Part shown: positions 1 to 64,000 of the stretch, piece by piece
Layout of the letters: the number at the start of each line of letters is the position of its first letter
Numbering within the stretch: the first letter of the stretch is position 1
Source: Aeoliella straminimaris
GTDB lineage: Bacteria > Planctomycetota > Planctomycetia > Pirellulales > Lacipirellulaceae
DNA length: 64,000 bases
Reading direction: 5' to 3'
Assembly: GCF_024054565.1 (NCBI RefSeq)
Contig: NZ_JAMXLR010000062.1
Span: 62,001 to 126,000, forward strand
Notes under the pieces: model-generated
What the model was told of the DNA's origin: nothing
The model's input: the letters and a program-made list of their open reading frames with translations, nothing else
Databases searched by the model: none
Program-made: the position numbers and the translations under genes

Positions 1-623
1 CCTATCACGATGCGGTCACCTGCCAGTGCGATGCTCGCTCCAAACCCACTGTCTGCGTTCGACGGGTCAGAGAAGGTCTGCAGAACATCTCCGGTCGTCA
101 CGTCAAAAAGAACAGTAGTTTCGCCGCCACTTACTAGTGCTGAATTTCCCTCCAAATCCACCGCCACGCCAAACCACTTGTTGCTTGGTGTCGGGGCATC
201 GAAGCTTCGGATGAGTTCACCGCTCGTTGTGTCAAACAGGTGAGCACGTCCGGCATTCTGGCCGTTCGTATCGTCGCCATATTCGCCGATCAGGGCACGA
301 CCGCCATCAATCGCTATCCCCAACCCGAAAGCATCTTTCTCCGTTGGATGTGGATCATTGAATGTGCGCAATAGCGCTCCGGTCGTCCCATTGAAGAGAT
401 GCGCCTGGCCGACATTGTCGCCGAAGGTTTCGTCCGCCCATGCTCCTATCAAGACGGTATTGCCGTCCACTGCCAAGGAAGCGCCAAACTCGTCACCCGG
501 ATGCGACGTTGGATCGTCGAGCGTGAACTGCAAATCGAATGGCTGGCCATTTGCGAGTTGACTGGTGAGGCAGCTCGCGATAGCAAACAGAAGGCACTTC
601 AGCGAATAAAGCGTGGATTTCAT
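1..623 (-). CDS. Secreted FG-GAP repeat protein, partial (5' part only)
   Basis: This gene runs off the left edge; 207 codons of its N-terminal part are visible on the minus strand. The start is the ATG at 623, with a GGAG ribosome binding site at 634-637. The first ~27 residues form a signal peptide (MKSTLYSLKCLLFAIASCL, then an alanine/asparagine cleavage region). After it come short repeats of the form 'FGxxxAxDGxxxLIGxxxD...GxAxLFxxxxGxLxxxFxxP', for example FGASLAVDGNTVLIGA and FGLGIAIDGGRALIGE. That pattern is typical of FG-GAP/integrin-alpha-like beta-propeller blades. Such proteins are exported and bind calcium or surface ligands; the exact role is unknown. It is divergent from the sigma factor gene at 1065. 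Confidence 0.75.
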   Translation of the reverse strand, partial: MKSTLYSLKCLLFAIASCLTSQLANGQPFDLQFTLDDPTSHPGDEFGASLAVDGNTVLIGAWADETFGDNVGQAHLFNGTTGALLRTFNDPHPTEKDAFGLGIAIDGGRALIGEYGDDTNGQNAGRAHLFDTTSGELIRSFDAPTPSNKWFGVAVDLEGNSALVSGGETTVLFDVTTGDVLQTFSDPSNADSGFGASIALAGDRIVI

Positions 624-1064
624 GGCAGGGCATCTCCAAGGAAAGTCGATAGGGAACGGGCTGCCATCGAACAGCAGACCAGTGGAACGAAAAGCCGAAA
701 GAAAGAATGCTCACCTCAGTGGGCGGGCTATTGGCGGCAGCTATTCGTTGGAGATCACTGGCGAATATAAACAAGGTGTCGTCGCGGCCCAGGAGGGACG
801 AATGCCTGACTTGATGCAGTGCTACCTTACCGCCCCCCAGTGGTAAGGTGCAACTAGCGTGATCCTGTAAATCACGCCTGCCTCTACCTATGAATTCGCC
901 ATGCGGATGCGAAAGCGACGCGCCGAGCGCTCAATTTCTCCAAGAATCCAAGAATCTTTGCGCAGCTACGTGGTTTCCCGCCCAAAACTTGCAATTCGGC
1001 TCGATTCGTGGAAGATGGGCGTCGGATTTCTCGTGGCAAGGCGAATCTACTAGTAAGGGGCACC
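624..1064. other. Divergent intergenic region with a short hairpin
   Basis: These 441 bases separate the FG-GAP gene (minus) from the ECF sigma gene (plus), so promoters for both must lie here. I recognise no clear -35/-10 pair. The only evident structure is an 8-bp perfect inverted repeat: ACCTTACC at 824-831 and GGTAAGGT at 842-849, with a 10-base C-rich loop. It could be a terminator, an operator or an RNA hairpin of the sigma leader. No convincing gene is seen. Confidence 0.4.
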
Positions 1065-1712
1065 GTGAACCAGCTATCCACCGCCGATTCCTCCAGCAAC
1101 GCGACGGACCCCTGGAGTGCCACGGTTGCCGCGGCCTGCGACGGCTCGCGTCAGGCCCAGAGCCGGTTGTTTGCCGATTTGCGGTCGTACCTCAGATCGC
1201 GAGCCGCGGCCGGTCTCGACCCACACCTCCAAGTGAAGGTGAGTCCCTCCGACCTGGTGCAAGAGACCTTGATGGAGGCGTATCAGTCATTCGAACGGTT
1301 CGAGGGCAAGACACGTGCTGAACTGCTGGTGTGGCTACAAGGCATTTTGAAACATCGATTGCTGACCGCCCAACGCAAGTTCCACAAAGCCGAGAAGAGA
1401 AGCCTGCGACGCGAAGTCCATATTGACCAGGCTCAGGCGTCGGGATCGCGGTGGGCAGTGACCGACAACGAGCGAACCTCGCCAAGTGGCCAGGTGATGG
1501 CGAACGAAGAGCGCGAGCGGCTGGAAACGGCCATGACTCGCCTGCCCGAACGACAGGAGCAGGCGGTGCGGCTGAGAAACGAGCTGCGGCTCTCCTTTGA
1601 GGAAGTGGGCAAGGTACTGGGTTGCTCGGCCGGTGCAGCGCAAAAACTATGGTCGCGAGCCATCGAGCGGCTTGCTGAGGAACTGACCGATGAAGAGTCG
1701 AGCCATTCATGA
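1065..1712 (+). CDS. ECF-type RNA polymerase sigma factor
   Basis: A 215-residue sigma-70 family protein that should direct RNA polymerase to a small regulon. The sigma-2 region lies at about residues 33-110 (SPSDLVQETLMEAYQSFERF, then a WLQGIL core-binding helix). The sigma-4 helix-turn-helix is at about 154-208 (LPERQEQAVRLR, then LSFEEVGKVLG). The pattern fits the planctomycete-specific sigma subfamily I know as Sig-70_plancto1. I chose the GTG at 1065 because AAGGGG lies at 1055-1060; an ATG at 1008 in the same frame has no ribosome site. The gene overlaps the following kinase gene by 23 bases, so the two are translationally coupled. The pairing of such sigmas with a Ser/Thr kinase suggests control by phosphorylation rather than by a classic anti-sigma factor (inference). 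Confidence 0.85.
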   Translation: MNQLSTADSSSNATDPWSATVAAACDGSRQAQSRLFADLRSYLRSRAAAGLDPHLQVKVSPSDLVQETLMEAYQSFERFEGKTRAELLVWLQGILKHRLLTAQRKFHKAEKRSLRREVHIDQAQASGSRWAVTDNERTSPSGQVMANEERERLETAMTRLPERQEQAVRLRNELRLSFEEVGKVLGCSAGAAQKLWSRAIERLAEELTDEESSHS

Positions 1713-4470
1713 CGATGTGAAGACTGCGGCCGATCCGCCTCACGAGCTCTGCGAGATGCTCGTAGCCTACGACGAGCACGGACCGCTGGACGCCTGGCAG
1801 GAATCGGAGCTGCCAGAGGAATTGCGACAGCGATTCGCCGTGGATCGTCACTGTCTCGATCTGTTGCACCGCGCTTGGCCAGCGGAGCCTCCCCCGGAGC
1901 CGGATCCGGCGTCGCCTCGCGAGTTGGGCGATTTCCGTATCGTCCGTGAAATTGGCAGGGGGGGTATGGGAATCGTGTACGAGGCCGAGCAGCTTTCGCT
2001 GGGCCGCCGCGTAGCGCTCAAGGTGCTTCCCTTTGCAGCGGTGCTCGATGCTAACCAGTTACTGCGGTTCAAGAACGAAGCCCAGGCTGCCGCATCGTTG
2101 CACCGCGAAGGTATCGTGCCGGTGTACGCGGTGGGGTGCGATCGCGGAGTGCACTATTACGCTATGCAGTTGATCGAGGGGCAAACGCTGGCCGAGTGGA
2201 TCGCTGATCAAAGGCACGCGATCGGCTCCTCGCAAGGTGGTAAGCAAGTTTCTTTATCCGCCGACACCGCACCAGTGGCGGAGCTTGAAACGAAGAAGAC
2301 ACAGGCTAGTTCGAATAGCGTTAGACGGGCAGCCGAATTGGCAGCGGAGGCTGCCGAATCGCTTGAATATGCCCACGAGCAAGGCATTGTGCACCGCGAC
2401 ATCAAGCCATCCAACCTGTTGGTCGATAGCCGGGGACGGGCCTGGATCACCGACTTTGGGCTCGCCAGGGTGGAAGCCAATCCGGCCCTTACGGCTTCCG
2501 GAGACATGCTCGGTACGCTCCGCTATATGTCTCCCGAGCAAGCGACCGGCAAAGCAACCGACGTTAATCACCGTGCCGATGTGTACGGGCTTGGTGCTGC
2601 GCTCTACGAGATGCTCATACTCCGCCCGGTGCACGACGCCAAGGAGCGGGGACGATTGCTCAAGCAGATCGCCGACGACGAGCCGAGCGGGTTAAGGAGC
2701 CTGAATTTCCAGGTGCCGATCGACCTGGAAACGATCGTGCTGAAGTCGCTGGCCAAGGATCCCGTTGACCGCTACGACACAGCGGGCGCGATGGCGGCGG
2801 ACCTGCGGCGCTTTTTGGCGGGCAATGAAATCTCGGCCCGCCGTCCTGGTCTTATCGAACGCGCGAAGCGGTGGTTGCGGCGCAGGCCACATGTGGCAAT
2901 GTCGCTGGCCGCGATCATCGCCGTCTTGCTGATCGCATCGACTGTTGCTACGGCCATAAGTCGCCAATCGCAGCGCGACACAGCTGCGGCGCTCACGTCC
3001 GCCGACGCGAATTTCGACCTAGCCATGAAGGCCATCGACCGAGCGGTGAAAACGGGCGAAGACGACGGCATCAACCGGCAGGAAGAAATGCTGCAGGACG
3101 CGGCCAAGCTATACCGACAGTTGGTTCCGCCCGTGTCTACCACCCCGCGAGAGTTGACGAACAAAGAGAGGACGTTTCACCAGCGGCGGAGCGAGGTTCT
3201 CTATCGCCTCGCCGCGCTGCAGCGTCAACGAGGAGACTACAAAGTAGCCGAACAAACGGCACGCGAAGCGATCGAGGCAGGCCAAGGCTTAGTGAAGCGC
3301 GACCCGGGAGATCCCGCGGCGGCAAGGATACTGGCGGTCGGCTATAACTCTCTCGGCGACGTGTACTACAAATCAATGCACTACGTCGAGGCCGAACACG
3401 TCTACTCCGCCGGGTTGCCCGTGGTTTACGCCGCTCGCGAAATGCCAGACGCGCTAGTGGAGACCGAAGCCTGGCTGCTTGGCGGCCTGGCCCGTGTGCA
3501 CTGGGTATTCAATCGTCATGAACAGGCGGAAGACGCTTTCAGTGTTGCACTGAAAGCGGAGGAGCGATTGCTATCGGGTGCCGATCGCGATTCAACGGCA
3601 CTCAGCAACCATGCCGGTACGTTGAACGACTACGCAATGCTGTTGCATAACCAAGGAAAACGACATGAGGCGATAATTCACCTAAAGCAGGCCGTTGCTT
3701 TGGAGCTTGAAGCCCGGGAAGTGGCCCCGGAGAATACCTCCATACCGCTGTTTCTCCACCATCACCTGTGCCTGTTGGCGAGAGAATATAACAGTGCGGG
3801 CGACGACCAGGCATGCTTGGATACCTGTCAGCTGATAGCGACTAACTTGCCGAGGAAACTAAGAAGCTATTCGTCGGCCGCCGAATTCGGTTCGTACACG
3901 CTGGAACATCTGAAGCAGGCAAAATCGCTCCCCGCAGGCAAGCTTGCGGAGCACCAGGCACAGGTTCGCATATGGCTCGCCGAGGCGGTTGTCGCTCCCG
4001 AGTTCGAGCCAGAATTCCTCCACAGGCACGTAGGTTTACTGACGCAGTCGCCGGACTCCATCACGTACGATCCGCAGACCGCCGTGACACTTGGCAAGCG
4101 ACTGGTACGCACAAGGCCGGAGGTTGCCCGGTTCTGGACGATGCTGGCCTTGGCCCATACTCGCAGCGGAGACCCTGCGGCGGCTACAGAAGCGATTGCC
4201 CGGGCCGAAGGGGCGACGCAGGACGCGGATTCGGATACGGACTTGCTCATCGTCAGGACGTTGATCTGCCAAGCCAGTGGGGATGTCGAACAGGCGAAGG
4301 CCTGCTACCAGGAACTCGCCGCGTGGCGCAGCGAGCATGAGCACCAGATGGAGGACAGCGAGTGGCACCTGCGGCTTGTAGCCGAGCTGGATGGCATTTT
4401 TGCAGACCTGGAGACGTCTTCAGCGACGGCCGGCACTATCAAACAACACCACCACGAGGTCGCACCGTGA
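1690..4470 (+). CDS. Membrane Ser/Thr protein kinase with TPR domain
   Basis: A 926-residue Hanks-type kinase. The kinase domain spans about residues 82-378: glycine loop GRGGMG at 89-94, lysine K111, HRD 235-237 and DFG 255-257. SPEQ follows where APE usually stands. All catalytic residues are present, so it should be active. A basic stretch (RAKRWLRRRP) precedes a single membrane helix at about 403-424. The rest (~430-926) is helical with tetratricopeptide character and probably extracytoplasmic or protein-binding. The ATG at 1690 lies within the sigma factor gene and follows GAGGAA. The stop overlaps the GTG of the next gene. It probably phosphorylates the adjacent sigma factor, as proposed for planctomycete sigma/kinase pairs (inference). 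Confidence 0.9.
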   Translation: MKSRAIHDDVKTAADPPHELCEMLVAYDEHGPLDAWQESELPEELRQRFAVDRHCLDLLHRAWPAEPPPEPDPASPRELGDFRIVREIGRGGMGIVYEAEQLSLGRRVALKVLPFAAVLDANQLLRFKNEAQAAASLHREGIVPVYAVGCDRGVHYYAMQLIEGQTLAEWIADQRHAIGSSQGGKQVSLSADTAPVAELETKKTQASSNSVRRAAELAAEAAESLEYAHEQGIVHRDIKPSNLLVDSRGRAWITDFGLARVEANPALTASGDMLGTLRYMSPEQATGKATDVNHRADVYGLGAALYEMLILRPVHDAKERGRLLKQIADDEPSGLRSLNFQVPIDLETIVLKSLAKDPVDRYDTAGAMAADLRRFLAGNEISARRPGLIERAKRWLRRRPHVAMSLAAIIAVLLIASTVATAISRQSQRDTAAALTSADANFDLAMKAIDRAVKTGEDDGINRQEEMLQDAAKLYRQLVPPVSTTPRELTNKERTFHQRRSEVLYRLAALQRQRGDYKVAEQTAREAIEAGQGLVKRDPGDPAAARILAVGYNSLGDVYYKSMHYVEAEHVYSAGLPVVYAAREMPDALVETEAWLLGGLARVHWVFNRHEQAEDAFSVALKAEERLLSGADRDSTALSNHAGTLNDYAMLLHNQGKRHEAIIHLKQAVALELEAREVAPENTSIPLFLHHHLCLLAREYNSAGDDQACLDTCQLIATNLPRKLRSYSSAAEFGSYTLEHLKQAKSLPAGKLAEHQAQVRIWLAEAVVAPEFEPEFLHRHVGLLTQSPDSITYDPQTAVTLGKRLVRTRPEVARFWTMLALAHTRSGDPAAATEAIARAEGATQDADSDTDLLIVRTLICQASGDVEQAKACYQELAAWRSEHEHQMEDSEWHLRLVAELDGIFADLETSSATAGTIKQHHHEVAP

Positions 4471-5408
4471 CGGATAGAACCAAGACACGGGCCGCGGGCT
4501 TTACGCTCGTTGAACTCCTCGTCGTGATCGCAATCATCGGCGTACTGGTCGCCTTGTTGCTTCCAGCGGTGCAGTCGGCCCGTGAGTCTGCTCGTCGTAC
4601 AACATGTTTGAATAACCTCAAGCAACAAATCCTGACGGTGCACGCCTATCACGACACACACGGCATCATACCGCCGGTGTACAACGGCTCGCAGGATCCA
4701 TTTGCTGGCTTTCTGCTGGGTATCACCAGTCATTCCTGGCGATCTGCGGTGCTGCCGTACATGGAGCAGCAAGCTTTGTTCGACAGGATCGACTTCGACG
4801 CCTACGCAACGGACGTGGTGAATCAGCCCGCTGCCACGACACCGCTCGAAGTCTTCCACTGCCCGAGCACTCCCCGGAACAACGCACTGGCTCGGGGATT
4901 ATGGGTCGGCCGGGGCCGACTGGACGAGACGCTCTCTGCGGCAGTAACCGACTACAATGCTTCGGAAGGGATTATGGACGGCAAGCTTTGCATCCCCGGC
5001 GGCTGGGGCGAAGTGATCGACAACCGACAGCGCAAAGTACGCTTTGCCAACGTCACCGACGGCTTAAGCCAAACCTTGTTACTACTCGAGCGAGGTGGGC
5101 TGCCCGATCTCTATCAGGAAGACCAGCACACACCGCATGACCCGCCAAGGTTCCGCACATGGGGCAATGTTGGCTTATGGGCCATCAGCGCCGAGACGAT
5201 GATGAATCATCTCAGCAACGAACATGGCACACCGATGGTTAACTACGACAACGCGAAGGGCATTTACTCGTTTCACCCCGGAGGCGCCCAGACCGCGTTT
5301 GGCGATGGCGCCGTGCATTGGCTGACTGAAGACGTAGATAACGACATCTTGGCGGCTCTCATCACCCGGGATGGCGGTGAGTGGGTCGATCTCGATTCGA
5401 TCCGATAA
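4467..5408 (+). CDS. DUF1559 prepilin-like protein
   Basis: A 313-residue protein with a type IV pilin-type N-terminus: [15 protein letters not shown], a glycine before the cleavage site and the conserved glutamate five residues in. It then has the planctomycete DUF1559 signature ([23 protein letters not shown]) and a C-terminal H-x(n)-FGDGAVHWL segment. These proteins are exported as pseudopilins; their role is unknown, perhaps surface fibres or envelope assembly. The GTG at 4467 overlaps the TGA of the kinase gene (GTGA), so the gene is coupled to the sigma/kinase operon. The reading frame stays open further upstream, but only inside the kinase gene. Confidence 0.88.
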   Translation: MTDRTKTRAAGFTLVELLVVIAIIGVLVALLLPAVQSARESARRTTCLNNLKQQILTVHAYHDTHGIIPPVYNGSQDPFAGFLLGITSHSWRSAVLPYMEQQALFDRIDFDAYATDVVNQPAATTPLEVFHCPSTPRNNALARGLWVGRGRLDETLSAAVTDYNASEGIMDGKLCIPGGWGEVIDNRQRKVRFANVTDGLSQTLLLLERGGLPDLYQEDQHTPHDPPRFRTWGNVGLWAISAETMMNHLSNEHGTPMVNYDNAKGIYSFHPGGAQTAFGDGAVHWLTEDVDNDILAALITRDGGEWVDLDSIR

Positions 5409-5472
5409 GTTCCTTGTCGACGGATGCGACGGCAGCTCACGCAACTAGATTACGGCCTTGATTCACCCAGCT

Positions 5473-6324
5473 ATGCCTACCCCGACAGCCTATCGCATAT
5501 GCCTCTTGCTCCTGTGGTTGTTCACAGCCGGGTCTCATCGATCCGCCGCCGAGGTTCGCATTTGGTCATTCGAGGCCACGGTGACCGAAATCGACGACGA
5601 AGACCAGTTGCTGGGAGATGTTCGCTTGGGTGACACAGTGAAGGGGTCATTTGCCTACGACCTCGACAACCCAGGTTATCTCGACGGTCCGGAAAGTGCT
5701 TGGTATGACCACCCCACACAGTTTGCCGGGGTCGAAGTGGAGCTAATCAATCCTCGGACTGAGATGACACAAGTGTGGTTGCCTCAACCCACTTTTGAAG
5801 TCTCGGTGACCGAGTGCCTCATCTTCACCGATTGCCATGACGCGGTGATCATGTATCAGAGCGTCCTTCCCCCGCGACCAGCGCTCAACGACTGGCTGTT
5901 CGTCCAATTCTCTGGACCAGAGGTAATCGATGACCTTAATCTACCAACGGAATGGATCCTGGATGACTGGCCATTCGGTATTGTCGCCATCGGTGCTGCC
6001 GGTATCCTCGACGGCATCACAGCACAAATCTACGAGATCACCCCGATCCTAGCTGGCGATTTCAATCGCGACGACAAAGTCGACGCCCAAGACTACGAGA
6101 AGTGGAAATCAGAGTTCGGAGCGGACGCCACGAGCTGGGCCGACGGAAACCGGGACGGAGTGGTGAATCTCGCTGACTACACCTCTTGGCGCAATAACCT
6201 GGGCTCCGTCGCGGCGGCCATGGACCCTGGCAGCCAGAAGATCCCGGAGCCAATGGGAGGCGCTTTGCTCGGAGTATGCCTATTGGCTTGGCACGTGGGT
6301 CGTAACAGAGGGTGCACAGTTTAA
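5473..6324 (+). CDS. PEP-CTERM sorted secreted protein with dockerin-like segment
   Basis: A 283-residue exported protein. The N-terminus is a signal peptide (MPTPTAYRICLLLLWLF). The middle has 'WSFEATVTEID..' followed by 'LGDTVKGSFAYDLD', a beta-rich pattern common in PEP-CTERM proteins of unknown function. Near the C-terminus are two EF-hand-like calcium loops (GDFNRDDKVDAQDY and GNRDGVVNLADY) in a dockerin-like arrangement. The tail is PEP-CTERM: IPEPMGG, a hydrophobic stretch, then basic residues. The ATG at 5473 is preferred; a TTG at 5458 in frame is an alternative, and neither has a strong ribosome site. It lies 64 bases after the DUF1559 gene and may be in the same operon. An exosortase elsewhere in the genome would process it. 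Confidence 0.75.
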   Translation: MPTPTAYRICLLLLWLFTAGSHRSAAEVRIWSFEATVTEIDDEDQLLGDVRLGDTVKGSFAYDLDNPGYLDGPESAWYDHPTQFAGVEVELINPRTEMTQVWLPQPTFEVSVTECLIFTDCHDAVIMYQSVLPPRPALNDWLFVQFSGPEVIDDLNLPTEWILDDWPFGIVAIGAAGILDGITAQIYEITPILAGDFNRDDKVDAQDYEKWKSEFGADATSWADGNRDGVVNLADYTSWRNNLGSVAAAMDPGSQKIPEPMGGALLGVCLLAWHVGRNRGCTV

Positions 6325-7233
6325 CGCAATTTCGCTAGAGGCCGAACTCACATCGGTGATTTCAACCTCAGCAGGAAGCAAGGGGCTGCTTAAGTGCCTC
6401 AAGCAGCATACTCGACCCAGTAGACGCCACGGTCATCATGATGCAGCCGGGCGGATAAGCGCTACATCTGCGAGGCTGCCTGGAGAGGAGTGTGAGTTGC
6501 CGAGATAGAGCGATTGGCACCCGCGAGACCACTACGCGAAGCTTCTGGGGTATCGACGACCCGTGGTACTGGCGGAACTCGGAGCGCTGATGCATAGATC
6601 AGACCGCTGTGCTCCAAAATCTTTGTAGCGCTATCGCGACCTGCATGAATGATGTGATCAAGGCAATCTCATTCATCGTCGAATGACTGGTAAGACGGCA
6701 CGCGTCAATAACGGAATACGTTGTTGGTGCGCGACAGCAGATCCCGCAACAGTTCCGATCGAACACAACCGCAAACTTCCTATGTTACCGACGCCAAATT
6801 CCATCAAAAACTCCAGCGAGCGAATGTACTAAGGGTGCGGTGAAAGAAGGGGGGGTGGGCCCCCTCACCGAGCTAGCCGTTTCTTATGAGCAGCCACTTG
6901 TGCGGTCCGCATCCACTTTGCACTGAGCCGCGCGTCGGCCGCTCTCAATGCTTCAAGCAGTTCCCAAACGATCGCTAAAGAACCATCACACAGCGCGCAT
7001 CGTGCGTTCATGGTCACTAGTGTTTGTACATGGCCAATCGGAATTGATCACAACGAGACGCGACGCCGGCGCACCATTTTGAGAAACTGCGCGCTAACTG
7101 ATTGACAAGCAGCGATCGACAGAGTTATACGTGACGTCGATCGCTGCGCGCCGCGCGGCGCAAGAAGCGGCCCGGTCAAGTGCGTCAACACTCGACCGGG
7201 CCTAGGACACAACCTACATGGGAGGTTGCAGCC
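6325..7233. other. Long non-coding stretch leading into the mobile-element remnant
   Basis: About 900 bases with no gene I can support. A G/C-rich hairpin candidate lies at 6839-6869 (GGTGA and TCACC arms around a run of seven G and one of five C). From 7109 on there are stacked palindromes, listed separately. The left boundary of the decayed integrative element is probably within this stretch, but I cannot place it. Confidence 0.4.
7109..7202. repeat. Three stacked inverted repeats upstream of the ardC-like gene
   Basis: Within 94 bases there are three palindromic structures. First, a perfect 12-bp inverted repeat: GCAGCGATCGAC at 7109-7120 and GTCGATCGCTGC at 7136-7147, with a 15-base spacer. 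Second, a 14-base self-complementary sequence GCGCCGCGCGGCGC at 7148-7161. Third, a perfect 9-bp repeat: GGCCCGGTC at 7169-7177 and GACCGGGCC at 7194-7202. They end 31 bases before the ATG at 7234. Such clusters occur at operators, plasmid or element origins and transfer origins; which applies here is unknown. Confidence 0.7.
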
Positions 7234-8151
7234 ATGTCTCGTAATGTAAGCCGCTGCGCTGCGCGCAGCAAGTCGCGCCGCTCGGTCTACCAACTGGTAA
7301 CCGAGCAGATCATTGAAGCTTTAGAACGTGGTGTCGTTCCCTGGCGGCGGCCCTGGCGGGGGGAACAAGCAGCGCCTCGCAGCGCTACCAGCGACAAGCC
7401 CTACCGCGGCGTCAACGCGTTCCTGCTCGCCATGCAGGCCGATGCCCTGGGGCTCGAGAGCCCCTACTGGCTGACCTACAAGCAGGCTCAAGCATTGGGC
7501 GGCCAGGTCCGTCGGGGAGAACGGTCGACGTTGATCACGTTCTGGACTGAGTGGACTCCCAAAGAGCCCCGCGGCGAGAACGAAGCGCCGGGCAAGATCC
7601 CGGTGCTTCGCTACTACCAGGTGTTTCACGCCAGCCAGTGCGACGGACTCGGCGCCCGTTACACGGCCGCACCGGACACACCGGCCAACCCGTTCGAGCC
7701 GATCGAGCGGTGCGAAGAGGTCGTCCGCAAGATCGTGAGTGGTCCGCGGATCGAGTCCGCTGGCTTCTCGGCCTGCTACCGGCCGTTGTCCGATACGGTC
7801 CGCATGCCTGCCCCTGAGCGATTCGATACGCCGCAGGCCTATTACGCCACGCTGTTTCACGAGCTGATCCACTCCACCGGTCATCGCGACCGCCTGGCCC
7901 GCGCGGCGATCGTCGAGCCACAGCAGTTTGGCTCGGATCCCTACGGCCGCGAGGAACTGGTCGCCGAGATGGGCGCCGCGTTCCTGATGGGCCATTGCGG
8001 CATCGAGGCCACCACGATCGACAATACGGCCAGCTACATCGACGGCTGGCTGCGGGTGATCCGCGAGGATGCGCGGTTGGTGATCCAGAGCGCGGCCGCA
8101 GCCCAAAAGGCGGCGGACTGGGTGCTGGGCCGGAAAGGGGGTGAGGCATGA
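7234..8151 (+). CDS. ArdC-like protein: ssDNA-binding domain plus zincin metallopeptidase domain
   Basis: A 305-residue protein with the two-part layout of ArdC antirestriction proteins. The N-terminal domain (about 17-145) carries the ArdC signature: SVYQLVTEQIIEALERGVVPW, then YRGVN. The C-terminal part is a zincin-like peptidase with HELIH at 209-213 in the context FHELIHSTGH and a downstream REELVAE supplying the third ligand (E241). Family members are carried by plasmids and integrative elements and bind single-stranded DNA on entry to a new host; some block restriction. The ATG at 7234 is preceded by GGGAGG at 7220-7225. Its stop overlaps the start of the next gene (ATGA), so the two are one operon. 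It is probably cargo of a degenerate integrative element. Confidence 0.85.
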   Translation: MSRNVSRCAARSKSRRSVYQLVTEQIIEALERGVVPWRRPWRGEQAAPRSATSDKPYRGVNAFLLAMQADALGLESPYWLTYKQAQALGGQVRRGERSTLITFWTEWTPKEPRGENEAPGKIPVLRYYQVFHASQCDGLGARYTAAPDTPANPFEPIERCEEVVRKIVSGPRIESAGFSACYRPLSDTVRMPAPERFDTPQAYYATLFHELIHSTGHRDRLARAAIVEPQQFGSDPYGREELVAEMGAAFLMGHCGIEATTIDNTASYIDGWLRVIREDARLVIQSAAAAQKAADWVLGRKGGEA

Positions 8152-8807
8152 ACGCCGTTTGCCCATTGTTTGAACGGTATCGGCCCACCCGTTGGGAAGA
8201 TCTGGTCGGTCAGGCGAAGATCGTCCGGCGGATTGGCCGGCTCCAGGAGCGCGGAGGACTGGCGGGCCGCGCCTACTGGATCAGCGGTCAGTCGGGTACC
8301 GGTAAGACAACCGTCGCCCGGTTGATCGCCCAGGAGGTCGCCGATCCCTTGAACGTGGAGGAGGTCGACGCCACCGGACTGTCGGCGGCCGCCATCCGCA
8401 GTCTGGAGCAAGAGTCGCAGCTCTACGGGATGGGCCCGCTATCAGGGCGGTGTTACCTGGTGAACGAAGCGCACGGACTGAACCGGGCAGCGGTGCGGCA
8501 GCTGCTGACCACGCTGGAGCGGATCCCCGGGCACGTGGTGTGGGCGTTCACGACGACCAACGACGGCCAGGAGGGGCTGTTTGAGGAACTCGACGACGCC
8601 CACCCGCTGCTCTCGCGGTGCATCGAGCTGCCGCTGGCCCGGCGGGGTTTGGCGGAGGCGTTTGCCGAACGGGCCCGCGAGATCGCCATCCGCGAGGATC
8701 TCGACGGCCGGCCGCCCGCGGCCTATCTCGAGCTGGTCCGCCAGAAGCGGAACAACCTGCGGGCAGTGCTTCAGGAAATCGAAGCGGGCGCGATGCTGGT
8801 CGAGTGA
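8148..8807 (+). CDS. Clamp-loader-like AAA+ ATPase
   Basis: A 219-residue AAA+ protein resembling the ATPase core of DnaX and RFC small subunits, but lacking their C-terminal collar. It starts with the clamp-loader opening 'ERYRPTRWEDLVGQ', followed by Walker A GQSGTGKTT (47-55). The Walker B position reads CYLVNEAH (102-109), with asparagine N106 where DEAx is expected. Sensor 1 (TTTN, 135-138) and the SRC arginine-finger motif (156-158) are intact. It overlaps the ArdC-like gene by four bases. A mobile element might use it to load a clamp or remodel DNA during establishment; this is inference. A RuvB or DnaA-type helicase loader is less likely because of SRC. Confidence 0.8.
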   Translation: MNAVCPLFERYRPTRWEDLVGQAKIVRRIGRLQERGGLAGRAYWISGQSGTGKTTVARLIAQEVADPLNVEEVDATGLSAAAIRSLEQESQLYGMGPLSGRCYLVNEAHGLNRAAVRQLLTTLERIPGHVVWAFTTTNDGQEGLFEELDDAHPLLSRCIELPLARRGLAEAFAERAREIAIREDLDGRPPAAYLELVRQKRNNLRAVLQEIEAGAMLVE

Positions 8808-8933
8808 CGACGGCGCGGCGGCTGGGAACATTCTCAGCCGCCCCGCAGTGTAGCGCGGAGCAACTACTCGCCTAGCCTCAGTACGTTGCGCTAGCTGGTC
8901 CAACTAGCCGCCCGCGATGGAGCGCGGGCAATC

Positions 8934-9197
8934 TCACTCGCGCGATTCCGGCACTCCGCACAACCGGACCATCGCCAGGATGCCCGCTTGCACTGCGTCG
9001 GGCAGGCCGCTCCAGGCGTCGATCACGGCCTGCAGATCGCTATCCGCGGCCGATAGCTCAAGCCGCTCGTCCTCCAGCGGACCGCCCACGGATTCGGCCG
9101 CTTCGTGGGCGTTTTCTGCTGGATTGGTGCAACCAGCGGTGCAACGCGGGTCGTTGGCTGGTTCTAAGTTGTTTTGGGAAAGCCGTTTAGAACTCGA
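8934..9197 (-). pseudogene. C-terminal tail of a tyrosine integrase (remnant)
   Basis: On the minus strand a reading frame ends at 8934 with 'DLQAVIDAWSGLPDAVQAG' followed by ILAMVR. I recognise this as the helical tail that closes many planctomycete site-specific integrases. The segment upstream in the same frame is only an antisense reading of the tRNA-Gly remnant (it gives the familiar GDGIRTRD artefact). No catalytic core (R..H-x-x-R..Y) is present, so this is a truncated end. It is consistent with an integrase gene abutting the attachment site, whose body has been lost. It could instead be a short independent gene of unknown function. Confidence 0.5.
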
Positions 9198-9252
<55 letters not shown>

Positions 9253-9386
9253 GACATAAACTTAGGCCGAATCAAGGCTTCTGATACCTGCCGGCGGTGG
9301 GCAGTGCGTTGTTTTCCCAAAGCGCAAAACGGTACATGCCGTTTTGGCAAACCCGGGAGGTTGCGCATTTGCCACGGTTCGCCAAT

Positions 9387-9790
9387 TCCGTCCCCAAGTA
9401 CCGCAAGCACAAGGCGTCCGGCGAAGCCGTGACCAAGCTAGGCGGTAAAGACTTCTATCCTGGTCTTCACGAGACAGTTGCCTGCAAACGGGACTGCGAC
9501 CGGAAAATTGCCGAGACTTGGGCTTCGAGTCGCCTCTCCCTGTATTTGGCGAGCCGGCTGAGGCTCTCACGGTCACTCGAATCGCTGTGGCCTGCTGGAG
9601 TACTGCTCAGGGCTACTACGTCACTTTTTCGACCAGTGAAATCCACCGCCTCGGCCCCCTGCTGAAGGCGGTTCGCAAGCCTTACGGCAAGGCATTTCCC
9701 GAACGATTCGGTCCAACAACATTCAACATCGTCCGACAGCATTTCATCGACGCGGGTACCTCCAGTGCCTATATCAATGCCAACGGCGCA
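9387..9790 (+). pseudogene. Frameshifted N-terminal part of a tyrosine site-specific integrase
   Basis: Two adjoining frames together match the start of planctomycete phage-type integrases. Frame one (from 9387) gives VPKYRKHKASGEAV, then GGKDFY and CDRKIAE, the opening beta-strand segment. Near 9515-9520 the similarity moves to another frame, which gives LPVFGEPAEALTV, then TSEIHRLGPLLKAVRK and FGPTTFNIVRQHFIDAG. That is the SAM-like core-binding domain. The pseudogene stops at about 9790, before any catalytic domain, and runs in frame into an IS3-type transposase fragment. It is therefore dead through a frameshift and a truncation. It lies on the opposite strand to the integrase tail at 8934. 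Confidence 0.65.
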
Positions 9791-9796
9791 TCGCCC

Positions 9797-9915
9797 GACT
9801 TCAGTCCACCAGGAAAGCCTACGGGTATCGCCTTGATTGAATCCTTCAATGGTGGGCAACGCGCTGAGTGCTTGAACAAGAACCGGTTCTTGTCCTTGGA
9901 GGATGCGCAGGAGTG
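9797..9915 (+). mobile_element. Fragment of an IS3-family transposase (orfB, rve domain)
   Basis: About 38 codons read 'FSPPGKPTGIALIESFNGG', then ECLN and FLSLEDA. This matches the last part of the integrase core of IS3/IS911-type OrfB, including the conserved PGKPT-N-A-IESFNG stretch and its final catalytic glutamate. Nothing else of the element (OrfA, the aspartates, terminal repeats) is visible. The fragment is joined in frame to the integrase pseudogene, so two unrelated remnants form one chimeric reading frame of 229 codons. It is non-functional. Confidence 0.65.
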
Positions 9916-9980
9916 CAGATTCGAATCCAGCAGGGCGTGCTCAGACCGGGGCTGCTTGCATTCTTTGGCGGTACCAAGTG

Positions 9981-11054
9981 TCAGTTGGCACGACGGTCCC
10001 CAAGGTCTCGATGGACTCGCCAATCGATGTCGTAGGTCATGTCTCGGACGCTGCCGTCGCAGAAGGCGACATTCCAGATGCCGGCATGTGCTGAGCCAAA
10101 CCGTCCCCAGGAGTCGGCGACGTCATTCGACGAATCGGGTATTGGCGTGCACTCTACGATTTTACCGCCGGAAACTCTTCCCGTCTTGCGATAGTTGTCG
10201 TTATTGAAACCGGTGCACCAGGTCTCGTTGTCGCCTTCGTCGAGGCCCGTTTCATAGTCCTCGTCAGAGATGTACTTTTCGCCTACTAAATAGGTGTTCG
10301 ACAGGCCGGCGGTCACTTGGCGAATCGAGACGTCGCTGCGTTCGTACGATATGCCATTCATCACTTGCCGATCTCTGATCTTATGATCAAAGGGTGCCTG
10401 GTCGATTCCCCAGTAAGAATTCGCCGTCCACACTCGAGCGTGCTCGTAACTTCTTGGTCCTCGCCCCAGCGCCGAAATTGGCCACTCGCAGTAGGCGTGT
10501 CCGGAGTTGACAGCGTAGTCGCTCCTGCCAGCGTAACGCGGGGTGACCGAATTGAAGAACCCATTGCCGCGCCCCGCGTTCGCGGTCATCGGGTAGAGGG
10601 CGTTTGCCCGCCGCGAGGGACAATTGATGATCGAAAGGGGGGTCTGAATGATCTGAGACGCTGCGATTCGCTGATTGCGAGTTAGCTTTTCTGGATCGCC
10701 GTCCGTAGTGGTGTCGTACAGCGTGTACTGCTCGAAGTAGGGCAGCGTATTGTAGATCCAGCCTCCTGGTTGATCCTTGCCAAAACCGCGATCGGCGTCC
10801 CCGGTCCAATACCATCCCCATCCACCGGTGGGAAAAGTGTTGTGCACATCGTGGTGACCGTGGCAGGCGATCGCGAGTTGTTTGAGGTTGTTCTTACACT
10901 GCAACAACCGGGCGGCTTCGCGTGCACTTTGGACCGCTGGCGCAAGCAACGACACCAAAACGGCCACGATGCTGATGCTGACCAACAATTCGACAAGCGT
11001 AAAGCCTGCGAAGCTTTGGAAGCAGCCACTGCGCGCGCGATCGCCGAAAATCAT
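9981..11054 (-). CDS. DUF1559 prepilin-like protein
   Basis: A 357-residue protein with a pilin-like N-terminus ([16 protein letters not shown] at about 16-31) and the DUF1559 signature ([24 protein letters not shown]). The C-terminal motif is [18 protein letters not shown]. It is a close relative of the DUF1559 protein at 13940: both share TGGWGW, DRGFGK-QPGGWI and [11 protein letters not shown]. The pair therefore arose by duplication and now flanks the sigma/FecR module. It lies 143 bases downstream of the FecR/LamG gene on the same strand and may be cotranscribed. It is exported as a pseudopilin; the function is unknown. Confidence 0.88.
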
Positions 11055-11197
11055 CGCCCGGGCCCTCAGAGGGGTGTCGTGCTTAGAGGAGAATAACTGA
11101 TACTAACCAGAATCTGTGGAAAAGGGTAGTAATGAGAAAAGTTACACGCGAGAAACGCGGCTTGCCGCAACACAAAAGTGATAGCAACTATTAGGAG

Positions 11198-12904
11198 TTA
11201 CTCCAGACCATACCGATCGGAGAAGTATTGCCAAAAGCTGCCCAACTGTTCGTCGTCGAATGTATCCGCAAACATCGCCACCTCGTACAGGTTACCGAAT
11301 AGCTTGGCTTTCAGGTCGACGTTGAAGTGACTTCCAAGAAACGTCTGCCCTGACTGCACTACCGGCACGGGGGCGTCCGCTGAGCCCTGGAGTACACCAT
11401 TGACCCACATCTTGGAGACATTGTCGATCGAGTCGTAGCAGTAGGTGACCAGGGCGATCCGCTCGCTGTCCATCGGTTTGCTAAGAACTTGCCCGACTTC
11501 AGAATGGTCTGCTCCCGGCCATACCCAACCACGTGCTTTGAAGTTGTTCAGCACGGACAATTCCAGCGATGGCGCGTCGCCATACTTCAGCAGCATTTGA
11601 CCATGGTGCTCATTGGCGTAGCTGATGGGTGCCAAGGCGCAGACAATAAACATGGTCTGTCGTTCAACGGTATCCATCGGACTGGTGGCCATGCAGGATG
11701 ACCAACCGTCGAAACGCAGCGCTGGACGGTCGGCGGCATCGCGAATGAGCAGTGGCCGCCTTACCTCATCGAACTGCCAGGCATTGTTGGCAAAGTCGTT
11801 GTCGCCAATCAGCAAGTCGTGCCATACACCGACCGACTCTCCCTCGGCAACTCCCTCACAGCGATCGGCTGCATACCACACCTGCAGGTTTTTGGTCATA
11901 GGGATGGCAGGCAGATCGGCGGCGGCGTATTGAACACCGGCGTGACGTACGAAGTCTCGCACCCGGGCGGATAGTCTGCGTGGACTGGGACTTGCCGAAT
12001 CGAAACGTAGAGCCTGATCTTGCTTGGCATGCAACAGGTCAGATCCAGGCGGGGCCAGTCTCGAACGAGCAACCACATCGCCATCGAACACATGCAACTC
12101 CGAATCGCCAGACTCCTCCACAATGACACCAAATTGCGTGCCGATGTCGACCAACTCGGCGGTGGGCGTGAACACTGTGTATCCACGTGCCACACGTGGA
12201 GCGGCCGCGGCCATCTTGCCTTGGGTAAGAGTGGACTGAAGTGCCGAAGTGGCTTCGAACTCAGCTGGGCCCTCAATAGTGACCATGGCTCCGGTAGAAA
12301 GTAGAAGCTCAACCACCCCGCTATCTAGCCGCAGCAGATCGCCACGTCGGACTTTGGCGCCAAAAGCCAGGGGAGCGCTGCCCGAGGTCCATACCGGGTC
12401 ATCAAGTCCTGACACGCGACCAATGACTTCTCTGCGGCTTTCTTCTTCCGCCAAGTCAAACTTGCCCGGTTTGCCCGCGGGGTGTGGGTCCCCTACTTCG
12501 ACAACCGACAGCGAATAAAGACGCGCGAGCTTGGTCTGAAGGTTGTAGTTGTGCAGGAATAACCCAAGCAGTAGCACTGCCGCGACTGCCGCGATGGCAG
12601 CTCCATGTCGATTGGCCGTGTCGTACACGCGTCGCGCAATTCCGGAATGCTGAGCTATCCCCGGAGCCCCGCTATTCTGATTGCCAACCAGGTGTGTGGC
12701 GGGCACCTCAACTGCTTTTTGGGAAACATGCAGTTCGGAAATCAGCGAATCATCGCAGAGGAAACGACAGGCAACCGAACGCAACTCTGCAGAGTCCTTC
12801 AGTGCTGCATTCAGTGACGTGATTTCTGTTTGTGACGCGTCGCCTTCGAGAACTCGCAGAAGGAGTTCCTCAAGAGCGAACGGTTTGTCCTTTAATTCTT
12901 CCAT
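11198..12904 (-). CDS. FecR/LamG-type membrane regulator (probable anti-sigma partner)
   Basis: A 568-residue membrane protein. The cytoplasmic N-terminus (about 1-90) is short and acidic, followed by one membrane helix at about 101-119. The periplasmic part has a FecR-like beta-domain (about 185-290; LLRLDSGVVELLLSTGAMVTI, then TPTAELVDIGTQFGV). A concanavalin-like LamG domain fills about 345-560. In Planctomycetes such proteins follow ECF sigma genes and are thought to sense envelope or carbohydrate signals and restrain the sigma factor. I chose the ATG at 12904; an ATG at 12958 would overlap the sigma gene by 11 bases and is possible. It lies immediately downstream of the sigma gene at 12948. 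Confidence 0.8.
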   Translation of the reverse strand: MEELKDKPFALEELLLRVLEGDASQTEITSLNAALKDSAELRSVACRFLCDDSLISELHVSQKAVEVPATHLVGNQNSGAPGIAQHSGIARRVYDTANRHGAAIAAVAAVLLLGLFLHNYNLQTKLARLYSLSVVEVGDPHPAGKPGKFDLAEEESRREVIGRVSGLDDPVWTSGSAPLAFGAKVRRGDLLRLDSGVVELLLSTGAMVTIEGPAEFEATSALQSTLTQGKMAAAAPRVARGYTVFTPTAELVDIGTQFGVIVEESGDSELHVFDGDVVARSRLAPPGSDLLHAKQDQALRFDSASPSPRRLSARVRDFVRHAGVQYAAADLPAIPMTKNLQVWYAADRCEGVAEGESVGVWHDLLIGDNDFANNAWQFDEVRRPLLIRDAADRPALRFDGWSSCMATSPMDTVERQTMFIVCALAPISYANEHHGQMLLKYGDAPSLELSVLNNFKARGWVWPGADHSEVGQVLSKPMDSERIALVTYCYDSIDNVSKMWVNGVLQGSADAPVPVVQSGQTFLGSHFNVDLKAKLFGNLYEVAMFADTFDDEQLGSFWQYFSDRYGLE

Positions 12905-12947
12905 TCGATCACAACCTTGCTCCACAATAGACGACGAAGGTCGGTGT

Positions 12948-13511
12948 CTATTGAGCATTGGATTGCAGGCGCCTGCTTATACAATTCCCGAGGGACTGAC
13001 GAATTCGAACCAACGCGGATTTAATAGAATTTTCCGTACGTGCGAGTTGTTTGGCGATGCGCGCTATGGGAGCTTTATCCTCGTATCGCAGCCGAACCAT
13101 CTCGCGGTGGTCTTCGGAGAGTTTTCCGATGCACTCTCGCAATGCAGTAAAACGCTCGCTCAGGTCCGGCAACTCTTCAGAGGCGGTTCGCAGCATCAGT
13201 GTGGCGACCTCTTCGGTGAAAACATGGCGGTCCCGACGGCGATCGCGGTAAAACGACATGATCTCGTACTTCGCCAGCGTTAAAGCCCATGGCATGAAGT
13301 CGGCCCCCGGACGAAAACTCTGGGCGTTTCGCCACAACACCAGATTGGTCTGCTGCAATACCTCCGACGCGTCCTCGTAGTTTCCGAGTGAGGCGACCAA
13401 GTAGGCCCTGAGGTTGCTCTGCGAGTTAGTCAGCTGTTGGACGAATCGGTCGAGATTGGCTTCCTCTTGTTGAGAAGGTGCTTCGCTGTTTCCCTTATCC
13501 GACTCGTCCAT
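12948..13511 (-). CDS. ECF-type RNA polymerase sigma factor
   Basis: A 187-residue ECF sigma factor. Region 2 is at about 22-95 (FVQQLTNSQSNLRAYLVASL, then EDASEVLQQTNLVLW and FMPWALTLAKYEIMSFYR). Region 4 is at about 125-178 (LSEDHREMVRLRY, then IARIAKQLARTENSIKSALVRIR). The pattern is that of the planctomycete subfamily I know as Sig-70_gvs1, which is usually paired with FecR/LamG proteins, as here. It belongs to a different subfamily from the sigma gene at 1065. The gene precedes the FecR/LamG gene on the same strand, so the two form a signalling module. Its likely targets include the neighbouring DUF1559 and PEP-CTERM genes (inference from position only). Confidence 0.87.
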   Translation of the reverse strand: MDESDKGNSEAPSQQEEANLDRFVQQLTNSQSNLRAYLVASLGNYEDASEVLQQTNLVLWRNAQSFRPGADFMPWALTLAKYEIMSFYRDRRRDRHVFTEEVATLMLRTASEELPDLSERFTALRECIGKLSEDHREMVRLRYEDKAPIARIAKQLARTENSIKSALVRIRQSLGNCISRRLQSNAQ

Positions 13512-13939
13512 GGAACTCCCGCCTGGTATTCGATAGAGCTAACTTGTTCTTCATGCTACCGATTCCAGTTTCCGGCTGAAATCCTCGCCAAGCTACAATC
13601 CTCCCACCTAGGGTATGTCCACTTAAGCGGCAAATGGGTCGAACAATTCTGCGCAAATTGCAGAGACCAGGCAGCTTTTCTGTCACGCGTCCGCGGCAGC
13701 GGGGGGGTAGCAAGTTATTTCGTCGAGTTTTCTTCAATTTAGGCGACACTTCTGTCAGCTACGTGGCCATTTATTACAGCGTGCAACCAAAATCGTTGTG
13801 CGGCTTACTCGTCTTTTAGCAACCGTGTCGTTTGGATTTGCGGGAACATGCCGTTCTTAGATCAGTCCCTGCTGTGGCTGGTCGTTCAAGCCTAACTCGT
13901 TGCTGTCCGTTGAGTTACGGAAGAAACAAGGGAATGCTC
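13512..13939. other. Divergent intergenic region between sigma and DUF1559 genes
   Basis: These 428 bases lie between the minus-strand sigma gene and the plus-strand DUF1559 gene, so both promoters should be here. I find no gene, no strong hairpin and no clear consensus promoter. Confidence 0.35.
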
Positions 13940-15031
13940 ATGTGTGGATGTGACGTCCAACGCTTCTGTTCAGCATCGAAAAGCCTTACTAGGCGTCGTG
14001 TGCGATCCGCCTTCACGCTGGTAGAATTGCTGGTGGTTATTGCCATTATTGGCATCTTGGTAGCCTTGCTGTTGCCCGCCATTCAGGCTGCTCGCGAAGC
14101 GGCTCGGCGCACCCAGTGTAAGAGTCAGCTCAAGCAGATGGCCTTGGGGTGTGTGAATCACCACGACACCCATAAGTATTTCCCCACCGGCGGATGGGGT
14201 TGGGCGTACGTGGGCGACCCTGACCGGGGCTTTGGGAAGAACCAGCCAGGCGGCTGGATTTTCAATGTGCTTCCATTTATCGAGGAGCAGGCCCTTCACG
14301 ATCTGAGTGGTAACGGGGATGGCAGCACAGCTGACCGGACCCAGCGGGCGGGAGCGATGGAGGTTGCTCAAGCGACCGTGAAGATTGCCAACTGTCCGAC
14401 TCGACGTGCGCCGCTGTTGTACCCCCGCGCTGGAGGTACGCTGATTAACGCCCTAACGCCCACAGAAACCATTAAAATGGACTACGCGGCAAACGCCGGG
14501 CATTGCGTATCTGAGTGGCCAGATTCAGGCATCTATGCGGGCCCGAGTAGCTACGATGCAACTGAGGTATCCAATTGGATGAAGCAGGTGAAAACGCAGT
14601 TGCGAAGGAAGGCCAACGACGGAACGCCATTCTATTCGGGTGTTACCTTCGGTACGAGCGAAGTCTCAATGCGGCAGATTTCGGATGGTACTTCGAATAC
14701 GTACATGATCGGCGAAAAAATGGTGCCAGCTGACCTGTATGAAACCGGCAGTCATGCGGGCGATAACGAAACTTGGTGCACCGGCTTCAATAATGACAAT
14801 TTCCGATCTACCGCCCGGAACAGTGGCACTGAAGCGCTTTTGCCGGCTCCTGATACCGATGTGGCCATTGCCAATTCTCCGGACCGGTTTGGTTCCGCTC
14901 ACTCTTCGATCTGGCTGGTTGCATTTTGCGATGGCAGCGTGCATTCGATGTCTTACGATATCGACTGGCAAACCCATCGCGACTTGGGCAACCGCGCCGA
15001 CGGAAATCCGCTCGACACCAACGAATTGTAA
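13940..15031 (+). CDS. DUF1559 prepilin-like protein
   Basis: A 363-residue protein with [16 protein letters not shown] at about 23-38, then the DUF1559 signature (LLPAIQAAREAARRTQCKSQ) and the C-terminal motif [18 protein letters not shown]. Two ATGs (13934 and 13940) follow AAGGGA at 13928-13933. The second has better spacing and was chosen; the open frame upstream has no ribosome site. The N-terminal leader before the pilin motif is long and rich in cysteine and arginine. It is a paralogue of the protein at 9981-11054 and lies divergently from the sigma/FecR pair. Two PEP-CTERM genes and a larger one follow downstream. Confidence 0.87.
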   Translation: MCGCDVQRFCSASKSLTRRRVRSAFTLVELLVVIAIIGILVALLLPAIQAAREAARRTQCKSQLKQMALGCVNHHDTHKYFPTGGWGWAYVGDPDRGFGKNQPGGWIFNVLPFIEEQALHDLSGNGDGSTADRTQRAGAMEVAQATVKIANCPTRRAPLLYPRAGGTLINALTPTETIKMDYAANAGHCVSEWPDSGIYAGPSSYDATEVSNWMKQVKTQLRRKANDGTPFYSGVTFGTSEVSMRQISDGTSNTYMIGEKMVPADLYETGSHAGDNETWCTGFNNDNFRSTARNSGTEALLPAPDTDVAIANSPDRFGSAHSSIWLVAFCDGSVHSMSYDIDWQTHRDLGNRADGNPLDTNEL

Positions 15032-15205
15032 CCACCCCTTTTCCATCTTATAATACCAGGCGACTTATCCACTTCACGCAACTAGCCAGCTGGGCCTGCG
15101 GTGCCAGCTGTTGTTTGCGTCGCCCCGATTGACTCCTGCCGTGCTGGCGTCGGGGCCCCTATGGCTTACCTCAGTGACATATCAATACTCTAGCGGAGCT
15201 TTCTA

Positions 15206-17122
15206 ATGCTGATCTTTAATAGGCTGTGGCGCACCTCTTCGCTGTTGATCGCAACTGCCTTGTTGGTTGCTCCTGCCAACACCTTGCTGGCCTTCGACGT
15301 TTTCTGGACGAATCCCGGGACGGGAACCTGGACCAATGCCAACAACTGGGACATCGCTCCTGATACGCCTGATGCTTTTTTTGAAGACGTGCCTATCATC
15401 AACAACGGCGGAACCGCCACGGTCAGTTCGGCTGTCACGGATGTTGCCGGCGTGGCGCTAGGCTATGCGGAGAATTCGTCCGGTACGATTTTGATTCAGA
15501 ACGGCGGCTCGCTCACGCTTGTCGAAACAGCTGGCGCGGCCACGAATGTTGCACCGAATGGGGCGGCGAACATCGGTTTCGAAGGAGGCACGGGTAACGA
15601 GGGCGACTCCGGTCTGCTGGAAGTGCAGGGCGGCGGAACGTTGGCCGCGGTCTATTTCGATATCAACCAGAATGGCAAAATGCTGATCGGAACCGGAACG
15701 GGGGTCGCGAATGCCAGCACCACTTCGGGCAGCTTATTCAGCAATGGCACCCTCGAAGTCATTGGTCCGGGACATAACATCTCCCTGGCTGGCAACTTAG
15801 TGCTGGAGGAAAAAGCCGAGGGCAGCAGCCGATTTATTCCTCACATCACGGGGGCCAATCATACCGTGATCAACGTGACCGGCGACGCCCAACTCGGCGG
15901 CTCACTGGTGCCGAAGTTCGACGGTGTCACCCCACAGCTCGGCGATAGCTGGGACCTGGTCAATGCCGCTTCGGTGGATGGCGACCTCGATATCGACAAT
16001 TCCCAGGCTCCTGCCCTGTCGCCTGGGCTGGCCTACTCTACCCGAGTTGTCAGCGGCGGGAATGGTGAAATCCTGCAAATGGGGGTAGCAGCCTTTGCGA
16101 AACTGAAGGTGAACACCACGACCGGCGCCGTTTCGATGGTGAGCGAAAGTGGTGCCCCGATCAACATGGTCGGATATACAATTGGTTCGGCCAGTGGGCG
16201 AATCAACCAGGCAAGCTGGAACAGTCTGGCCGACCAGGGAGAAACTGGCTGGGAGGAGGCGGGCGGCTCGCCCACTGCTGTAAGCGAGCTGAATGCTGAG
16301 AACAGCCTCTCCATGAGCACTACGGCCATCAATCTGGGTAACTCCCTCTATGCACCACCGACCGAGTTTGGCGATGCGCCCGACATCACTTTCCAGTATG
16401 GCGTCGAAGGTGAGACAACGCCCACGAATGGAATCATCGAATACTCGGGCAATGCGGCGATCAACAATCTCCTGCTGACTGTCGATCCGGAGACTGGCGA
16501 GGGCCAACTGAAGAACAGCTCGCCATTCACCATCGACATTCTTGGCTACACGATTCAGTCTGCCGGCGGTTCGCTGGACGCAAGCGGCTGGACCAGTCTG
16601 GAATCGCAATCCGTGACTGGTTGGGATGACACCGCAGCGGCGGCGGACGAATTCGGGCTCAGCGAATTGGTTCCGCTCGACCCCGCCTCGACACTGTCTC
16701 CAGGGACGGCCTACTCGCTCGGCGAAATGTTCCAAGTTGGCGGCGCTGAGGATCTTACTCTCGAGTTCGCCTTGGTCGTGGATGGAGAGCCTGAGATTCG
16801 CCAAGGTGTGGTGTTGTACGCCGCCGCCATTGCTGGTGACTACAACAACGATGGCGTTGTGAACATTGCCGACTACGTCGTCTGGCGCAACAACTTGGGG
16901 GCGCCTGAGGGCACGTTGCCCAACGATGCGGACGGAGGAGTCATCGGTACCGCCCAGTACCAGACATGGAAAACAAATTTCGGATCTTCGGCGGGAGCGG
17001 GGGCAGGTGCCTGGGCAGCAGCATCTGCCTCCGTTCCAGAGCCATCGACGCTGGTCATCGTACTGGCGGGGCTTTGCGCTTGGTCCGGTGTCCGTGCGCG
17101 ACGACGGTCGATTGACAGTTAG
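15206..17122 (+). CDS. PEP-CTERM secreted protein with two repeated beta-modules and dockerin-like segment
   Basis: A 638-residue exported protein. A signal peptide (~1-29) is followed by a beta-solenoid-like region (~30-295) opening FWTNPGTGTWTNANNWD, as in autotransporter- or filament-like surface proteins. Two related ~120-residue modules follow, at about 298-416 and 421-540. Each has a 'GYTIxSAxG.....W.SL..Q..TGW' core, also found in the protein at 19014. A dockerin-like pair of calcium loops is at 543-595 (GDYNNDGVVNIADY). The PEP-CTERM tail is at 610-635 (VPEPSTLVIVLAG, then RARRR). The ATG at 15206 follows GGAG. The protein is probably a structural surface component; no enzymatic motif is seen. 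Confidence 0.8.
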   Translation: MLIFNRLWRTSSLLIATALLVAPANTLLAFDVFWTNPGTGTWTNANNWDIAPDTPDAFFEDVPIINNGGTATVSSAVTDVAGVALGYAENSSGTILIQNGGSLTLVETAGAATNVAPNGAANIGFEGGTGNEGDSGLLEVQGGGTLAAVYFDINQNGKMLIGTGTGVANASTTSGSLFSNGTLEVIGPGHNISLAGNLVLEEKAEGSSRFIPHITGANHTVINVTGDAQLGGSLVPKFDGVTPQLGDSWDLVNAASVDGDLDIDNSQAPALSPGLAYSTRVVSGGNGEILQMGVAAFAKLKVNTTTGAVSMVSESGAPINMVGYTIGSASGRINQASWNSLADQGETGWEEAGGSPTAVSELNAENSLSMSTTAINLGNSLYAPPTEFGDAPDITFQYGVEGETTPTNGIIEYSGNAAINNLLLTVDPETGEGQLKNSSPFTIDILGYTIQSAGGSLDASGWTSLESQSVTGWDDTAAAADEFGLSELVPLDPASTLSPGTAYSLGEMFQVGGAEDLTLEFALVVDGEPEIRQGVVLYAAAIAGDYNNDGVVNIADYVVWRNNLGAPEGTLPNDADGGVIGTAQYQTWKTNFGSSAGAGAGAWAAASASVPEPSTLVIVLAGLCAWSGVRARRRSIDS

Positions 17123-17270
17123 AGCATTGTGATGGCTACAGAGGATTGGCGAATTCGGAAATGTTTGCACGTTTTGGTTTTGGCATGTGATTCGTTGTCT
17201 TTCACCCATGGTGAAGAAAGATCCAAGACTGCCTCAGTTGCTTAGCACCTTTTCTTTGGAGGAAGTTCTC

Positions 17271-17915
17271 ATGAGTGTTGTAAATTGGTCCCTAGGCGTT
17301 ATTGTTGCGATGTCCTTCGTTGGCGCGGCGTCCGCCCAAACGACACTAATAGACCCCGACACCAATAACGGCAGTTTTGAATACGCTGGCGGCGCGTTGA
17401 ATACGAACAAAGTCCAGGTTTGGGACGGTGATCCAGATGTCGACAACTGGACTGAATGGGCTGGTATCTCGACAGCGGGCAACGATAGCGGCGTGGAAAA
17501 CACCGGTAACGCAAGTGATGGAACGATGATTGCCTTCATGCAAGGAGGTAACGCGATGTACAACATGACCGACTATGTCATTCAAGCGGGCGACATGTTT
17601 GAGTTCAGTTGGGACCACGTCCTTCGCGAAGATCGTGAACACACGGTTGGTTTGGTGTGGGACGACGGCGGCACCATCACTTCGATTGTCGATTCGGAAC
17701 AGGCCTACACCGGCGTGATCGAGACGATTAGCAGCTCGTACACGATTCCAGCTGGTCATCCCTCGATTGGAAGCGCCGTAGGACTGGGTGTCGTCTCGCC
17801 AGGTTCCTATCCAGAAATAGACAATTTCGTCCTAACTGTTACTGAAGTCCCAGAGCCGAGTACGGTCATGCTGGCCGCCCTGGCGTTGGGGCTCGTAGCT
17901 CTCTACCGACGGTAA
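17271..17915 (+). CDS. PEP-CTERM secreted protein, tandem copy 1
   Basis: A 214-residue exported protein with a signal peptide (MSVVNWSLGVIVAMSFVGAASAQ is cleaved near AQ). A ~165-residue beta-rich domain follows (LIDPDTNNGSFEYAGG, then VDNWTEWAG and NASDGTMIAFMQGG). It resembles carbohydrate-binding or 'PEP-CTERM/choice-of-anchor' jelly-roll domains, and no catalytic residues are recognised. The sorting tail is VPEPSTVMLAALALGLVALYRR. The ATG at 17271 is preceded by GGAGGA at 17258-17263. It is a tandem duplicate of the gene at 17972, and the similarity extends into the 5' leader. Unlike that copy it lacks a dockerin-like segment. Confidence 0.8.
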   Translation: MSVVNWSLGVIVAMSFVGAASAQTTLIDPDTNNGSFEYAGGALNTNKVQVWDGDPDVDNWTEWAGISTAGNDSGVENTGNASDGTMIAFMQGGNAMYNMTDYVIQAGDMFEFSWDHVLREDREHTVGLVWDDGGTITSIVDSEQAYTGVIETISSSYTIPAGHPSIGSAVGLGVVSPGSYPEIDNFVLTVTEVPEPSTVMLAALALGLVALYRR

Positions 17916-17971
17916 AGTAGCAACCTATAAATGGCTCAGTAGCTCAGCATCTTTTTTTCGAGGAGGTTTTG

Positions 17972-18832
17972 ATGAGTATTGCAAAGTGGTCACTTGGCGT
18001 GATTGCTGCTATGTCCATGGTTGGCGTAGCAACCGCCCAAGTAACGCTAATCGATCCCGATACCAACAACGGCAGTTTTGAATACGCTGGCGGCGTATTG
18101 AATACTGCGAAAGTGCAAGTTTGGGATGGCACTCCAGACGTCGACAACTGGACAGTCTGGGCGGGCGTCTCGACTGCGGAAGACGATAGTGGAGTGGAGA
18201 ACACCGGTAACGCAAGTGATGGAACGATGATTGCCTTCATGCAAGGAGGTAACGCGATGTACAACATGACCGACCATGTCATTCAAGCAGGTGATTCGTT
18301 CGTGTTCAGTTGGGACCACGTCCTCCGTGCAGACCGCGAACATACGGTGGGACTGGTTTGGAACGATGGCGGAACCATCACCTCGATAGCCGAATCGGAA
18401 GAGCCCTACAGCGGTGTAATCGAGACCATCACCGGCTCGTATGTCATTCCAGGGGGGCACCCCTCGATTGGAAGCACTGTCGGCTTGGGTGTCGTTTCGC
18501 CCGGTGCCTATCCAGAAATCGACAACTTCATCCTCACGGTGGGTGGTGTGCCGCCAGTGGATGGCGACGTGGATGGAAACGGGATTGTAGACCTGAATGA
18601 CTACAACACCATTCGCGACAACTTCCTGTTAAGCCCGGCTACCAAGCAGCAAGGTGACCTGGTTGGTCCTGGTGACATCGTCGACCTGAACGACTTCCTG
18701 TTCTGGCGAGCAAATTACTCGCCGCCCGGTGCTTTAGAGTCGAGTGGTCCCCAATCCGTTCCGGAGCCAGCCAGCTGGCTGATTGCCGGACTGGGGCTGG
18801 CAGCGATTGGCTGCCGAAAAGCTCGACGCTAG
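17972..18832 (+). CDS. PEP-CTERM secreted protein with dockerin-like segment, tandem copy 2
   Basis: A 286-residue paralogue of the preceding gene. The signal peptide and the ~170-residue beta-rich domain match almost residue for residue (LIDPDTNNGSFEYAGG, NASDGTMIAFMQGGNAMYN). After this domain there is an extra ~60-residue dockerin-like pair of calcium loops (GDVDGNGIVDLNDYN and PGDIVDLNDF), absent from copy 1. The PEP-CTERM tail is VPEPASWLIAGLGLAAIG, then basic residues. The ATG at 17972 follows AGGAGG at 17961-17966. A strong hairpin terminator follows at 18917. Confidence 0.82.
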   Translation: MSIAKWSLGVIAAMSMVGVATAQVTLIDPDTNNGSFEYAGGVLNTAKVQVWDGTPDVDNWTVWAGVSTAEDDSGVENTGNASDGTMIAFMQGGNAMYNMTDHVIQAGDSFVFSWDHVLRADREHTVGLVWNDGGTITSIAESEEPYSGVIETITGSYVIPGGHPSIGSTVGLGVVSPGAYPEIDNFILTVGGVPPVDGDVDGNGIVDLNDYNTIRDNFLLSPATKQQGDLVGPGDIVDLNDFLFWRANYSPPGALESSGPQSVPEPASWLIAGLGLAAIGCRKARR

Positions 18833-18915
18833 CCACAACGACTTTGAATATGTACGCGAGCACTGCTTGATGTGAGTGCATGCGTAGCAAATCCTCCTGC
18901 TGAAGCTATTGAGCC

Positions 18916-18950
18916 GCGCCACGGTCGTCTCTGACGACCGTGGCGTTTGT
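18916..18950 (+). terminator. Intrinsic terminator-like hairpin
   Basis: A perfect 13-bp stem: CGCCACGGTCGTC at 18917-18929 and GACGACCGTGGCG at 18933-18945, with the three-base loop TCT. It is followed by TTTGT. It lies 85 bases after the PEP-CTERM gene ending at 18832 and before the large gene at 19014, so it should separate the two transcripts. Confidence 0.75.
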
Positions 18951-19013
18951 CACAAGGTAAATAGCAAACCATTGCTACACAGACTTCGTTTCTCATCTGA
19001 TGGCGGTAACAAG

Positions 19014-22000
19014 ATGGCCAAGCTCTCCAAGTCCGGTTATTCGCGACGTCGTTGCCGCTTTGAAGCTCTGGAAGATCGCAACCTGTTGGCCAATGTGCCG
19101 GCCGGCTTCACCGAGTCGATCGTCGCCTCCAACCTCACCAGTCCCATCACATTCGACATTGAAGACAGCGGACGTATCTGGTTGGCGTTTCAAGATGGCC
19201 GCATTCAAGTCATCGAAAACGATCAAATGGCGCCCGGCATTGCCATTCAACTCGACGCGGATGGCTCCGGCGAACGTGGTTTGCAAGGCTTAGAGCTCGA
19301 CCCCGACTTCGAAAACAACGGCTACATCTACGTCTACTATACGGCTGCCTCGCCCGAGAGCCACAATCGTGTAAGCCGTTTGACGGTCGATCCGTTGACC
19401 GAAAACACCATCGTCCCTGGCAGCGAATTGGTTTTGCTCGATCTGCCCGGTTTTTCGACGCTGCCTCAGAACCAGGATCCCATCTGGCACATGGGCGGCG
19501 CGGTGCATTTTCTGCCCGATGGAACTCTCGTCGTGCAGATAGGCGACCATCTCAACAACACCCTGGTGCAAGACAACAATGCGCCGATGGGGAAGATACT
19601 GCGGATGAACGTCGACGGTACGCCCGCCACGGATAATCCATATTACGACCCCGCCGACAACAATCCCCCCGGCGGCAATGACTGGAATGGCAACGCCCCA
19701 GGCGATGTGGATTGGATCGACTACGTCTGGTCGTCTGGATTGCGGAATCCTTACAGCGGCGACGTCGACCCCGCGACGTCCCGCTACTTCATCAATGATG
19801 TTGGCCAGGGTTCATGGGAGGAGATCAACGAGGCCACCACGGCGGGTCTAAATTTTGGTTGGCCCACGACCGAGGGGTACTTTGATACCGGAACCTATCC
19901 CAACCTGACCAATCCCTTCTATGCCTACAGCCACAGCGAAGGTTGTGCGATCACCGGTGGAGCCTTCAATAGTGCCGCCGTATCGCAGTTTCCCAGCGAG
20001 TACCAAGGGCAGTACTTCTTTTCCGAGTTTTGCGGCGGCACCATTCAGGTGGTCGATCCGGACAACTCAAATGACGTGAGCGACTTCATCACCGCTGCCG
20101 CTTACCCGATGAATATCGAGTTCGCGGCGGATGGATCGATGTACTATATCGCCCGAGGTGCCGGTGCTGGCGGTGCTCCCGGCATTGGTACGGGGCAGGT
20201 GCTCAAAGTGGAATACGCAGCCGCCATTCCACCACAGATTATTCAGCAGCCGGGCGACGTGCTGGCGTCTGTTGGCTACGACGTAACTTTCAACGTTAGT
20301 GCCGCAGGCAGTTCTCCCCTTGAATACCAGTGGCAGCGTGACAACGGCGGCGGATTTATGGACATTCCCGATGCCACCTCATCGGAGCTTGTGGTACCCA
20401 ACGTCTCGTTGAGCGACGACGACGCGCAATTCCGCGTGGTGGTATCGAATGGTTATGGCATGGAAACAAGCGCCGCAGCCGCGCTCGATGTGACGGCGGA
20501 CACGCCGCCCTTGGCTGAGATTGCCTTGCCTCTGGAAGGTACCACCTATCGCGCCGGCGACATCATCGACTTCTCCGGCATGGCCACCGACGCCGAAGAT
20601 GGCGAGCTGGATGCAGCGTCGCTTACGTGGCAGATCGACTTCCATCACGACACCCACCTGCATCCCTTCTTGCCACCTACGTCCGGCATTTCAGGTGGCC
20701 AGTTCGAAGTGCCTGTTAACAGCGAGACCGCTTCAAATGTGTGGTTCCGCATCCACCTGATTGCGAAGGACTCGGCCGGTCTCGAGACCGAAGTCATTCG
20801 CGACATCTATCCGGAAACCAGCGTGTTCACTCCTGTGTCGAATGTCGAAGGATCATCGATAGCCGTCGACGGGCAGCCGAAGGAGACACCAATCAACATC
20901 ACCGGTGTGATCAACGTCAACCGGTCCCTGGAGGCTCCTGCCCAAGTACCATATGGGGAGGGAACGGCCTTGTTCTCGCAGTGGTTGGACGGCGAAACGG
21001 ATCAGTTGAGGACAATACCGACCCCCGAACTCAACACGGCGTATGTGGCGCTCTATCGCGACTTCTCGGATGTCGGCGTTTACCTCAGCGATCTCACGCC
21101 ATCGAACAACGATGCCACTCCCAACGGTCCACCCAACGGCTGGGGCCCCATCGAATACGACACCAGCAATGGCGAAGACGTCGGCGGTGACGGAAATACG
21201 ATTACTCTCAACGGGGTGGAATATGAAAAGGGCCTTGGCGTCCACGCATACTCCGAGGTGGCCTATGACCTCAGCGGGCAGTACACACGCTTCATTTCCG
21301 ATATCGGAGTGGACGACGAAACGGGCAACGGTGGCTCCGTCGTATTTCGCGTATTCGCCGATGGCAACGAAATTTACACTAGCGGAGTGCTGACGGGTGC
21401 TTCGGACACCGAAACGGTGAATGTCGACATCACAGGCGTCGAAAACCTGTTGCTAGTAGTCGACAACGCTGGCAACGGCAACGGTTTGGACCACGCGGAC
21501 TGGGCCGATGCGCGTGTCGTCAGTGGCTCGGTCGAGGAAGCCGGGTTGCTCCCCTTCTACGCGGCGGATGTCAACCTCGATGGCTTCTTGGATCTTAATG
21601 ATGCTTTAGCGTTTGCCGCCGGCTGGGGCACCGATGGTTCATCGCTCCCGCTTCAAGAGCGGGTAGAACTTGGCGATTTGGACTTCGATGGCGACACCGA
21701 CATCGACGACTGGTCAGTACTCAACGCGCGTTGGCTCAAGCAGAACAACGCACCAATTTCACTCGACGCCTTATTGAACCCGCTTGCCGGTGACTACAAT
21801 TGCAATGGAATCGTCACTCAGGCAGACTATCAACTTTGGAAAAGCAGCTTCGGATCGTCGTCGAGTTTAGCCGCTGATGGTAATGGTGATGGGCAAGTTG
21901 GACTCGCGGACTACACAACATGGCGGAACAACCTCGGTGCTGGATCGAGCGACTCGGTGTTCCTGGACAACCTGGTTCTGTTCGTCGATCCCACAACGGG

Positions 22001-22784
22001 AGAAGGCTGGTTGAAGAACGACACCGACTCGCAGCTTGATCTGGTAGGCTATACGATCGCCTCACATGGCGCCTCGTTGCTGCCGGAGGACGGAGATTGG
22101 AACAGCTTCGAAGACCAGGGTCTGACAGGCTGGGAGGAGGCTGGAGTTAGCCCAACGGCGCTCAACGAACTGAACGCGCTGGATTCACTGACGATGGCGC
22201 CGGGACAAATATTCTCTTTGGGGATGCTGTTCGACACAAATGATCCCCTGGAAGGACTGTCGCTCTCATTTGGCGAGAGTTCGTCGTTCGAACAAACGCC
22301 CGGAGTGGCCGTGTTCTCCGAGCTCCTGGGTGAGTTGAATCCGGCACCAGTGAGTGCACTTGTCGTGGCCAGCGAGCAGAGCACCGGCGACGCGGGAATG
22401 CTTAGCAACGTCGCGGCGGACAGCGATGCTGGCACCACCTCGCCCGAGATGCTAGCTGGAGAGGCGGAAGTAAGTCTCAGTGGGATGAATGGGGCAGGTG
22501 TCTTGGCTCCGATATTAGGTGGTGAGCGAACGGGTGGCTATCAAAATGGCGAACGCCATCAAGCGGGCATTGAGAGCGAGGGGTTAGCCAGCAGCGATCG
22601 ACATTGGTTCCAGTCACTTCAGCTACTGCTGAACTCTCCACAGGTCGACAGTCACTTTCAGGCAGCTGCCATGTCCAGCCTGCAGTTGGATGCGGTGGAC
22701 CAAGCATTCGAGCAACTGGACAACTTCGGATCTGCTGAATTGGCGGATGGCTTTTTCGACCGGTTAACGTTGCAGATTCTGTAG
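19014..22784 (+). CDS. Multidomain glucose/sorbosone-dehydrogenase-like surface protein (LEPR-XLL type)
   Basis: A 1256-residue protein. The N-terminus is the planctomycete LEPR-XLL export motif (RRCRFEALEDRNLLA at ~12-26), not a normal signal peptide. Residues ~30-402 form a glucose/sorbosone dehydrogenase (PQQ-type) six-bladed propeller (HMGGAVHFLPDGTLVVQIGD, then GKILRMNVDG and SGLRNPYS). An Ig-like domain follows (~405-493), then a PKD-like domain (~499-600) and an NPCBM domain (~689-837; LNGVEYEKGLGVHAYSEV). Dockerin/EF-hand-like loops are at ~850-975. One beta-module (~986-1105) is shared with the protein at 15206, and the tail is low-complexity. No PEP-CTERM is present. The ATG at 19014 directly precedes the export motif; upstream codons are not convincing. 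It probably oxidises or binds sugars outside the cell; activity is unproven. Confidence 0.82.
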   Translation: MAKLSKSGYSRRRCRFEALEDRNLLANVPAGFTESIVASNLTSPITFDIEDSGRIWLAFQDGRIQVIENDQMAPGIAIQLDADGSGERGLQGLELDPDFENNGYIYVYYTAASPESHNRVSRLTVDPLTENTIVPGSELVLLDLPGFSTLPQNQDPIWHMGGAVHFLPDGTLVVQIGDHLNNTLVQDNNAPMGKILRMNVDGTPATDNPYYDPADNNPPGGNDWNGNAPGDVDWIDYVWSSGLRNPYSGDVDPATSRYFINDVGQGSWEEINEATTAGLNFGWPTTEGYFDTGTYPNLTNPFYAYSHSEGCAITGGAFNSAAVSQFPSEYQGQYFFSEFCGGTIQVVDPDNSNDVSDFITAAAYPMNIEFAADGSMYYIARGAGAGGAPGIGTGQVLKVEYAAAIPPQIIQQPGDVLASVGYDVTFNVSAAGSSPLEYQWQRDNGGGFMDIPDATSSELVVPNVSLSDDDAQFRVVVSNGYGMETSAAAALDVTADTPPLAEIALPLEGTTYRAGDIIDFSGMATDAEDGELDAASLTWQIDFHHDTHLHPFLPPTSGISGGQFEVPVNSETASNVWFRIHLIAKDSAGLETEVIRDIYPETSVFTPVSNVEGSSIAVDGQPKETPINITGVINVNRSLEAPAQVPYGEGTALFSQWLDGETDQLRTIPTPELNTAYVALYRDFSDVGVYLSDLTPSNNDATPNGPPNGWGPIEYDTSNGEDVGGDGNTITLNGVEYEKGLGVHAYSEVAYDLSGQYTRFISDIGVDDETGNGGSVVFRVFADGNEIYTSGVLTGASDTETVNVDITGVENLLLVVDNAGNGNGLDHADWADARVVSGSVEEAGLLPFYAADVNLDGFLDLNDALAFAAGWGTDGSSLPLQERVELGDLDFDGDTDIDDWSVLNARWLKQNNAPISLDALLNPLAGDYNCNGIVTQADYQLWKSSFGSSSSLAADGNGDGQVGLADYTTWRNNLGAGSSDSVFLDNLVLFVDPTTGEGWLKNDTDSQLDLVGYTIASHGASLLPEDGDWNSFEDQGLTGWEEAGVSPTALNELNALDSLTMAPGQIFSLGMLFDTNDPLEGLSLSFGESSSFEQTPGVAVFSELLGELNPAPVSALVVASEQSTGDAGMLSNVAADSDAGTTSPEMLAGEAEVSLSGMNGAGVLAPILGGERTGGYQNGERHQAGIESEGLASSDRHWFQSLQLLLNSPQVDSHFQAAAMSSLQLDAVDQAFEQLDNFGSAELADGFFDRLTLQIL

Positions 22785-22808
22785 CTGGCGAATCGCAAGA
22801 GTGCTTAG

Positions 22809-23537
22809 GAACTCAAAGATTCCCTGGCGGACTCTTTCCCCGACTATCCAAAGGACGACAATTGCGTGCCCACCCTTAGGCAGTGTTTTACTCACACCAG
22901 TGGCCTGACTGGCCATAGCGACTTCGGTGGCATGCGAAATTCTCATTTCGAGAGCGTGATTCTCAACGCCATTGACGTCAACCGGCCAAACCAAAAACAC
23001 GCATATAGCGGCCAAGGATACGAGCTTGTTGCCAAGGCGATGGAGATCGTCAGTGGCAAGTGCGCTGTTCGGCTGTACGACGAACATCTTTTCCGCCCTC
23101 TTGGATTTGGCGACGTCCCCATGGGTAACGCTAGTTCGGACGGCCATTGCACGGCGATGGAACTGGCGATCCTTGCCCAATGGATCGCCAACGATGGCAG
23201 CTACGGCCGTCTGCAATTCATCCGACCCGAGACGTTCAACCAACTCCTGCCAGAACCGCTGCAGGTCGCCGAGCAGGGAAACGTCGTTGAGGAAGGAATC
23301 GGTTTGCCCTGAAGAAATCATGTGAGGGAAGGTGCCCCAGGCAACTCGGATGCACCGGAAGACCTGCTGTTCAGTCCTCGCATCATAGGACATGGCTCAC
23401 TCTCAGGGTGCATTCTGATCGTCGGCCCCGAGCAGCAACTCATCATCACTCAAGTGCGCAAGAACAGCGGCCCGCGAAGTGCGGAGTGGTTATCTAGCTT
23501 CTTTCAGACCGTGACGGCGGCGGTAGCAGAGGAGTAG
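22809..23537 (+). pseudogene. Beta-lactamase/serine hydrolase family pseudogene
   Basis: One frame from 22809 to 23537 matches class-C-type beta-lactamase/esterase proteins: CVPTLRQCFTHTSGLTGH, then YSGQGYELVAKAMEIVSG (the YxN-like tyrosine region), and near the end HGSLSGC, equivalent to the third motif. The N-terminal part bearing the catalytic SxxK serine is missing: an in-frame TAG lies at 22806 and similarity begins just after it. An in-frame TGA at 23310-23312 splits the rest, with the family match continuing beyond it in the same frame. It is therefore a truncated, interrupted remnant. Confidence 0.7.
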
Positions 23538-23612
23538 CTGCCGGCTGAATTGGGCCGGTGGAGGTTGGCGCCACATTTACATCAAAGCCCGTACGTCGTG
23601 ACACCATTCGCC

Positions 23613-25025
23613 TTACCCAAGCAACCAATAGCACAACACAGAAACGACGGCCGCACCCAGCAGGTTCAGTAAGAGTCCTTCCCGCACCATCGTTTGGATC
23701 GTCAACCGGTTGGAGCCAAAGACGATCGCATTTGGAGGTGTCGCCACCGGCAACATGAAGGCAAAACTTGCGCTGATTGTGGCAGGAACCATCAGCAACC
23801 TTGGATCCACTTGGTTGGAAGTCGCCACCGCTGCCAGAATGGGCATTAGCAACGTCGCCGTCGCGGTGTTGCTGGTGATCTCGGTGAGAAACGTGACCGC
23901 CAGGCAGATAACGACAATCAGTAGCAGCGTGGGAAGATCCATCAGCGAGGATAGCGACTGGCCGATAAACTCACTCAGTCCAGATAGCGTGAACGCCTTG
24001 GCAATGGCGATGCCACTGCCAAACAGGATCAAGACTCCCCAGGGGATTTTTACTGCCGTCTCCCAGTCAAGCAGCTTTTCTCCCTTGCCGTTGGGAATAA
24101 GGCACATCACCCAGACGGCCAGCAGCGCCACGCTAGCTTCATTGGCGCCGGGCAAATTCACCCATTCGCTCCAACCTCCCCAAGGACCTGTCCGGGTGGT
24201 CCAGAGCAGGGCGGTCACGGCGAACACTGCCAACGTGCGGACCTCCTCCGGTCGCCTCTCGCCCACATCGGGTAGGGTGATGTTCGCCTGCTTGCCGAGC
24301 GACCGCGTTAACCAGATCGCTGCTAATGGTACCATCACCGCCACGATGGGCAGCGACCAACTCATCCAGCCGACAAATGTCGGCTCGGTACCCGTAGTCA
24401 ACGCGTAGACTTCCATGAAGACCAGATTGGGTGGAGTGCCAATTGGCGTGCCAATACCACCGATACTGGCTCCATAGGCAATGCCAAGCAAAAGTGCATT
24501 CGCCAAACGCTTCTCGTCCGTCTGTTCGGCGACGGCCAGCGCGATGGGCAGCAGCATGATCGCCGTCGCCGTGTTGGAAATCCACATGCTCAGCAGAGCA
24601 GAGGCAGCCATGAATCCAAACACCAGCCTGCGTCCGCTGCTATGCCCGCACAGCCTCACCATCTGCAACGATATTCGTCGGTGTGCGCCGCTGCGGGTCA
24701 TCGCAGTGGAAAGCATGAATCCGCCCATCATTAACAGCACCAGAGGACTGCCAAAGGATTCACCGACCTGAGTAGGGCTTAGAACACCTACCAGCGGAAA
24801 GGCGGCCAAGGGGAGCAGCGAAGTCGCGGGGATCGGAATCGGTTCAGTCACCCACCACAATGCACACAGAGCTGCCACGCCGGCAGTCCATCCCGCTTCA
24901 CTGGAGGCGAGAGCACTGCACACCCATACCCCCACTGCTGCGGCGATCAATGGCCCTGCAAATAACATCCAACGTTTCAGCCGCGTTGGGATGCTCTCGT
25001 CTGATTCTCCTTTGGCAGCAGTCAC
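23613..25025 (-). CDS. SLC13/DASS family sodium-coupled anion transporter
   Basis: A 470-residue polytopic inner-membrane protein of the divalent anion:sodium symporter family (substrates such as succinate, malate or sulfate). Both halves of the inverted repeat carry the family's SNT and TP signatures: SNTATAIMLLPIALAV with GTPIGTPPNLVFM, and SNTATATLLMPI with VATPPNAIVFG. About 11-12 membrane helices are evident. The GTG at 25025 was chosen because GAGG lies just upstream. The open frame runs 55 codons further, but that part is hydrophilic, cysteine-rich and lacks a start signal. Di- or tricarboxylate uptake is most likely; sulfate uptake is an alternative that would suit the sulfur genes in this window. 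Confidence 0.88.
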   Translation of the reverse strand: MTAAKGESDESIPTRLKRWMLFAGPLIAAAVGVWVCSALASSEAGWTAGVAALCALWWVTEPIPIPATSLLPLAAFPLVGVLSPTQVGESFGSPLVLLMMGGFMLSTAMTRSGAHRRISLQMVRLCGHSSGRRLVFGFMAASALLSMWISNTATAIMLLPIALAVAEQTDEKRLANALLLGIAYGASIGGIGTPIGTPPNLVFMEVYALTTGTEPTFVGWMSWSLPIVAVMVPLAAIWLTRSLGKQANITLPDVGERRPEEVRTLAVFAVTALLWTTRTGPWGGWSEWVNLPGANEASVALLAVWVMCLIPNGKGEKLLDWETAVKIPWGVLILFGSGIAIAKAFTLSGLSEFIGQSLSSLMDLPTLLLIVVICLAVTFLTEITSNTATATLLMPILAAVATSNQVDPRLLMVPATISASFAFMLPVATPPNAIVFGSNRLTIQTMVREGLLLNLLGAAVVSVLCYWLLG

Positions 25026-25564
25026 ACTCGCAACCTCATGGTTTCGCAAAACGGGAGGGGCTCGCAGTCGATGGCAAATTCGCAGGATCCGCCAACTACG
25101 AGCACCGCCGGCAGGTGTCGTGCAGCAACGGCAACACGATACCAGCCCCCTTATTCTCTCCGTTGGGGCCGGAGATGCCCAGAGCATCAATCAGTCTTGG
25201 TAAATGCCGCCTGAGCGAGCCCGCTCAAAACAGAAAGCAGCTATCACCAACCTTGGCTTCCAGTTTGACAGTCTAGTGGTTCGAACGACTCCGTCCAAAC
25301 GGCGGCGGGAGCATAGGTTTCCGCAGGGAAGGCAACAGACGCATTGCAGTAGGTTTTCTTGCCTAAGCGGTATCTGCGAAAATTCGCGCAGATACCGCAT
25401 TTCAGAGAAATCCACCCGCAAGCAGTTTGAGTGGCGCGCTGAGAAGGCGGTCGTACGACAGTTACGATGGCTGTCCTTCACGCCGAACGACGTGCGAACA
25501 TATCCTCGCTCAGATCGCTCAGGTTTTGTGTGCCTCCTCCAACGAACTGCGTTGCTCGACACCC
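25026..25564. other. Non-coding region with a 12-bp inverted repeat
   Basis: About 540 bases between two minus-strand genes with no supported gene. A perfect inverted repeat is present: GCGGTATCTGCG at 25367-25378 and CGCAGATACCGC at 25387-25398, with the 8-base loop AAAATTCG. It lies 167 bases beyond the stop of the zinc-ribbon gene. There is no clear T-run, so a terminator role is unproven; an operator or a repeat element is possible. Confidence 0.5.
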
Positions 25565-25984
25565 TCAAGCATGCGGCCTGACCCGCCGTCCCAGGTGTTG
25601 CCGAAGGTGATCGGGAGAGTAGGCGGACTTGAGCCACTTCTCTTCACGGAGAATAGCATCCAGTTCGGTCTCATCCATCCATAGGCCCAGGCAATTCTCA
25701 CATCGGTAGATGCGAATGGAGTTAGCCAGGGTGTAGGTGATTCCTTGTAGCCGGCCGTCGATGCATCTCGGGCACCGCATGTAGCCTGTCATGTGCGGTG
25801 GAGCCCCATCCTCCGTTCCTGGCAAGACTTGGACACAGGACTCGACTTTCGCGCCGGGAAGCTTGAAAAGGTCCTCCATCACCCCCGAATCGAGCCAAAG
25901 ACCATGGCATGCCGGGCACTTCCCCAACCTGCACTCATTAATTTTTGCGTCGGCTAGCGCCGCGCCATCCCGTGGGCAGTTCAT
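25565..25984 (-). CDS. Double zinc-ribbon (TFIIB-type) protein
   Basis: A 139-residue protein with two treble-clef zinc ribbons. The first is MNCPRDG followed by C-x3-CPACHGLWLDSG (about 2-35). The second is MRCPRC followed by YRCENCLGLWMDETEL (about 68-110). Both have the 'CxxC..GxWLD' signature of the zf-TFIIB family (PF13453 type). The C-terminus is basic. Its role is unknown; relatives are thought to bind nucleic acid or proteins. The ATG at 25984 is preceded by a very strong ribosome site (AGGAGGAGGGAG), which rules out the 40 in-frame codons further upstream. Confidence 0.82.
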   Translation of the reverse strand: MNCPRDGAALADAKINECRLGKCPACHGLWLDSGVMEDLFKLPGAKVESCVQVLPGTEDGAPPHMTGYMRCPRCIDGRLQGITYTLANSIRIYRCENCLGLWMDETELDAILREEKWLKSAYSPDHLRQHLGRRVRPHA

Positions 25985-26591
25985 CTCCCTCCTCCTTTCT
26001 GCGACTCCTCGTCGCCCAGCCAGACACCTTGCATCATTCAGCGAGAGCGGCATCACAGGTTGTCGCGATGCCGATCGCAAATTCCAACTCGCAGGGCGTC
26101 TCATTGAATTATATCTGTGCGAGTCCCGTTCATCGGAAGGGGACTGCCAGACTCATCCGCCCGGCGGCAGCTTTGCATTCAATTGGCTTTCATGGCATTG
26201 ATAGGAGAAAGTCTTAGTCTCGGTTCTTGCTGGGCACACCACCGAGCGCAGCAGGCCAACGGAGGTGGAAACAAGCATCTGTGTGGGTTCGCAGTCAAAG
26301 CCGGCATCACCAGGCCGATCACACCCGCCGGTAGCAACTCGCAAGGGCAATCTTCCTCTACCACCGATTGAGTCTGCGCAAAGCGCAGTACACGCCAGGA
26401 CACTTTGCAGCGAGCGAAGCCTGGCTTTGACGACCACTTGAGATACTCAGCACACGCTGCTTCGAAGCTTCGGCTGGCTACTTCTACAAAACGACTCCGC
26501 ACTAGCCCTCCGGGCGCTCTAGAGTTCTGTGGATACCTCCCGGCGCGGGCTGCCGAAGCGCATTTGTCCTTCAATCGATGTCATCGATAAC
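25985..26591. other. Divergent intergenic region
   Basis: About 600 bases between the zinc-ribbon gene and the polytopic membrane protein gene. No gene is supported. Only a small 6-bp palindrome (CTGCGC-AAA-GCGCAG, about 26373-26387) was noticed. Promoters of both flanking genes should be here. Confidence 0.35.
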
Positions 26592-28595
26592 ATGGGAACA
26601 ACCGAACCCACTCGACTGCCTCAGCGGATTGGACTGTTGTCGGTTACGCGAAGGCTCATCAAAAGCCCAGGCCTGCTGTTGCTGTCGATGCTGCTTGCCG
26701 GGGCGATCTTCCGGCCGTACGCGGGCATCGTGCACGATGCCCGTCTGTATGCCGTTCAAGTGCTGGACCACCTGCATCCCGAGGTCTACTCCAACGATCT
26801 GTTTCTCAAGTACGGCTCGCAGGACAAGTACTCACTGTTTTCCCAGATCAGCGGCCCCATGGCAGCGTGGATTGGTGTGCCAACCGCTTTTTTTCTGCTC
26901 TATTTAGGCGGCAACGCTCTCTGGTTGCTGGCCCTCACCAAGTTCAACCCAGCGCTCTTGCGACAACGTCTCGCTGCGGTGGCTGCCCTGATCTATATGG
27001 CGGTGAATCCCTTGGCGTTCGGCGGCTGGAAAACCTTCCACGTCAACGAAAACTTTCTTACGCCGCGCATCTGGGCGGTAGCGCTGGTTGTGCTCGCGCT
27101 GGAGCGTCTGCTGGCGGAGCGTCACCTCGCGTCACTGCTCTGCGTCGTACTGTCGATGCTACTGCATCCCATCATGGGATTCAGCGGACTCTGTATTTGG
27201 GTAGCTTACGAACTGATGTCACGGATGAAGCCGGTACACTTCGCTGGGGGAGTACTCGCAGTGCTCGTCGTCACGACCAGCGTGCTGTTCATCGAGCCCC
27301 TTGGCACCGCGGTGTTAGGTCACATGGATGCCCAATGGCGACACCACGCCACGGATACCAATCCCTACGGAGTACCGACAAGTTGGCAGTTGGCCGATTG
27401 GGCAGCGGTGGCTATGGCTTTTGCCATCGTCACCGCCGGACGCATGTGGGCACGCCTGCCGGCCAACTCGCGGCGATTACTCGATTGCATCATGCTTCTA
27501 GCGGCGATCGGCCTGGCGGTAGGACTCGTAGCGCCATTCCTGCCCTATCGATTATTGCTGCAGGGACAGGCATATCGCGCTCTGTGGCCTCTGCAGATGG
27601 TACAGATTCCCGTGCTGTTTGCGTTGCTCGAACTCCTGCTCCGCAGGCAAATGTCAAAGGTTGGGGTCCGAGTCACCGTGGCGGTGCTGGTGGGCTTCGC
27701 CGTCCAGTCGTTGAACCCTGTCCAACTGGTGACGATCTTCCTGCTGGTTGTAGCGGCGTACTGCCGCCAACTCTCGGCCAGCTCCAGCAACGAAGCACAA
27801 GCAGTTGCGTTTCACCGCTACGCGATGCTAGCACTGTGCCTGGCAATCGCCCTGGGCGTTTTGGTCGTCGGCACTGCGTACGTTGACCTGATGGCCAGCT
27901 TCCCACCTCTGGAGCGACTAGCCGCCCTGCCGGCAAGCCTGGGGCCAATCCTCATCTGGGCGATGGCCGCTTCGCTGTTGTTCGCCCTTGGCGTCATACT
28001 GCGGAATCGCAGCCTGTATGGCGGAGTCGCTGTCTGCGGCTGGTTAGGGCTCAACGCGGCGTTCTTTCTGATCCCGAATAGTTCGCTCTACGCGTCGATC
28101 GGGGGCGAAGAGATGAAGGACATTTCCTTTGTGGAAGGTTACCTGAACACAAAGTACGCGCGCACGTCCGAAACTCCGGTCCTGTATTGGGCGCTGGCGC
28201 CCATTGAGCAAATCTGGATAGATCTACAGTGCAGCAGTTTCTACTCCATCCCACAAACGGCTGGCAACATGTTCAATCGGGGCACGGCCATCGAGGGAGA
28301 TCGCCGGGCGAAGTTGACTCGAAAATTCGAACTCGACATTCGCCGCCCCTGGCTAGCGAAATGCCAACCGCATCACAAGCAGGGTATCAAAAGAATCTTT
28401 GGCGCGGTGCAGGAGCCTCCGCCAACGGTAGAAGACCTGATCGCGATCTGCCAGGACGAGAACATCGATCTGGTAATTGTGCCCAACGAATTCGATGGCT
28501 GGTATGCAGCGACCAACGGACATCTATTCATCTATGATGCTCAACGAATCCGCAATGCGCTGGACTCCAATCGGGCGCTTTCTTACGAACCCTAA
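26592..28595 (+). CDS. Polytopic membrane protein, GT-C glycosyltransferase-like
   Basis: A 667-residue protein with about 12 hydrophobic helices in residues ~25-510 and a soluble C-terminal domain (~510-667). Near the N-terminus, after the first helix, is PYAGIVHDARLYAVQVL with acidic residues (HDA). This resembles the first-loop D/E-containing motif of GT-C glycosyltransferases that use lipid-linked sugars. I do not recognise a named family. The C-terminal part has an alternating beta/alpha pattern (IDLVIVPNEFDGWYAA). The start is the ATG at 26592; a GTG at 26529 is possible, and neither has a clear ribosome site. It heads a run of plus-strand genes (flavoprotein, GtrA, arylsulfotransferase-like, sulfotransferase) that suggests a role in surface glycan or glycolipid assembly. 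Confidence 0.65.
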   Translation: MGTTEPTRLPQRIGLLSVTRRLIKSPGLLLLSMLLAGAIFRPYAGIVHDARLYAVQVLDHLHPEVYSNDLFLKYGSQDKYSLFSQISGPMAAWIGVPTAFFLLYLGGNALWLLALTKFNPALLRQRLAAVAALIYMAVNPLAFGGWKTFHVNENFLTPRIWAVALVVLALERLLAERHLASLLCVVLSMLLHPIMGFSGLCIWVAYELMSRMKPVHFAGGVLAVLVVTTSVLFIEPLGTAVLGHMDAQWRHHATDTNPYGVPTSWQLADWAAVAMAFAIVTAGRMWARLPANSRRLLDCIMLLAAIGLAVGLVAPFLPYRLLLQGQAYRALWPLQMVQIPVLFALLELLLRRQMSKVGVRVTVAVLVGFAVQSLNPVQLVTIFLLVVAAYCRQLSASSSNEAQAVAFHRYAMLALCLAIALGVLVVGTAYVDLMASFPPLERLAALPASLGPILIWAMAASLLFALGVILRNRSLYGGVAVCGWLGLNAAFFLIPNSSLYASIGGEEMKDISFVEGYLNTKYARTSETPVLYWALAPIEQIWIDLQCSSFYSIPQTAGNMFNRGTAIEGDRRAKLTRKFELDIRRPWLAKCQPHHKQGIKRIFGAVQEPPPTVEDLIAICQDENIDLVIVPNEFDGWYAATNGHLFIYDAQRIRNALDSNRALSYEP

Positions 28596-28746
28596 TCACC
28601 AAGCAGACTCATATATTTCCGACACTGACGATTGTGCCGGTTGTATTTCGGGCTATTAGATTCCACGCACCCGGCTAACACGAACGGAGGGGGTAGAGTA
28701 CCTATGTGACCACGTGGGCATTTGAAGAGAGATCGGAGTTCCACCA

Positions 28747-30174
28747 ATGAAGGTATGTGTTATTGGGGCAGGTCCTGCGGGGCTGACCGCCGCTTACGAA
28801 CTTGCCAAGCAAGGCGTAGAGGTTGAGGTCTACGAAGCCAGCGGCGAGGTTGGTGGAATGTCGCGGTCGTTCCAGCTCTGGGACCAGACCGTCGACCTTG
28901 GTCCTCACCGGTTCTTCAGCAGTGACGCGCGGGTCAACCGACTCTGGCTGGAAGTCGTCGGCGACGACTACGCCATGGTCGATCGACTGACTCGCATTTA
29001 CTACAAGCAGCGATTCTTCCACTATCCTTTGCAGCCGGTCGACGCCCTCCGCAACCTGTACCTGGGCGAAGCCGCCGCTTGCATCACGAGCTACATGCGG
29101 GAGCGCATATCGCCAACCCTGGAAGACGATCACTCCTTCGAATCGTGGGTCGTAAGGCGATTTGGCCGCCGGCTGTACGAGACATTCTTCAAATCGTATA
29201 GCGAGAAACTTTGGGGAATCTCCTGCCAGGACTTGGATGCCGACTTCGCCGCCCAACGGATCAAAAAGCTGTCGATGGCGGCCGTAATTAAAGATGCCCT
29301 GGGATGGGGACGCGGTGGACACCGCACCTTGGTCGATCAATTCGCCTATCCGCTGGGAGGAACCGGGTTGGTGTACGACCGCATGGCGGAATATGTCTCC
29401 GCACTGGGCCGCGTGCGGCTGAACTGCCCGGTACGACGGGTCGTCAATCGGGGACAACGCGTGATCGGCTTGGAACTGGCCGACGGCACCTACACGAAGT
29501 GCGACCACGTCGTGTCGACCATGCCGCTCACCCTGCTGATGAAAGGCCTAGAGCACGTCCCCACAGCCGTGGAGCACGCAGCCAGTTCGCTCAGCTTCCG
29601 CAATACCTTGCTCGTGTACCTGAACATCGCCAATCGCGATCTGTTCCCAGACCAGTGGCTGTATGTCCACGACCCGGACCTGCTGGTGGGACGGATTACC
29701 AACTTCCGCAACTGGGTGCCCCAAATCTGCGGTTCCTCAGAAAACTCGATCGTCTCACTCGAGTACTGGGCCAATGACGGCGACGCAATGTGGAACGAAA
29801 CCGACGATCAATTGATTGAGCGGGCCAAGCAGGAATTCCGGGCCACCGGTCTGCTGGGAGACGCCAAGATCCTGGAAGGTGCCGTTGTACGGGTTCCAAA
29901 GTCGTATCCGGTGTACGCCCGAGGATACCAGAGCCACCTTCAGGTGCTGGTAGACCACCTCCGCGAGATGAAGGGACTGACTCCCATCGGCCGCTATGGC
30001 GCCTTCAAGTACAACAACCAGGATCACAGCATCCTCATGGGACTGCTGGCGGCCGAGCAGATCCTGAACGAAGGGCAGCAGGACCTTTGGTCAGTCAACA
30101 CCGACTATGAGTCGTACCAGGAGGAAGCCACGATTACGTCATCCGGTCTAGTCATGGCAGAGGCTGCATCCTGA
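28747..30174 (+). CDS. FAD-dependent oxidoreductase, UDP-galactopyranose mutase-like
   Basis: A 475-residue flavoprotein. The FAD Rossmann motif opens it (VIGAGPAGLTAAYELAKQG at 5-23, then EVGGMSRS). The next segment, DLGPHRFFSSD, corresponds to the G-x-H-x-F region of the UDP-galactopyranose mutase/protoporphyrinogen-oxidase-like group. FFKSYSEKLWG, PLGGTGLVYDRM and a C-terminal GRYGAFKYNNQDHSI also fit. Such enzymes act on nucleotide sugars or polyprenyl/isoprenoid substrates and often sit in polysaccharide loci. The start codon overlaps nothing; the TGA overlaps the ATG of the GtrA gene by one base, so the two are coupled. UGM activity on UDP-galactose is possible but not established. Confidence 0.8.
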   Translation: MKVCVIGAGPAGLTAAYELAKQGVEVEVYEASGEVGGMSRSFQLWDQTVDLGPHRFFSSDARVNRLWLEVVGDDYAMVDRLTRIYYKQRFFHYPLQPVDALRNLYLGEAAACITSYMRERISPTLEDDHSFESWVVRRFGRRLYETFFKSYSEKLWGISCQDLDADFAAQRIKKLSMAAVIKDALGWGRGGHRTLVDQFAYPLGGTGLVYDRMAEYVSALGRVRLNCPVRRVVNRGQRVIGLELADGTYTKCDHVVSTMPLTLLMKGLEHVPTAVEHAASSLSFRNTLLVYLNIANRDLFPDQWLYVHDPDLLVGRITNFRNWVPQICGSSENSIVSLEYWANDGDAMWNETDDQLIERAKQEFRATGLLGDAKILEGAVVRVPKSYPVYARGYQSHLQVLVDHLREMKGLTPIGRYGAFKYNNQDHSILMGLLAAEQILNEGQQDLWSVNTDYESYQEEATITSSGLVMAEAAS

Positions 30175-30650
30175 TGCGACTGCAGTCGAGTGCGAAGCGA
30201 CTTCTGCAACAGCCCTCCGACAGCGTGGCCGTGCAGGCATTTCGATTCACGTTGGTCGGACTGGTTGCGTTTGCTATCGACTATTCACTGCTCATGGTGG
30301 CTGTGCTGAGTTGGCAGTGGAACTACCTGGCGTCGGCCGCCATAGCTTACACGACTGGTTTAACGGTCAACTACTTGCTGTGCGTGCGGTGGGTTTTCGC
30401 CCAGCGGCGTTTCCAGAACGCCCAACGTGAGTTTGCGCTGTTTTTTGTGATTGGCATCGCAGGTCTAGCACTGACCGAACTGATCCTATGGGTTGGCAAA
30501 GAGTTGCTTGGCCAAGACATTGCATTGGCAAAATTGGCAGCCCTGGTGGCGGTCGCCATCTGGAACTTCTCGCTCAGAAAGATCGTGCTCTTTTCCAAGG
30601 GCTCGCCATTCGCGGCGACACAGTCCGACTTGGCCACAAGTCCGTCATAA
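30174..30650 (+). CDS. GtrA family membrane protein
   Basis: A 158-residue protein with four membrane helices and the GtrA signature: FRFTLVGLVAFAIDYSLL at the first helix and WNFSLRKIVLF at the end (the usual 'NF...R.WVF'). GtrA proteins are thought to flip or bind polyprenyl-phosphate-linked sugars during modification of surface polysaccharides. Its ATG shares one base with the stop of the UGM-like gene (TGATG), so they are translated together. The context supports a lipid-linked sugar pathway. Confidence 0.87.
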   Translation: MRLQSSAKRLLQQPSDSVAVQAFRFTLVGLVAFAIDYSLLMVAVLSWQWNYLASAAIAYTTGLTVNYLLCVRWVFAQRRFQNAQREFALFFVIGIAGLALTELILWVGKELLGQDIALAKLAALVAVAIWNFSLRKIVLFSKGSPFAATQSDLATSPS

Positions 30651-30832
30651 AGCAGCGACCCGTTCGTTGATGGTCCCCTCCTCAGCCAACCGCACTTTTG
30701 GGGAAGTCAAGCAGATACCTGCCGTCAGGCCTGCAAATTTCTCCTCCCCGCGGCCAGCGACAGTAAAGGTGTGACCTATGCTTGATTGTCTTCCTACCCA
30801 TCTGAGAACAGTGTTTAACTGCGTGATACCGC

Positions 30833-32233
30833 ATGCCTGCGCCGACAGTGACTGCAACCGAAGCCGAACGGGAATCAACACCAAATACCCCGTCCCGACG
30901 TCCCGCCATGTTCGTGGTCGTCACGTGCATTGCGTTCATCTTTTTCCTGCTGGGTAGTACGGTAACCGAGTTCCGCTTTTTCCCCTATTCGGTTTGGCTG
31001 CAGCCCGCCTTCACGGCCGCACGGGCAGTGCATCGGCAGATCGCCACCTCGTCGTCCTTGCGAGAAACTGACCTCTGGCACGAGCCCCGTTTCGAGCGAC
31101 GCGGCGTTACCCGCTACCAGCCAGACAAGTGCTTTAACGGGTGGACACTGTACACGTCGGGGCACGACTGCGCCGCCTTCCTGGTCGACATGGATGGTCA
31201 GGTACGCCACACCTGGCGACTGCCATTTCAGGATCTATGGAAACATCCACCACATGTCGATCGTCCTGTTCCCCCATCCTTCGTCCATTGGCGTCGTGCG
31301 CACCTGTTTCCCAACGGCGATTTGATCGCCATGTACGAAGCCGCGGGCGACACGCCATGGGGCTATGGGCTGGTGAAGGTCGATCGCGATTCGAACGTCA
31401 TTTGGAGCGTGGCCGATCACATTCACCACGACCTACAGGTAGGCTCCGATGGCTCGGTTACTACGCTGGCCCACGAGTGGCGGGATGCGGACACCGCCCC
31501 GGTGCCCGGAGCGGAGCATCTCGGCAGGGTGCTTCTCGACGACTTCGTACTCCAAGTGTCTCCATACGGAGAGGTCACCAAACGAGTGTCGCTGCTGGAT
31601 GCAATCTCTAAGTCCGACTACGTGGACCTGTTGACTACGGTGGACGGTGAAGAATGGGATCTGCTGCACACGAACACCGTGGAGTTGATTACACCTGAAT
31701 TTGCCGACCACCACGATTTTGCCACCGCCGGCCAGGTCATGCTCTCGTTCCGCTCGCGGAATGCCTTGGCCATTCTCGATCTGGATAGTGAGCAGATTGT
31801 CTGGGCGAGTTGTGGTGCGTACCGAGCTCAACACGATCCAGACGTGCTGCCCAACGGCAATGTCATGTTGTTCGACAATCACGGACATGCGGGCCTGGGC
31901 GGACCCTCACGTATTTTGGAGATCGCCCCCGAAACGCAGGCCATTGTCTGGTCCTATGCCGGCACGCAGAGCGAACCGCTGTATAGCCTGGTGCGGTCGA
32001 CGCAGCAGTTGCTACCCAACGACAACATACTGATCACCGAGTCCGATGCGGGGCGGATCCTGGAAATTACCCGCGATGGCGACATCTGCTGGGAGTACCG
32101 CAATCCAGCGACCCTTCCGGATGGTCAGGCCAGTATAGCGATCGTCTGCGGAGCAGTTCGCCTACCGGCAGACTACATTCAATTCCCATTGAACAACGCG
32201 ACCAGTTCGGCACTTGCCAGTAAGGGACCCTAA
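30833..32233 (+). CDS. Membrane-anchored arylsulfotransferase (ASST)-like protein
   Basis: A 466-residue protein. One membrane helix (~26-46) follows a short cytoplasmic N-terminus, and the rest lies outside. The extracytoplasmic part repeats beta-propeller blades with the pattern typical of arylsulfate sulfotransferase-like proteins: GWTLYTSGHDCAAFLVDMDG, HHDLQVGSDGSVTTLAHE, QHDPDVLPNGNVMLFDNHG and ITESDAGRILEITRDGDICW. The 'H-D' repeats fit ASST-type histidine positions. PAPS-independent ASST moves sulfate between phenolic compounds in the periplasm. Whether it acts as a sulfotransferase here or only shares the fold is unknown. The upstream gap of 182 bases suggests its own promoter or a loose operon. 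Confidence 0.75.
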   Translation: MPAPTVTATEAERESTPNTPSRRPAMFVVVTCIAFIFFLLGSTVTEFRFFPYSVWLQPAFTAARAVHRQIATSSSLRETDLWHEPRFERRGVTRYQPDKCFNGWTLYTSGHDCAAFLVDMDGQVRHTWRLPFQDLWKHPPHVDRPVPPSFVHWRRAHLFPNGDLIAMYEAAGDTPWGYGLVKVDRDSNVIWSVADHIHHDLQVGSDGSVTTLAHEWRDADTAPVPGAEHLGRVLLDDFVLQVSPYGEVTKRVSLLDAISKSDYVDLLTTVDGEEWDLLHTNTVELITPEFADHHDFATAGQVMLSFRSRNALAILDLDSEQIVWASCGAYRAQHDPDVLPNGNVMLFDNHGHAGLGGPSRILEIAPETQAIVWSYAGTQSEPLYSLVRSTQQLLPNDNILITESDAGRILEITRDGDICWEYRNPATLPDGQASIAIVCGAVRLPADYIQFPLNNATSSALASKGP

Positions 32234-32235
32234 TT

Positions 32236-32442
32236 ATGATTCCTGCCATCGCTTTGATGCTCCCGATCCTCGGGTACGTCGGACCTGGCCCCGGCCTGAC
32301 CATGCTGACCGCCTTGTTCGGGCTGCTAGCTACGCTGGCCATTGCGCTGGGAGCCATTGCCATTTGGCCCATCCGGATGATGTTGCGAAAGCTCCGCAAT
32401 GGACGGAATCAACCTGGTACCGCCGATTCCGCCAGCAACTAA
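32236..32442 (+). CDS. Small membrane protein, unknown
   Basis: A 68-residue protein with one or two hydrophobic helices (LMLPILGYVGPGPGLTML, then LLATLAIALGAIAIWPIRMML) and a basic, polar C-terminus. It starts two bases after the stop of the ASST-like gene, so it is very likely cotranslated with it. No family is recognised. Similar tiny membrane proteins accompany surface-glycan enzymes. A functional role is not predictable. Confidence 0.6.
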   Translation: MIPAIALMLPILGYVGPGPGLTMLTALFGLLATLAIALGAIAIWPIRMMLRKLRNGRNQPGTADSASN

Positions 32443-32483
32443 TCGCGTACCGTCCACAATCCTCCCCATTGGAAGAGACGAAA

Positions 32484-32894
32484 GTGGAATCCATCGTCCT
32501 GCTTGTTATTGCCGGTTGCGTAACAGGCTTGTGCGCCATGTTGCTCTACGGCAAGCTGTCTCCGCAGGCACGCGTCGCTGCGCTGAGCACGGAGATCAAG
32601 GCCACTCAGTCCGCACTCATTCAGCTGGATGATAGTGACCTCGGTGCGGTCTGGAAACTTGCTAGGCACGCGATGGGGCTGTCGCTGCAACAAATCAGGC
32701 TGATCCTGATCCCTACACTCTGCGCGGGACTGGCCGTGCTGGGCGTTGCGTGGTTGGTGGATACGACACTCACCGCTTCGCAAAACTTCGCGTCAGACTG
32801 GATTCCTGCTTGGCTGACTGCAGGCCAGGTTGCCTTCTGGATACCTCTAACGTTGTCGGCGGTGATTGCCAAGTGGCGGTTTAAGATCAAATGA
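32484..32894 (+). CDS. Three-helix membrane protein with coiled segment
   Basis: A 136-residue protein. The layout is an N-terminal membrane helix (~4-24), a charged helical segment (~25-63; LSPQARVAALSTEIKATQSAL), then two hydrophobic helices (~71-93 and ~110-130). This order (helix, coiled loop, two helices) is the topology of the Oxa1-superfamily members DUF106/EMC3/TMCO1. I see no decisive sequence motif, so the comparison is only topological. The GTG at 32484 was chosen because GGAAGAG lies at 32471-32477; upstream codons in frame overlap the previous gene. It overlaps the sulfotransferase gene by four bases (ATGA). Confidence 0.6.
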   Translation: MESIVLLVIAGCVTGLCAMLLYGKLSPQARVAALSTEIKATQSALIQLDDSDLGAVWKLARHAMGLSLQQIRLILIPTLCAGLAVLGVAWLVDTTLTASQNFASDWIPAWLTAGQVAFWIPLTLSAVIAKWRFKIK

Positions 32895-34042
32895 CCTCGA
32901 ACATCGCACGAGACGACTTTCAGGCGTTCGACATCCCGTTGCACGAGCATCTGCTGTCCAGCGCGCTCCACGCTACCCGTCACCTGTGGCGAAGGCTCGG
33001 CCAGATCGAATCGAGCGTGCTTAGAGATCGCCTGGATGCGGTGGAGATCGATCGCCCCATCTACATCGCCGGGCTCGCGCGCTCCGGCTCTACCATTCTG
33101 CTCGAGGCCATTGCCGATCACCCCAAGGTGGCCACGCATACCTATCGCGACTTCTGGTCGATCTTCACGCCGGTGTGGGCAGATCAGGCCACGAGGGGCT
33201 TGCGGCACGATGGCGCCCCACCTATGGAGCGAGCTCACGGCGATGGAATCATGATCACGCCTGATAGCCCGGAAGCCATCGAAGAGATGCTGTGGATGGA
33301 GTTTTTCGACGACTTGCACGATCCGCTTCACAGTAACGTCCTGGATGAAGATTGCAAAAATCGGGATTTCGAGTGTTTTTATCGCGACCATATCCAAAAG
33401 CTGCTGCTGGTTCGCGGGGCGACGCGCTACGCCTCGAAAGGCAACTACAACCTCACTCGGCTGGGTTACCTCCTCCACGTCTTTCCGGATGCACGCTTCG
33501 TGCTACCTATCCGCAAGCCGCTGACTCAGATCGCTTCGCTTCAGAAGCAGCATAAACTACTCCGCTCGGCAGCCGAGAAGCACCCACGATCGGTGGACTA
33601 CCTCGATCGCGTCGGGCATTTCGAATTCGGTGCCCATCGCACTCCCATCAATGCGGGCAATACCGCCGAAATTGAGGACATTATCGCTCTCTGGGAAGAC
33701 GGCGAGGAGGTCCGCGGATGGGCGCGGTACTGGTCGCACCTGTACGGGGCGCTAGCCGACCAGATCGAAGCGGATGACCAACTCCGCGAGCACGTCCTCA
33801 TCATTCAGTACGAGGAATTGTGTGACCACTCGCATGAAGCTCTTACGCGACTCTTCGAGCATTGCGAACTGGATGACAGTGAAGATCTGGTGGATCGCTA
33901 CGCCTCGAAACTGCACCGCCCTCAGTACTATCGACCGCAGTTTGACTCCACCGAGCAACAGATCATCGAGGACGAGACTCGTGCCGTTGCGGATCGGTTC
34001 CAATCACTGGCCAACGTAGCGACATCTTTAGCGGGCGCGTGA
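32891..34042 (+). CDS. PAPS-dependent sulfotransferase
   Basis: A 383-residue protein of the Sulfotransfer_3 type. The 5'-phosphosulfate-binding loop is GLARSGSTILLEAI at about 59-72. A second, 3'-phosphate-binding-like segment is PDARFVLPIRKPLTQIASL at about 201-219. It has no membrane helix and should be cytoplasmic. It transfers sulfate from PAPS to a hydroxyl of a carbohydrate, lipid or protein; the acceptor is unknown. Its ATG overlaps the stop of the three-helix protein gene. PAPS would come from CysD and the CysN-CysC fusion at 51610-54580. With the ASST-like protein it makes this cluster rich in sulfate-transfer functions. Confidence 0.85.
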   Translation: MTSNIARDDFQAFDIPLHEHLLSSALHATRHLWRRLGQIESSVLRDRLDAVEIDRPIYIAGLARSGSTILLEAIADHPKVATHTYRDFWSIFTPVWADQATRGLRHDGAPPMERAHGDGIMITPDSPEAIEEMLWMEFFDDLHDPLHSNVLDEDCKNRDFECFYRDHIQKLLLVRGATRYASKGNYNLTRLGYLLHVFPDARFVLPIRKPLTQIASLQKQHKLLRSAAEKHPRSVDYLDRVGHFEFGAHRTPINAGNTAEIEDIIALWEDGEEVRGWARYWSHLYGALADQIEADDQLREHVLIIQYEELCDHSHEALTRLFEHCELDDSEDLVDRYASKLHRPQYYRPQFDSTEQQIIEDETRAVADRFQSLANVATSLAGA

Positions 34043-34252
34043 GCGAGAATGCTTGCTGCGATCGTACTGGGCGGCATCGAATCAACCTGCTTGACAGTCA
34101 AACCCACTGCAAACGACAATCTCCCGTGAAGCATGCCACATTGCGACGCGAGGTTGTCCGCGATACGGTCAACCGTGCAGTGGGACTGGTCTCCGTGGGG
34201 TGCCGTTTCTGTCATCAGGCATTCGAGCATTCCATAATCGGTCCGGTATGTA

Positions 34253-35596
34253 ATGGATGGTGATTCGGACAAACTAGGAACCCTCTCAACGCTCTCGATC
34301 GGCATTGGCGGAATGGTTGGTGGCGGCATCTTCGCCACAACCGGGCTTGCCGTTCAGTTGACCAAGGGGGCCGTCCCCATAGCCTTTATCGTCGCCGGTG
34401 TTGTTGCCTTGCTGACGAGTTACTCGTACCTGAAGCTGACAATTGCCTATCCTGGCGAAGGTGGCACGGTTGAGTTCCTCAATCGCGGATTTGGTACGGG
34501 TATCCTGACGGGCGCCTCGAATATACTGCTCTGCTTCAGTTACATGGTGCTAGTGGCGATCTACGCTTACGCCTTGGGAAGCTACGGCGCGAGCTTTTTC
34601 GCTCCGGAGCAGGCACAGTTTTGGCAACACTTGTTCTTGAGCAGTGCCATTGTCTTGCTCACCATTTTGAACGTAGCGGGGGGTAGCTACGTCATTCGTT
34701 CGGAGAACATATTGAATCTGACCAAGATGATTATCCTGGCCATGTTCGTGATCGTTGGGTTCTGCACTCCCATGGTGTGGGAACGACTGGGTCCGGATCA
34801 CTTCGTGCGTCCTATTGCCATGGTATCCGGGGCGATGGTCGTTTTCTTTAACTACGAAGGATTCGAGCTGATCGCCAATGCGTCGGGCCGCATCAAGGAC
34901 CGTCGCCGTGCGCTGCCCGTAGCCTACGTTGGTGGTGTATTGCTAGTGATCGTGTTCTATGTATTGATCACCATGGTGACGCTGGGGCACCTTTCCTTTG
35001 ACAGCACAGTGTCCGCGGGCGATCACGCCTTGGCCGTGGTGGCCAATCGTTTGATGGGATTGCCCGGTCAAACAATGATCGCCGTAGCGGCGGTGTTGGC
35101 ATGCGGTTCGGCGATCAACGCCACGTTGTACAGTGCGGGCCCGCTTACTTATACAGTGGCTCGCTCGGGAGAACTGCCCCGGGAACTCGAGCGAAAGATT
35201 CGTGGCCTGCCGCTGGAAGGGATGTTCGCCTTTGCCATCGTGGCGTTGTTCTTGGCAAACTTCGTCCCGCTGAACGCGATCTCTACCATGGCCAGCGCCG
35301 GCTTCCTGTTCATCTTTATGGCCGTCAACGTAGCCAACATTCGATTGGCTCGAGAAACTCAGTCGCGGCGATGGGTTTCCGCCCTTGGCGCACTGGCGTG
35401 TGGGGCCGCGCTGATCATCATGTGCCTGCAAATCGATGAAAACCCACATAGTCGCCGGCAGTTGTGGATCCTGGTCGGCATGGTCGCTGTTTCCCTGCTC
35501 ATTGAGGTGACCTACCGCGCCTATAGTGGGCGTTCCATTCACTTGGTCCGGCGGCATCACAAGAAGAACAGGATGTCATCGCACGACAACGCATAG
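34253..35596 (+). CDS. APC-family amino acid permease
   Basis: A 447-residue polytopic protein with about 12 membrane helices. The APC signature is at the first helix: SIGIGGMVGGGIFATTG. GEGGTVEFLNRGFG (an APC loop) and FFNYEGFELIANASGRIKDRRRALP (helix 6-7) follow. It exchanges or imports amino acids. The gene is convergent with the glutamate decarboxylase gene (35647-37044) and its stop lies 50 bases from that gene's stop. A glutamate/GABA antiporter role is an attractive inference, but the sequence alone does not show it. The ATG at 34253 lacks a clear ribosome site. Confidence 0.85.
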   Translation: MDGDSDKLGTLSTLSIGIGGMVGGGIFATTGLAVQLTKGAVPIAFIVAGVVALLTSYSYLKLTIAYPGEGGTVEFLNRGFGTGILTGASNILLCFSYMVLVAIYAYALGSYGASFFAPEQAQFWQHLFLSSAIVLLTILNVAGGSYVIRSENILNLTKMIILAMFVIVGFCTPMVWERLGPDHFVRPIAMVSGAMVVFFNYEGFELIANASGRIKDRRRALPVAYVGGVLLVIVFYVLITMVTLGHLSFDSTVSAGDHALAVVANRLMGLPGQTMIAVAAVLACGSAINATLYSAGPLTYTVARSGELPRELERKIRGLPLEGMFAFAIVALFLANFVPLNAISTMASAGFLFIFMAVNVANIRLARETQSRRWVSALGALACGAALIIMCLQIDENPHSRRQLWILVGMVAVSLLIEVTYRAYSGRSIHLVRRHHKKNRMSSHDNA

Positions 35597-35646
35597 CTTC
35601 AACAAACTTCTCACTCCGCACCCACGGCGAACTCGCGCGGTACGTT

Positions 35647-37044
35647 CTAGTGATGGAAACCGGTGGCCTCTGCTGCCACCATGGGCGTTTGGATGGGGTG
35701 CTTCTGGAAATACTCCATCGAGTGTTTAATGTCCTGCAGTAGCAGTGACCCAAGATCTCGGCTCACTCCATGACGCACGAGGATTCGCTGAATGGCGACA
35801 TCTTCACAGTCCGCCGGCAGAGCGTACGCCGGAACTTGCCAGCCGCGCGATCGCAGGCGATCGGCCAGATCGAAGAGGCTGAACCCAGGATTAGCTCCCT
35901 CCTTTATCTTCCAGCACAAGGCCGGAATGCCTTCCTTCATGTCCCCACCGTACAGGATCTCGAACGGCCCCAGCTTTTCGATCTCTGCGGCCAGGTACTG
36001 GGCCGTTTCGTAACAGGCCGTGTGGATCTTTCGGTACCCTTCCCTACCAAGTCGTAGAAAGTTGTAGTACTGACATACAATTTGCCCGCCCGGCCTTGAG
36101 AAGTTGAGCGCAATGTCTCGCATGTTCCCACCCAGGTAGTTGACCCAAAAGACCAAGTCGTCCGGCAGATCGCTATCGTCCCGCCAAAGGACCCATCCTA
36201 CCCCCAGCGGCGAGAGACCAAACTTGTGCCCCGAACTATTGATCGACTTCACCCGCGGCAGGCGGAAATCCCATTCCAATTCAGGTGCGCAAAAAGGCGC
36301 TAGAAACCCGCCACTTGCTGCGTCGACGTGAATGGGAATGTCCCAGCCCTTCTCTTTCTCCAATCTGTCCAACGCCGCAGCCACCTGCTCGACCGGCTCG
36401 AATTGACAGGTAAACGTCACTCCGAGGGTGGGAACGACGCCAATGGTGTTTTCATCGCAGCGTTTCAGGACCTCCTCGGGCGTCATGATCAGCCGCCCTT
36501 TCTCCATCGGAATCTCCCGATGCTCGATGTCCCAATACCGGGTGAACTTGTGCCAACAAACCTGCACCGGTCCGGTAACCAAGTTGGGTTTATCGATGGC
36601 CTTACCGGCTGCTTTGCGTTGAGCTTCCCAGCGCCGTTTCATCGCCATGCCACCCAGCATCGCTGCTTCGCTGGAGCCGGTGGTTGAGCAGCCAACGTGA
36701 TTGGTCCCCGCGGGAGCGTTCCACAGATCCCCCAGCATATTCACACAGCGCGACTCGATCTCGGCCGTTTGCGGATACTCATCCTTGTCGACCATGTTCT
36801 TGTTCACGCACTCTGCCATCAACTGGTGCACTTCGGGCTCGAGCCACGTTTGGCAGAACGTGGCCAGATTCTGACGAGAATTGCCGTCCAGCATCAATTC
36901 GTCATGCACAATGGAATAGACATGCCGTGGTTCATGCTCCAGCTTCGGAAAGTGGTGCTTCGGCATTTTCACCGACAAATCGGCCGATGCGTACACATCG
37001 TCTTCGAGTTCTTCCCGGACCGAATTCTTATCGTGCAACGCCAT
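35647..37044 (-). CDS. gadB: Glutamate decarboxylase
   Basis: A 465-residue PLP enzyme, nearly the length of E. coli GadB (466). It converts L-glutamate to GABA and CO2 and consumes a proton. The PLP lysine is K274 in [18 protein letters not shown]; the aspartate that holds the PLP ring nitrogen is D241 (HVDAASGGF). Other family motifs are [15 protein letters not shown] and [15 protein letters not shown]. The C-terminus ends GFHH. In E. coli the C-terminal region closes the active site at neutral pH, which may or may not apply here. AGGAGG precedes the ATG at 37044. It may act with the convergent APC permease in acid resistance or GABA metabolism. Confidence 0.93.
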
Positions 37045-37279
37045 CGCTTGTCGTCCTCCTGTGCTTCATTCGCGTGCTCGGTCAGTGTCCCCTGAAATAA
37101 GGAGACTACAGACAAGTGGAGTATCGAGTAATATTGTGCGCCGGCTTGATGGCAATCTCAAGATGACAGTTGCAACGCCAAGAGAGCCATTGCACGAGCG
37201 ACAAGCAGGTCTACAACATACGATGGCCGCACGAAGCGAACGCTTAGGTGAACCCACCAGTCATACCACAAAGAAGACG

Positions 37280-39166
37280 TCAGACCCCGCGATAGCGAAT
37301 CCGCCACCGTTTTGTATCAAACACCCGTGTCGCGAGGGACATAAGCAAGATAAGGACTATGGCGCCCGGCTCTGGGACTGCGAAGTACGTTGCCGTTCCG
37401 CGTGACGCCCTCGAATTGCCGAAGCTGTCCTTCCAGGTGTCGTACTGAGCGGCGCCGATCACACCGCCGACCGGGTCGTTGGGCAGCGTATCCGCTGGTG
37501 CACCTAAATGGTTCCGCCACACGGTATAGTCCGCCATGTCAACCACACCATCGTCATTGTAGTCGCCCGCGGGCAATCCAGGGGTGGGGGTGATAGAAAA
37601 CTCAAACGAGAATTGTTCGTCCATCCTCTCGACGTCGTAGTGTGGCGAGTAGGTTCTAACTCTCACCGTCGAACCATCATCCAGGAACTCGACCACTCTC
37701 AAGAAACCGGCGCCACCGTTGGTGAGGAACTGGGCGTTGAAAAACATCTGGTGCACATGATTCCCGCCGGTTCCCACGCTGTCGATGTAGCCTGCCCCAT
37801 CGCCACCGAAGTGACCATTGAAGACCATTTCAAAGTTCTCGTTCGCCTTGACCAACTCCTGCCAAAGGTCTTCACCTGAGGCATCTTCATCGACACGGCT
37901 GTTAATGTAGCGAGCCTCCTGCCCCTGCACGTACGCGTGAGTCAGCAGAATAGCAGTATGATCTTCGAATTCGGGTTGTGACACGACGCGGTTCGCCCAC
38001 GCCACCGTTGCAGGGCGGGGCTCCCATTCCAAAGCGATCACCAGCATGTCCCGGCCATCGGGGGCGGTGAACTCGTAGTACGCATTTTCAATCCTACCCG
38101 GATCTTTGATTCCTCGAAGTATGCCACCTAGTGCTGGATCCACCAACGAGTTGTCGGAATACGAAAAGTACTCATTGACGAACGTCTGTCGGTTCTGGGC
38201 GTTCGTGGTGCCGAAATCGTGATTGCCCGCGGCAAGTATGTAGGGCACCTCCCCATCTAGTACGCTCATGGCCTCCTTGGCGTTAGACCATTGCTGGCTA
38301 CTGGTCTGATTGCCGCTGGTCGGGTTGTCGGTGTTGTTATTGTTGACGATGTCGCCTTCATGCATCACCAACTGAATGTTGTACTCCTGCCGTTGGTCAC
38401 GGATCCACTCGGTCATCTCCGTGAAGATCGCCCGATTCGCAGTATCCTTCGCATAGTTCTGTGTATCGGGCAGGATCACCATCGACCACGCGGCATCGGG
38501 CGAAGGGGCAAACGGTTCCTGCGTGACACTGCTCACGCTACCAGGCGAGGCGTGTGTGTTTCCAAACGAACTCTCCACGAACTTCGCTCCGTACGTGCCG
38601 CCGAAGGAGGGAATCCAATTCGCCCCACTTCCATTGGCGAAGGACGACAGTCCCTGGGGCAATAGCATCAGACTATGACCGTTCGAGCCGTTCAGGAGTG
38701 GCCACGCGCCCGAATTCTGATAGTTGACCATGTTTTGCATCACGCCCGATGCGTCGCGAATCGCAACGGTTTCGTTTGTCGCTGAAGGACTGTTCGCCAG
38801 AGTAGGAAAGTTGTCGACTTGCACGCGCGGGATTCCGGCTCCCCATTCGCTATCAAAGGTACTCGCGTCGCCCGTCACCACCAGGGCCGCCCCCGGCTGA
38901 AGGAACGTGCCGGCCGGGAACGGGCTGGTGAAATCGCCATCTTGCGAGTCGCCCACCGACCAGCCGCTCAGGTCCACGCCACTTTGGCCGGTATTGAATA
39001 GCTCCACCCACTCTCTGTTGTACCCGTCGGTTCCGTCGTCGCGATCGGAACCACCGGGGTTATACATGATCTCGCTGACAACAACCTCACCGGGCACCCG
39101 GTGCGGTAAGGCGACAAACAAAAGCGCGGCCAAAGCCAAGAGACAAGACAATCTAGAGATACGCAC
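37280..39166 (-). CDS. Secreted lamin-tail/metallophosphoesterase protein with PEP-CTERM
   Basis: A ~628-residue exported protein. After a signal peptide comes a lamin-tail (LTD) domain (~25-150; VVVSEIMYNPGG, then REWVELFNTG and DLSGWSVGD). A calcineurin-like metallophosphoesterase follows (~205-490): VILPDTQNYA, HEGDIVNNNN, ILAAGNHDFG and FNGHFGGDGAG supply the metal-binding D-x-H/GD/GNHD/GH motifs. A dockerin-like segment (GDYNDDGVVDMADY) and a PEP-CTERM tail (VPEPGAIVLILLM, then basic residues) close it. The start is uncertain: the GTG at 39166 gives a clean signal peptide (VRISRLSCLLALAALL); a TTG further upstream is possible. It probably hydrolyses phosphoesters outside the cell. Confidence 0.78.
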   Translation of the reverse strand: MRISRLSCLLALAALLFVALPHRVPGEVVVSEIMYNPGGSDRDDGTDGYNREWVELFNTGQSGVDLSGWSVGDSQDGDFTSPFPAGTFLQPGAALVVTGDASTFDSEWGAGIPRVQVDNFPTLANSPSATNETVAIRDASGVMQNMVNYQNSGAWPLLNGSNGHSLMLLPQGLSSFANGSGANWIPSFGGTYGAKFVESSFGNTHASPGSVSSVTQEPFAPSPDAAWSMVILPDTQNYAKDTANRAIFTEMTEWIRDQRQEYNIQLVMHEGDIVNNNNTDNPTSGNQTSSQQWSNAKEAMSVLDGEVPYILAAGNHDFGTTNAQNRQTFVNEYFSYSDNSLVDPALGGILRGIKDPGRIENAYYEFTAPDGRDMLVIALEWEPRPATVAWANRVVSQPEFEDHTAILLTHAYVQGQEARYINSRVDEDASGEDLWQELVKANENFEMVFNGHFGGDGAGYIDSVGTGGNHVHQMFFNAQFLTNGGAGFLRVVEFLDDGSTVRVRTYSPHYDVERMDEQFSFEFSITPTPGLPAGDYNDDGVVDMADYTVWRNHLGAPADTLPNDPVGGVIGAAQYDTWKDSFGNSRASRGTATYFAVPEPGAIVLILLMSLATRVFDTKRWRIRYRGV

Positions 39167-39308
39167 TATGCAATCCAGTGGGAGCAATGATAGGGGGAAT
39201 CGCAAAGCGTGGATCGACCCGGGCAAGCTACCAGGACCGCTAATGGGAGTGGCGGCGAATCCTCCGAGTTCCCTCAAAGTAACGATGGCTGCTTGCTTGG
39301 CGCCACCA

Positions 39309-41879
39309 CTAGTGATGATGATGATGATGATCGTGCCCATGAGTCGGCACGTGATCTGACTTCACTGGCAGCGGCAAACCGAGATCGTCCCCATTGGCCT
39401 GGAATCCATTACCATCGGTGTCGATGAACACCGGGTTCGCCACGGCGATTGGCATCTGCTTCCCCTGCTGTTCCCCATAGACTCGCCCTAGCTGGCGACC
39501 TTCGGCAGCAGCGACCACGACCACGTGTGTATCGACACTCACAGGCAACTCAATGTTCTGGTCGAACTTCACGACGCCGTCGCCAAAACGCGCGGGGTCA
39601 TCCGTGCGAGTGAAGTTGTACTTGAGATCGGGCCGGCCATTGAGAAACAACTGCACGCGATTTACGTCCAGCCAGTTCGGGCATTGCACACGAACGTGCA
39701 CGTTCACCTGCTGGTCGGTGGCCTGCAAATCATCACCAGGACCAACCGTCTTGTCACCACTAGAGACTTCCACTTCCATGAAGGGGCCGTTGGTCATCAC
39801 GATCTGCCCATCCTCCAGGGCATGACAAACGTCCATGAGTTCCAACTCCGAAGGCACATCCGTCTTCGCACGAACGTAATTGCGAAGCCAGCCACTGCCA
39901 TAGTAGTTCCAGTGGGCATCCGTGTTGACCACACCGGGCAGCCGGTACCCCAGGTTCAACATTTGAATCCAGTTCATCACGGCATTTCCACGATCTTTTC
40001 GAGCTTCACCACCAAGTTCCAATTCCTGGAACACCTTGGACAGAGGATGAACCTCCATGATGTCCGCGAAGTGGAACATTCGGCGGAACCCCTGATCGGG
40101 CGTGCCGTCCAGGTCTCGATCACCAATCATTTGGGCGATATTGGGGTGATTGATCTGCACCACCTTGTCACTACGATCGTCCCACAGTGCAATCCGCTCG
40201 ATCTGGACTTCGGGATCGACATCGATCTCGGGCCCCCCTCCATCCTGGGTATGATCGTGCATCTTCAAAGGGAATACGTTCTGATGATTGAGAGGCAGGG
40301 GCTGCCCGGTTAGTTCCATTCCGCTACACGTTAACACGCGATTCACTGCATCGAATTCAACCAAGTGCTCTTGGTAGCTGCTGATGCGTTGATGCTCGGT
40401 GCAGGGAATGAATTCAAGCTGTTCCACGAGCAGATTAAGTACGCGACCCTTCTGGCTGGAAGTATTGTCACCCGATGGAGAAGAGTGACTGTGCAATTCG
40501 GCGCTGATCCATCCACTGGTATCCACGGAATGCTTAAGTTGCCCGGCAATAGTTGCCTGCTGTCCCGCGACAACTTCGACCGTCTCCACCAAGGCGTCAT
40601 ACTCAGGGCCATAGCTGATCACCAGTTCGTAGATACCCGGCAGCAGGTCGACCTGGAACGCCCCATTGGGGGTATGCCATAGATTGCGGACACCGTGTAC
40701 GGCACTATCGGGTCCAAAGTTGGGATTGGCAACGCCTTGGCCAAAAAACCCGATGCGGCAGGGAATCGGCGTACCGCTGTCGTCCGTGATTTGCCCTACT
40801 ACGGTCCCGAGTTGTGGCAACACGACGTCCAATACGGCCGTTTGCCCGGCCTCGGTTTGGCCGGCCTTGGAACGATGCTCTCGACCATTCGCCTCAACTA
40901 CCCACAGGTAATTGCCTGTCGGCAAACTGGTTCGCAGGTGCCCGGACTTATCGGTCCGCCCACTGCCAATCACTTTCTCGTTACGAATCGCTTTCACGTT
41001 GGCATCCGCCAATGGACCGGTCGCATCGGACACTCGGATGTCGAATGCGTCCGTCTCGACACGGTCGTCCAACGCCACCTGCTTCAACAGCGACAGCGTA
41101 TCAGAAGCAACGTACAGTCGGCGCTCAAGCAGCAGGGATTCTTGCGGAGCAATGGTCACCGAGTCGGTTTCGCTTTTCGAATAGCAAACCTGTCGCAACT
41201 TGCGTTTCTTGCCTTTCGGTTCCTGCACCTGCCACTGGGCTGCGGGCGAGGTTACGCCGTAGGCCTGCTGCCAATGGCTGTCCTGACACCACCATAAACC
41301 AAGTGCCTTGTTCTTGCCAAAAGTAAACTCTCCATCTGCGCGGACGCCATCGCACAACTGTAGGGTCTGATGGGTGTCCGTGAGATTGGTGACAAGTGAC
41401 CTGATCGTCAGATACTCTTGCCCATCCGTCAGTTCGTAGCCAACCTGGATGCTGTAAGGCGGAGCCGCATCGGAGGCTGCGTCAGAAGCTACCGCTGCGA
41501 AAGCCAACCTTGCCGATTCCTGCTCCACCGGCATCCCGGACGGCCAGTCGACGGGTCCTTGCAGCTTATAGGTGCCTTTGTGTGGATAGAAGCAACTGAG
41601 CTGGTCGTTCTGCTGATCTCGGTGCGTCAAGTCGATCACACAGCCGCTGACTTCTTTGACGGTCAGGTTGGCATTACGTCGATCACTTGGATGCGCCACT
41701 ACTGCTACCAGACGATCACTCACCAGCACGTGGTCGCCGTAGATGCAGTCGGCCTCCTTACCCGCCGGAGCAAACTGACTCCAGTTGTCTTCATTCAGCA
41801 CGATGTGTTCTGCAGCGGGCACTTCAGAAGTGGCAACCAACACACCGACCAGAGCGATCCATTTACATCCGGCTTTCAT
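39309..41879 (-). CDS. CehA/McbA-type metallohydrolase with natural C-terminal His run
   Basis: An 856-residue exported protein. A signal peptide is followed by beta-rich domains including carboxypeptidase-regulatory-like repeats (GQITDDSGTPIPC). The catalytic part (~480-720) resembles the PHP/CehA family: HSHSSPSGDNTSS, then EHQRISSYQEH, NHPNIAQM and PGVVNTDAHWNYYG supply the metal-binding H and D residues. The C-terminus is HGHDHHHHHH, a natural polyhistidine tail. The ATG at 41879 was chosen for its signal peptide; an ATG at 41906 is also in frame. The 3' end lies close upstream of the metallophosphoesterase gene on the same strand, so they may be one operon. Confidence 0.78.
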   Translation of the reverse strand: MKAGCKWIALVGVLVATSEVPAAEHIVLNEDNWSQFAPAGKEADCIYGDHVLVSDRLVAVVAHPSDRRNANLTVKEVSGCVIDLTHRDQQNDQLSCFYPHKGTYKLQGPVDWPSGMPVEQESARLAFAAVASDAASDAAPPYSIQVGYELTDGQEYLTIRSLVTNLTDTHQTLQLCDGVRADGEFTFGKNKALGLWWCQDSHWQQAYGVTSPAAQWQVQEPKGKKRKLRQVCYSKSETDSVTIAPQESLLLERRLYVASDTLSLLKQVALDDRVETDAFDIRVSDATGPLADANVKAIRNEKVIGSGRTDKSGHLRTSLPTGNYLWVVEANGREHRSKAGQTEAGQTAVLDVVLPQLGTVVGQITDDSGTPIPCRIGFFGQGVANPNFGPDSAVHGVRNLWHTPNGAFQVDLLPGIYELVISYGPEYDALVETVEVVAGQQATIAGQLKHSVDTSGWISAELHSHSSPSGDNTSSQKGRVLNLLVEQLEFIPCTEHQRISSYQEHLVEFDAVNRVLTCSGMELTGQPLPLNHQNVFPLKMHDHTQDGGGPEIDVDPEVQIERIALWDDRSDKVVQINHPNIAQMIGDRDLDGTPDQGFRRMFHFADIMEVHPLSKVFQELELGGEARKDRGNAVMNWIQMLNLGYRLPGVVNTDAHWNYYGSGWLRNYVRAKTDVPSELELMDVCHALEDGQIVMTNGPFMEVEVSSGDKTVGPGDDLQATDQQVNVHVRVQCPNWLDVNRVQLFLNGRPDLKYNFTRTDDPARFGDGVVKFDQNIELPVSVDTHVVVVAAAEGRQLGRVYGEQQGKQMPIAVANPVFIDTDGNGFQANGDDLGLPLPVKSDHVPTHGHDHHHHHH

Positions 41880-41906
41880 CGATCCAAGTATCCTTATCGA
41901 CTGCAT

Positions 41907-41944
41907 TAAAAGGACCGTGGCCGGCAACGAAGGCCGACCACGGT
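41907..41944 (-). terminator. Intrinsic terminator on the minus strand
   Basis: A 12-base stem with one mismatch: ACCGTGGCCGGC at 41914-41925 and GCCGACCACGGT at 41933-41944, with a 7-base loop. On the minus strand it is followed by a TTTT run at 41908-41911. It lies between the DNRLRE gene (ending at 41986) and the CehA-like gene start, so it separates the two transcripts. Confidence 0.75.
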
Positions 41945-41985
41945 TAGCAGCTACTAGTTTTGATATAGCATCAGCGACTGTTGGC

Positions 41986-43464
41986 TCAACAGGCGTTAGG
42001 CCGTCGGCGATACACCGCCAAGGCTAACAAGCCAAACGCGCCCAACATCACCGATGCCGGTTCGGGAACCGTATAGATGCGAAGCATGGGGGCCAGGTCG
42101 GAATCAATCGCACCGGAGGTGAAGATCTGCCATCCATTGGATGTACCATTGGCTCCAATGTAGAAACCATAGTTCGGATCGCCAGAGAACCAATTGTCTA
42201 CCACGCTGGTGACGTCGACGGCCACGTACTCGCCTTCGTCAATCGACTCAAAGCGGGCGGCTTCGGGGGCAATTTCATTGGCCGCCAGCATATCGTTGAC
42301 GTCGCCGGAATAGTCGCCGTAGACACTGGTGGTATCAAAGGGAGTCAGCAGTTGATGCACCGTGAACGGCCCCCCCGAATCGGAAACGCCGCTGGAAAAC
42401 CCGGTGGTTACGAGCAGTTCGGCCTTGTAGACACGACGACCGTTATCGCCCAGCGACTCAACGTCGTCGAACTTGATCAAGTACGGGGTGTCGTACGAAT
42501 TACCAACGTTGGGCTCTTCGGGCGTGGCGTTGCTACCATCGAGGAATACCTCACTCTCGGTAGATGCATCCAGGCCACCGACCACCGTGTCGTCGTCCCG
42601 CTCATCGGTACTAGCCGTGTCCGTCACCAAGTTCAGCAGTACGTCGGTGGTGCCAGTGTAGCCATTGAGGCCCTGCTGGAACTCATTCACACGCATGAGC
42701 GGACTGATGGTGTACGTTACGCTTAGCTCAGGACGAGACGAAACAGTGGACGATCCCGTGGAATGCACACTCCACCCGTCGTCGTTGTCCCTGTGGTCGC
42801 TCATAACGGCGAGACCGTAATTCGTGGCCCCGTCTACCCAGCTTTGGACCGCCCGGGTAACCGAGGCACCATAGGTCATGTCGGGTTCCAGGCCACCTTC
42901 GTCGACGGGGTGATCGAACGTGCTGAGAATCCAATCGGCTTCGCCTTGCTCGGGCTCAACGCCGTCGACATTGTCGGTGAACATATCATTGCCATCGCCA
43001 AAAGTGCCGTCCATGGTCGACGTGCTGTCAAATGGAACGGCCAAACGGTACACGTTGTAGCTCTCGCCGGTTCGAGAATTGGCGTTTACCGATTCCGAGG
43101 TGGTTCGGAGGTTTAGCGTAGCGTCGAGAATAATCGCCCCGCTGGGAATGCCCATGTCTCCCAGTATGTCGTCAAATCGAATCAGGTAATCCGAGCGACT
43201 CGAATCCACAGGATCGCCGTCGATGAAGAATGGGTCAACGTCGGTGTCGACGCTCGCCCCATCTTCGCTGGCGTCGGCAAAAGTGCCCTCATTTTCGTCG
43301 ATCAGCCGCATATCAATGCGGCGGTCGAAGGCACCGTCGTAGCCGTTGGCTCCGTTCTGAAAGGTAAGGGTTTCGAGGGTGATCTGTGCGTCGGCATTTT
43401 CCGCCACGCTAGTTGCCAAAACTGCCAAGACGGATAACGTCAACCATCCGCTGTTTCTGGTCAT
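41986..43464 (-). CDS. DNRLRE-type PEP-CTERM secreted protein
   Basis: A 492-residue exported protein. A signal peptide (MTRNSGWLTLSVLAVLA...) is followed by two related beta-domains, each starting 'FQ.G.NGY.G..D' and running through '.YLIRFDD', 'A.L...T' and 'W..GA.NYG'. These match DNRLRE-type (disaggregatase-related repeat) carbohydrate-binding modules common in Planctomycetes. No dockerin is present. The PEP-CTERM tail is VPEPASVMLGAFGLLALAVYRRR. The ATG at 43464 follows CAGGAGT. A paralogue lies at 45188 on the other strand, with a matrixin gene between. Confidence 0.8.
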   Translation of the reverse strand: MTRNSGWLTLSVLAVLATSVAENADAQITLETLTFQNGANGYDGAFDRRIDMRLIDENEGTFADASEDGASVDTDVDPFFIDGDPVDSSRSDYLIRFDDILGDMGIPSGAIILDATLNLRTTSESVNANSRTGESYNVYRLAVPFDSTSTMDGTFGDGNDMFTDNVDGVEPEQGEADWILSTFDHPVDEGGLEPDMTYGASVTRAVQSWVDGATNYGLAVMSDHRDNDDGWSVHSTGSSTVSSRPELSVTYTISPLMRVNEFQQGLNGYTGTTDVLLNLVTDTASTDERDDDTVVGGLDASTESEVFLDGSNATPEEPNVGNSYDTPYLIKFDDVESLGDNGRRVYKAELLVTTGFSSGVSDSGGPFTVHQLLTPFDTTSVYGDYSGDVNDMLAANEIAPEAARFESIDEGEYVAVDVTSVVDNWFSGDPNYGFYIGANGTSNGWQIFTSGAIDSDLAPMLRIYTVPEPASVMLGAFGLLALAVYRRRPNAC

Positions 43465-43674
43465 TGGTGCTACTCCTGAAGCCAAGTGTGATTTGCTTGC
43501 CAAGGTTGCCTATTCTCTGCCGAAGCGAGGGCAAGTTTAGCATCCCAAAAAGGGGCTCAGGTTAGCGCCACGTGAAGATCGTGTTAAACGAACCGAGCCT
43601 TGACAATTTGAAATGCCAACGCACAAAAACGACGAAGCTGCTGATAGAATAGAAAAAGAAAAGAGAGTAATCGA

Positions 43675-44970
43675 ATGCGAACACACCACCTGTGGCACAA
43701 CGACATCACTCCGATAGTGGCAGTTGCGGCCGTGCTTACCTGCCTCATTTTTTTCGCACAAGAGGCAGAAGCCTTCGTTCCTGCCAACCGATGGTACCGG
43801 ACTGCGTCCGAGATTACAAGCTTTCGAGGTGAACCAGCCACGTTGACGTGGAGTCTCGTGCCGGACGGAACCCCGATTCGGGGCGGGGGATCAAGCGGGT
43901 TGATCAACATGCTCGACCAGCACTTTGCCGTAGCCGACCGGTCGGCACCCCTGTCCTCTCGACCCTGGATGTCGCTGTTCGATGCCGCGTTTGGGCGCTG
44001 GAGCGAAGTTGGTGGGCTGAGCTTCGAGTATGAGTCCTTGGACGATGGCGCGATTCACAGGCAATCGCCCGGAAAACTGCTTATTCGCGGTGATATTCGA
44101 CTAGCTGCGAAATCGGTTGATGGCTCGCGGGGAGTACTCGCCAGCAGCCAGTTTCCCGATGGGGGAGACATCACCATCGACAGCGACGGGCCGGGTTACC
44201 TGCTGGATCCCGCAGGTAACTACTTGCGGTTCCGCAATGTCTTGATGCACGAAATAGGGCACACCCTGGGACTGGAGCATGTGACATCAAGCGATGCACA
44301 ACTGCTGATGGAACCCGAGCTTTCTCTCGATTTCGACGGGCCTCAACTCGACGATGTCCGTGGCCTGCACTACCTGTACGGTGACCGCTTCGAAAGGATT
44401 GGAAATAACACTTTGGAGGAAGCGACTTCGCTGGGAAAGTTGTCGTCAGAAGCCGAGTTAATGGTGGGAAGCGATGCAGGGATGCACCAAGCCCTGACTC
44501 CGGAAACCACCGATTTTGTTAGCATTTCCGGGCAGTGGGACCAGGACTACTACCACTTCACGATCGACCAGACTGGTCTACTGGATGTTGCGCTTGCTCC
44601 TAAAGGTGGCCGATTTCGACAAGCAGCAGCAGGCGATGTCGAACTACTCACCGACGTCACAGCAAGCAGCAACCTCAGCCTCGCACTTTTCGATTCCAGC
44701 GGCACAGCGATTGCTTATGTTGACAATTCATTGCACGGCGAGATTGAATATCTAAGTCAATTTCAGCTGACATCTACTGGAGACTACTACCTTCGTGTTC
44801 GAGGCACGCGCGATACTGTGCAGTTTTACAGCTTGAACATCGCCTATCAGCGCGTTAGGTTTGTTCCTGAGCCAGAAGCAGCAAAGTTGTTCATGGCAAG
44901 CCTCTTCTGCACATGCCTCCTTCAGATTCACTTCTCTTCCAAACAGCAGAGTCGAGCCAATTCGTCTTAG
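43675..44970 (+). CDS. Secreted matrixin-type zinc metalloprotease with PPC domain
   Basis: A 431-residue exported protease. After an N-terminal signal region (~1-33) the catalytic domain (~50-236) has the metzincin signature HEIGHTLGLEH (H192, H196, H202 as zinc ligands; E193 as the base). The Met-turn is LLMEPEL (M212). This is the matrixin pattern. From about 240 on a pre-peptidase C-terminal (PPC) domain follows (WDQDYYHFTID, then SNLSLALFD and GDYYLRVRGT). The C-terminus has a short PEP-like motif (VPEPEAAKLF) and a hydrophobic stretch; it is an unusual sorting tail with cysteines. It should degrade extracellular proteins or process neighbouring surface proteins; this role is inferred. 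Confidence 0.85.
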   Translation: MRTHHLWHNDITPIVAVAAVLTCLIFFAQEAEAFVPANRWYRTASEITSFRGEPATLTWSLVPDGTPIRGGGSSGLINMLDQHFAVADRSAPLSSRPWMSLFDAAFGRWSEVGGLSFEYESLDDGAIHRQSPGKLLIRGDIRLAAKSVDGSRGVLASSQFPDGGDITIDSDGPGYLLDPAGNYLRFRNVLMHEIGHTLGLEHVTSSDAQLLMEPELSLDFDGPQLDDVRGLHYLYGDRFERIGNNTLEEATSLGKLSSEAELMVGSDAGMHQALTPETTDFVSISGQWDQDYYHFTIDQTGLLDVALAPKGGRFRQAAAGDVELLTDVTASSNLSLALFDSSGTAIAYVDNSLHGEIEYLSQFQLTSTGDYYLRVRGTRDTVQFYSLNIAYQRVRFVPEPEAAKLFMASLFCTCLLQIHFSSKQQSRANSS

Positions 44971-45187
44971 TTCGCTGCGTTAATGCGAACTGCGACCACC
45001 TACGGCAAACCCCTTCTATCACTCTTGCTTCGAAATCCATAGCTTCAAACTCGTACCACTGCGGTTGAGCTACAAGTCTTAACACTTCCCACCCCTTCCC
45101 TTCACACGGTCTTAACCCTGGTGGGGGACATTTCTGCCACTGAGTTGGGGGAGCAACGCAACTAAACCACCACGGAGAACTTCAGAG

Positions 45188-46870
45188 ATGAGACTGCGCA
45201 TCGCTCAAATGTCCCGTATTGCTTGTGCAACGCTGCTAGCTGGCGGTGCACTTAGCTCGACTGGTCTTGCCCAGGTTTCCACGGCCAATTTTCAGAATGG
45301 GCTTAACGGATACAACGGCAACTTTGTACGCCGAATCAGCAGCCAATCCGACCAAGACATCAATGGCATCGACTACACCTACTTCTACGTCGATGGTTAC
45401 AATGCCGCCGGGTCCGACGACCAGCAGGCTCTTCTTCGTTTTGACAACATCATCGGTAACGGTGCCGGACAAATTCCCGCGGGCGCTACGATTCTGGATG
45501 CCAGACTTCGCCTCGTGACCAGCCTGACAGGCAACGCCGACAGCCCCGGCCCCTTTGGTGTATCCGGCTTGCTACAACCATTTGACGAAAACACCACTTA
45601 TTTCGGTAGTTTTAGCAGCACGACTGACTACACCAGCCGCGGTGCCTGGTGGCAGGATGGCTCGGCCACTCGCCCTGTCGGCGGCTATGGCGCCCTGCTT
45701 GAAGGTAATGTAGGTCGAGCAGACATCACGTCGGTGGTCCAGGGCTGGTCCGATGGCAGCCTGAACAACAACGGCCTGGTGGTGCAAGCCGGCATGAATG
45801 ACGCTCTGGTAGAAGATGGTGCGGGACACACCACCAATGGCTGGGCTTTTCGATCGACCGGCTTTCCATTTAGCGACTCGCGACCCAAGCTGGAAATCAG
45901 CTACACCACCGAAAGCGTCGAGGTCAACACGTTCCAGCGCGGTTTGAATGGCTACAGCAGCGATACGATGGCTTTGGTCCACAGCGGAGACAATGCTCTT
46001 ATTGCTGACACGGATAACGTCGAAGAGCCTGAGATGACCACCGATGGGTCGCTGCTCGATCAGACATTTCTGGACGGCGTGTTCTTTGGCGAAACCGGGG
46101 TCGACGGCACCACCAGCTCACCCGATCTGTTCTCACTGATAAAGTTCGACGATGTTTTTGGCACCAATACCGGCCAAGCCCCTAGTGACGTGCCGATTGC
46201 CAAGGCCTGGGTCGTGCTTACCACGGGCGACACCAGTGGTGCCGCGCAATCCCAAGGTCCCTGGTCGGCCTACACGATGCTGCGTGATTGGGACACCACG
46301 ACTCTGCATTCCGAACTTGGCAGCGTGAACGGCCTGCAAGAAGGCGATGGCGACATCAGCGCGGCCCTATCGTCCGTTGAAGGCTTGATTCGCGGCTCCG
46401 AAGCTTGGTTCGATGTAACCGACTACCTTGAAGGCGTTCGCAACGGTGCCGACGACTATGGCATCGCGATTACCGCCGATGGTACAGCCGATGGCTGGCA
46501 GATCCACGCTAATGGTTCCACCACGGCAGAGGCCCGCCCACGGTTGGTAGTCTACTCGGGCGATGTCAACGTAGTGGTCCCCGGCCTGTCCGGCGACTTT
46601 AACGACGATGGCACCGTTGATCTGGCTGACTACACCGTTTGGCGAAACAACCTGGGCTCCGACTTCGCTTTGAACGGCAACGGCGACGAAACTGGCGGAA
46701 GCGCCAACGTGGTCGATGCAGCTGACTACGCCCTGTGGAAAGCAAACTTTGGCCAATCGAGCGGCGGACCCGCCTTTGTGCAATCCGCAGTACCCGAGCC
46801 GTCCAGCATCCTGCTGGGTCTGCTTTCCGTACTCGGTCTGACGCAAGTCCGTCGTCGCGTGCGGAAGTAA
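45188..46870 (+). CDS. DNRLRE-type PEP-CTERM secreted protein with dockerin-like segment
   Basis: A 560-residue exported protein, paralogous to the gene at 41986. A signal peptide is followed by two DNRLRE-type beta-domains ([16 protein letters not shown], then [12 protein letters not shown]). Unlike the paralogue it carries a dockerin-like pair of calcium loops ([17 protein letters not shown] and a second loop with [10 protein letters not shown]). The PEP-CTERM tail is [16 protein letters not shown], then RRRVRK. The ATG at 45188 follows a GGAGA site. A long G/C hairpin lies just after its stop, before the next DUF1559 gene. The domains are carbohydrate-binding by family; the ligand is unknown. 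Confidence 0.82.
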
Positions 46871-46895
46871 CGTAAGCGACACACAACGCTTGCAA

Positions 46896-46946
46896 GCATG
46901 TGGCCGGGGTGCAGTGGCAGCGGCGCCCCGGTCGCATGCGTTTGTT
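46896..46946 (+). terminator. Terminator-like hairpin after DNRLRE gene
   Basis: GCATGTGGCCGGGGTGC at 46896-46912 pairs with GCGCCCCGGTCGCATGC at 46923-46939. All 17 positions pair if three G-U wobbles are allowed; the loop is 10 bases. GTTTGTT follows. It could terminate the DNRLRE transcript or attenuate transcription into the DUF1559 gene at 46999. Confidence 0.65.
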
Positions 46947-46998
46947 CGACAGACAACCTGGCAACAAAAACAACAAACCTGGAGAGAGAAGTAAAAGG

Positions 46999-47994
46999 AT
47001 GACCACCGCGAATCACGCTCGCCATCAGCGAGCCTTCACGCTAGTGGAACTGCTAGTTGTTATTGCAATCATCGGCATCTTGGTGGCACTGCTACTTCCT
47101 GCTGTGCAATCTGCGCGCAGTGCTGCGCGTCGAGTCTCGTGCCAGAACAACATGAAGCAACTCGGTCTGGCCACGCTCAACTACGAGAACACCACCGGCG
47201 AATTGCCGCCGGGGCACTGGCAAGAGACCATCACCTCGCAGCCCTCCGGTGGTGGTTTCCCCACCGTCACCAAGGTGGAGCATAGTACGATATCGTACAT
47301 CCTGGACCAGATGGAGCAGACCGCAATTGCCGACCAGTGGGATTTCGAACAAACCTGGGACAAGAGCATCCCCAGCCAGTCGATCGACAACAAACGTTTG
47401 AGCGAAACAAGAATCGAGGCGGTCCGGTGCCCCGAGGTTTCGGAGCCCCGTACTAAATGGCCGGGTGCAACCGACTACACCATTTGCGAGGGACTGTCGA
47501 TGGGGAGCGGAAATGCGGTTCCCGAACTCATCAACCAAGGCCTGGTCCAGCCCCGCGCCAATGCTCGCGGTCGGTACGTTAGCATGCTGGCACCCCGGGT
47601 AAAAGGCAGCGTGTTCTCTGCCCCCAAGTTGCGCCATTGCACCGACGGTACATCGCAAACCTTCATGTGGTTTGAGACTGGGGGACGACCGGTTCGATAC
47701 AAAGATGGCGAACCTCTCGTAAGCAGTGGCTTCGGAGGAGCTCAGGTACAGGAGACTCAAGGCGGTCATAGCTGGGCTCAGTACGAAAACTGGCATGCTG
47801 TCCACAATCGATGCGGTACGAGCATGATGAACTGCAACAATCACGAAGAAATCTATAGTTTCCACGTCGGCGGCTGCTACTACACATTTGGCGATGGTTC
47901 GGTGCGATTCATTCGCGAAACCGTCGATCCCGATGTGTTTGTCTCCCTGTTTACTCGCGATGCCCAGGACATTATCGACGAATCCGAGCTCTAG
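46999..47994 (+). CDS. DUF1559 prepilin-like protein
   Basis: A 331-residue protein with a classic type IV pilin-like N-terminus: [19 protein letters not shown], then the DUF1559 signature [23 protein letters not shown]. The C-terminal motif is [18 protein letters not shown]. The ATG at 46999 is preceded by GGAGAGAGAAG; an in-frame start further upstream lies inside the hairpin and is unlikely. A lipoprotein with a carboxypeptidase-regulatory-like fold follows 116 bases later, a pairing I recall as common in Planctomycetes. The function is unknown. Confidence 0.88.
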
Positions 47995-48110
47995 CGGATT
48001 GTTCCATGCGGACTACACCACTGTGCCGGGAACTCGTGCTGGGGCCGGCCTGGCGGATGTGATTTACTGCAGTCCAAGCTCCTCGTTCAACAACACACGA
48101 TCAACGATTC

Positions 48111-48557
48111 ATGAGACTTACATTCAAGACTTTGCTAACTTGCCTTGTGGTTGCATTCATCGCCGGATGCGAAAGCAAACCCGAAGGCCGCATGACGGTG
48201 TATCCCACCACCGGAAGCGTTACCGTGGATGGCAGTTCTGCCGAGGGAGTCAAAATTGTTCTCTATGGGGCAACACCCGACCTTCAGGGGCCGGGAACAG
48301 TGGCTCCCTATGCGATAACCGACGCGGAGGGCAAGTTCAGTCTCACTTCCTACGAATCTAACGACGGCGCGCCGGCTGGGAGTTTCAAAGTGTGTGCCAT
48401 TTGGCCCGAACCTACACCGCCCGATGCCGATGAGGAGTTTTTTGAGCCTGAGGATCGGCTGAAAGGAAAGTACGAGACGCCCGACTCAACTCCTTTGCAA
48501 ACGACTGTGGAGGAGGGGGGGTCTGAACTCCCACCATTCGAACTCAGTACGAAGTAA
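48111..48557 (+). CDS. Lipoprotein with carboxypeptidase-regulatory-like domain
   Basis: A 148-residue lipoprotein. The signal peptide ends with a lipobox (AFIAGC, acylated cysteine at about 20). The mature part looks like a transthyretin/carboxypeptidase-regulatory-like beta-sandwich (VYPTTGSVTVDGSSAEGVKIVLYG, then DAEGKFSLTSYE and APAGSFKVCAIWP). It probably sits on a membrane surface with the DUF1559 protein encoded upstream. The enzymatic role is unknown and most likely none. Confidence 0.8.
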   Translation: MRLTFKTLLTCLVVAFIAGCESKPEGRMTVYPTTGSVTVDGSSAEGVKIVLYGATPDLQGPGTVAPYAITDAEGKFSLTSYESNDGAPAGSFKVCAIWPEPTPPDADEEFFEPEDRLKGKYETPDSTPLQTTVEEGGSELPPFELSTK

Positions 48558-48745
48558 GTAAGTCCGGCCATACTATCTGTTTTGGCTTCGATAGCTTCTT
48601 AAACATCCGTCAGGTTGCTCCCCCATCGAGCCGATGGGACAGCGGAGGCACGTGACCTCGGAGGATCGCGGTGACGTCGACCGTCAACGTTCGACGACTC
48701 CATTTGGCGCACCTTGAAAACCGAATGCAGGTCGTAGCCAACACT

Positions 48746-49600
48746 TCAATCCGCATTCAAGGAGTCGGCTGCCTCCGGACCAGCAGCGTTTTCGCGGCTA
48801 CGTAGAAATTTCGAGAGTCGTTCGAGGTCGTCGGTGTTGATCAGGTCGACTCCGTTGTCCAGCAGGGTGCCCCACAGATGCTCGGAGTCTCGCGTCGCCC
48901 AAAAGCGAATAATCCGCCCCGAATCGTGGGCTTTTTTCACTGCCTCGCGGAGGCGTTCGTGCTGATCGGCAGGCAACTTGTTGAAACCTAGCCAACTGAA
49001 GTGCAGCCCCCAGTGATCGCTGATCACTGGCATGGCGTCCGCCGAGGCTGTTGAGTCGAGATCGGCCAGTCGTCCATCGGCGCCCGCCAGACGGACGCCG
49101 TCGATCACAATACCCCGGCGCGGCGCAGCCCCGGAGATGACCACCGTCACGGCAGGTCGGGCCTCGTCTTTTCCGGATCCTTTCCCAACCATCGACTTAT
49201 ACTCGAAAAGCAATTGGCCCAGCACCTTGCGCGTGGCGTCCGCGTTGTTTTTGATGTCGATGAACAAATAGAATGGCGTTTTGGCTTGCTGCACATAGCC
49301 GCCATTCGCTTTCACTCGTTCCGCGAGCGGCTCGAGATACAGCTTCCTGAGGGAACGCTCGGACCGTAGTTCGTGTTTCTCGTGTCCAACCAGCAACTCG
49401 CCATCTACCAGGTAGATGTCCGCCTCTACGCTATTGACGCCATGGTCCAATGCGTCGAGCAGCGGCCGTTTGTGGTAGTAGTCGTTGTGGGCATGGGCGT
49501 GGCGGAATGGCCCGGATGCAACGGGTTCTTCGGCATGAACCACCGTACCGGCGAGCACGCCCTGCAACACGAGCACCATCCAAACTGCGTTCTTACTCAT
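48746..49600 (-). CDS. Secreted PI-PLC/glycerophosphodiesterase-like protein
   Basis: A 284-residue exported protein of the PLC-like phosphodiesterase fold. After a signal peptide (MSKNAVWMVLVLQGVLA...) it shows HAHAHNDYYHKRPLLDALDHG, a variant of the glycerophosphodiester phosphodiesterase start (HRG/HNE...). Then come VNSVEADIYLVDGELLVGHEK (metal-binding E/D and the second catalytic H) and a C-terminal WATRD...LLDNGVDLINTD. The HAHNDY signature resembles the family of the yeast mitochondrial protein Aim6. It probably hydrolyses phosphodiesters of lipids or head groups in the periplasm. The ATG at 49600 was chosen; codons upstream are not signal-like. Confidence 0.75.
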   Translation of the reverse strand: MSKNAVWMVLVLQGVLAGTVVHAEEPVASGPFRHAHAHNDYYHKRPLLDALDHGVNSVEADIYLVDGELLVGHEKHELRSERSLRKLYLEPLAERVKANGGYVQQAKTPFYLFIDIKNNADATRKVLGQLLFEYKSMVGKGSGKDEARPAVTVVISGAAPRRGIVIDGVRLAGADGRLADLDSTASADAMPVISDHWGLHFSWLGFNKLPADQHERLREAVKKAHDSGRIIRFWATRDSEHLWGTLLDNGVDLINTDDLERLSKFLRSRENAAGPEAADSLNAD

Positions 49601-49668
49601 CGTCACTTTGGTACTTCCTCTGCTATCACGTGTTGCTACCCAACGCCGTGCCGATTGTACCACGCCCC

Positions 49669-50091
49669 TCAGCCGGCCACGTCAAAAGGTTCTCGTCCCG
49701 CTTTGCGTCGCAGCCAGTTGAGCCCGCGCAGCGTGGGCCCCTTGCGGACAAGCCACTTCTCAAGCCGATACTTGCCGGGAAAATCCATCAACATCAGCCC
49801 AATGAGCATGGTCAGGATGCCCTGCCCTGGCAGCACCAATAGCGCCACGCCCACCAGCAGCAACACCGCGCCGAGCGAGTTTTTTACGAAGATGACGAAC
49901 AGGCGAAGGACCGGATGGTTAGGCATCCAGGTCTGCTGGGGACGATGCTCGTGGGCAAAGTAGTCCTGTGGGATGCGAACTACGATCACCGGCACCAGAA
50001 GTAACGTACCAAAGAACATTACGACCGACCCGGCGACTAGCCACCCAATGAGGTCTGCGTGGTTTTCGATCCAGGGGAGCCAGTGGTGCAT
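49669..50091 (-). CDS. PGPGW-type membrane protein
   Basis: A 140-residue membrane protein. Two N-terminal hydrophobic helices (LIGWLVAGSVVMFFGTLLLVPVIVV) and two more (AVLLLVGVALLVLPGQGILTMLIGLMLM) are present. The second pair carries the LPGQG-like turn related to the 'PGPGW' motif, followed by DFPGKYRLEKWL. The family's function is unknown. The ATG at 50091 lacks a clear ribosome site. The reading frame extends upstream, but there it is the intergenic repeat region and is not convincing. Confidence 0.7.
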   Translation of the reverse strand: MHHWLPWIENHADLIGWLVAGSVVMFFGTLLLVPVIVVRIPQDYFAHEHRPQQTWMPNHPVLRLFVIFVKNSLGAVLLLVGVALLVLPGQGILTMLIGLMLMDFPGKYRLEKWLVRKGPTLRGLNWLRRKAGREPFDVAG

Positions 50092-50804
50092 AGGAATGCT
50101 GCGAAACGAAGTGTAGAGCGGCGGCAGATAGGTAGAGTAACTATTCCCGGTATTGCAGCGAAACTGCCCCCCAAGGACATTGAATGGGGACATCGACCAG
50201 GAACGGGGACGGCACGGCACGCTCCAAAGCGAGTTGTTCCCCCGGTGAGTTCTTCCGCAACCTTCGATCCATTGGCCCAAAACTCCGGCCATATTGATCC
50301 CCCCCCGATTGGTGGGACCCCTTGTTTTTTCGACACTTTTTTACCTCCTCCGAGCCAGAGTCCCCGCGTTGTTCCCCGCACGTATTTTGGGCCTGGCCCA
50401 AAACCCTCCAAGCTCCCAGGCGAGCCGGAAGCCTCAGCGACCGGAGCAGGTCAGCCACAATTGGCAGCTTGCATTCACGCCCACCTGCGTCGTTGCGGCT
50501 TTGGGGGAAAGAACCGACCAAAACCTAAAAGTGGCGGTTTGCTTCGCACACGGGCGCGCACTTGGGCGGCCGTGATGCCTCGCACTCCGTATTCTCCCGC
50601 GCGGAGTGTAAAATTCCTACAACGGCATGCTGAGAATCCGTGAACTCTCTGTAGAACGCAGTTCCCCGCGCTCAAGCAAACCTCCTCCGAAGCAGGACTC
50701 GCAAGAGTTCAGACTGCTTTTGCGACCCACAGGCCCCAGGGGACAGCCATATACATCCCCGCACCGACTGCAAGCGGAAGCACCAATGACCGCCTGAGAT
50801 CCGC
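50092..50804. repeat. Intergenic region with degenerate hairpin repeat (copy related to 62.3 kb)
   Basis: About 710 bases with no supported gene. The segment 50231-50290 aligns with 62349-62412 (shared blocks GAGTTGT, TCCCCCGG, GCAA, CGATCCAT and CCAAAACTC). A palindrome TTTTGGGCC-T-GGCCCAAAA lies at 50385-50403, and a 7-bp CACTCCG/CGGAGTG inverted repeat is near 50588. The whole looks like a decayed non-coding repeat family. It separates the PGPGW gene from the anchored protein at 50805. Confidence 0.6.
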
Positions 50805-51578
50805 TTAGGGATGCCCGGTCGAATCCGCCACGGCAGGGACGAAACTCAGCGGCCGAATTGTCGCCATGCCATCTTCGTACCAGCCAACGACCAGGGCTTC
50901 GCCTTCGGGCAGGACGTCTTGGTGCGCCAAGAAGAGCTTGCTATCGCCTTGCTTCCAAACCGCCACCTGCTGAGCGGCGATCCACGTGGGGAACTCCTTG
51001 GTGTCGAGGGTGTAGGCTGCTTGAGGCTTGCCGAGTCGCTTGGTCAGCAATGCGAGGCCAGATTGGTAGTGGCCGCTTACGAGCTGGTGCACACTGGAAT
51101 TGGAAGCGTTGTAGAGCTTCACGGCATGTGGGGTAGCCAACTTGCGGGCGGAGATCTCGCGAACGACCGCCATCAGTTGTTGCGGGTCCAACTCATAGGC
51201 GCCACGACGAAGTTGGCTGAGCAGGTCGGACAAGTCGTCGTGCACCGCTCCGGATGCCGATACAACTAGCGATTTGTTCTTCGGAAATGGACGAATTTCG
51301 CCCGCTGGTCCGCCATTTTCTACCCAGGAGTCGCTGGCAACCGTGGAGACAATCAGGTCAACCAAGCTATCGAAATCGGCAAGACTGACCTGAGCATCCG
51401 GGTCCAAGGAAACCAAATCACCAACGTCGTAAATTCGCGTGGAGACCGTCTGCTGGCGCACCTGCTCCTGCTTCTCTTCCACGCCGAAGCGAAAACCGGT
51501 GAGATAGCCTGCCGTGCAAGCCATGAGGAACAACAACGTACCGATGCCGAACCGCAGCCATGACCGCTTGTTTCTCAT
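50805..51578 (-). CDS. Membrane-anchored protein of unknown function
   Basis: A 257-residue protein with one N-terminal helix (LRFGIGTLLFLMACTAGYLTG at ~8-28) and an outside domain. The next segment (YDVGDLVSLDPDAQVSLADFDSLVDLI) has a pattern I associate with planctomycete proteins that share a secretin-N-like beta-alpha fold. No catalytic motif is seen. The ATG at 51578 follows GGAGGGACGCG, a strong ribosome site. It lies 31 bases before the stop of cysNC on the same strand and may be transcribed with it. The function is unknown. Confidence 0.7.
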   Translation of the reverse strand: MRNKRSWLRFGIGTLLFLMACTAGYLTGFRFGVEEKQEQVRQQTVSTRIYDVGDLVSLDPDAQVSLADFDSLVDLIVSTVASDSWVENGGPAGEIRPFPKNKSLVVSASGAVHDDLSDLLSQLRRGAYELDPQQLMAVVREISARKLATPHAVKLYNASNSSVHQLVSGHYQSGLALLTKRLGKPQAAYTLDTKEFPTWIAAQQVAVWKQGDSKLFLAHQDVLPEGEALVVGWYEDGMATIRPLSFVPAVADSTGHP

Positions 51579-51609
51579 CGCGTCCCTCCGTGGGTTTGGG
51601 TGAAGCGGG

Positions 51610-53544
51610 CTAAATTATACCCCGCGACTCCAGCAACTCCACTACCTTCGCCGCACATTCGTCGAAAGTCAGTTCGTGGGTTTTGAGCACCAAGTCGGGT
51701 TTGATGGGCGATTCGTATTCGGCCGAGACGCCGGGGAAGTCGGCGAGCTCGCCACTGTCGGCCTTGGCGTAGACGCCCTGGTCGTCGTGCTCACGGCACC
51801 ATTCGACGGGCGCTGCTACGTGGGCGACAATAAATCGCTCGCGGCCCACCACTTCGGCCGCCTTCTGGCGAACCGCTTCGTGCGGTGCAACGAACGCGGC
51901 CACGGTGATCAGGCCGGCGTTATTGAGTGTCTTGGCCACTTCGGCCGCCCGGCGGACGTTCTCGCTACGATCATCGACCGAGAAACCCAAGTCGCGCGAT
52001 AGGCCGCGGCGCATGTTCTGTCCATCGATCACCGTCACCGCGCGACCACGGTCGAAAAGCATTCTCTCGATGGCGTTGGCGATGGGCGTCTTGCCTGCCG
52101 CTGGCAGACCCGTCAGCAGCACGGTGACCGGCTTCTGACCGTAGCGGGCCGAACGCTCTTCGGGCGTGACCGGACTGGTGCGTGCCTCGAGGCCTTCGCG
52201 AGCTTCGTCGTCCCAATGGTCCGACTCGTCGGCCGCCTTGCGATCGAGGATCATCCCCGCACCGACGGTGACGTTAGAAACCCTATCGATCACGATGAAC
52301 GCACCGGTCCCTTTGTTCTGGCGGTAACCATCCAAGGCAACTGGCTGGTTGAGCTGTACCTGGCAGCGGCCGATCTCGTTTAGCCCAAGCGTGGGGGCAG
52401 CGTCGCGGTGCAGCGTGTTCACGTCGATGCGATACCGCAGTGTGCCCACGCGGCCAGCGGCCAGCTTGCTGGAGTGCTTAATCCAGTACTCCTTGCCGGG
52501 CAGCATCGGTTCGTCGGCCATCCAGACGATGTTGGCTTCGAACTTGTCGGTGACGGTTGGCAAGTTATCGGGCCGGACGATCATGTCGCCTCGGCTGATG
52601 TCGATCTCGTCTTCGGTGGTCAGTGTGACCGACAACGGTGCGAATGCTTCCTCGAGCTCGCCATCGTAAGTGACGATGCTCTTGATGCGGCTGGTCTTCT
52701 TCGACGGCAACGTCATGATCTCGTCGCCCTTCTTGACGACACCGCTGGCGATGGTGCCGCAGAAGCCGCGGAAGTTCAGGTTCGGGCGATTGACGTACTG
52801 CACCGGCATGCGGAAGTCGATCAAATTCCGGTCGCTGGCGATGTGCACGTTTTCCAGGTGGTGCATCAGCGTCGAACCTTCGTACCACGGCATGTTTTCG
52901 CTGTGCTTCAGCAGGTTATCGCCCTTCAGCGCGCTGATCGGCACGAAGTGCTGATCCGGCATATCGAGCCGGGTGGCGAAGTCCTTGTAGTCGGCCACGA
53001 TCTCGTTGAAGCGGTCTTCGCTGTAGTCCACCAGATCCATCTTGTTCACGGCGATCAAGACGTGTTTGATGCCCAGCAGCGAGACGATGAACGAGTGCCG
53101 CTTGGTCTGCGTCATCACGCCGTGATCAGGTCGGGCGTCGATCAGGATGATCGCCAAATCGCAGGTCGAGGCGCCAGTCGCCATGTTGCGCGTGTACTGC
53201 TCGTGGCCCGGGCAGTCGGCAATAATGAACTTCCGCTTGGCGGTCGAGAAGTATCGATACGCCACGTCGATGGTGATGCCCTGCTCCCGCTCGGCCTTGA
53301 GGCCGTCGGTCAGCAGCGCGGGGTCGAACCCGCCACCGGTCGTGCCGTGGGTGGCCGAAGCCTGCTCGATGGCCGCCAGCTGATCCTCGTAGATCATCTT
53401 CGACTCGTAGAGGAGCATGCCAATGAGGGTGCTCTTGCCGTCGTCGACGGAGCCACACGTGAGGAAGCGCAATAGCTCCTTGTTCTCGTGCTGATCGAGA
53501 TACGCGTCGATGTCGGTTGCAATGAGATCTGATTGATGCGACAT
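51610..53544 (-). CDS. cysNC: Fused sulfate adenylyltransferase large subunit / APS kinase (CysN-CysC)
   Basis: A 644-residue fusion. The N-terminal CysN part (~1-455) is an EF-Tu-like GTPase: P-loop GSVDDGKST (31-39), DCPGHEQY and NKMDLVD. It drives ATP sulfurylase with CysD, making APS from sulfate. The C-terminal APS kinase part (~470-644) has Walker A GLPAAGKT and the motif [15 protein letters not shown] in place of the usual GDNVRHGL...DLGFS. The region aligned with the usual FISP phosphoserine is FVAP here, so the serine is replaced by alanine. APS kinase activity is therefore plausible but not certain. It makes PAPS for sulfotransferases and assimilation. CysD is encoded just upstream on the same strand. 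Confidence 0.92.
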
Positions 53545-53668
53545 ATCGTTATGACAGGATAACGGGATCTGCGAGATTGACTGGATTACGTTTTTGCTTG
53601 CAAGCGGATAACAGCTAGACCGGGCATCCCGCTGATCAGGCCGATCTTGTTATCCCGTCCGCCAACAA

Positions 53669-54580
53669 TCAGAAGTAGCCTTCTTTTTTCTTCTCTTCCA
53701 TGCTGCCTTGTTGATCGTAGTCGATCACTCGACCTTGGCGTTCGCTGGTCGTGGTGAGCAGCATTTCCTGGATGATTTCGGGTAGCGTCGCCGCGGTGCT
53801 TTCCACGGCGCCAGTCAGCGGGTAGCAGCCCAGGGTGCGGAAGCGGACGCTCTTCATCACCGCCTTGTCGGCGTACTCCTTGGGCATCCGCTCGTCGTCC
53901 ACCATGATCAGCGCGCCGTCGATGTCGACCACCGGCCGCTCGGCGGACATGTACAGCGGGACAATCGGGATCTTCTCCAGGTGGATGTATTGCCAGACGT
54001 CGAGCTCGGTCCAGTTCGAGAGCGGGAACACGCGGATGCTCTCACCCTTTTGGACTTTGCCGTTGTACAGATTCCACAGTTCGGGGCGCTGGTTCTTGGG
54101 GTCCCAGCGGTGGGATTTGTCGCGGAAGCTGTAGACCCGTTCCTTGGCGCGGCTCTTCTCTTCGTCGCGGCGGGCACCACCAAACGCGGCGTCGAACTTG
54201 TACTTGTTGAGCGCCTGCTTCAGGGCCTGGGTCTTCATCACGTCGGTATGCACCTGGCTGCCGTGCGTGTAGGGTCCGATGCCCTGCTTGCGACCCTCTT
54301 CGTTAATATAGGTAATCAAGTCCCAGCCGAGTTCCTTGCGGATCAGGTTCTCTCGGAACTCGATCATCTCGCGAAACTTCCACGTCGTGTCGACGTGCAT
54401 CAGCGGGAATGGCGGTTTGCCGGGGTAGAACGCCTTCTCGGCCAGGCGGACCATCACCGACGAGTCCTTGCCGATCGAGTACAGCATGACCGGATTATCG
54501 AACTCGGCCGCCACCTCGCGAATGATGTGGATGCTCTCGGCTTCAAGCTGTTTGAGATGCGTTAGGCTGTAGGAAGACAT
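53669..54580 (-). CDS. cysD: Sulfate adenylyltransferase subunit 2 (CysD)
   Basis: A 303-residue protein of the PP-loop ATPase fold: [20 protein letters not shown] (about 31-50) is the SxGKDS-type nucleotide loop, and [16 protein letters not shown] and [12 protein letters not shown] are CysD signatures. It forms the ATP sulfurylase with CysN. The start is the ATG at 54580 ([13 protein letters not shown]), as in the family; an upstream in-frame ATG gives 42 unrelated codons. It ends 124 bases before cysNC starts, so both are probably one operon. Sulfate activation here feeds assimilation and perhaps the sulfotransferase at 32891. Confidence 0.94.
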
Positions 54581-54785
54581 CGCAAGTGGGGAAAGGGTAG
54601 GCGGAAGGAGGATGGCCCGACGATCAATTCGACAACTCGACAGGCCCACATGTACCAGGTAGCGGGCATTCCGATGCATCGGAATCCACTCCCTCACCTG
54701 GGGCAACCCGCAAGTCGACAGAAAAACCGACCCCCATCATTGGCAGAAACCGACGCGGAGTCCAGGGTGTGAACCAAGGTGCAGG

Positions 54786-55178
54786 CTAGACCCGGCGAAG
54801 GAGAGCTGCTCCTGTGAGCAGTATTGCTACTCCCACGATGGAGACAACCTTGCCGCTATACTGGCGTGCCAGTTGGGCCGTTTCTAGTTCGCCCTGCAGC
54901 TTGCGGAGCCGCTGTTTGGCCGCCTCTAGTTCGGGGGAGTCCGCGGCCGGCTCCCCCTCGCCATGGGAGTGCTGGTGGTCGTGGTCGGGACCACTTCTGG
55001 CATGATGCACCGCGTCGCTTGCTTCGGTAAACTCGCGGGCGTCTTCCTCCGACCAGTAGACACTATCGGGAACAATTTGCTGCCAGGCGATCCCGCAAAC
55101 CACCATCACGATGCCCAACGCGATGCTCGCGTAGCCCAGTTTCAGGCTCATCGAAAGCGGTGTTTCTTGTTTGTCCAT
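54786..55178 (-). CDS. Small membrane protein with histidine-rich loop and coiled segment
   Basis: A 130-residue protein with a membrane helix near each end (YASIALGIVMVVCGIAW and VVSIVGVAILLTGAALL). Between them is an acidic loop with HHARSGPDHDHQHSHGEGE, then a helical LEAAKQRLRKLQGELETAQL segment. The histidine-rich stretch could bind zinc, nickel or copper. No family is recognised. The ATG at 55178 starts a plausible membrane protein; upstream codons are not convincing. Confidence 0.65.
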   Translation of the reverse strand: MDKQETPLSMSLKLGYASIALGIVMVVCGIAWQQIVPDSVYWSEEDAREFTEASDAVHHARSGPDHDHQHSHGEGEPAADSPELEAAKQRLRKLQGELETAQLARQYSGKVVSIVGVAILLTGAALLRRV

Positions 55179-55212
55179 GCAGATATGGAAAGTGTAAGAA
55201 CGACGAAGCAGG

Positions 55213-56301
55213 TCAACGCGAGAAGTTCGGCCGAGTTCCAATAATCTTACCGTCCGAAACACCGATCATGTACAACATCACGAACTCGTCGATATCTTCG
55301 GAAAGGAACTCAATGTGACCGTCCACAAACGCGGAGTTTACCCCGCCGATATGCAAGCTACGCGGGGCGGCGCTGATGTATCCGCTGGTGCGACTGGCTC
55401 CGTAGGCCGTATTGCACGGCATCTCTTCCAACTGTGCCGCTGCACTGTCCGGGCAATTGTACAGAACATCGGGCAGCGGGCCGTTCGGAACCTGCGTGTA
55501 CCCCAACGAGCGAATGTCTGGTTCTTTGCTTAGCGAGGCAGGGGATGCATCTTCATCTTGGTTGTTGCCATAGTACTCGGGATGAAAATCCATGGAAAGC
55601 AACGTTGCCCCCGACCATGGCAGCAACCACGCCCCCCGCTGATCTCCAACATTTTCACGCGAGCGGACTTCCGAAAGCATCAAGGTCAAGCTCGTCCCAT
55701 CGGTCACCTGCTTGAGTGACATACCGTACAGAGCCATCGGCCCGGAGTTGTGAAGCGAGTCGATGTGGAAGGGGCTCGCGTACGCGGCGTAGCTGCCCTT
55801 GCCAATGGAGGCCGGCTTGGTGCCGTAGCCGCGGGTGGTCGTGAAGACGCGACCGCTGGTCCCGCTGCTGGGACAGATGAGCGTCGCGGGTGGCGAAGCC
55901 AGGACCTCGCTGGGCGCTTCGGTCAGGTGTTTGGTTGGATCGATGGCGTCGTAGGCGACTTGCTGCTCGATGTAGGGCAACAGATCGTAGATCCAGTTTT
56001 GATTGGTCCCATGCCGAAGGTCGATTCGCCAATCGGCCCCGTCGAAGTACATGGCCTCGCTGACCGGTCCAAAGTGCCCCGCAGCGGGCAGCTTCTTCTT
56101 GGCGGAAGCGTAGTTGTGAACGGCCAGCGCCAGTTGCTTTACGTTGTTGGAGCAACTCATCTTCCTGGCAGATTCGCGGGCTTGCTGCACCGCGGGCAGG
56201 AGCAATGAGACCAGCACTCCGATAATGGCAATCACGACCAACAGTTCCACCAAGGTGAACCCCAGGTGCAAGCGACGGTCGGCGGATGAAGTGTAATGCA
56301 T
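55213..56301 (-). CDS. DUF1559 prepilin-like protein
   Basis: A 362-residue protein with [18 protein letters not shown] near residues 13-30, then the DUF1559 signature ([23 protein letters not shown]). Its C-terminal motif is [17 protein letters not shown]. The ATG at 56301 is the likely start; the N-terminus before the pilin motif is short and basic, as usual. It stands alone between the His-rich protein and rseP. This is the fifth DUF1559 protein in the window; the function is unknown. Confidence 0.87.
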
Positions 56302-56485
56302 GACAGGCGCGACACCCGTGGGCGTCGGTTCAAGACTTTAGCACGAAGGCCCCTGCGCAACAGTATAGCCAATCGCTCGCAGTCCGACACGAGTTTGGCA
56401 AGCCAGACACGTCACGAATCGGATTCCCGACGATCGAAATCGTCGTAGGACTCCTGCGACCCAGGTGCTACAGACTCGCCAATAG

Positions 56486-58630
56486 CTACAGATTCCGAGG
56501 GATCAGCCCCAAGTCCAGGCCGAACACGAACAGCATCAGGCAGATGATGAACGCCAGCCCGGCCAGGTTCAGTGCCCCCGCAATCCAGTCGACCGGCGGG
56601 CGGCGGAAGATGCCCTCCCAGGTCAGGAACACCATGTGCCCGCCATCGAGCACGGGAATCGGCAGGAAGTTCACCACCGCCAGGTTGGCGCTGATCAACG
56701 TCAGGAACAGCAGCAGCCGTCCCGGTCCATCCAGGGCCTGCAAATAGCTGGCCTTGGCAATGGTGATCGGGCCACCAAGCAGTCGGGGATCGATCTCGCG
56801 GTTGATAATGCGGTAAAGGAACCGGTAGACGCTGGTCAGCGCATGCTGGGTCTCGGACATAGCCATTGAAACTTGTTCGCCGAAGGTCTTGCCGATGCGA
56901 ATCCGCTCAATCGGCATCAGCGTAATCCCGCGTTGCGGAATATGCGTATCGTTGTCCGTGACGATGTCGACCGATACCTTCAGCTTCTTGGCTTTCTCGC
57001 TTTCGCCACGCAACAGCTCGAGTTCCAGTTTGCTGCCAGGGGGAGTGTCCTGAATGCTGTTGGCCAGGATGAATGCCCAGGCCAGCTTGTCGTCGGTGAG
57101 TTCGAACGGCTCCTTGAACCCGGCGTACTCCTTCTCGTATTCCTTGTCGATCACCAGCTTCACCGTCGACAACCTGTCGCCAGGCTCAATGTCAGCTTCT
57201 GCAGCAGGCGAGCCGGGCACGACGCCAGCTACCTCATTCAGCAAGTAGTAAGCGATGCCGAGCGAAGGGGCCGACGTGGGGCTCTTCTCCGACAGGGGAA
57301 TCTCGTACCAGTCGGCACTGCGGAGCGGTACGTTCAGGGTCTCGGTGGATGCCTTGTTTTCCTTGTCGCTTCCGCGAAGCACGGTAAGTTCGACCGACTC
57401 GCCACTGCGCCCCATCTTGTCGAGGCGTGCGGCCAGCGTCCGCGGGTCCCAGCCAACGGTCGACTCGTCGACCATGCCAACGGGCGTCCCGTTGATGGCG
57501 ACAATCGTGTCGCCGGCCTTCAATCCGGCTTCGGCGGCTGGCGAGTCGTCCTGCACGGCGGTGATAGGTCCCATCTTCATCACCAATCCGACGTACTCGG
57601 CTGGGTTGGCATCGATGGTTACCTCCACCGGCTCTGGCTTGGCGTCCTTGGCCTTCTTGGCTTTGGGCTGCAGCGTGAGGGAAATCGGCTCGGCGGCGGA
57701 CGTCGCCAACTTGCCTTGCAGGTCACGCCAGGTTTCCACAGGCTGGCCATTCACGGCAACGACATGGCTACCGCCGGGAATCTTGTCGCTCACCTTGGCG
57801 GCCGGTGTGAATTTGCGCGTGGGATCCTCGTCGAGCAAATCGAGCGACCACGGATTGCCAATACCGATCTGTGCGAGCTTTCGCTTTCGGGAAGGCTGAA
57901 TGGAGTAGGTCTCGATCTCTCCCGTTTCCGCTTTCTCGATTTCGAACTCCACCGGCTCATCTTCACCGCTAAGCGTCACCTCGCTTTGCAGTTGCTCGAA
58001 CCAAGGATTTTCGATGTTGTCGATCCGCAGAATCACGTCATTGGCGCGCCACCCGGCCTGCCAGGCCGGTGCCCCGGGATCGGTGCTGCCAACGATGCAA
58101 GGAATGCTCGGCACACCAACACGGAACGCGATCAGGGCGAAAATGAAGGCGAAAATCACATTCATTACCACACCAGCAGAGATGATCGCCATCCGCTGCG
58201 GAACGGTCTTGGCGATGTAGCTGCGGGCGTCGACCTGGTGCATCTTGCCGTCGGGACCTTTGATCTCCTTGGTCTCGACGCCTTCGTCGCCGGTCGTCGC
58301 TTCCGATTCGCGAATCTGCTCGGCGCTCATACGGGGGTCGTCGTTCTGCCCCATCATGCGGACGTAGCCACCCAAGGGCAGGATGCCGATGCCGTAGTAA
58401 GTCTCGCCGACCTGCTTGCCAATCTTGTAGCCGCCGATGTCGAAGCCGATCATGAACTTATCGCACTTCACACCGCATGCTTTGGCGACCAGGAAGTGGC
58501 CCAGCTCATGCACAAAGATAATGAATCCCAAGCCCGCCGCAGCAGCCAGGATAGCCAGCGCTCCGGCAAGGTAGCCCGACATATCGCTTGCAGCCAGCAC
58601 CGACGATGCCAGGGTGAAGTCTAAGCACAT
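56486..58630 (-). CDS. rseP: Site-2 zinc metalloprotease RseP, with several PDZ-like domains
   Basis: A 714-residue intramembrane protease, longer than E. coli RseP (450). The first membrane helix carries HELGH (H41-H45) with HFLVAKACGVKCDKF, then GGYVRMMG. The C-terminal helix carries NLAVVNFLPIPVLDGGHMVFL, with the third zinc ligand D. Between them lie about four PDZ-like segments (for example DPGAPAWQAGWRANDVI, DSPAAEAGLKAGDTIVAING, and GSPAAEADIEPGD). It probably cleaves membrane-bound anti-sigma factors in envelope stress. The start is uncertain: the ATG at 58630 overlaps the end of dxr by 10 bases, and a TTG six bases upstream is possible. It is coupled to dxr. Confidence 0.9.
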   Translation of the reverse strand: MCLDFTLASSVLAASDMSGYLAGALAILAAAAGLGFIIFVHELGHFLVAKACGVKCDKFMIGFDIGGYKIGKQVGETYYGIGILPLGGYVRMMGQNDDPRMSAEQIRESEATTGDEGVETKEIKGPDGKMHQVDARSYIAKTVPQRMAIISAGVVMNVIFAFIFALIAFRVGVPSIPCIVGSTDPGAPAWQAGWRANDVILRIDNIENPWFEQLQSEVTLSGEDEPVEFEIEKAETGEIETYSIQPSRKRKLAQIGIGNPWSLDLLDEDPTRKFTPAAKVSDKIPGGSHVVAVNGQPVETWRDLQGKLATSAAEPISLTLQPKAKKAKDAKPEPVEVTIDANPAEYVGLVMKMGPITAVQDDSPAAEAGLKAGDTIVAINGTPVGMVDESTVGWDPRTLAARLDKMGRSGESVELTVLRGSDKENKASTETLNVPLRSADWYEIPLSEKSPTSAPSLGIAYYLLNEVAGVVPGSPAAEADIEPGDRLSTVKLVIDKEYEKEYAGFKEPFELTDDKLAWAFILANSIQDTPPGSKLELELLRGESEKAKKLKVSVDIVTDNDTHIPQRGITLMPIERIRIGKTFGEQVSMAMSETQHALTSVYRFLYRIINREIDPRLLGGPITIAKASYLQALDGPGRLLLFLTLISANLAVVNFLPIPVLDGGHMVFLTWEGIFRRPPVDWIAGALNLAGLAFIICLMLFVFGLDLGLIPRNL

Positions 58631-59811
58631 ACCCAATTCTCAACTTCCCGCCGTGCCCACTGGTCGAGCTCGAGGAGCTCTTTGAGGGTGGGCGATGGAC
58701 TAAAATGATGTGACTCGAGCACGCTGGCGCATGCCGGTACGATTTCGGTAAAATGTAGCTCGCCATCCAAAAACTGGCCGACGGCCGCCTCGTTGGCAGC
58801 GTTCACCACCACGCCGGCGGTGCCTCCTTCGCGAGCCGCCCGGAACCCCAGTTCGAGCGCCGGAAAACGATCGAAGTCCGGCGGCTCAAACTCCAATACC
58901 ATCCGCTGAGTCCAGTCGAGCCGCTCGGCGAGTGCCTCACGGCGGTGCGGATATTCTAAAGCGTACTGGATCGGCAGTCGCATGTCTGGTGGGCTCAGCT
59001 GGGCGATCACCGACCCATCCACGAACTCCACCAGCGAGTGCACTACCGATTGAGGATGAATCATCACCATTAGCCGCTCGGCGGGCAAGTCGAAAAGCCA
59101 GCGGGCTTCGACGATCTCCAGCGCCTTATTCATCAGTGTGGCCGAGTCGATCGTGATCTTCGGACCCATATCCCAGGTGGGATGGGCCAGGGCCTCGTCA
59201 ACGGTCACCTGGCGGAGACCGTCGGCATCCCAGGTGCGGAATGGCCCCCCGCTGGCGGTAAGCACCAGTCGCTCCACCTCGTTGGCGGCGCCGCACTTCA
59301 GGGCCTGGTAGATGGCGCTGTGCTCGCTATCCACGGGCAGCAGCGTCGCGCCTCGCTGCCGAGCGAGCTTTTGAATCTGCGGCCCGGCGGCTACCAGGGC
59401 TTCCTTGTTTGCCAGGGCGACGGTCTTGCCCGCGTCCACGGCGGCCCAAGTGCTCTGGAGCCCGGCCGTGCCGACTATGGCTGCTAGCACCGTGTCGACA
59501 TCTTTGTGGCAGACGGTCTGTTCCAGGGCCTCGGGACCGGTCAGCAGTTCCGTTCCCTTGGGCAGCCTTCGCCAACTCTGCTTCTTGGCGGCCGCCGCGT
59601 CGGTGGCGATCACCCACCGCGGTTTCAGTCGCTTGGCCTGTTCGATGAGGCGATCGAAGCGTTGATGGGCTGACAGGGCAATCGCCTTTAGCCGCCCCTG
59701 GCTGGCTGCTATCACCTCCACGGCGCTGGCCCCTACGCTGCCTGTGGCGCCCAGCACCGCCACGCGTTTCGCATCGCGGGATTCCGTAGTTTCTGCGGTA
59801 GGCGGGGCCAT
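58621..59811 (-). CDS. dxr: 1-deoxy-D-xylulose 5-phosphate reductoisomerase
   Basis: A 396-residue enzyme, matching E. coli Dxr (398). It converts DXP to MEP in isoprenoid synthesis, with NADPH and a divalent metal. The N-terminal Rossmann motif is VAVLGATGSVGASAVEVI. ALANKEALVAAG, LPVDSEHSAIYQAL (metal/substrate region), TASGGPFR, HPTWDMGPKITIDSATLMNKALE and HPQSVVHSLVEF are all present. The start is the ATG at 59811 (MAPPTAETTESRDAK), chosen to fit family length. rseP overlaps its stop, an order also found in other bacteria. Confidence 0.95.
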   Translation of the reverse strand: MAPPTAETTESRDAKRVAVLGATGSVGASAVEVIAASQGRLKAIALSAHQRFDRLIEQAKRLKPRWVIATDAAAAKKQSWRRLPKGTELLTGPEALEQTVCHKDVDTVLAAIVGTAGLQSTWAAVDAGKTVALANKEALVAAGPQIQKLARQRGATLLPVDSEHSAIYQALKCGAANEVERLVLTASGGPFRTWDADGLRQVTVDEALAHPTWDMGPKITIDSATLMNKALEIVEARWLFDLPAERLMVMIHPQSVVHSLVEFVDGSVIAQLSPPDMRLPIQYALEYPHRREALAERLDWTQRMVLEFEPPDFDRFPALELGFRAAREGGTAGVVVNAANEAAVGQFLDGELHFTEIVPACASVLESHHFSPSPTLKELLELDQWARREVENWVCA

Positions 59812-60173
59812 CAGGGAGGTTTCCAGGGCGGTCAACGTCCGGGGCTGAATGTCCAGGTCGTTGTCGCAGTTTAGCCGTTGTGGCGGTTGTGCGGATTGCA
59901 CCACAAGTGGCCGATAAAGCGGGCCGGTGTGGCACTAGTTTGTTTGTTTTAAGCGCTTGGCAAATAGACGGTTACGAAATCGCAGGTCATTCTAGGAAGG
60001 GTGGCTTTTGCGAGCAACCTGGGCAAGTTGCTACCAAAGCTCCAGAGCCCTACCATGAACCATGGGCGGACTCGCTGCGTTAGCTAACAGTAGCTTACGC
60101 TCGGTCCGCGCGCCCCGCTGAACGAGCTCCCAACCGGCTTTTCGCCGCTGACCGCGAGATATTAAGAAGACCT
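59812..60173. other. Divergent intergenic region between dxr and ftsH
   Basis: These 362 bases lie between the minus-strand dxr-rseP pair and the plus-strand ftsH gene and should contain promoters for both. I see no gene and no decisive promoter motif or strong hairpin. Confidence 0.4.
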
Positions 60174-62261
60174 ATGGAAAACCCTTCCGGCCCAAACAAC
60201 CCCGACCGCAAACCAACTGGCCAGGGAGGCGGCAATTTCGTCTGGTACCTGGTAGCAGTGGGCCTCGCCCTGCTGCTGATCGTCGGCATGCTGACCACCG
60301 GCCACCAGGAGCAGATCAGTTGGAGCGATCTGGAAGAGCTGATTGTCGCCAGCAAACCCGTCGAAGACGATGGCTACGAGGCGGACGAGCACCCCAATTG
60401 GATCGAGATCGAGAAGCGCGACGGCGACCAGCTCAAGAAGATCAAACTCTCTGCGCTCTCCGACCTGGTGGTTAGCGACGAAAAAGTCAAAGGCAAGGTC
60501 ACCCGCCAGTTGGTGAGTGTTTCGGGCCGGGAGCTGACCGACGAAGAGAAGAAGGCCGAAACGGTCACCTTCGTTACCTACCGTGTGGCCGACGATGGCC
60601 TGGTGAAGGTATTGCGTGATAACAACTTTGACGACTGGCAAGGCGTACCGCCGGAGAATCCGTTCTTCAGCGTCTACTTGCCATTCTTCCTGGTGATGGC
60701 CCTGTTGGTGGTGCTGTTCATTTTCATGGTCCGCCGACTCGGCGGGGCCGGCTCGCCCATGGCGTTCGGTCGCAGCCGAGGCAAGCTCTACGCCCAGGAA
60801 GACATCGACATCACGTTCGACGACGTGGCCGGAATCGACGAAGCCGTGGACGAACTCCGCGAAGTGGTCGACTTCCTCAAGAACCCCGAACGCTACCAGC
60901 GACTCGGCGGACGCATTCCCAAGGGTGTGCTGCTGGTCGGCCCTCCCGGAACCGGTAAGACGCTGCTCGGCAAGGCCGTGGCGGGCGAGGCGGGCGTGCC
61001 GTTCTTTTCGATCAGTGGTTCCGACTTCGTCGAGATGTTTGTCGGCGTGGGTGCTGCGCGGGTCCGCGACATGTTCCAGCAAGCCGAAGGCCGCGCGCCC
61101 TGCATTATTTTCATCGACGAGCTCGACGCCTTGGGCAAGACCCGTGGCAGCGGCAACCTGGGTGGACACGACGAACGCGAACAAACACTCAACGCCCTGC
61201 TCGTGGAGATGGACGGCTTCGGCACCAATAGCGGGGTAATCGTCATGGGCGCTACAAATCGCCCCGAAACGCTCGACCCTGCCCTGCTGCGTCCCGGTCG
61301 CTTCGATCGCCACGTGCTGGTCGACCGTCCCGACGTGGGTGGTCGCGAAGAGATTCTCGAAGTTCACCTGCAAAAGATCAAAGTCGACGCCGATGTCGAC
61401 GTGAAAGCCCTGGCGGGCATCACTGCCGGTTTCGTTGGAGCCGACCTGGCCAACATGATCAACGAAGCCGCGCTGTTGGCCGCACGCAACGGCAAAGAGC
61501 TTGTCGGTATGGAGGAGTTCAACGAGGCGGTCGAACGCGTGAGCGTTGGCCTCGAAAAACGCAGCCGCATTATCCAGGAAGACGAGAAACTCCGCTTGGC
61601 TTACCACGAAGCGGGTCACGCCCTGGTTGCTTACTCGTTGCCTAACACCGATCCGGTTCATAAGGTCTCGATCATTCCTCGTGGTCTCGGCGCGCTGGGC
61701 TACATGATGCAGCGACCCGAGAATGATCGCTTCATGATGACCCGCGGTCAGTTGGAAAGTGACATTCAGGTTTGCCTCGGCGGAACATTGGCCGAAGAGC
61801 TCGTGTTCGACGACGTCGGCAACGGTGCCACCAGCGACCTGGAGCGAGCCACCGAGTCGGCCCGCAGCATGGTGATGGACTACGGCATGAGCCGCCTGGG
61901 TCGGATCAAGTTCCGCGAAGGCGGTCGTGGCATGTTCCTCGCCGGCAGCGAAGGCCCCGCCACGCGGTACTACAGCGAGCAAACCGCCCGCGAGATCGAC
62001 CAGGAAGTCAAACGTATCATCGACGAGCAACTCGATCGCTCCCGCAGCATCCTCGAGTCGCGCCGCTCGGCTCTCGATGCCGTCGCCAACTCGCTGATCG
62101 AACTGGAAGTGATCGACGGAGCACAACTGCGTGAGATTATCGAGCAGGCGAACCCCAGCCCGCGGATCGTCCCCGGCACCGGCGAGCGCAAACCAACCAC
62201 ACCGTCCTCTCAGTCCCCGCCGGCCAACTCCACCGGCGAAGGCGAGACCGCCGAGGGTTGA
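60174..62261 (+). CDS. ftsH: ATP-dependent membrane zinc protease FtsH
   Basis: A 695-residue AAA+ protease. Membrane helices are at ~22-42 and ~167-187, with a periplasmic domain between. The AAA domain has Walker A GPPGTGKT (256-263), Walker B IIFIDE (311-316) and an SRH region [21 protein letters not shown] (360-380). The protease site is HEAGH (478-482), with a later glutamate/aspartate region supplying the third zinc ligand. The C-terminus (~645-695) is Pro/Ser/Thr-rich. It degrades misfolded membrane proteins and short-lived regulators. The ATG at 60174 fits the family start. Intergenic hairpin repeats follow. Confidence 0.96.
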
Positions 62262-62866
62262 TGCCCCCATTTGCTCGCCCTGAGCACTAGGAGATTTTTT
62301 GGTCCACCGGGGACAAAACTCACTTTCTGTAACTTGTTGCTTGGCAATGAGTTGTAGTTTTCCCCCGGGGCCCCACCATCGCGCAATCGATCCATGGGAC
62401 CAAAACTCTGCCGAGGGCGCCGCCATGGCTTACCGTAACTCGTTGCGTGGCAACAGGTTGCAAACGTATCCGTGGAGGCAACTCACGGAGTTTTGTCCCT
62501 ACTGTCACGCAGTGGGGACAAAACTTGCCCCGCCGCCGCGCTAAAATCGTCTGCGGGGCCGCCCAACTCCGGCCGCCGTCACAGCACAGTGCATCGCTGC
62601 GCACCGCGCACCTCTCCTATTAAATCCAATCCGGGCGAAAACTCTACGGCGAGTTTTGGACACTCGCGATTTTTGAGCATCGAACAGGACAATGGGGGAC
62701 AGATCTCGCGCGGTCCGCGCGGTACGCCATTCTGTTGCCAGCGACCAATTTCTGGCATCATGACGACTATCGCCCCCGGGACTAAACCTTGCCCAACGGT
62801 CGAATGGACTGCACTGCGGCCGGGCTCCATGTCCCACCCTCTCCTCTAAGTTTGAAGCAACACACG
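62262..62866. repeat. Intergenic array of degenerate GGGACAAAACT hairpin repeats
   Basis: About 600 bases with no supported gene but several copies of a core GGGACAAAACT or its complement: 62309-62320, 62396-62408 (with one inserted C), 62488-62499 (complement) and 62514-62525. A strong hairpin is formed by AGTTTTGTCCCTACTG at 62489-62504 and CAGTGGGGACAAAACT at 62510-62525: 16 pairs including one G-U, and a 5-base loop. Two weaker internal hairpins, GTAACTTGTTGC...GCAATGAGTTG and GTAACTCGTTGC...GCAACAGGTTG, lie at about 62329 and 62435. GAAAACTC...GAGTTTT recurs near 62638-62658. It resembles the block at 50231-50290. The role is unknown. Confidence 0.65.
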
Positions 62867-63955
62867 ATGGTTCAATCGATCCGCTTGCTCGCCCTCATAC
62901 TTGCGCTCCTCGTTAGCCACTCCGCCTCGGCACAGCAGCCGCAAGCGAGCGAATCACCTGGCGCAGAATCTGTTGGCGAAGGTCCGTCCGAGCGTCCAGC
63001 GCCACGGGTCCGCCGCCGTCGTTTCGACCCTCCCGCTGGGCCGCTTCCCCTGGCGGATGTTCGTTTGCGCGACGTCTGCATTCTGGCGGATAAAGAGTCG
63101 CAGACGTACTACATGATCGGCTCACGCGGTCCACGGGTCTGGCAGTACACCAGTCGCGACCTCCGCACCTGGGACGGCCCCGAAGTCATCTACGAGGCGC
63201 CCGACGATGCGTGGGGCGACATCGCCGTGCGGAGCATCTGGGCGCCCGAGCTGCTCGCCTATCGTGGCAATTACTATCTATTCCTCACCTTCGACACGGG
63301 CCACCTGCTGCCCGAGCAGTGGCGCAACTGGCGGCCGCGGGTCACGCGGGGTTCGACGATCCTGAAATCCGATTCGCCCACGGGACCTTTCACCTCGTTC
63401 CAATCTCGCTCCACTCCGCCCACGGATATGATGACGCTCGATGGCACACTGTATGTCGAGGATGGCAAGCCGTACATGGTGTTCTGCCACGAGTGGGTGC
63501 AGATCACGGTGGGCACGATTGAGTACGTACCGCTGGCGGACGACCTTTCCAGGGCGATCGGCGAGCCGGTGCGATTGTTCTCAGCTGATCAGGCACCTTG
63601 GCCCCACCGCGGTGGCGAGGGCGGGTACGTCACCGACGGCCCCTCTTTCTACCGCAGCAAGTCGGGCAAGTTGTTCATGATCTGGTCGAGCTTCGCCGGG
63701 GGCGGATACACCACCGGCCTGGCGATATCCGACTCCGGCAAACTAGCAGGTCCGTGGCGACACCAAGCGGAACCGCTCTACACGGACGATGGCGGCCACG
63801 GATTCCTGTTCACCACCTTGGAGGGGAAATTGATGATGGTGCTGCACTCGCCCAACAACCAACCCGGCGTGACGCGGCCGCGCATTTTCGAACTCGAAGA
63901 CACCGGCGAGACGCTACGGATCGAAAAAGAATTCACCGGCGCCGACCCGTCATAA
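62867..63955 (+). CDS. Secreted glycoside hydrolase family 43-like protein
   Basis: A 362-residue exported protein. A signal peptide (MVQSIRLLALILALLVSHSASA) is followed by a proline/arginine-rich linker to ~55. The five-bladed propeller of GH43/GH117-type enzymes then follows: LADVRLRDVCILADKESQTYYMIGS (first acidic blade), SIWAPELLAYRGNYYLFLTF, TDMMTLDGTLYVEDGKPYMVFCHEW, and VTDGPSFYRSKSGKLFMIWSSF. WAPEL and the D-G-P region carry the acidic residues typical of the family. The substrate is unknown (arabinan, xylan or an agar/sulfated polysaccharide). The ATG at 62867 was chosen from the signal peptide; 26 codons lie upstream in the open frame. Confidence 0.8.
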   Translation: MVQSIRLLALILALLVSHSASAQQPQASESPGAESVGEGPSERPAPRVRRRRFDPPAGPLPLADVRLRDVCILADKESQTYYMIGSRGPRVWQYTSRDLRTWDGPEVIYEAPDDAWGDIAVRSIWAPELLAYRGNYYLFLTFDTGHLLPEQWRNWRPRVTRGSTILKSDSPTGPFTSFQSRSTPPTDMMTLDGTLYVEDGKPYMVFCHEWVQITVGTIEYVPLADDLSRAIGEPVRLFSADQAPWPHRGGEGGYVTDGPSFYRSKSGKLFMIWSSFAGGGYTTGLAISDSGKLAGPWRHQAEPLYTDDGGHGFLFTTLEGKLMMVLHSPNNQPGVTRPRIFELEDTGETLRIEKEFTGADPS

Positions 63956-64000
63956 ATGACCACAGCTGAACCATCCGTCACTCGCCCAAGTCGACGGCCG

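Follow-up and report, generated by a model that had tools for sequence, protein, structure and literature searches.

In this study, we propose that an ArdC-like gene and a gene for a collar-less clamp-loader ATPase form an operon of an integrated element in Aeoliella straminimaris, and that its translation is probably under the control of a cis-encoded antisense RNA of the SymR/R1162/PtaRNA1 type, with a burst of both proteins on entry into a new cell. The window, i.e., the whole stretch of 64,000 nucleotides that was analysed, corresponds to positions 62001-126000 of contig NZ_JAMXLR010000062.1 (C58 below); other coordinates are counted from its first letter.

The first gene (7234-8151, + strand) encodes a protein of 305 amino acids in which an ArdC-N ssDNA-binding domain and a zincin metallopeptidase domain were both found. 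The corresponding Pfam matches are far above the cut-off (ArdcN, 1.7e-36; MPTase-PolyVal, 2.2e-35), the zinc motif HELIH is intact, and the structure of R388 ArdC (6i89) matches the protein over its whole length (E 5e-54). Judged by these domains and the structure match, the product appears to be an ArdC-type ssDNA-binding anti-restriction protein. In the accessible part of the literature on R388, ArdC is described as an anti-restriction protein that binds ssDNA without sequence preference, counters HsdRMS and is needed in the recipient, and it is proposed to delay the copying of the complementary strand (PMC7213743). ArdC of R388/pSa has the same two domains over the full length as the protein studied here, whereas neither a clamp-loader partner nor antisense control is reported for R388/pSa in that part of the literature. 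No PADLOC defence model fits the locus.

The second gene (8148-8807, + strand), whose start codon shares an ATGA overlap with the stop codon of the first, encodes a clamp-loader AAA+ protein of 219 amino acids. Its best matches are PHROG 5846, a phage clamp loader (3e-29), and TIGR02397 (DnaX; 6e-19). The predicted fold (pLDDT 89) is that of clamp-loader domains I and II and is complete when compared to RFC domains 1 and 2 (2chg; TM 0.78/0.77). The AAA module with its SRC motif, sensor 2 and both domains is thus in place, including Walker A (GQSGTGKT) and the sensor-2 arginine, whereas the collar is absent since the protein stops after domain II. Domain III is missing as well in the planctomycete kin and in most of the phage kin. 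In addition, Walker B shows an exchange of D to N (VNEAH), and all planctomycete kin have N-E for D-E. Because it lacks the collar that assembles classical clamp loaders, the protein cannot alone be one in the usual way. It resembles DnaX gamma, the RFC small subunit and the PHROG 5846 clamp loaders in the fold of domains I and II, Walker A, SRC and sensor 2, but differs from them in the missing domain III, in Walker B and in its position away from host DnaX: in a tree whose deep-branch order is unsure, the planctomycete kin form one clade and the ArdC-linked phage proteins another, both apart from host DnaX. A tie to the clamp is therefore suggested at the level of the fold, and the N for D in Walker B counts against it. 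With the AAA protein as sole query, scans of genome contigs and viral contigs for close relatives gave almost nothing, and plasmid and phage records returned just generic DnaX-like matches, with about 35 percent identity or less among the matches listed. The profile, structure and fold matches bear out the ArdC-like and clamp-loader-like identities that the original prediction had given to both proteins.

The gene pair is located 0.4 kb from one end of an integrated island of 47 kb that is bounded by a tRNA-Gly repeat and of which the window carries only the last 9.2 kb. The repeat copy in the window (9202-9251, + strand) consists of the 3' 50 nt of tRNA-Gly(CCC) and is identical to C58:24258-24307, 47 kb away, which lies within the intact tRNA-Gly(CCC) gene (C58:24235-24307, outside the window). 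A tyrosine integrase (C58:24245-25969, - strand, outside the window), whose frame runs into this intact gene, adjoins the tRNA direct repeat at the opposite end of the island. ARAGORN did not accept a full-length tRNA at 9176-9247, and this sequence, a tRNA fragment, scores below the Rfam cut-off. The cargo comprises ordinary planctomycete genes, an AlbA/Schlafen protein and a type I R-M system; the genes for HsdM, an HsdS fragment, HsdR (other strand) and the AlbA_2/HATPase protein occupy C58:34453-42261, inside the island and outside the window. No conjugation genes were identified in the island. Just beyond the att copy, at 9297-10207, a frame resembling an integrase start (by eye, with no Pfam match) is found together with a broken rve_3 transposase.

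A close relative of the AAA protein is encoded in 5 of 294 planctomycete genomes, own genome counted. In three of the other four (G022, G120 and G247) an ArdC-like gene is situated directly 5' of the AAA gene; in G075, where the AAA gene is at a contig end, no ArdC was found. The AAA proteins of these three genomes are 43-45 percent identical to that of the window, yet their ArdC proteins belong to another subfamily (no significant BLASTP match to the ArdC of the window; Pfam ArdcN and MPTase weak), indicating that the partner is of a conserved type but of a different lineage. Two of the three have a serine recombinase 3' of the pair. An HsdR gene is present near the pair in G120 (L015:11293-14412), and a tmRNA gene (L006 297-627) near the AAA gene of G075 is a possible integration site of the element in that genome. 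Among viral sequences, nine distinct IMG/VR contigs have an ArdC gene adjoining a short clamp-loader AAA gene, in both gene orders. The two phage contigs that were read further both encode a terminase, and in one of them, G299, the pair adjoins genes for a replication initiator and DnaB. ArdC and a short clamp-loader AAA protein thus form a recurrent unit on planctomycete DNA and tailed phages. Across these genomes, the pair and its flanks were not found mainly in stable chromosomal contexts; the island with its integrase and att repeat, the serine recombinases in two relatives and the tailed phages agree with the mobile-element setting that had been predicted. In the literature searched, which left most subscription journals outside, no report joins ArdC or DUF1738 with a clamp-loader module; a single paper mentions the two, separately, for jumbo phages.

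Upstream of the pair, the original prediction had seen three stacked palindromes ending 31 bases before the ArdC-like gene, and the repeats, shuffled controls and ATGA overlap confirm this arrangement up to the overlapping 219-residue AAA+ protein. The last palindrome arm ends 31 bases 5' of the ATG at 7234. None of 300 dinucleotide shuffles of the 190-bp region contains two such stems, and just this one among the 336 190-bp tiles of the window does. The palindromes are nevertheless not one cluster, as had been supposed, but separate things. The outer one, a 12-bp perfect inverted repeat (7109-7120/7136-7147), extends over the spacer and -10 of a promoter-like sequence on the + strand, TTGACA (7102-7107)-18 nt-TATACG (7126-7131), which has 10 of 12 consensus matches and was missed by a stricter promoter scan whose rule demands T at position 6 of the -10. 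This operator-like repeat belongs to transcription. Its sequence is not conserved, and L014-L016 have another inverted repeat just upstream of the -35. Each of the four ArdC-AAA loci has a TTGACR motif 64-67 nt upstream of hairpin 1, and outside these loci the sense promoter is not conserved. The short GC palindrome GCGCCGCGCGGCGC (about 7147-7161) is seen in the sequence and is not conserved either. The inner palindrome, a 14-bp inverted repeat with one mismatch (7169-7182/7189-7202, - strand), is the stem of hairpin 1 and belongs to the leader or antisense RNA.

Hairpin 1 (7169-7202, - strand) exposes the loop CGTCAA on the + strand and UUGACG on the - strand, and would be the terminator-like 3' hairpin of the putative antisense RNA. 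Hairpin 2 (CAACCT-ACATGGG-AGGTTG, 7210-7228, - strand) holds the Shine-Dalgarno (SD) sequence GGGAGG (7220-7225), and its stem covaries in relatives. In the window alone, the sense minimum free energy structure favours a competing pairing, while the centroid shows most of hairpin 2. In G022, G120, G247 and the window, a hairpin is located from about 65 to 32 nt 5' of the start; the loop reads CGTCAA, CGCCAA or CGGCAA, so that CnnnAA is kept while the stems vary. A covariance model (R1) built from two distant loci of these three genomes, with the window excluded, found the remaining third locus and the leader of the window (E 1.8e-5 over 484 kb), no other ArdC locus, and further copies in planctomycete genomes. 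Its successor (R2) has the leader of the window in its training set; for both models, matches with E above about 1e-4 were excluded from membership. Both-sided changes occur in 10 of 17 pairs with 6 rows and in 15 of 17 with 18 rows (0 of 500 shuffles), in alignments that were fitted to the model and thus favour pairing, with slid controls dropping to 22-55 percent paired. We consider the segment 7166-7239 a well-supported RNA element, based on this covariation and on an architecture of two hairpins over the SD sequence and start codon as in SymR, R1162 RNA and PtaRNA1.

The element is not confined to ArdC operons. In Planctomycetota, R2 copies (L235-L282), nine of them in the single genome G191, precede large serine recombinases (L259, L277 and L278) and tyrosine recombinases (L261, L262, L264 and L282); the remaining genes starting at the end of a copy are this operon and a few unidentified or very short frames. 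Among the latter, the leaders of L235 and L280 are followed by very short frames starting with MAG.HP, either broken genes or small peptides. R2 matches are also found in 23 of 274 genomes of the class of G399 (Gammaproteobacteria), the best directly 5' of an ArdC gene and another 5' of RadC (L283 and L294). Many other copies in this class precede short uncharacterised ORFs (L286, L288 and L291-L293). In L291, int-alpA RNA (RF02996, above cut-off) occurs at 1858-1927, one small gene 3' of the SymR-like leader; it lies about 280 nt beyond the leader as a distinct element and was rejected as the identity of the leader. Neither the phage pairs nor the other planctomycete ArdC loci tested carry the leader. 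This distribution also bears on the idea that the palindromes are an ssDNA origin or a nucleation site for ArdC, which we regard as highly improbable: ArdC binds ssDNA without sequence preference (PMC7213743), but the conserved RNA element and the repeat at the promoter account for the hairpins, and the RNA element precedes genes unrelated to ArdC as well. The prediction that the pair is controlled or nucleated at the palindromes is hence retained in its first part, with control by the antisense-RNA or leader element and the operator-like repeat, and is not supported in its second.

Comparison with known RNA families shows that the element shares its architecture with known antisense RNAs. A short-range Rfam search of the window gave R1162 RNA in sense orientation and symR (6e-4), asX6 (3e-3) and PtaRNA1 (4e-3) in antisense orientation, all of them below curated cut-offs, with 29.1 bits against a gathering cut-off of 61 for symR (RF01809) and 24.7 against 47 for PtaRNA1 (RF01811). 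The element of the window thus works like SymR and PtaRNA1 in its architecture but is not filed in those families. One proteobacterial copy matches symR, R1162 and PtaRNA1 together. Conversely, R2 recovers the leaders of IncQ repA (43.6 bits), ptaRNA1 (21.4 bits) and E. coli symE (35.4 bits, E 6e-10), in each case precisely where the antisense gene is known to lie. The separately filed antisense or antitoxin families RF00043, RF01809, RF01811 and RF02239 appear to share one architecture, with the R1162 model on the mRNA strand and the other three on the antisense strand, and the three checked (R1162, symR and PtaRNA1) share one register of the antisense promoter.

SymR is a 77-nt RNA transcribed from a promoter inside symE and was shown by experiment to repress symE translation (PMC1891008). 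Like the RNA proposed here, it covers the SD sequence and start codon; its -10 (TAGAAT) is 7 nt before the start complement, and the symE leader hairpin (loop GUG-CGCCAA-CAC) has the same dot-bracket as hairpin 1 of the window. The symE gene also adjoins type I R-M genes, but it encodes an SOS-controlled toxin of AbrB fold instead of ArdC and an AAA protein. PtaRNA1 likewise lies over SD and start codon with its -10 (TAGGAT) 7 nt off, whereas its target is a small putative toxin and its R2 score is weaker. Since two of the three known relatives, SymR and PtaRNA1, are called antitoxins, the operon might be read as a type I toxin-antitoxin system, in which ArdC or the AAA protein would be toxic and the island would be maintained by addiction. 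Zincin proteases and replication ATPases can indeed be toxic. We find this reading quite improbable, as the same control precedes recombinases and IncQ repA, which are no toxins, and as R388 ArdC is an anti-restriction protein (PMC7213743).

In the case of the R1162/RSF1010 antisense RNA (IncQ, RF00043), the leader shares the CCUAACCA linker, the SD hairpin and AUGGCU, and the antisense -10 (TAGGCT) is again 7 nt off. Here, the RNA lies over the start of repA and governs the RepA helicase and the copy number of a free plasmid, unlike in the island. This parallel, together with the replication initiator and DnaB beside the pair in phage G299, would fit a pair that serves replication of the element under copy control, with the AAA protein as replication factor and ArdC as its ssDNA-binding partner. 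Such a role is somewhat unlikely in our view, given that the element is integrated at tRNA att sites and that no replication initiator was recognised in the subset of island ORFs searched.

The strand on which the element acts can be approached by two tests not built into the model, the position of the antisense -10 and the bias of wobble pairs. In 24 of 28 loci encoding unrelated proteins, an antisense TANNNT hexamer precedes the ATGGCT complement, by 7 nt in 20 loci and by 6 nt in 4, compared to a mean of 0.23 of 28 at other offsets and 1 of 20 control ArdC starts without leader. In the hairpin-1 region of 31 loci, 77 wobble pairs are antisense-only and 9 sense-only, and the region folds more stably as antisense in 26 of the 31; in the window, the antisense fold reaches -31.1 versus -25.9 kcal/mol for the sense fold. 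In the window, the candidate antisense promoter TTGCTG (7271-7266)-17-TACATT (7248-7243) on the - strand (7243-7271) lies inside the first ardC codons and has a weak -35. Its TACATT is out of register: compared with most copies, it lies 4 nt closer to the start codon, which is displaced by two extra bases. For the window itself, this shifted -10 is the weakest part of the case. Codon 2 of ardC in the window is TCT instead of GCT, and only a weak U-tract (GCUUCUUG) follows the terminator hairpin. Across the leader loci no conserved antisense -35 was found, and some copies break the YUNR U-turn rule in the antisense loop. Taken together, these strand signs, all read from sequence, point to an antisense gene. 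A leader acting on the sense strand only, in which a folded 5' UTR hides the SD sequence until a protein or signal opens it, is unlikely. It would account for the SD sequence inside hairpin 2, the loop CnnnAA conserved despite changing stems and the promoter-like TTGACR upstream in the four ArdC-AAA loci, but not for the conservation, in loci with unrelated genes, of an antisense -10 that the model does not include, for the 77:9 wobble bias toward antisense, or for relatives (SymR, R1162 RNA and PtaRNA1) that are themselves antisense RNAs.

Based on the antisense reading, we suggest the following mechanism. The promoter in the first ardC codons would drive a putative RNA of about 70 nt (7166-7239, - strand), complementary to the ardC leader, the SD sequence and the start codon and ending at the 7169-7202 hairpin. 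This RNA would pair with the mRNA leader, probably starting from the CGUCAA/UUGACG loops, and block ribosome binding; that such an RNA may block translation of the gene it covers follows by analogy from the work on SymR and R1162 RNA. In a settled host, a standing antisense pool would hold the operon low. A naive recipient has no such pool, and the mRNA would therefore be translated until antisense RNA accumulates, resulting in a burst of both proteins. We infer that the antisense RNA is made here and that entry is accompanied by this burst, which would suit ArdC as a protein needed in the recipient against HsdRMS. The ArdC burst would cover incoming ssDNA and protect it against type I restriction, while the AAA protein, at primer-template ends, would cooperate with the host clamp loader or compete against it and thereby allow the covered strand to be copied. 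It could supplement the subunits of the host loader or take their place, and so offset the copying delay proposed for ArdC, a guess that fits its fold and its neighbours. The term establishment module used in the original prediction would fit such derepression in a naive cell. The original interpretation thus stands for the protein identities, the mobile setting and control at the palindromes, whereas a SymR/R1162/PtaRNA1-type element, together with the operator-like repeat over the promoter, takes the place of the proposed origin or nucleation site for ssDNA.

ArdC, clamp loaders and antisense RNAs of the SymR/R1162/PtaRNA1 kind are already known individually. The literature searched, with most subscription journals outside it, contains no description of the recurrent pair, of antisense control over it, or of the distribution of this control across recombinase and ArdC genes in two phyla. 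The present analysis identifies ArdC and a clamp-loader ATPase as partners in a unit that recurs on mobile DNA, and provides this unit with a concrete, testable control. The occurrence of the same control before recombinases and ArdC in both Planctomycetota and Gammaproteobacteria suggests that RNA families named antitoxin and copy-control RNAs share an architecture and perhaps one task, that of distinguishing entry into a new cell from the settled state. More tentatively, as a possibility that falls somewhat short of probable, SymR, R1162 RNA and PtaRNA1 may be three known faces of one antisense cassette of mobile DNA that, in two or more phyla, precedes non-homologous genes for entry, namely serine and tyrosine recombinases, ArdC, RadC, RepA and clamp-loader operons. 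Such a cassette would serve as an entry sensor: a naive cell contains no antisense RNA, and the genes would fire once and then be silenced. The question of how mobile elements restrict establishment genes to the time of entry becomes directly testable.
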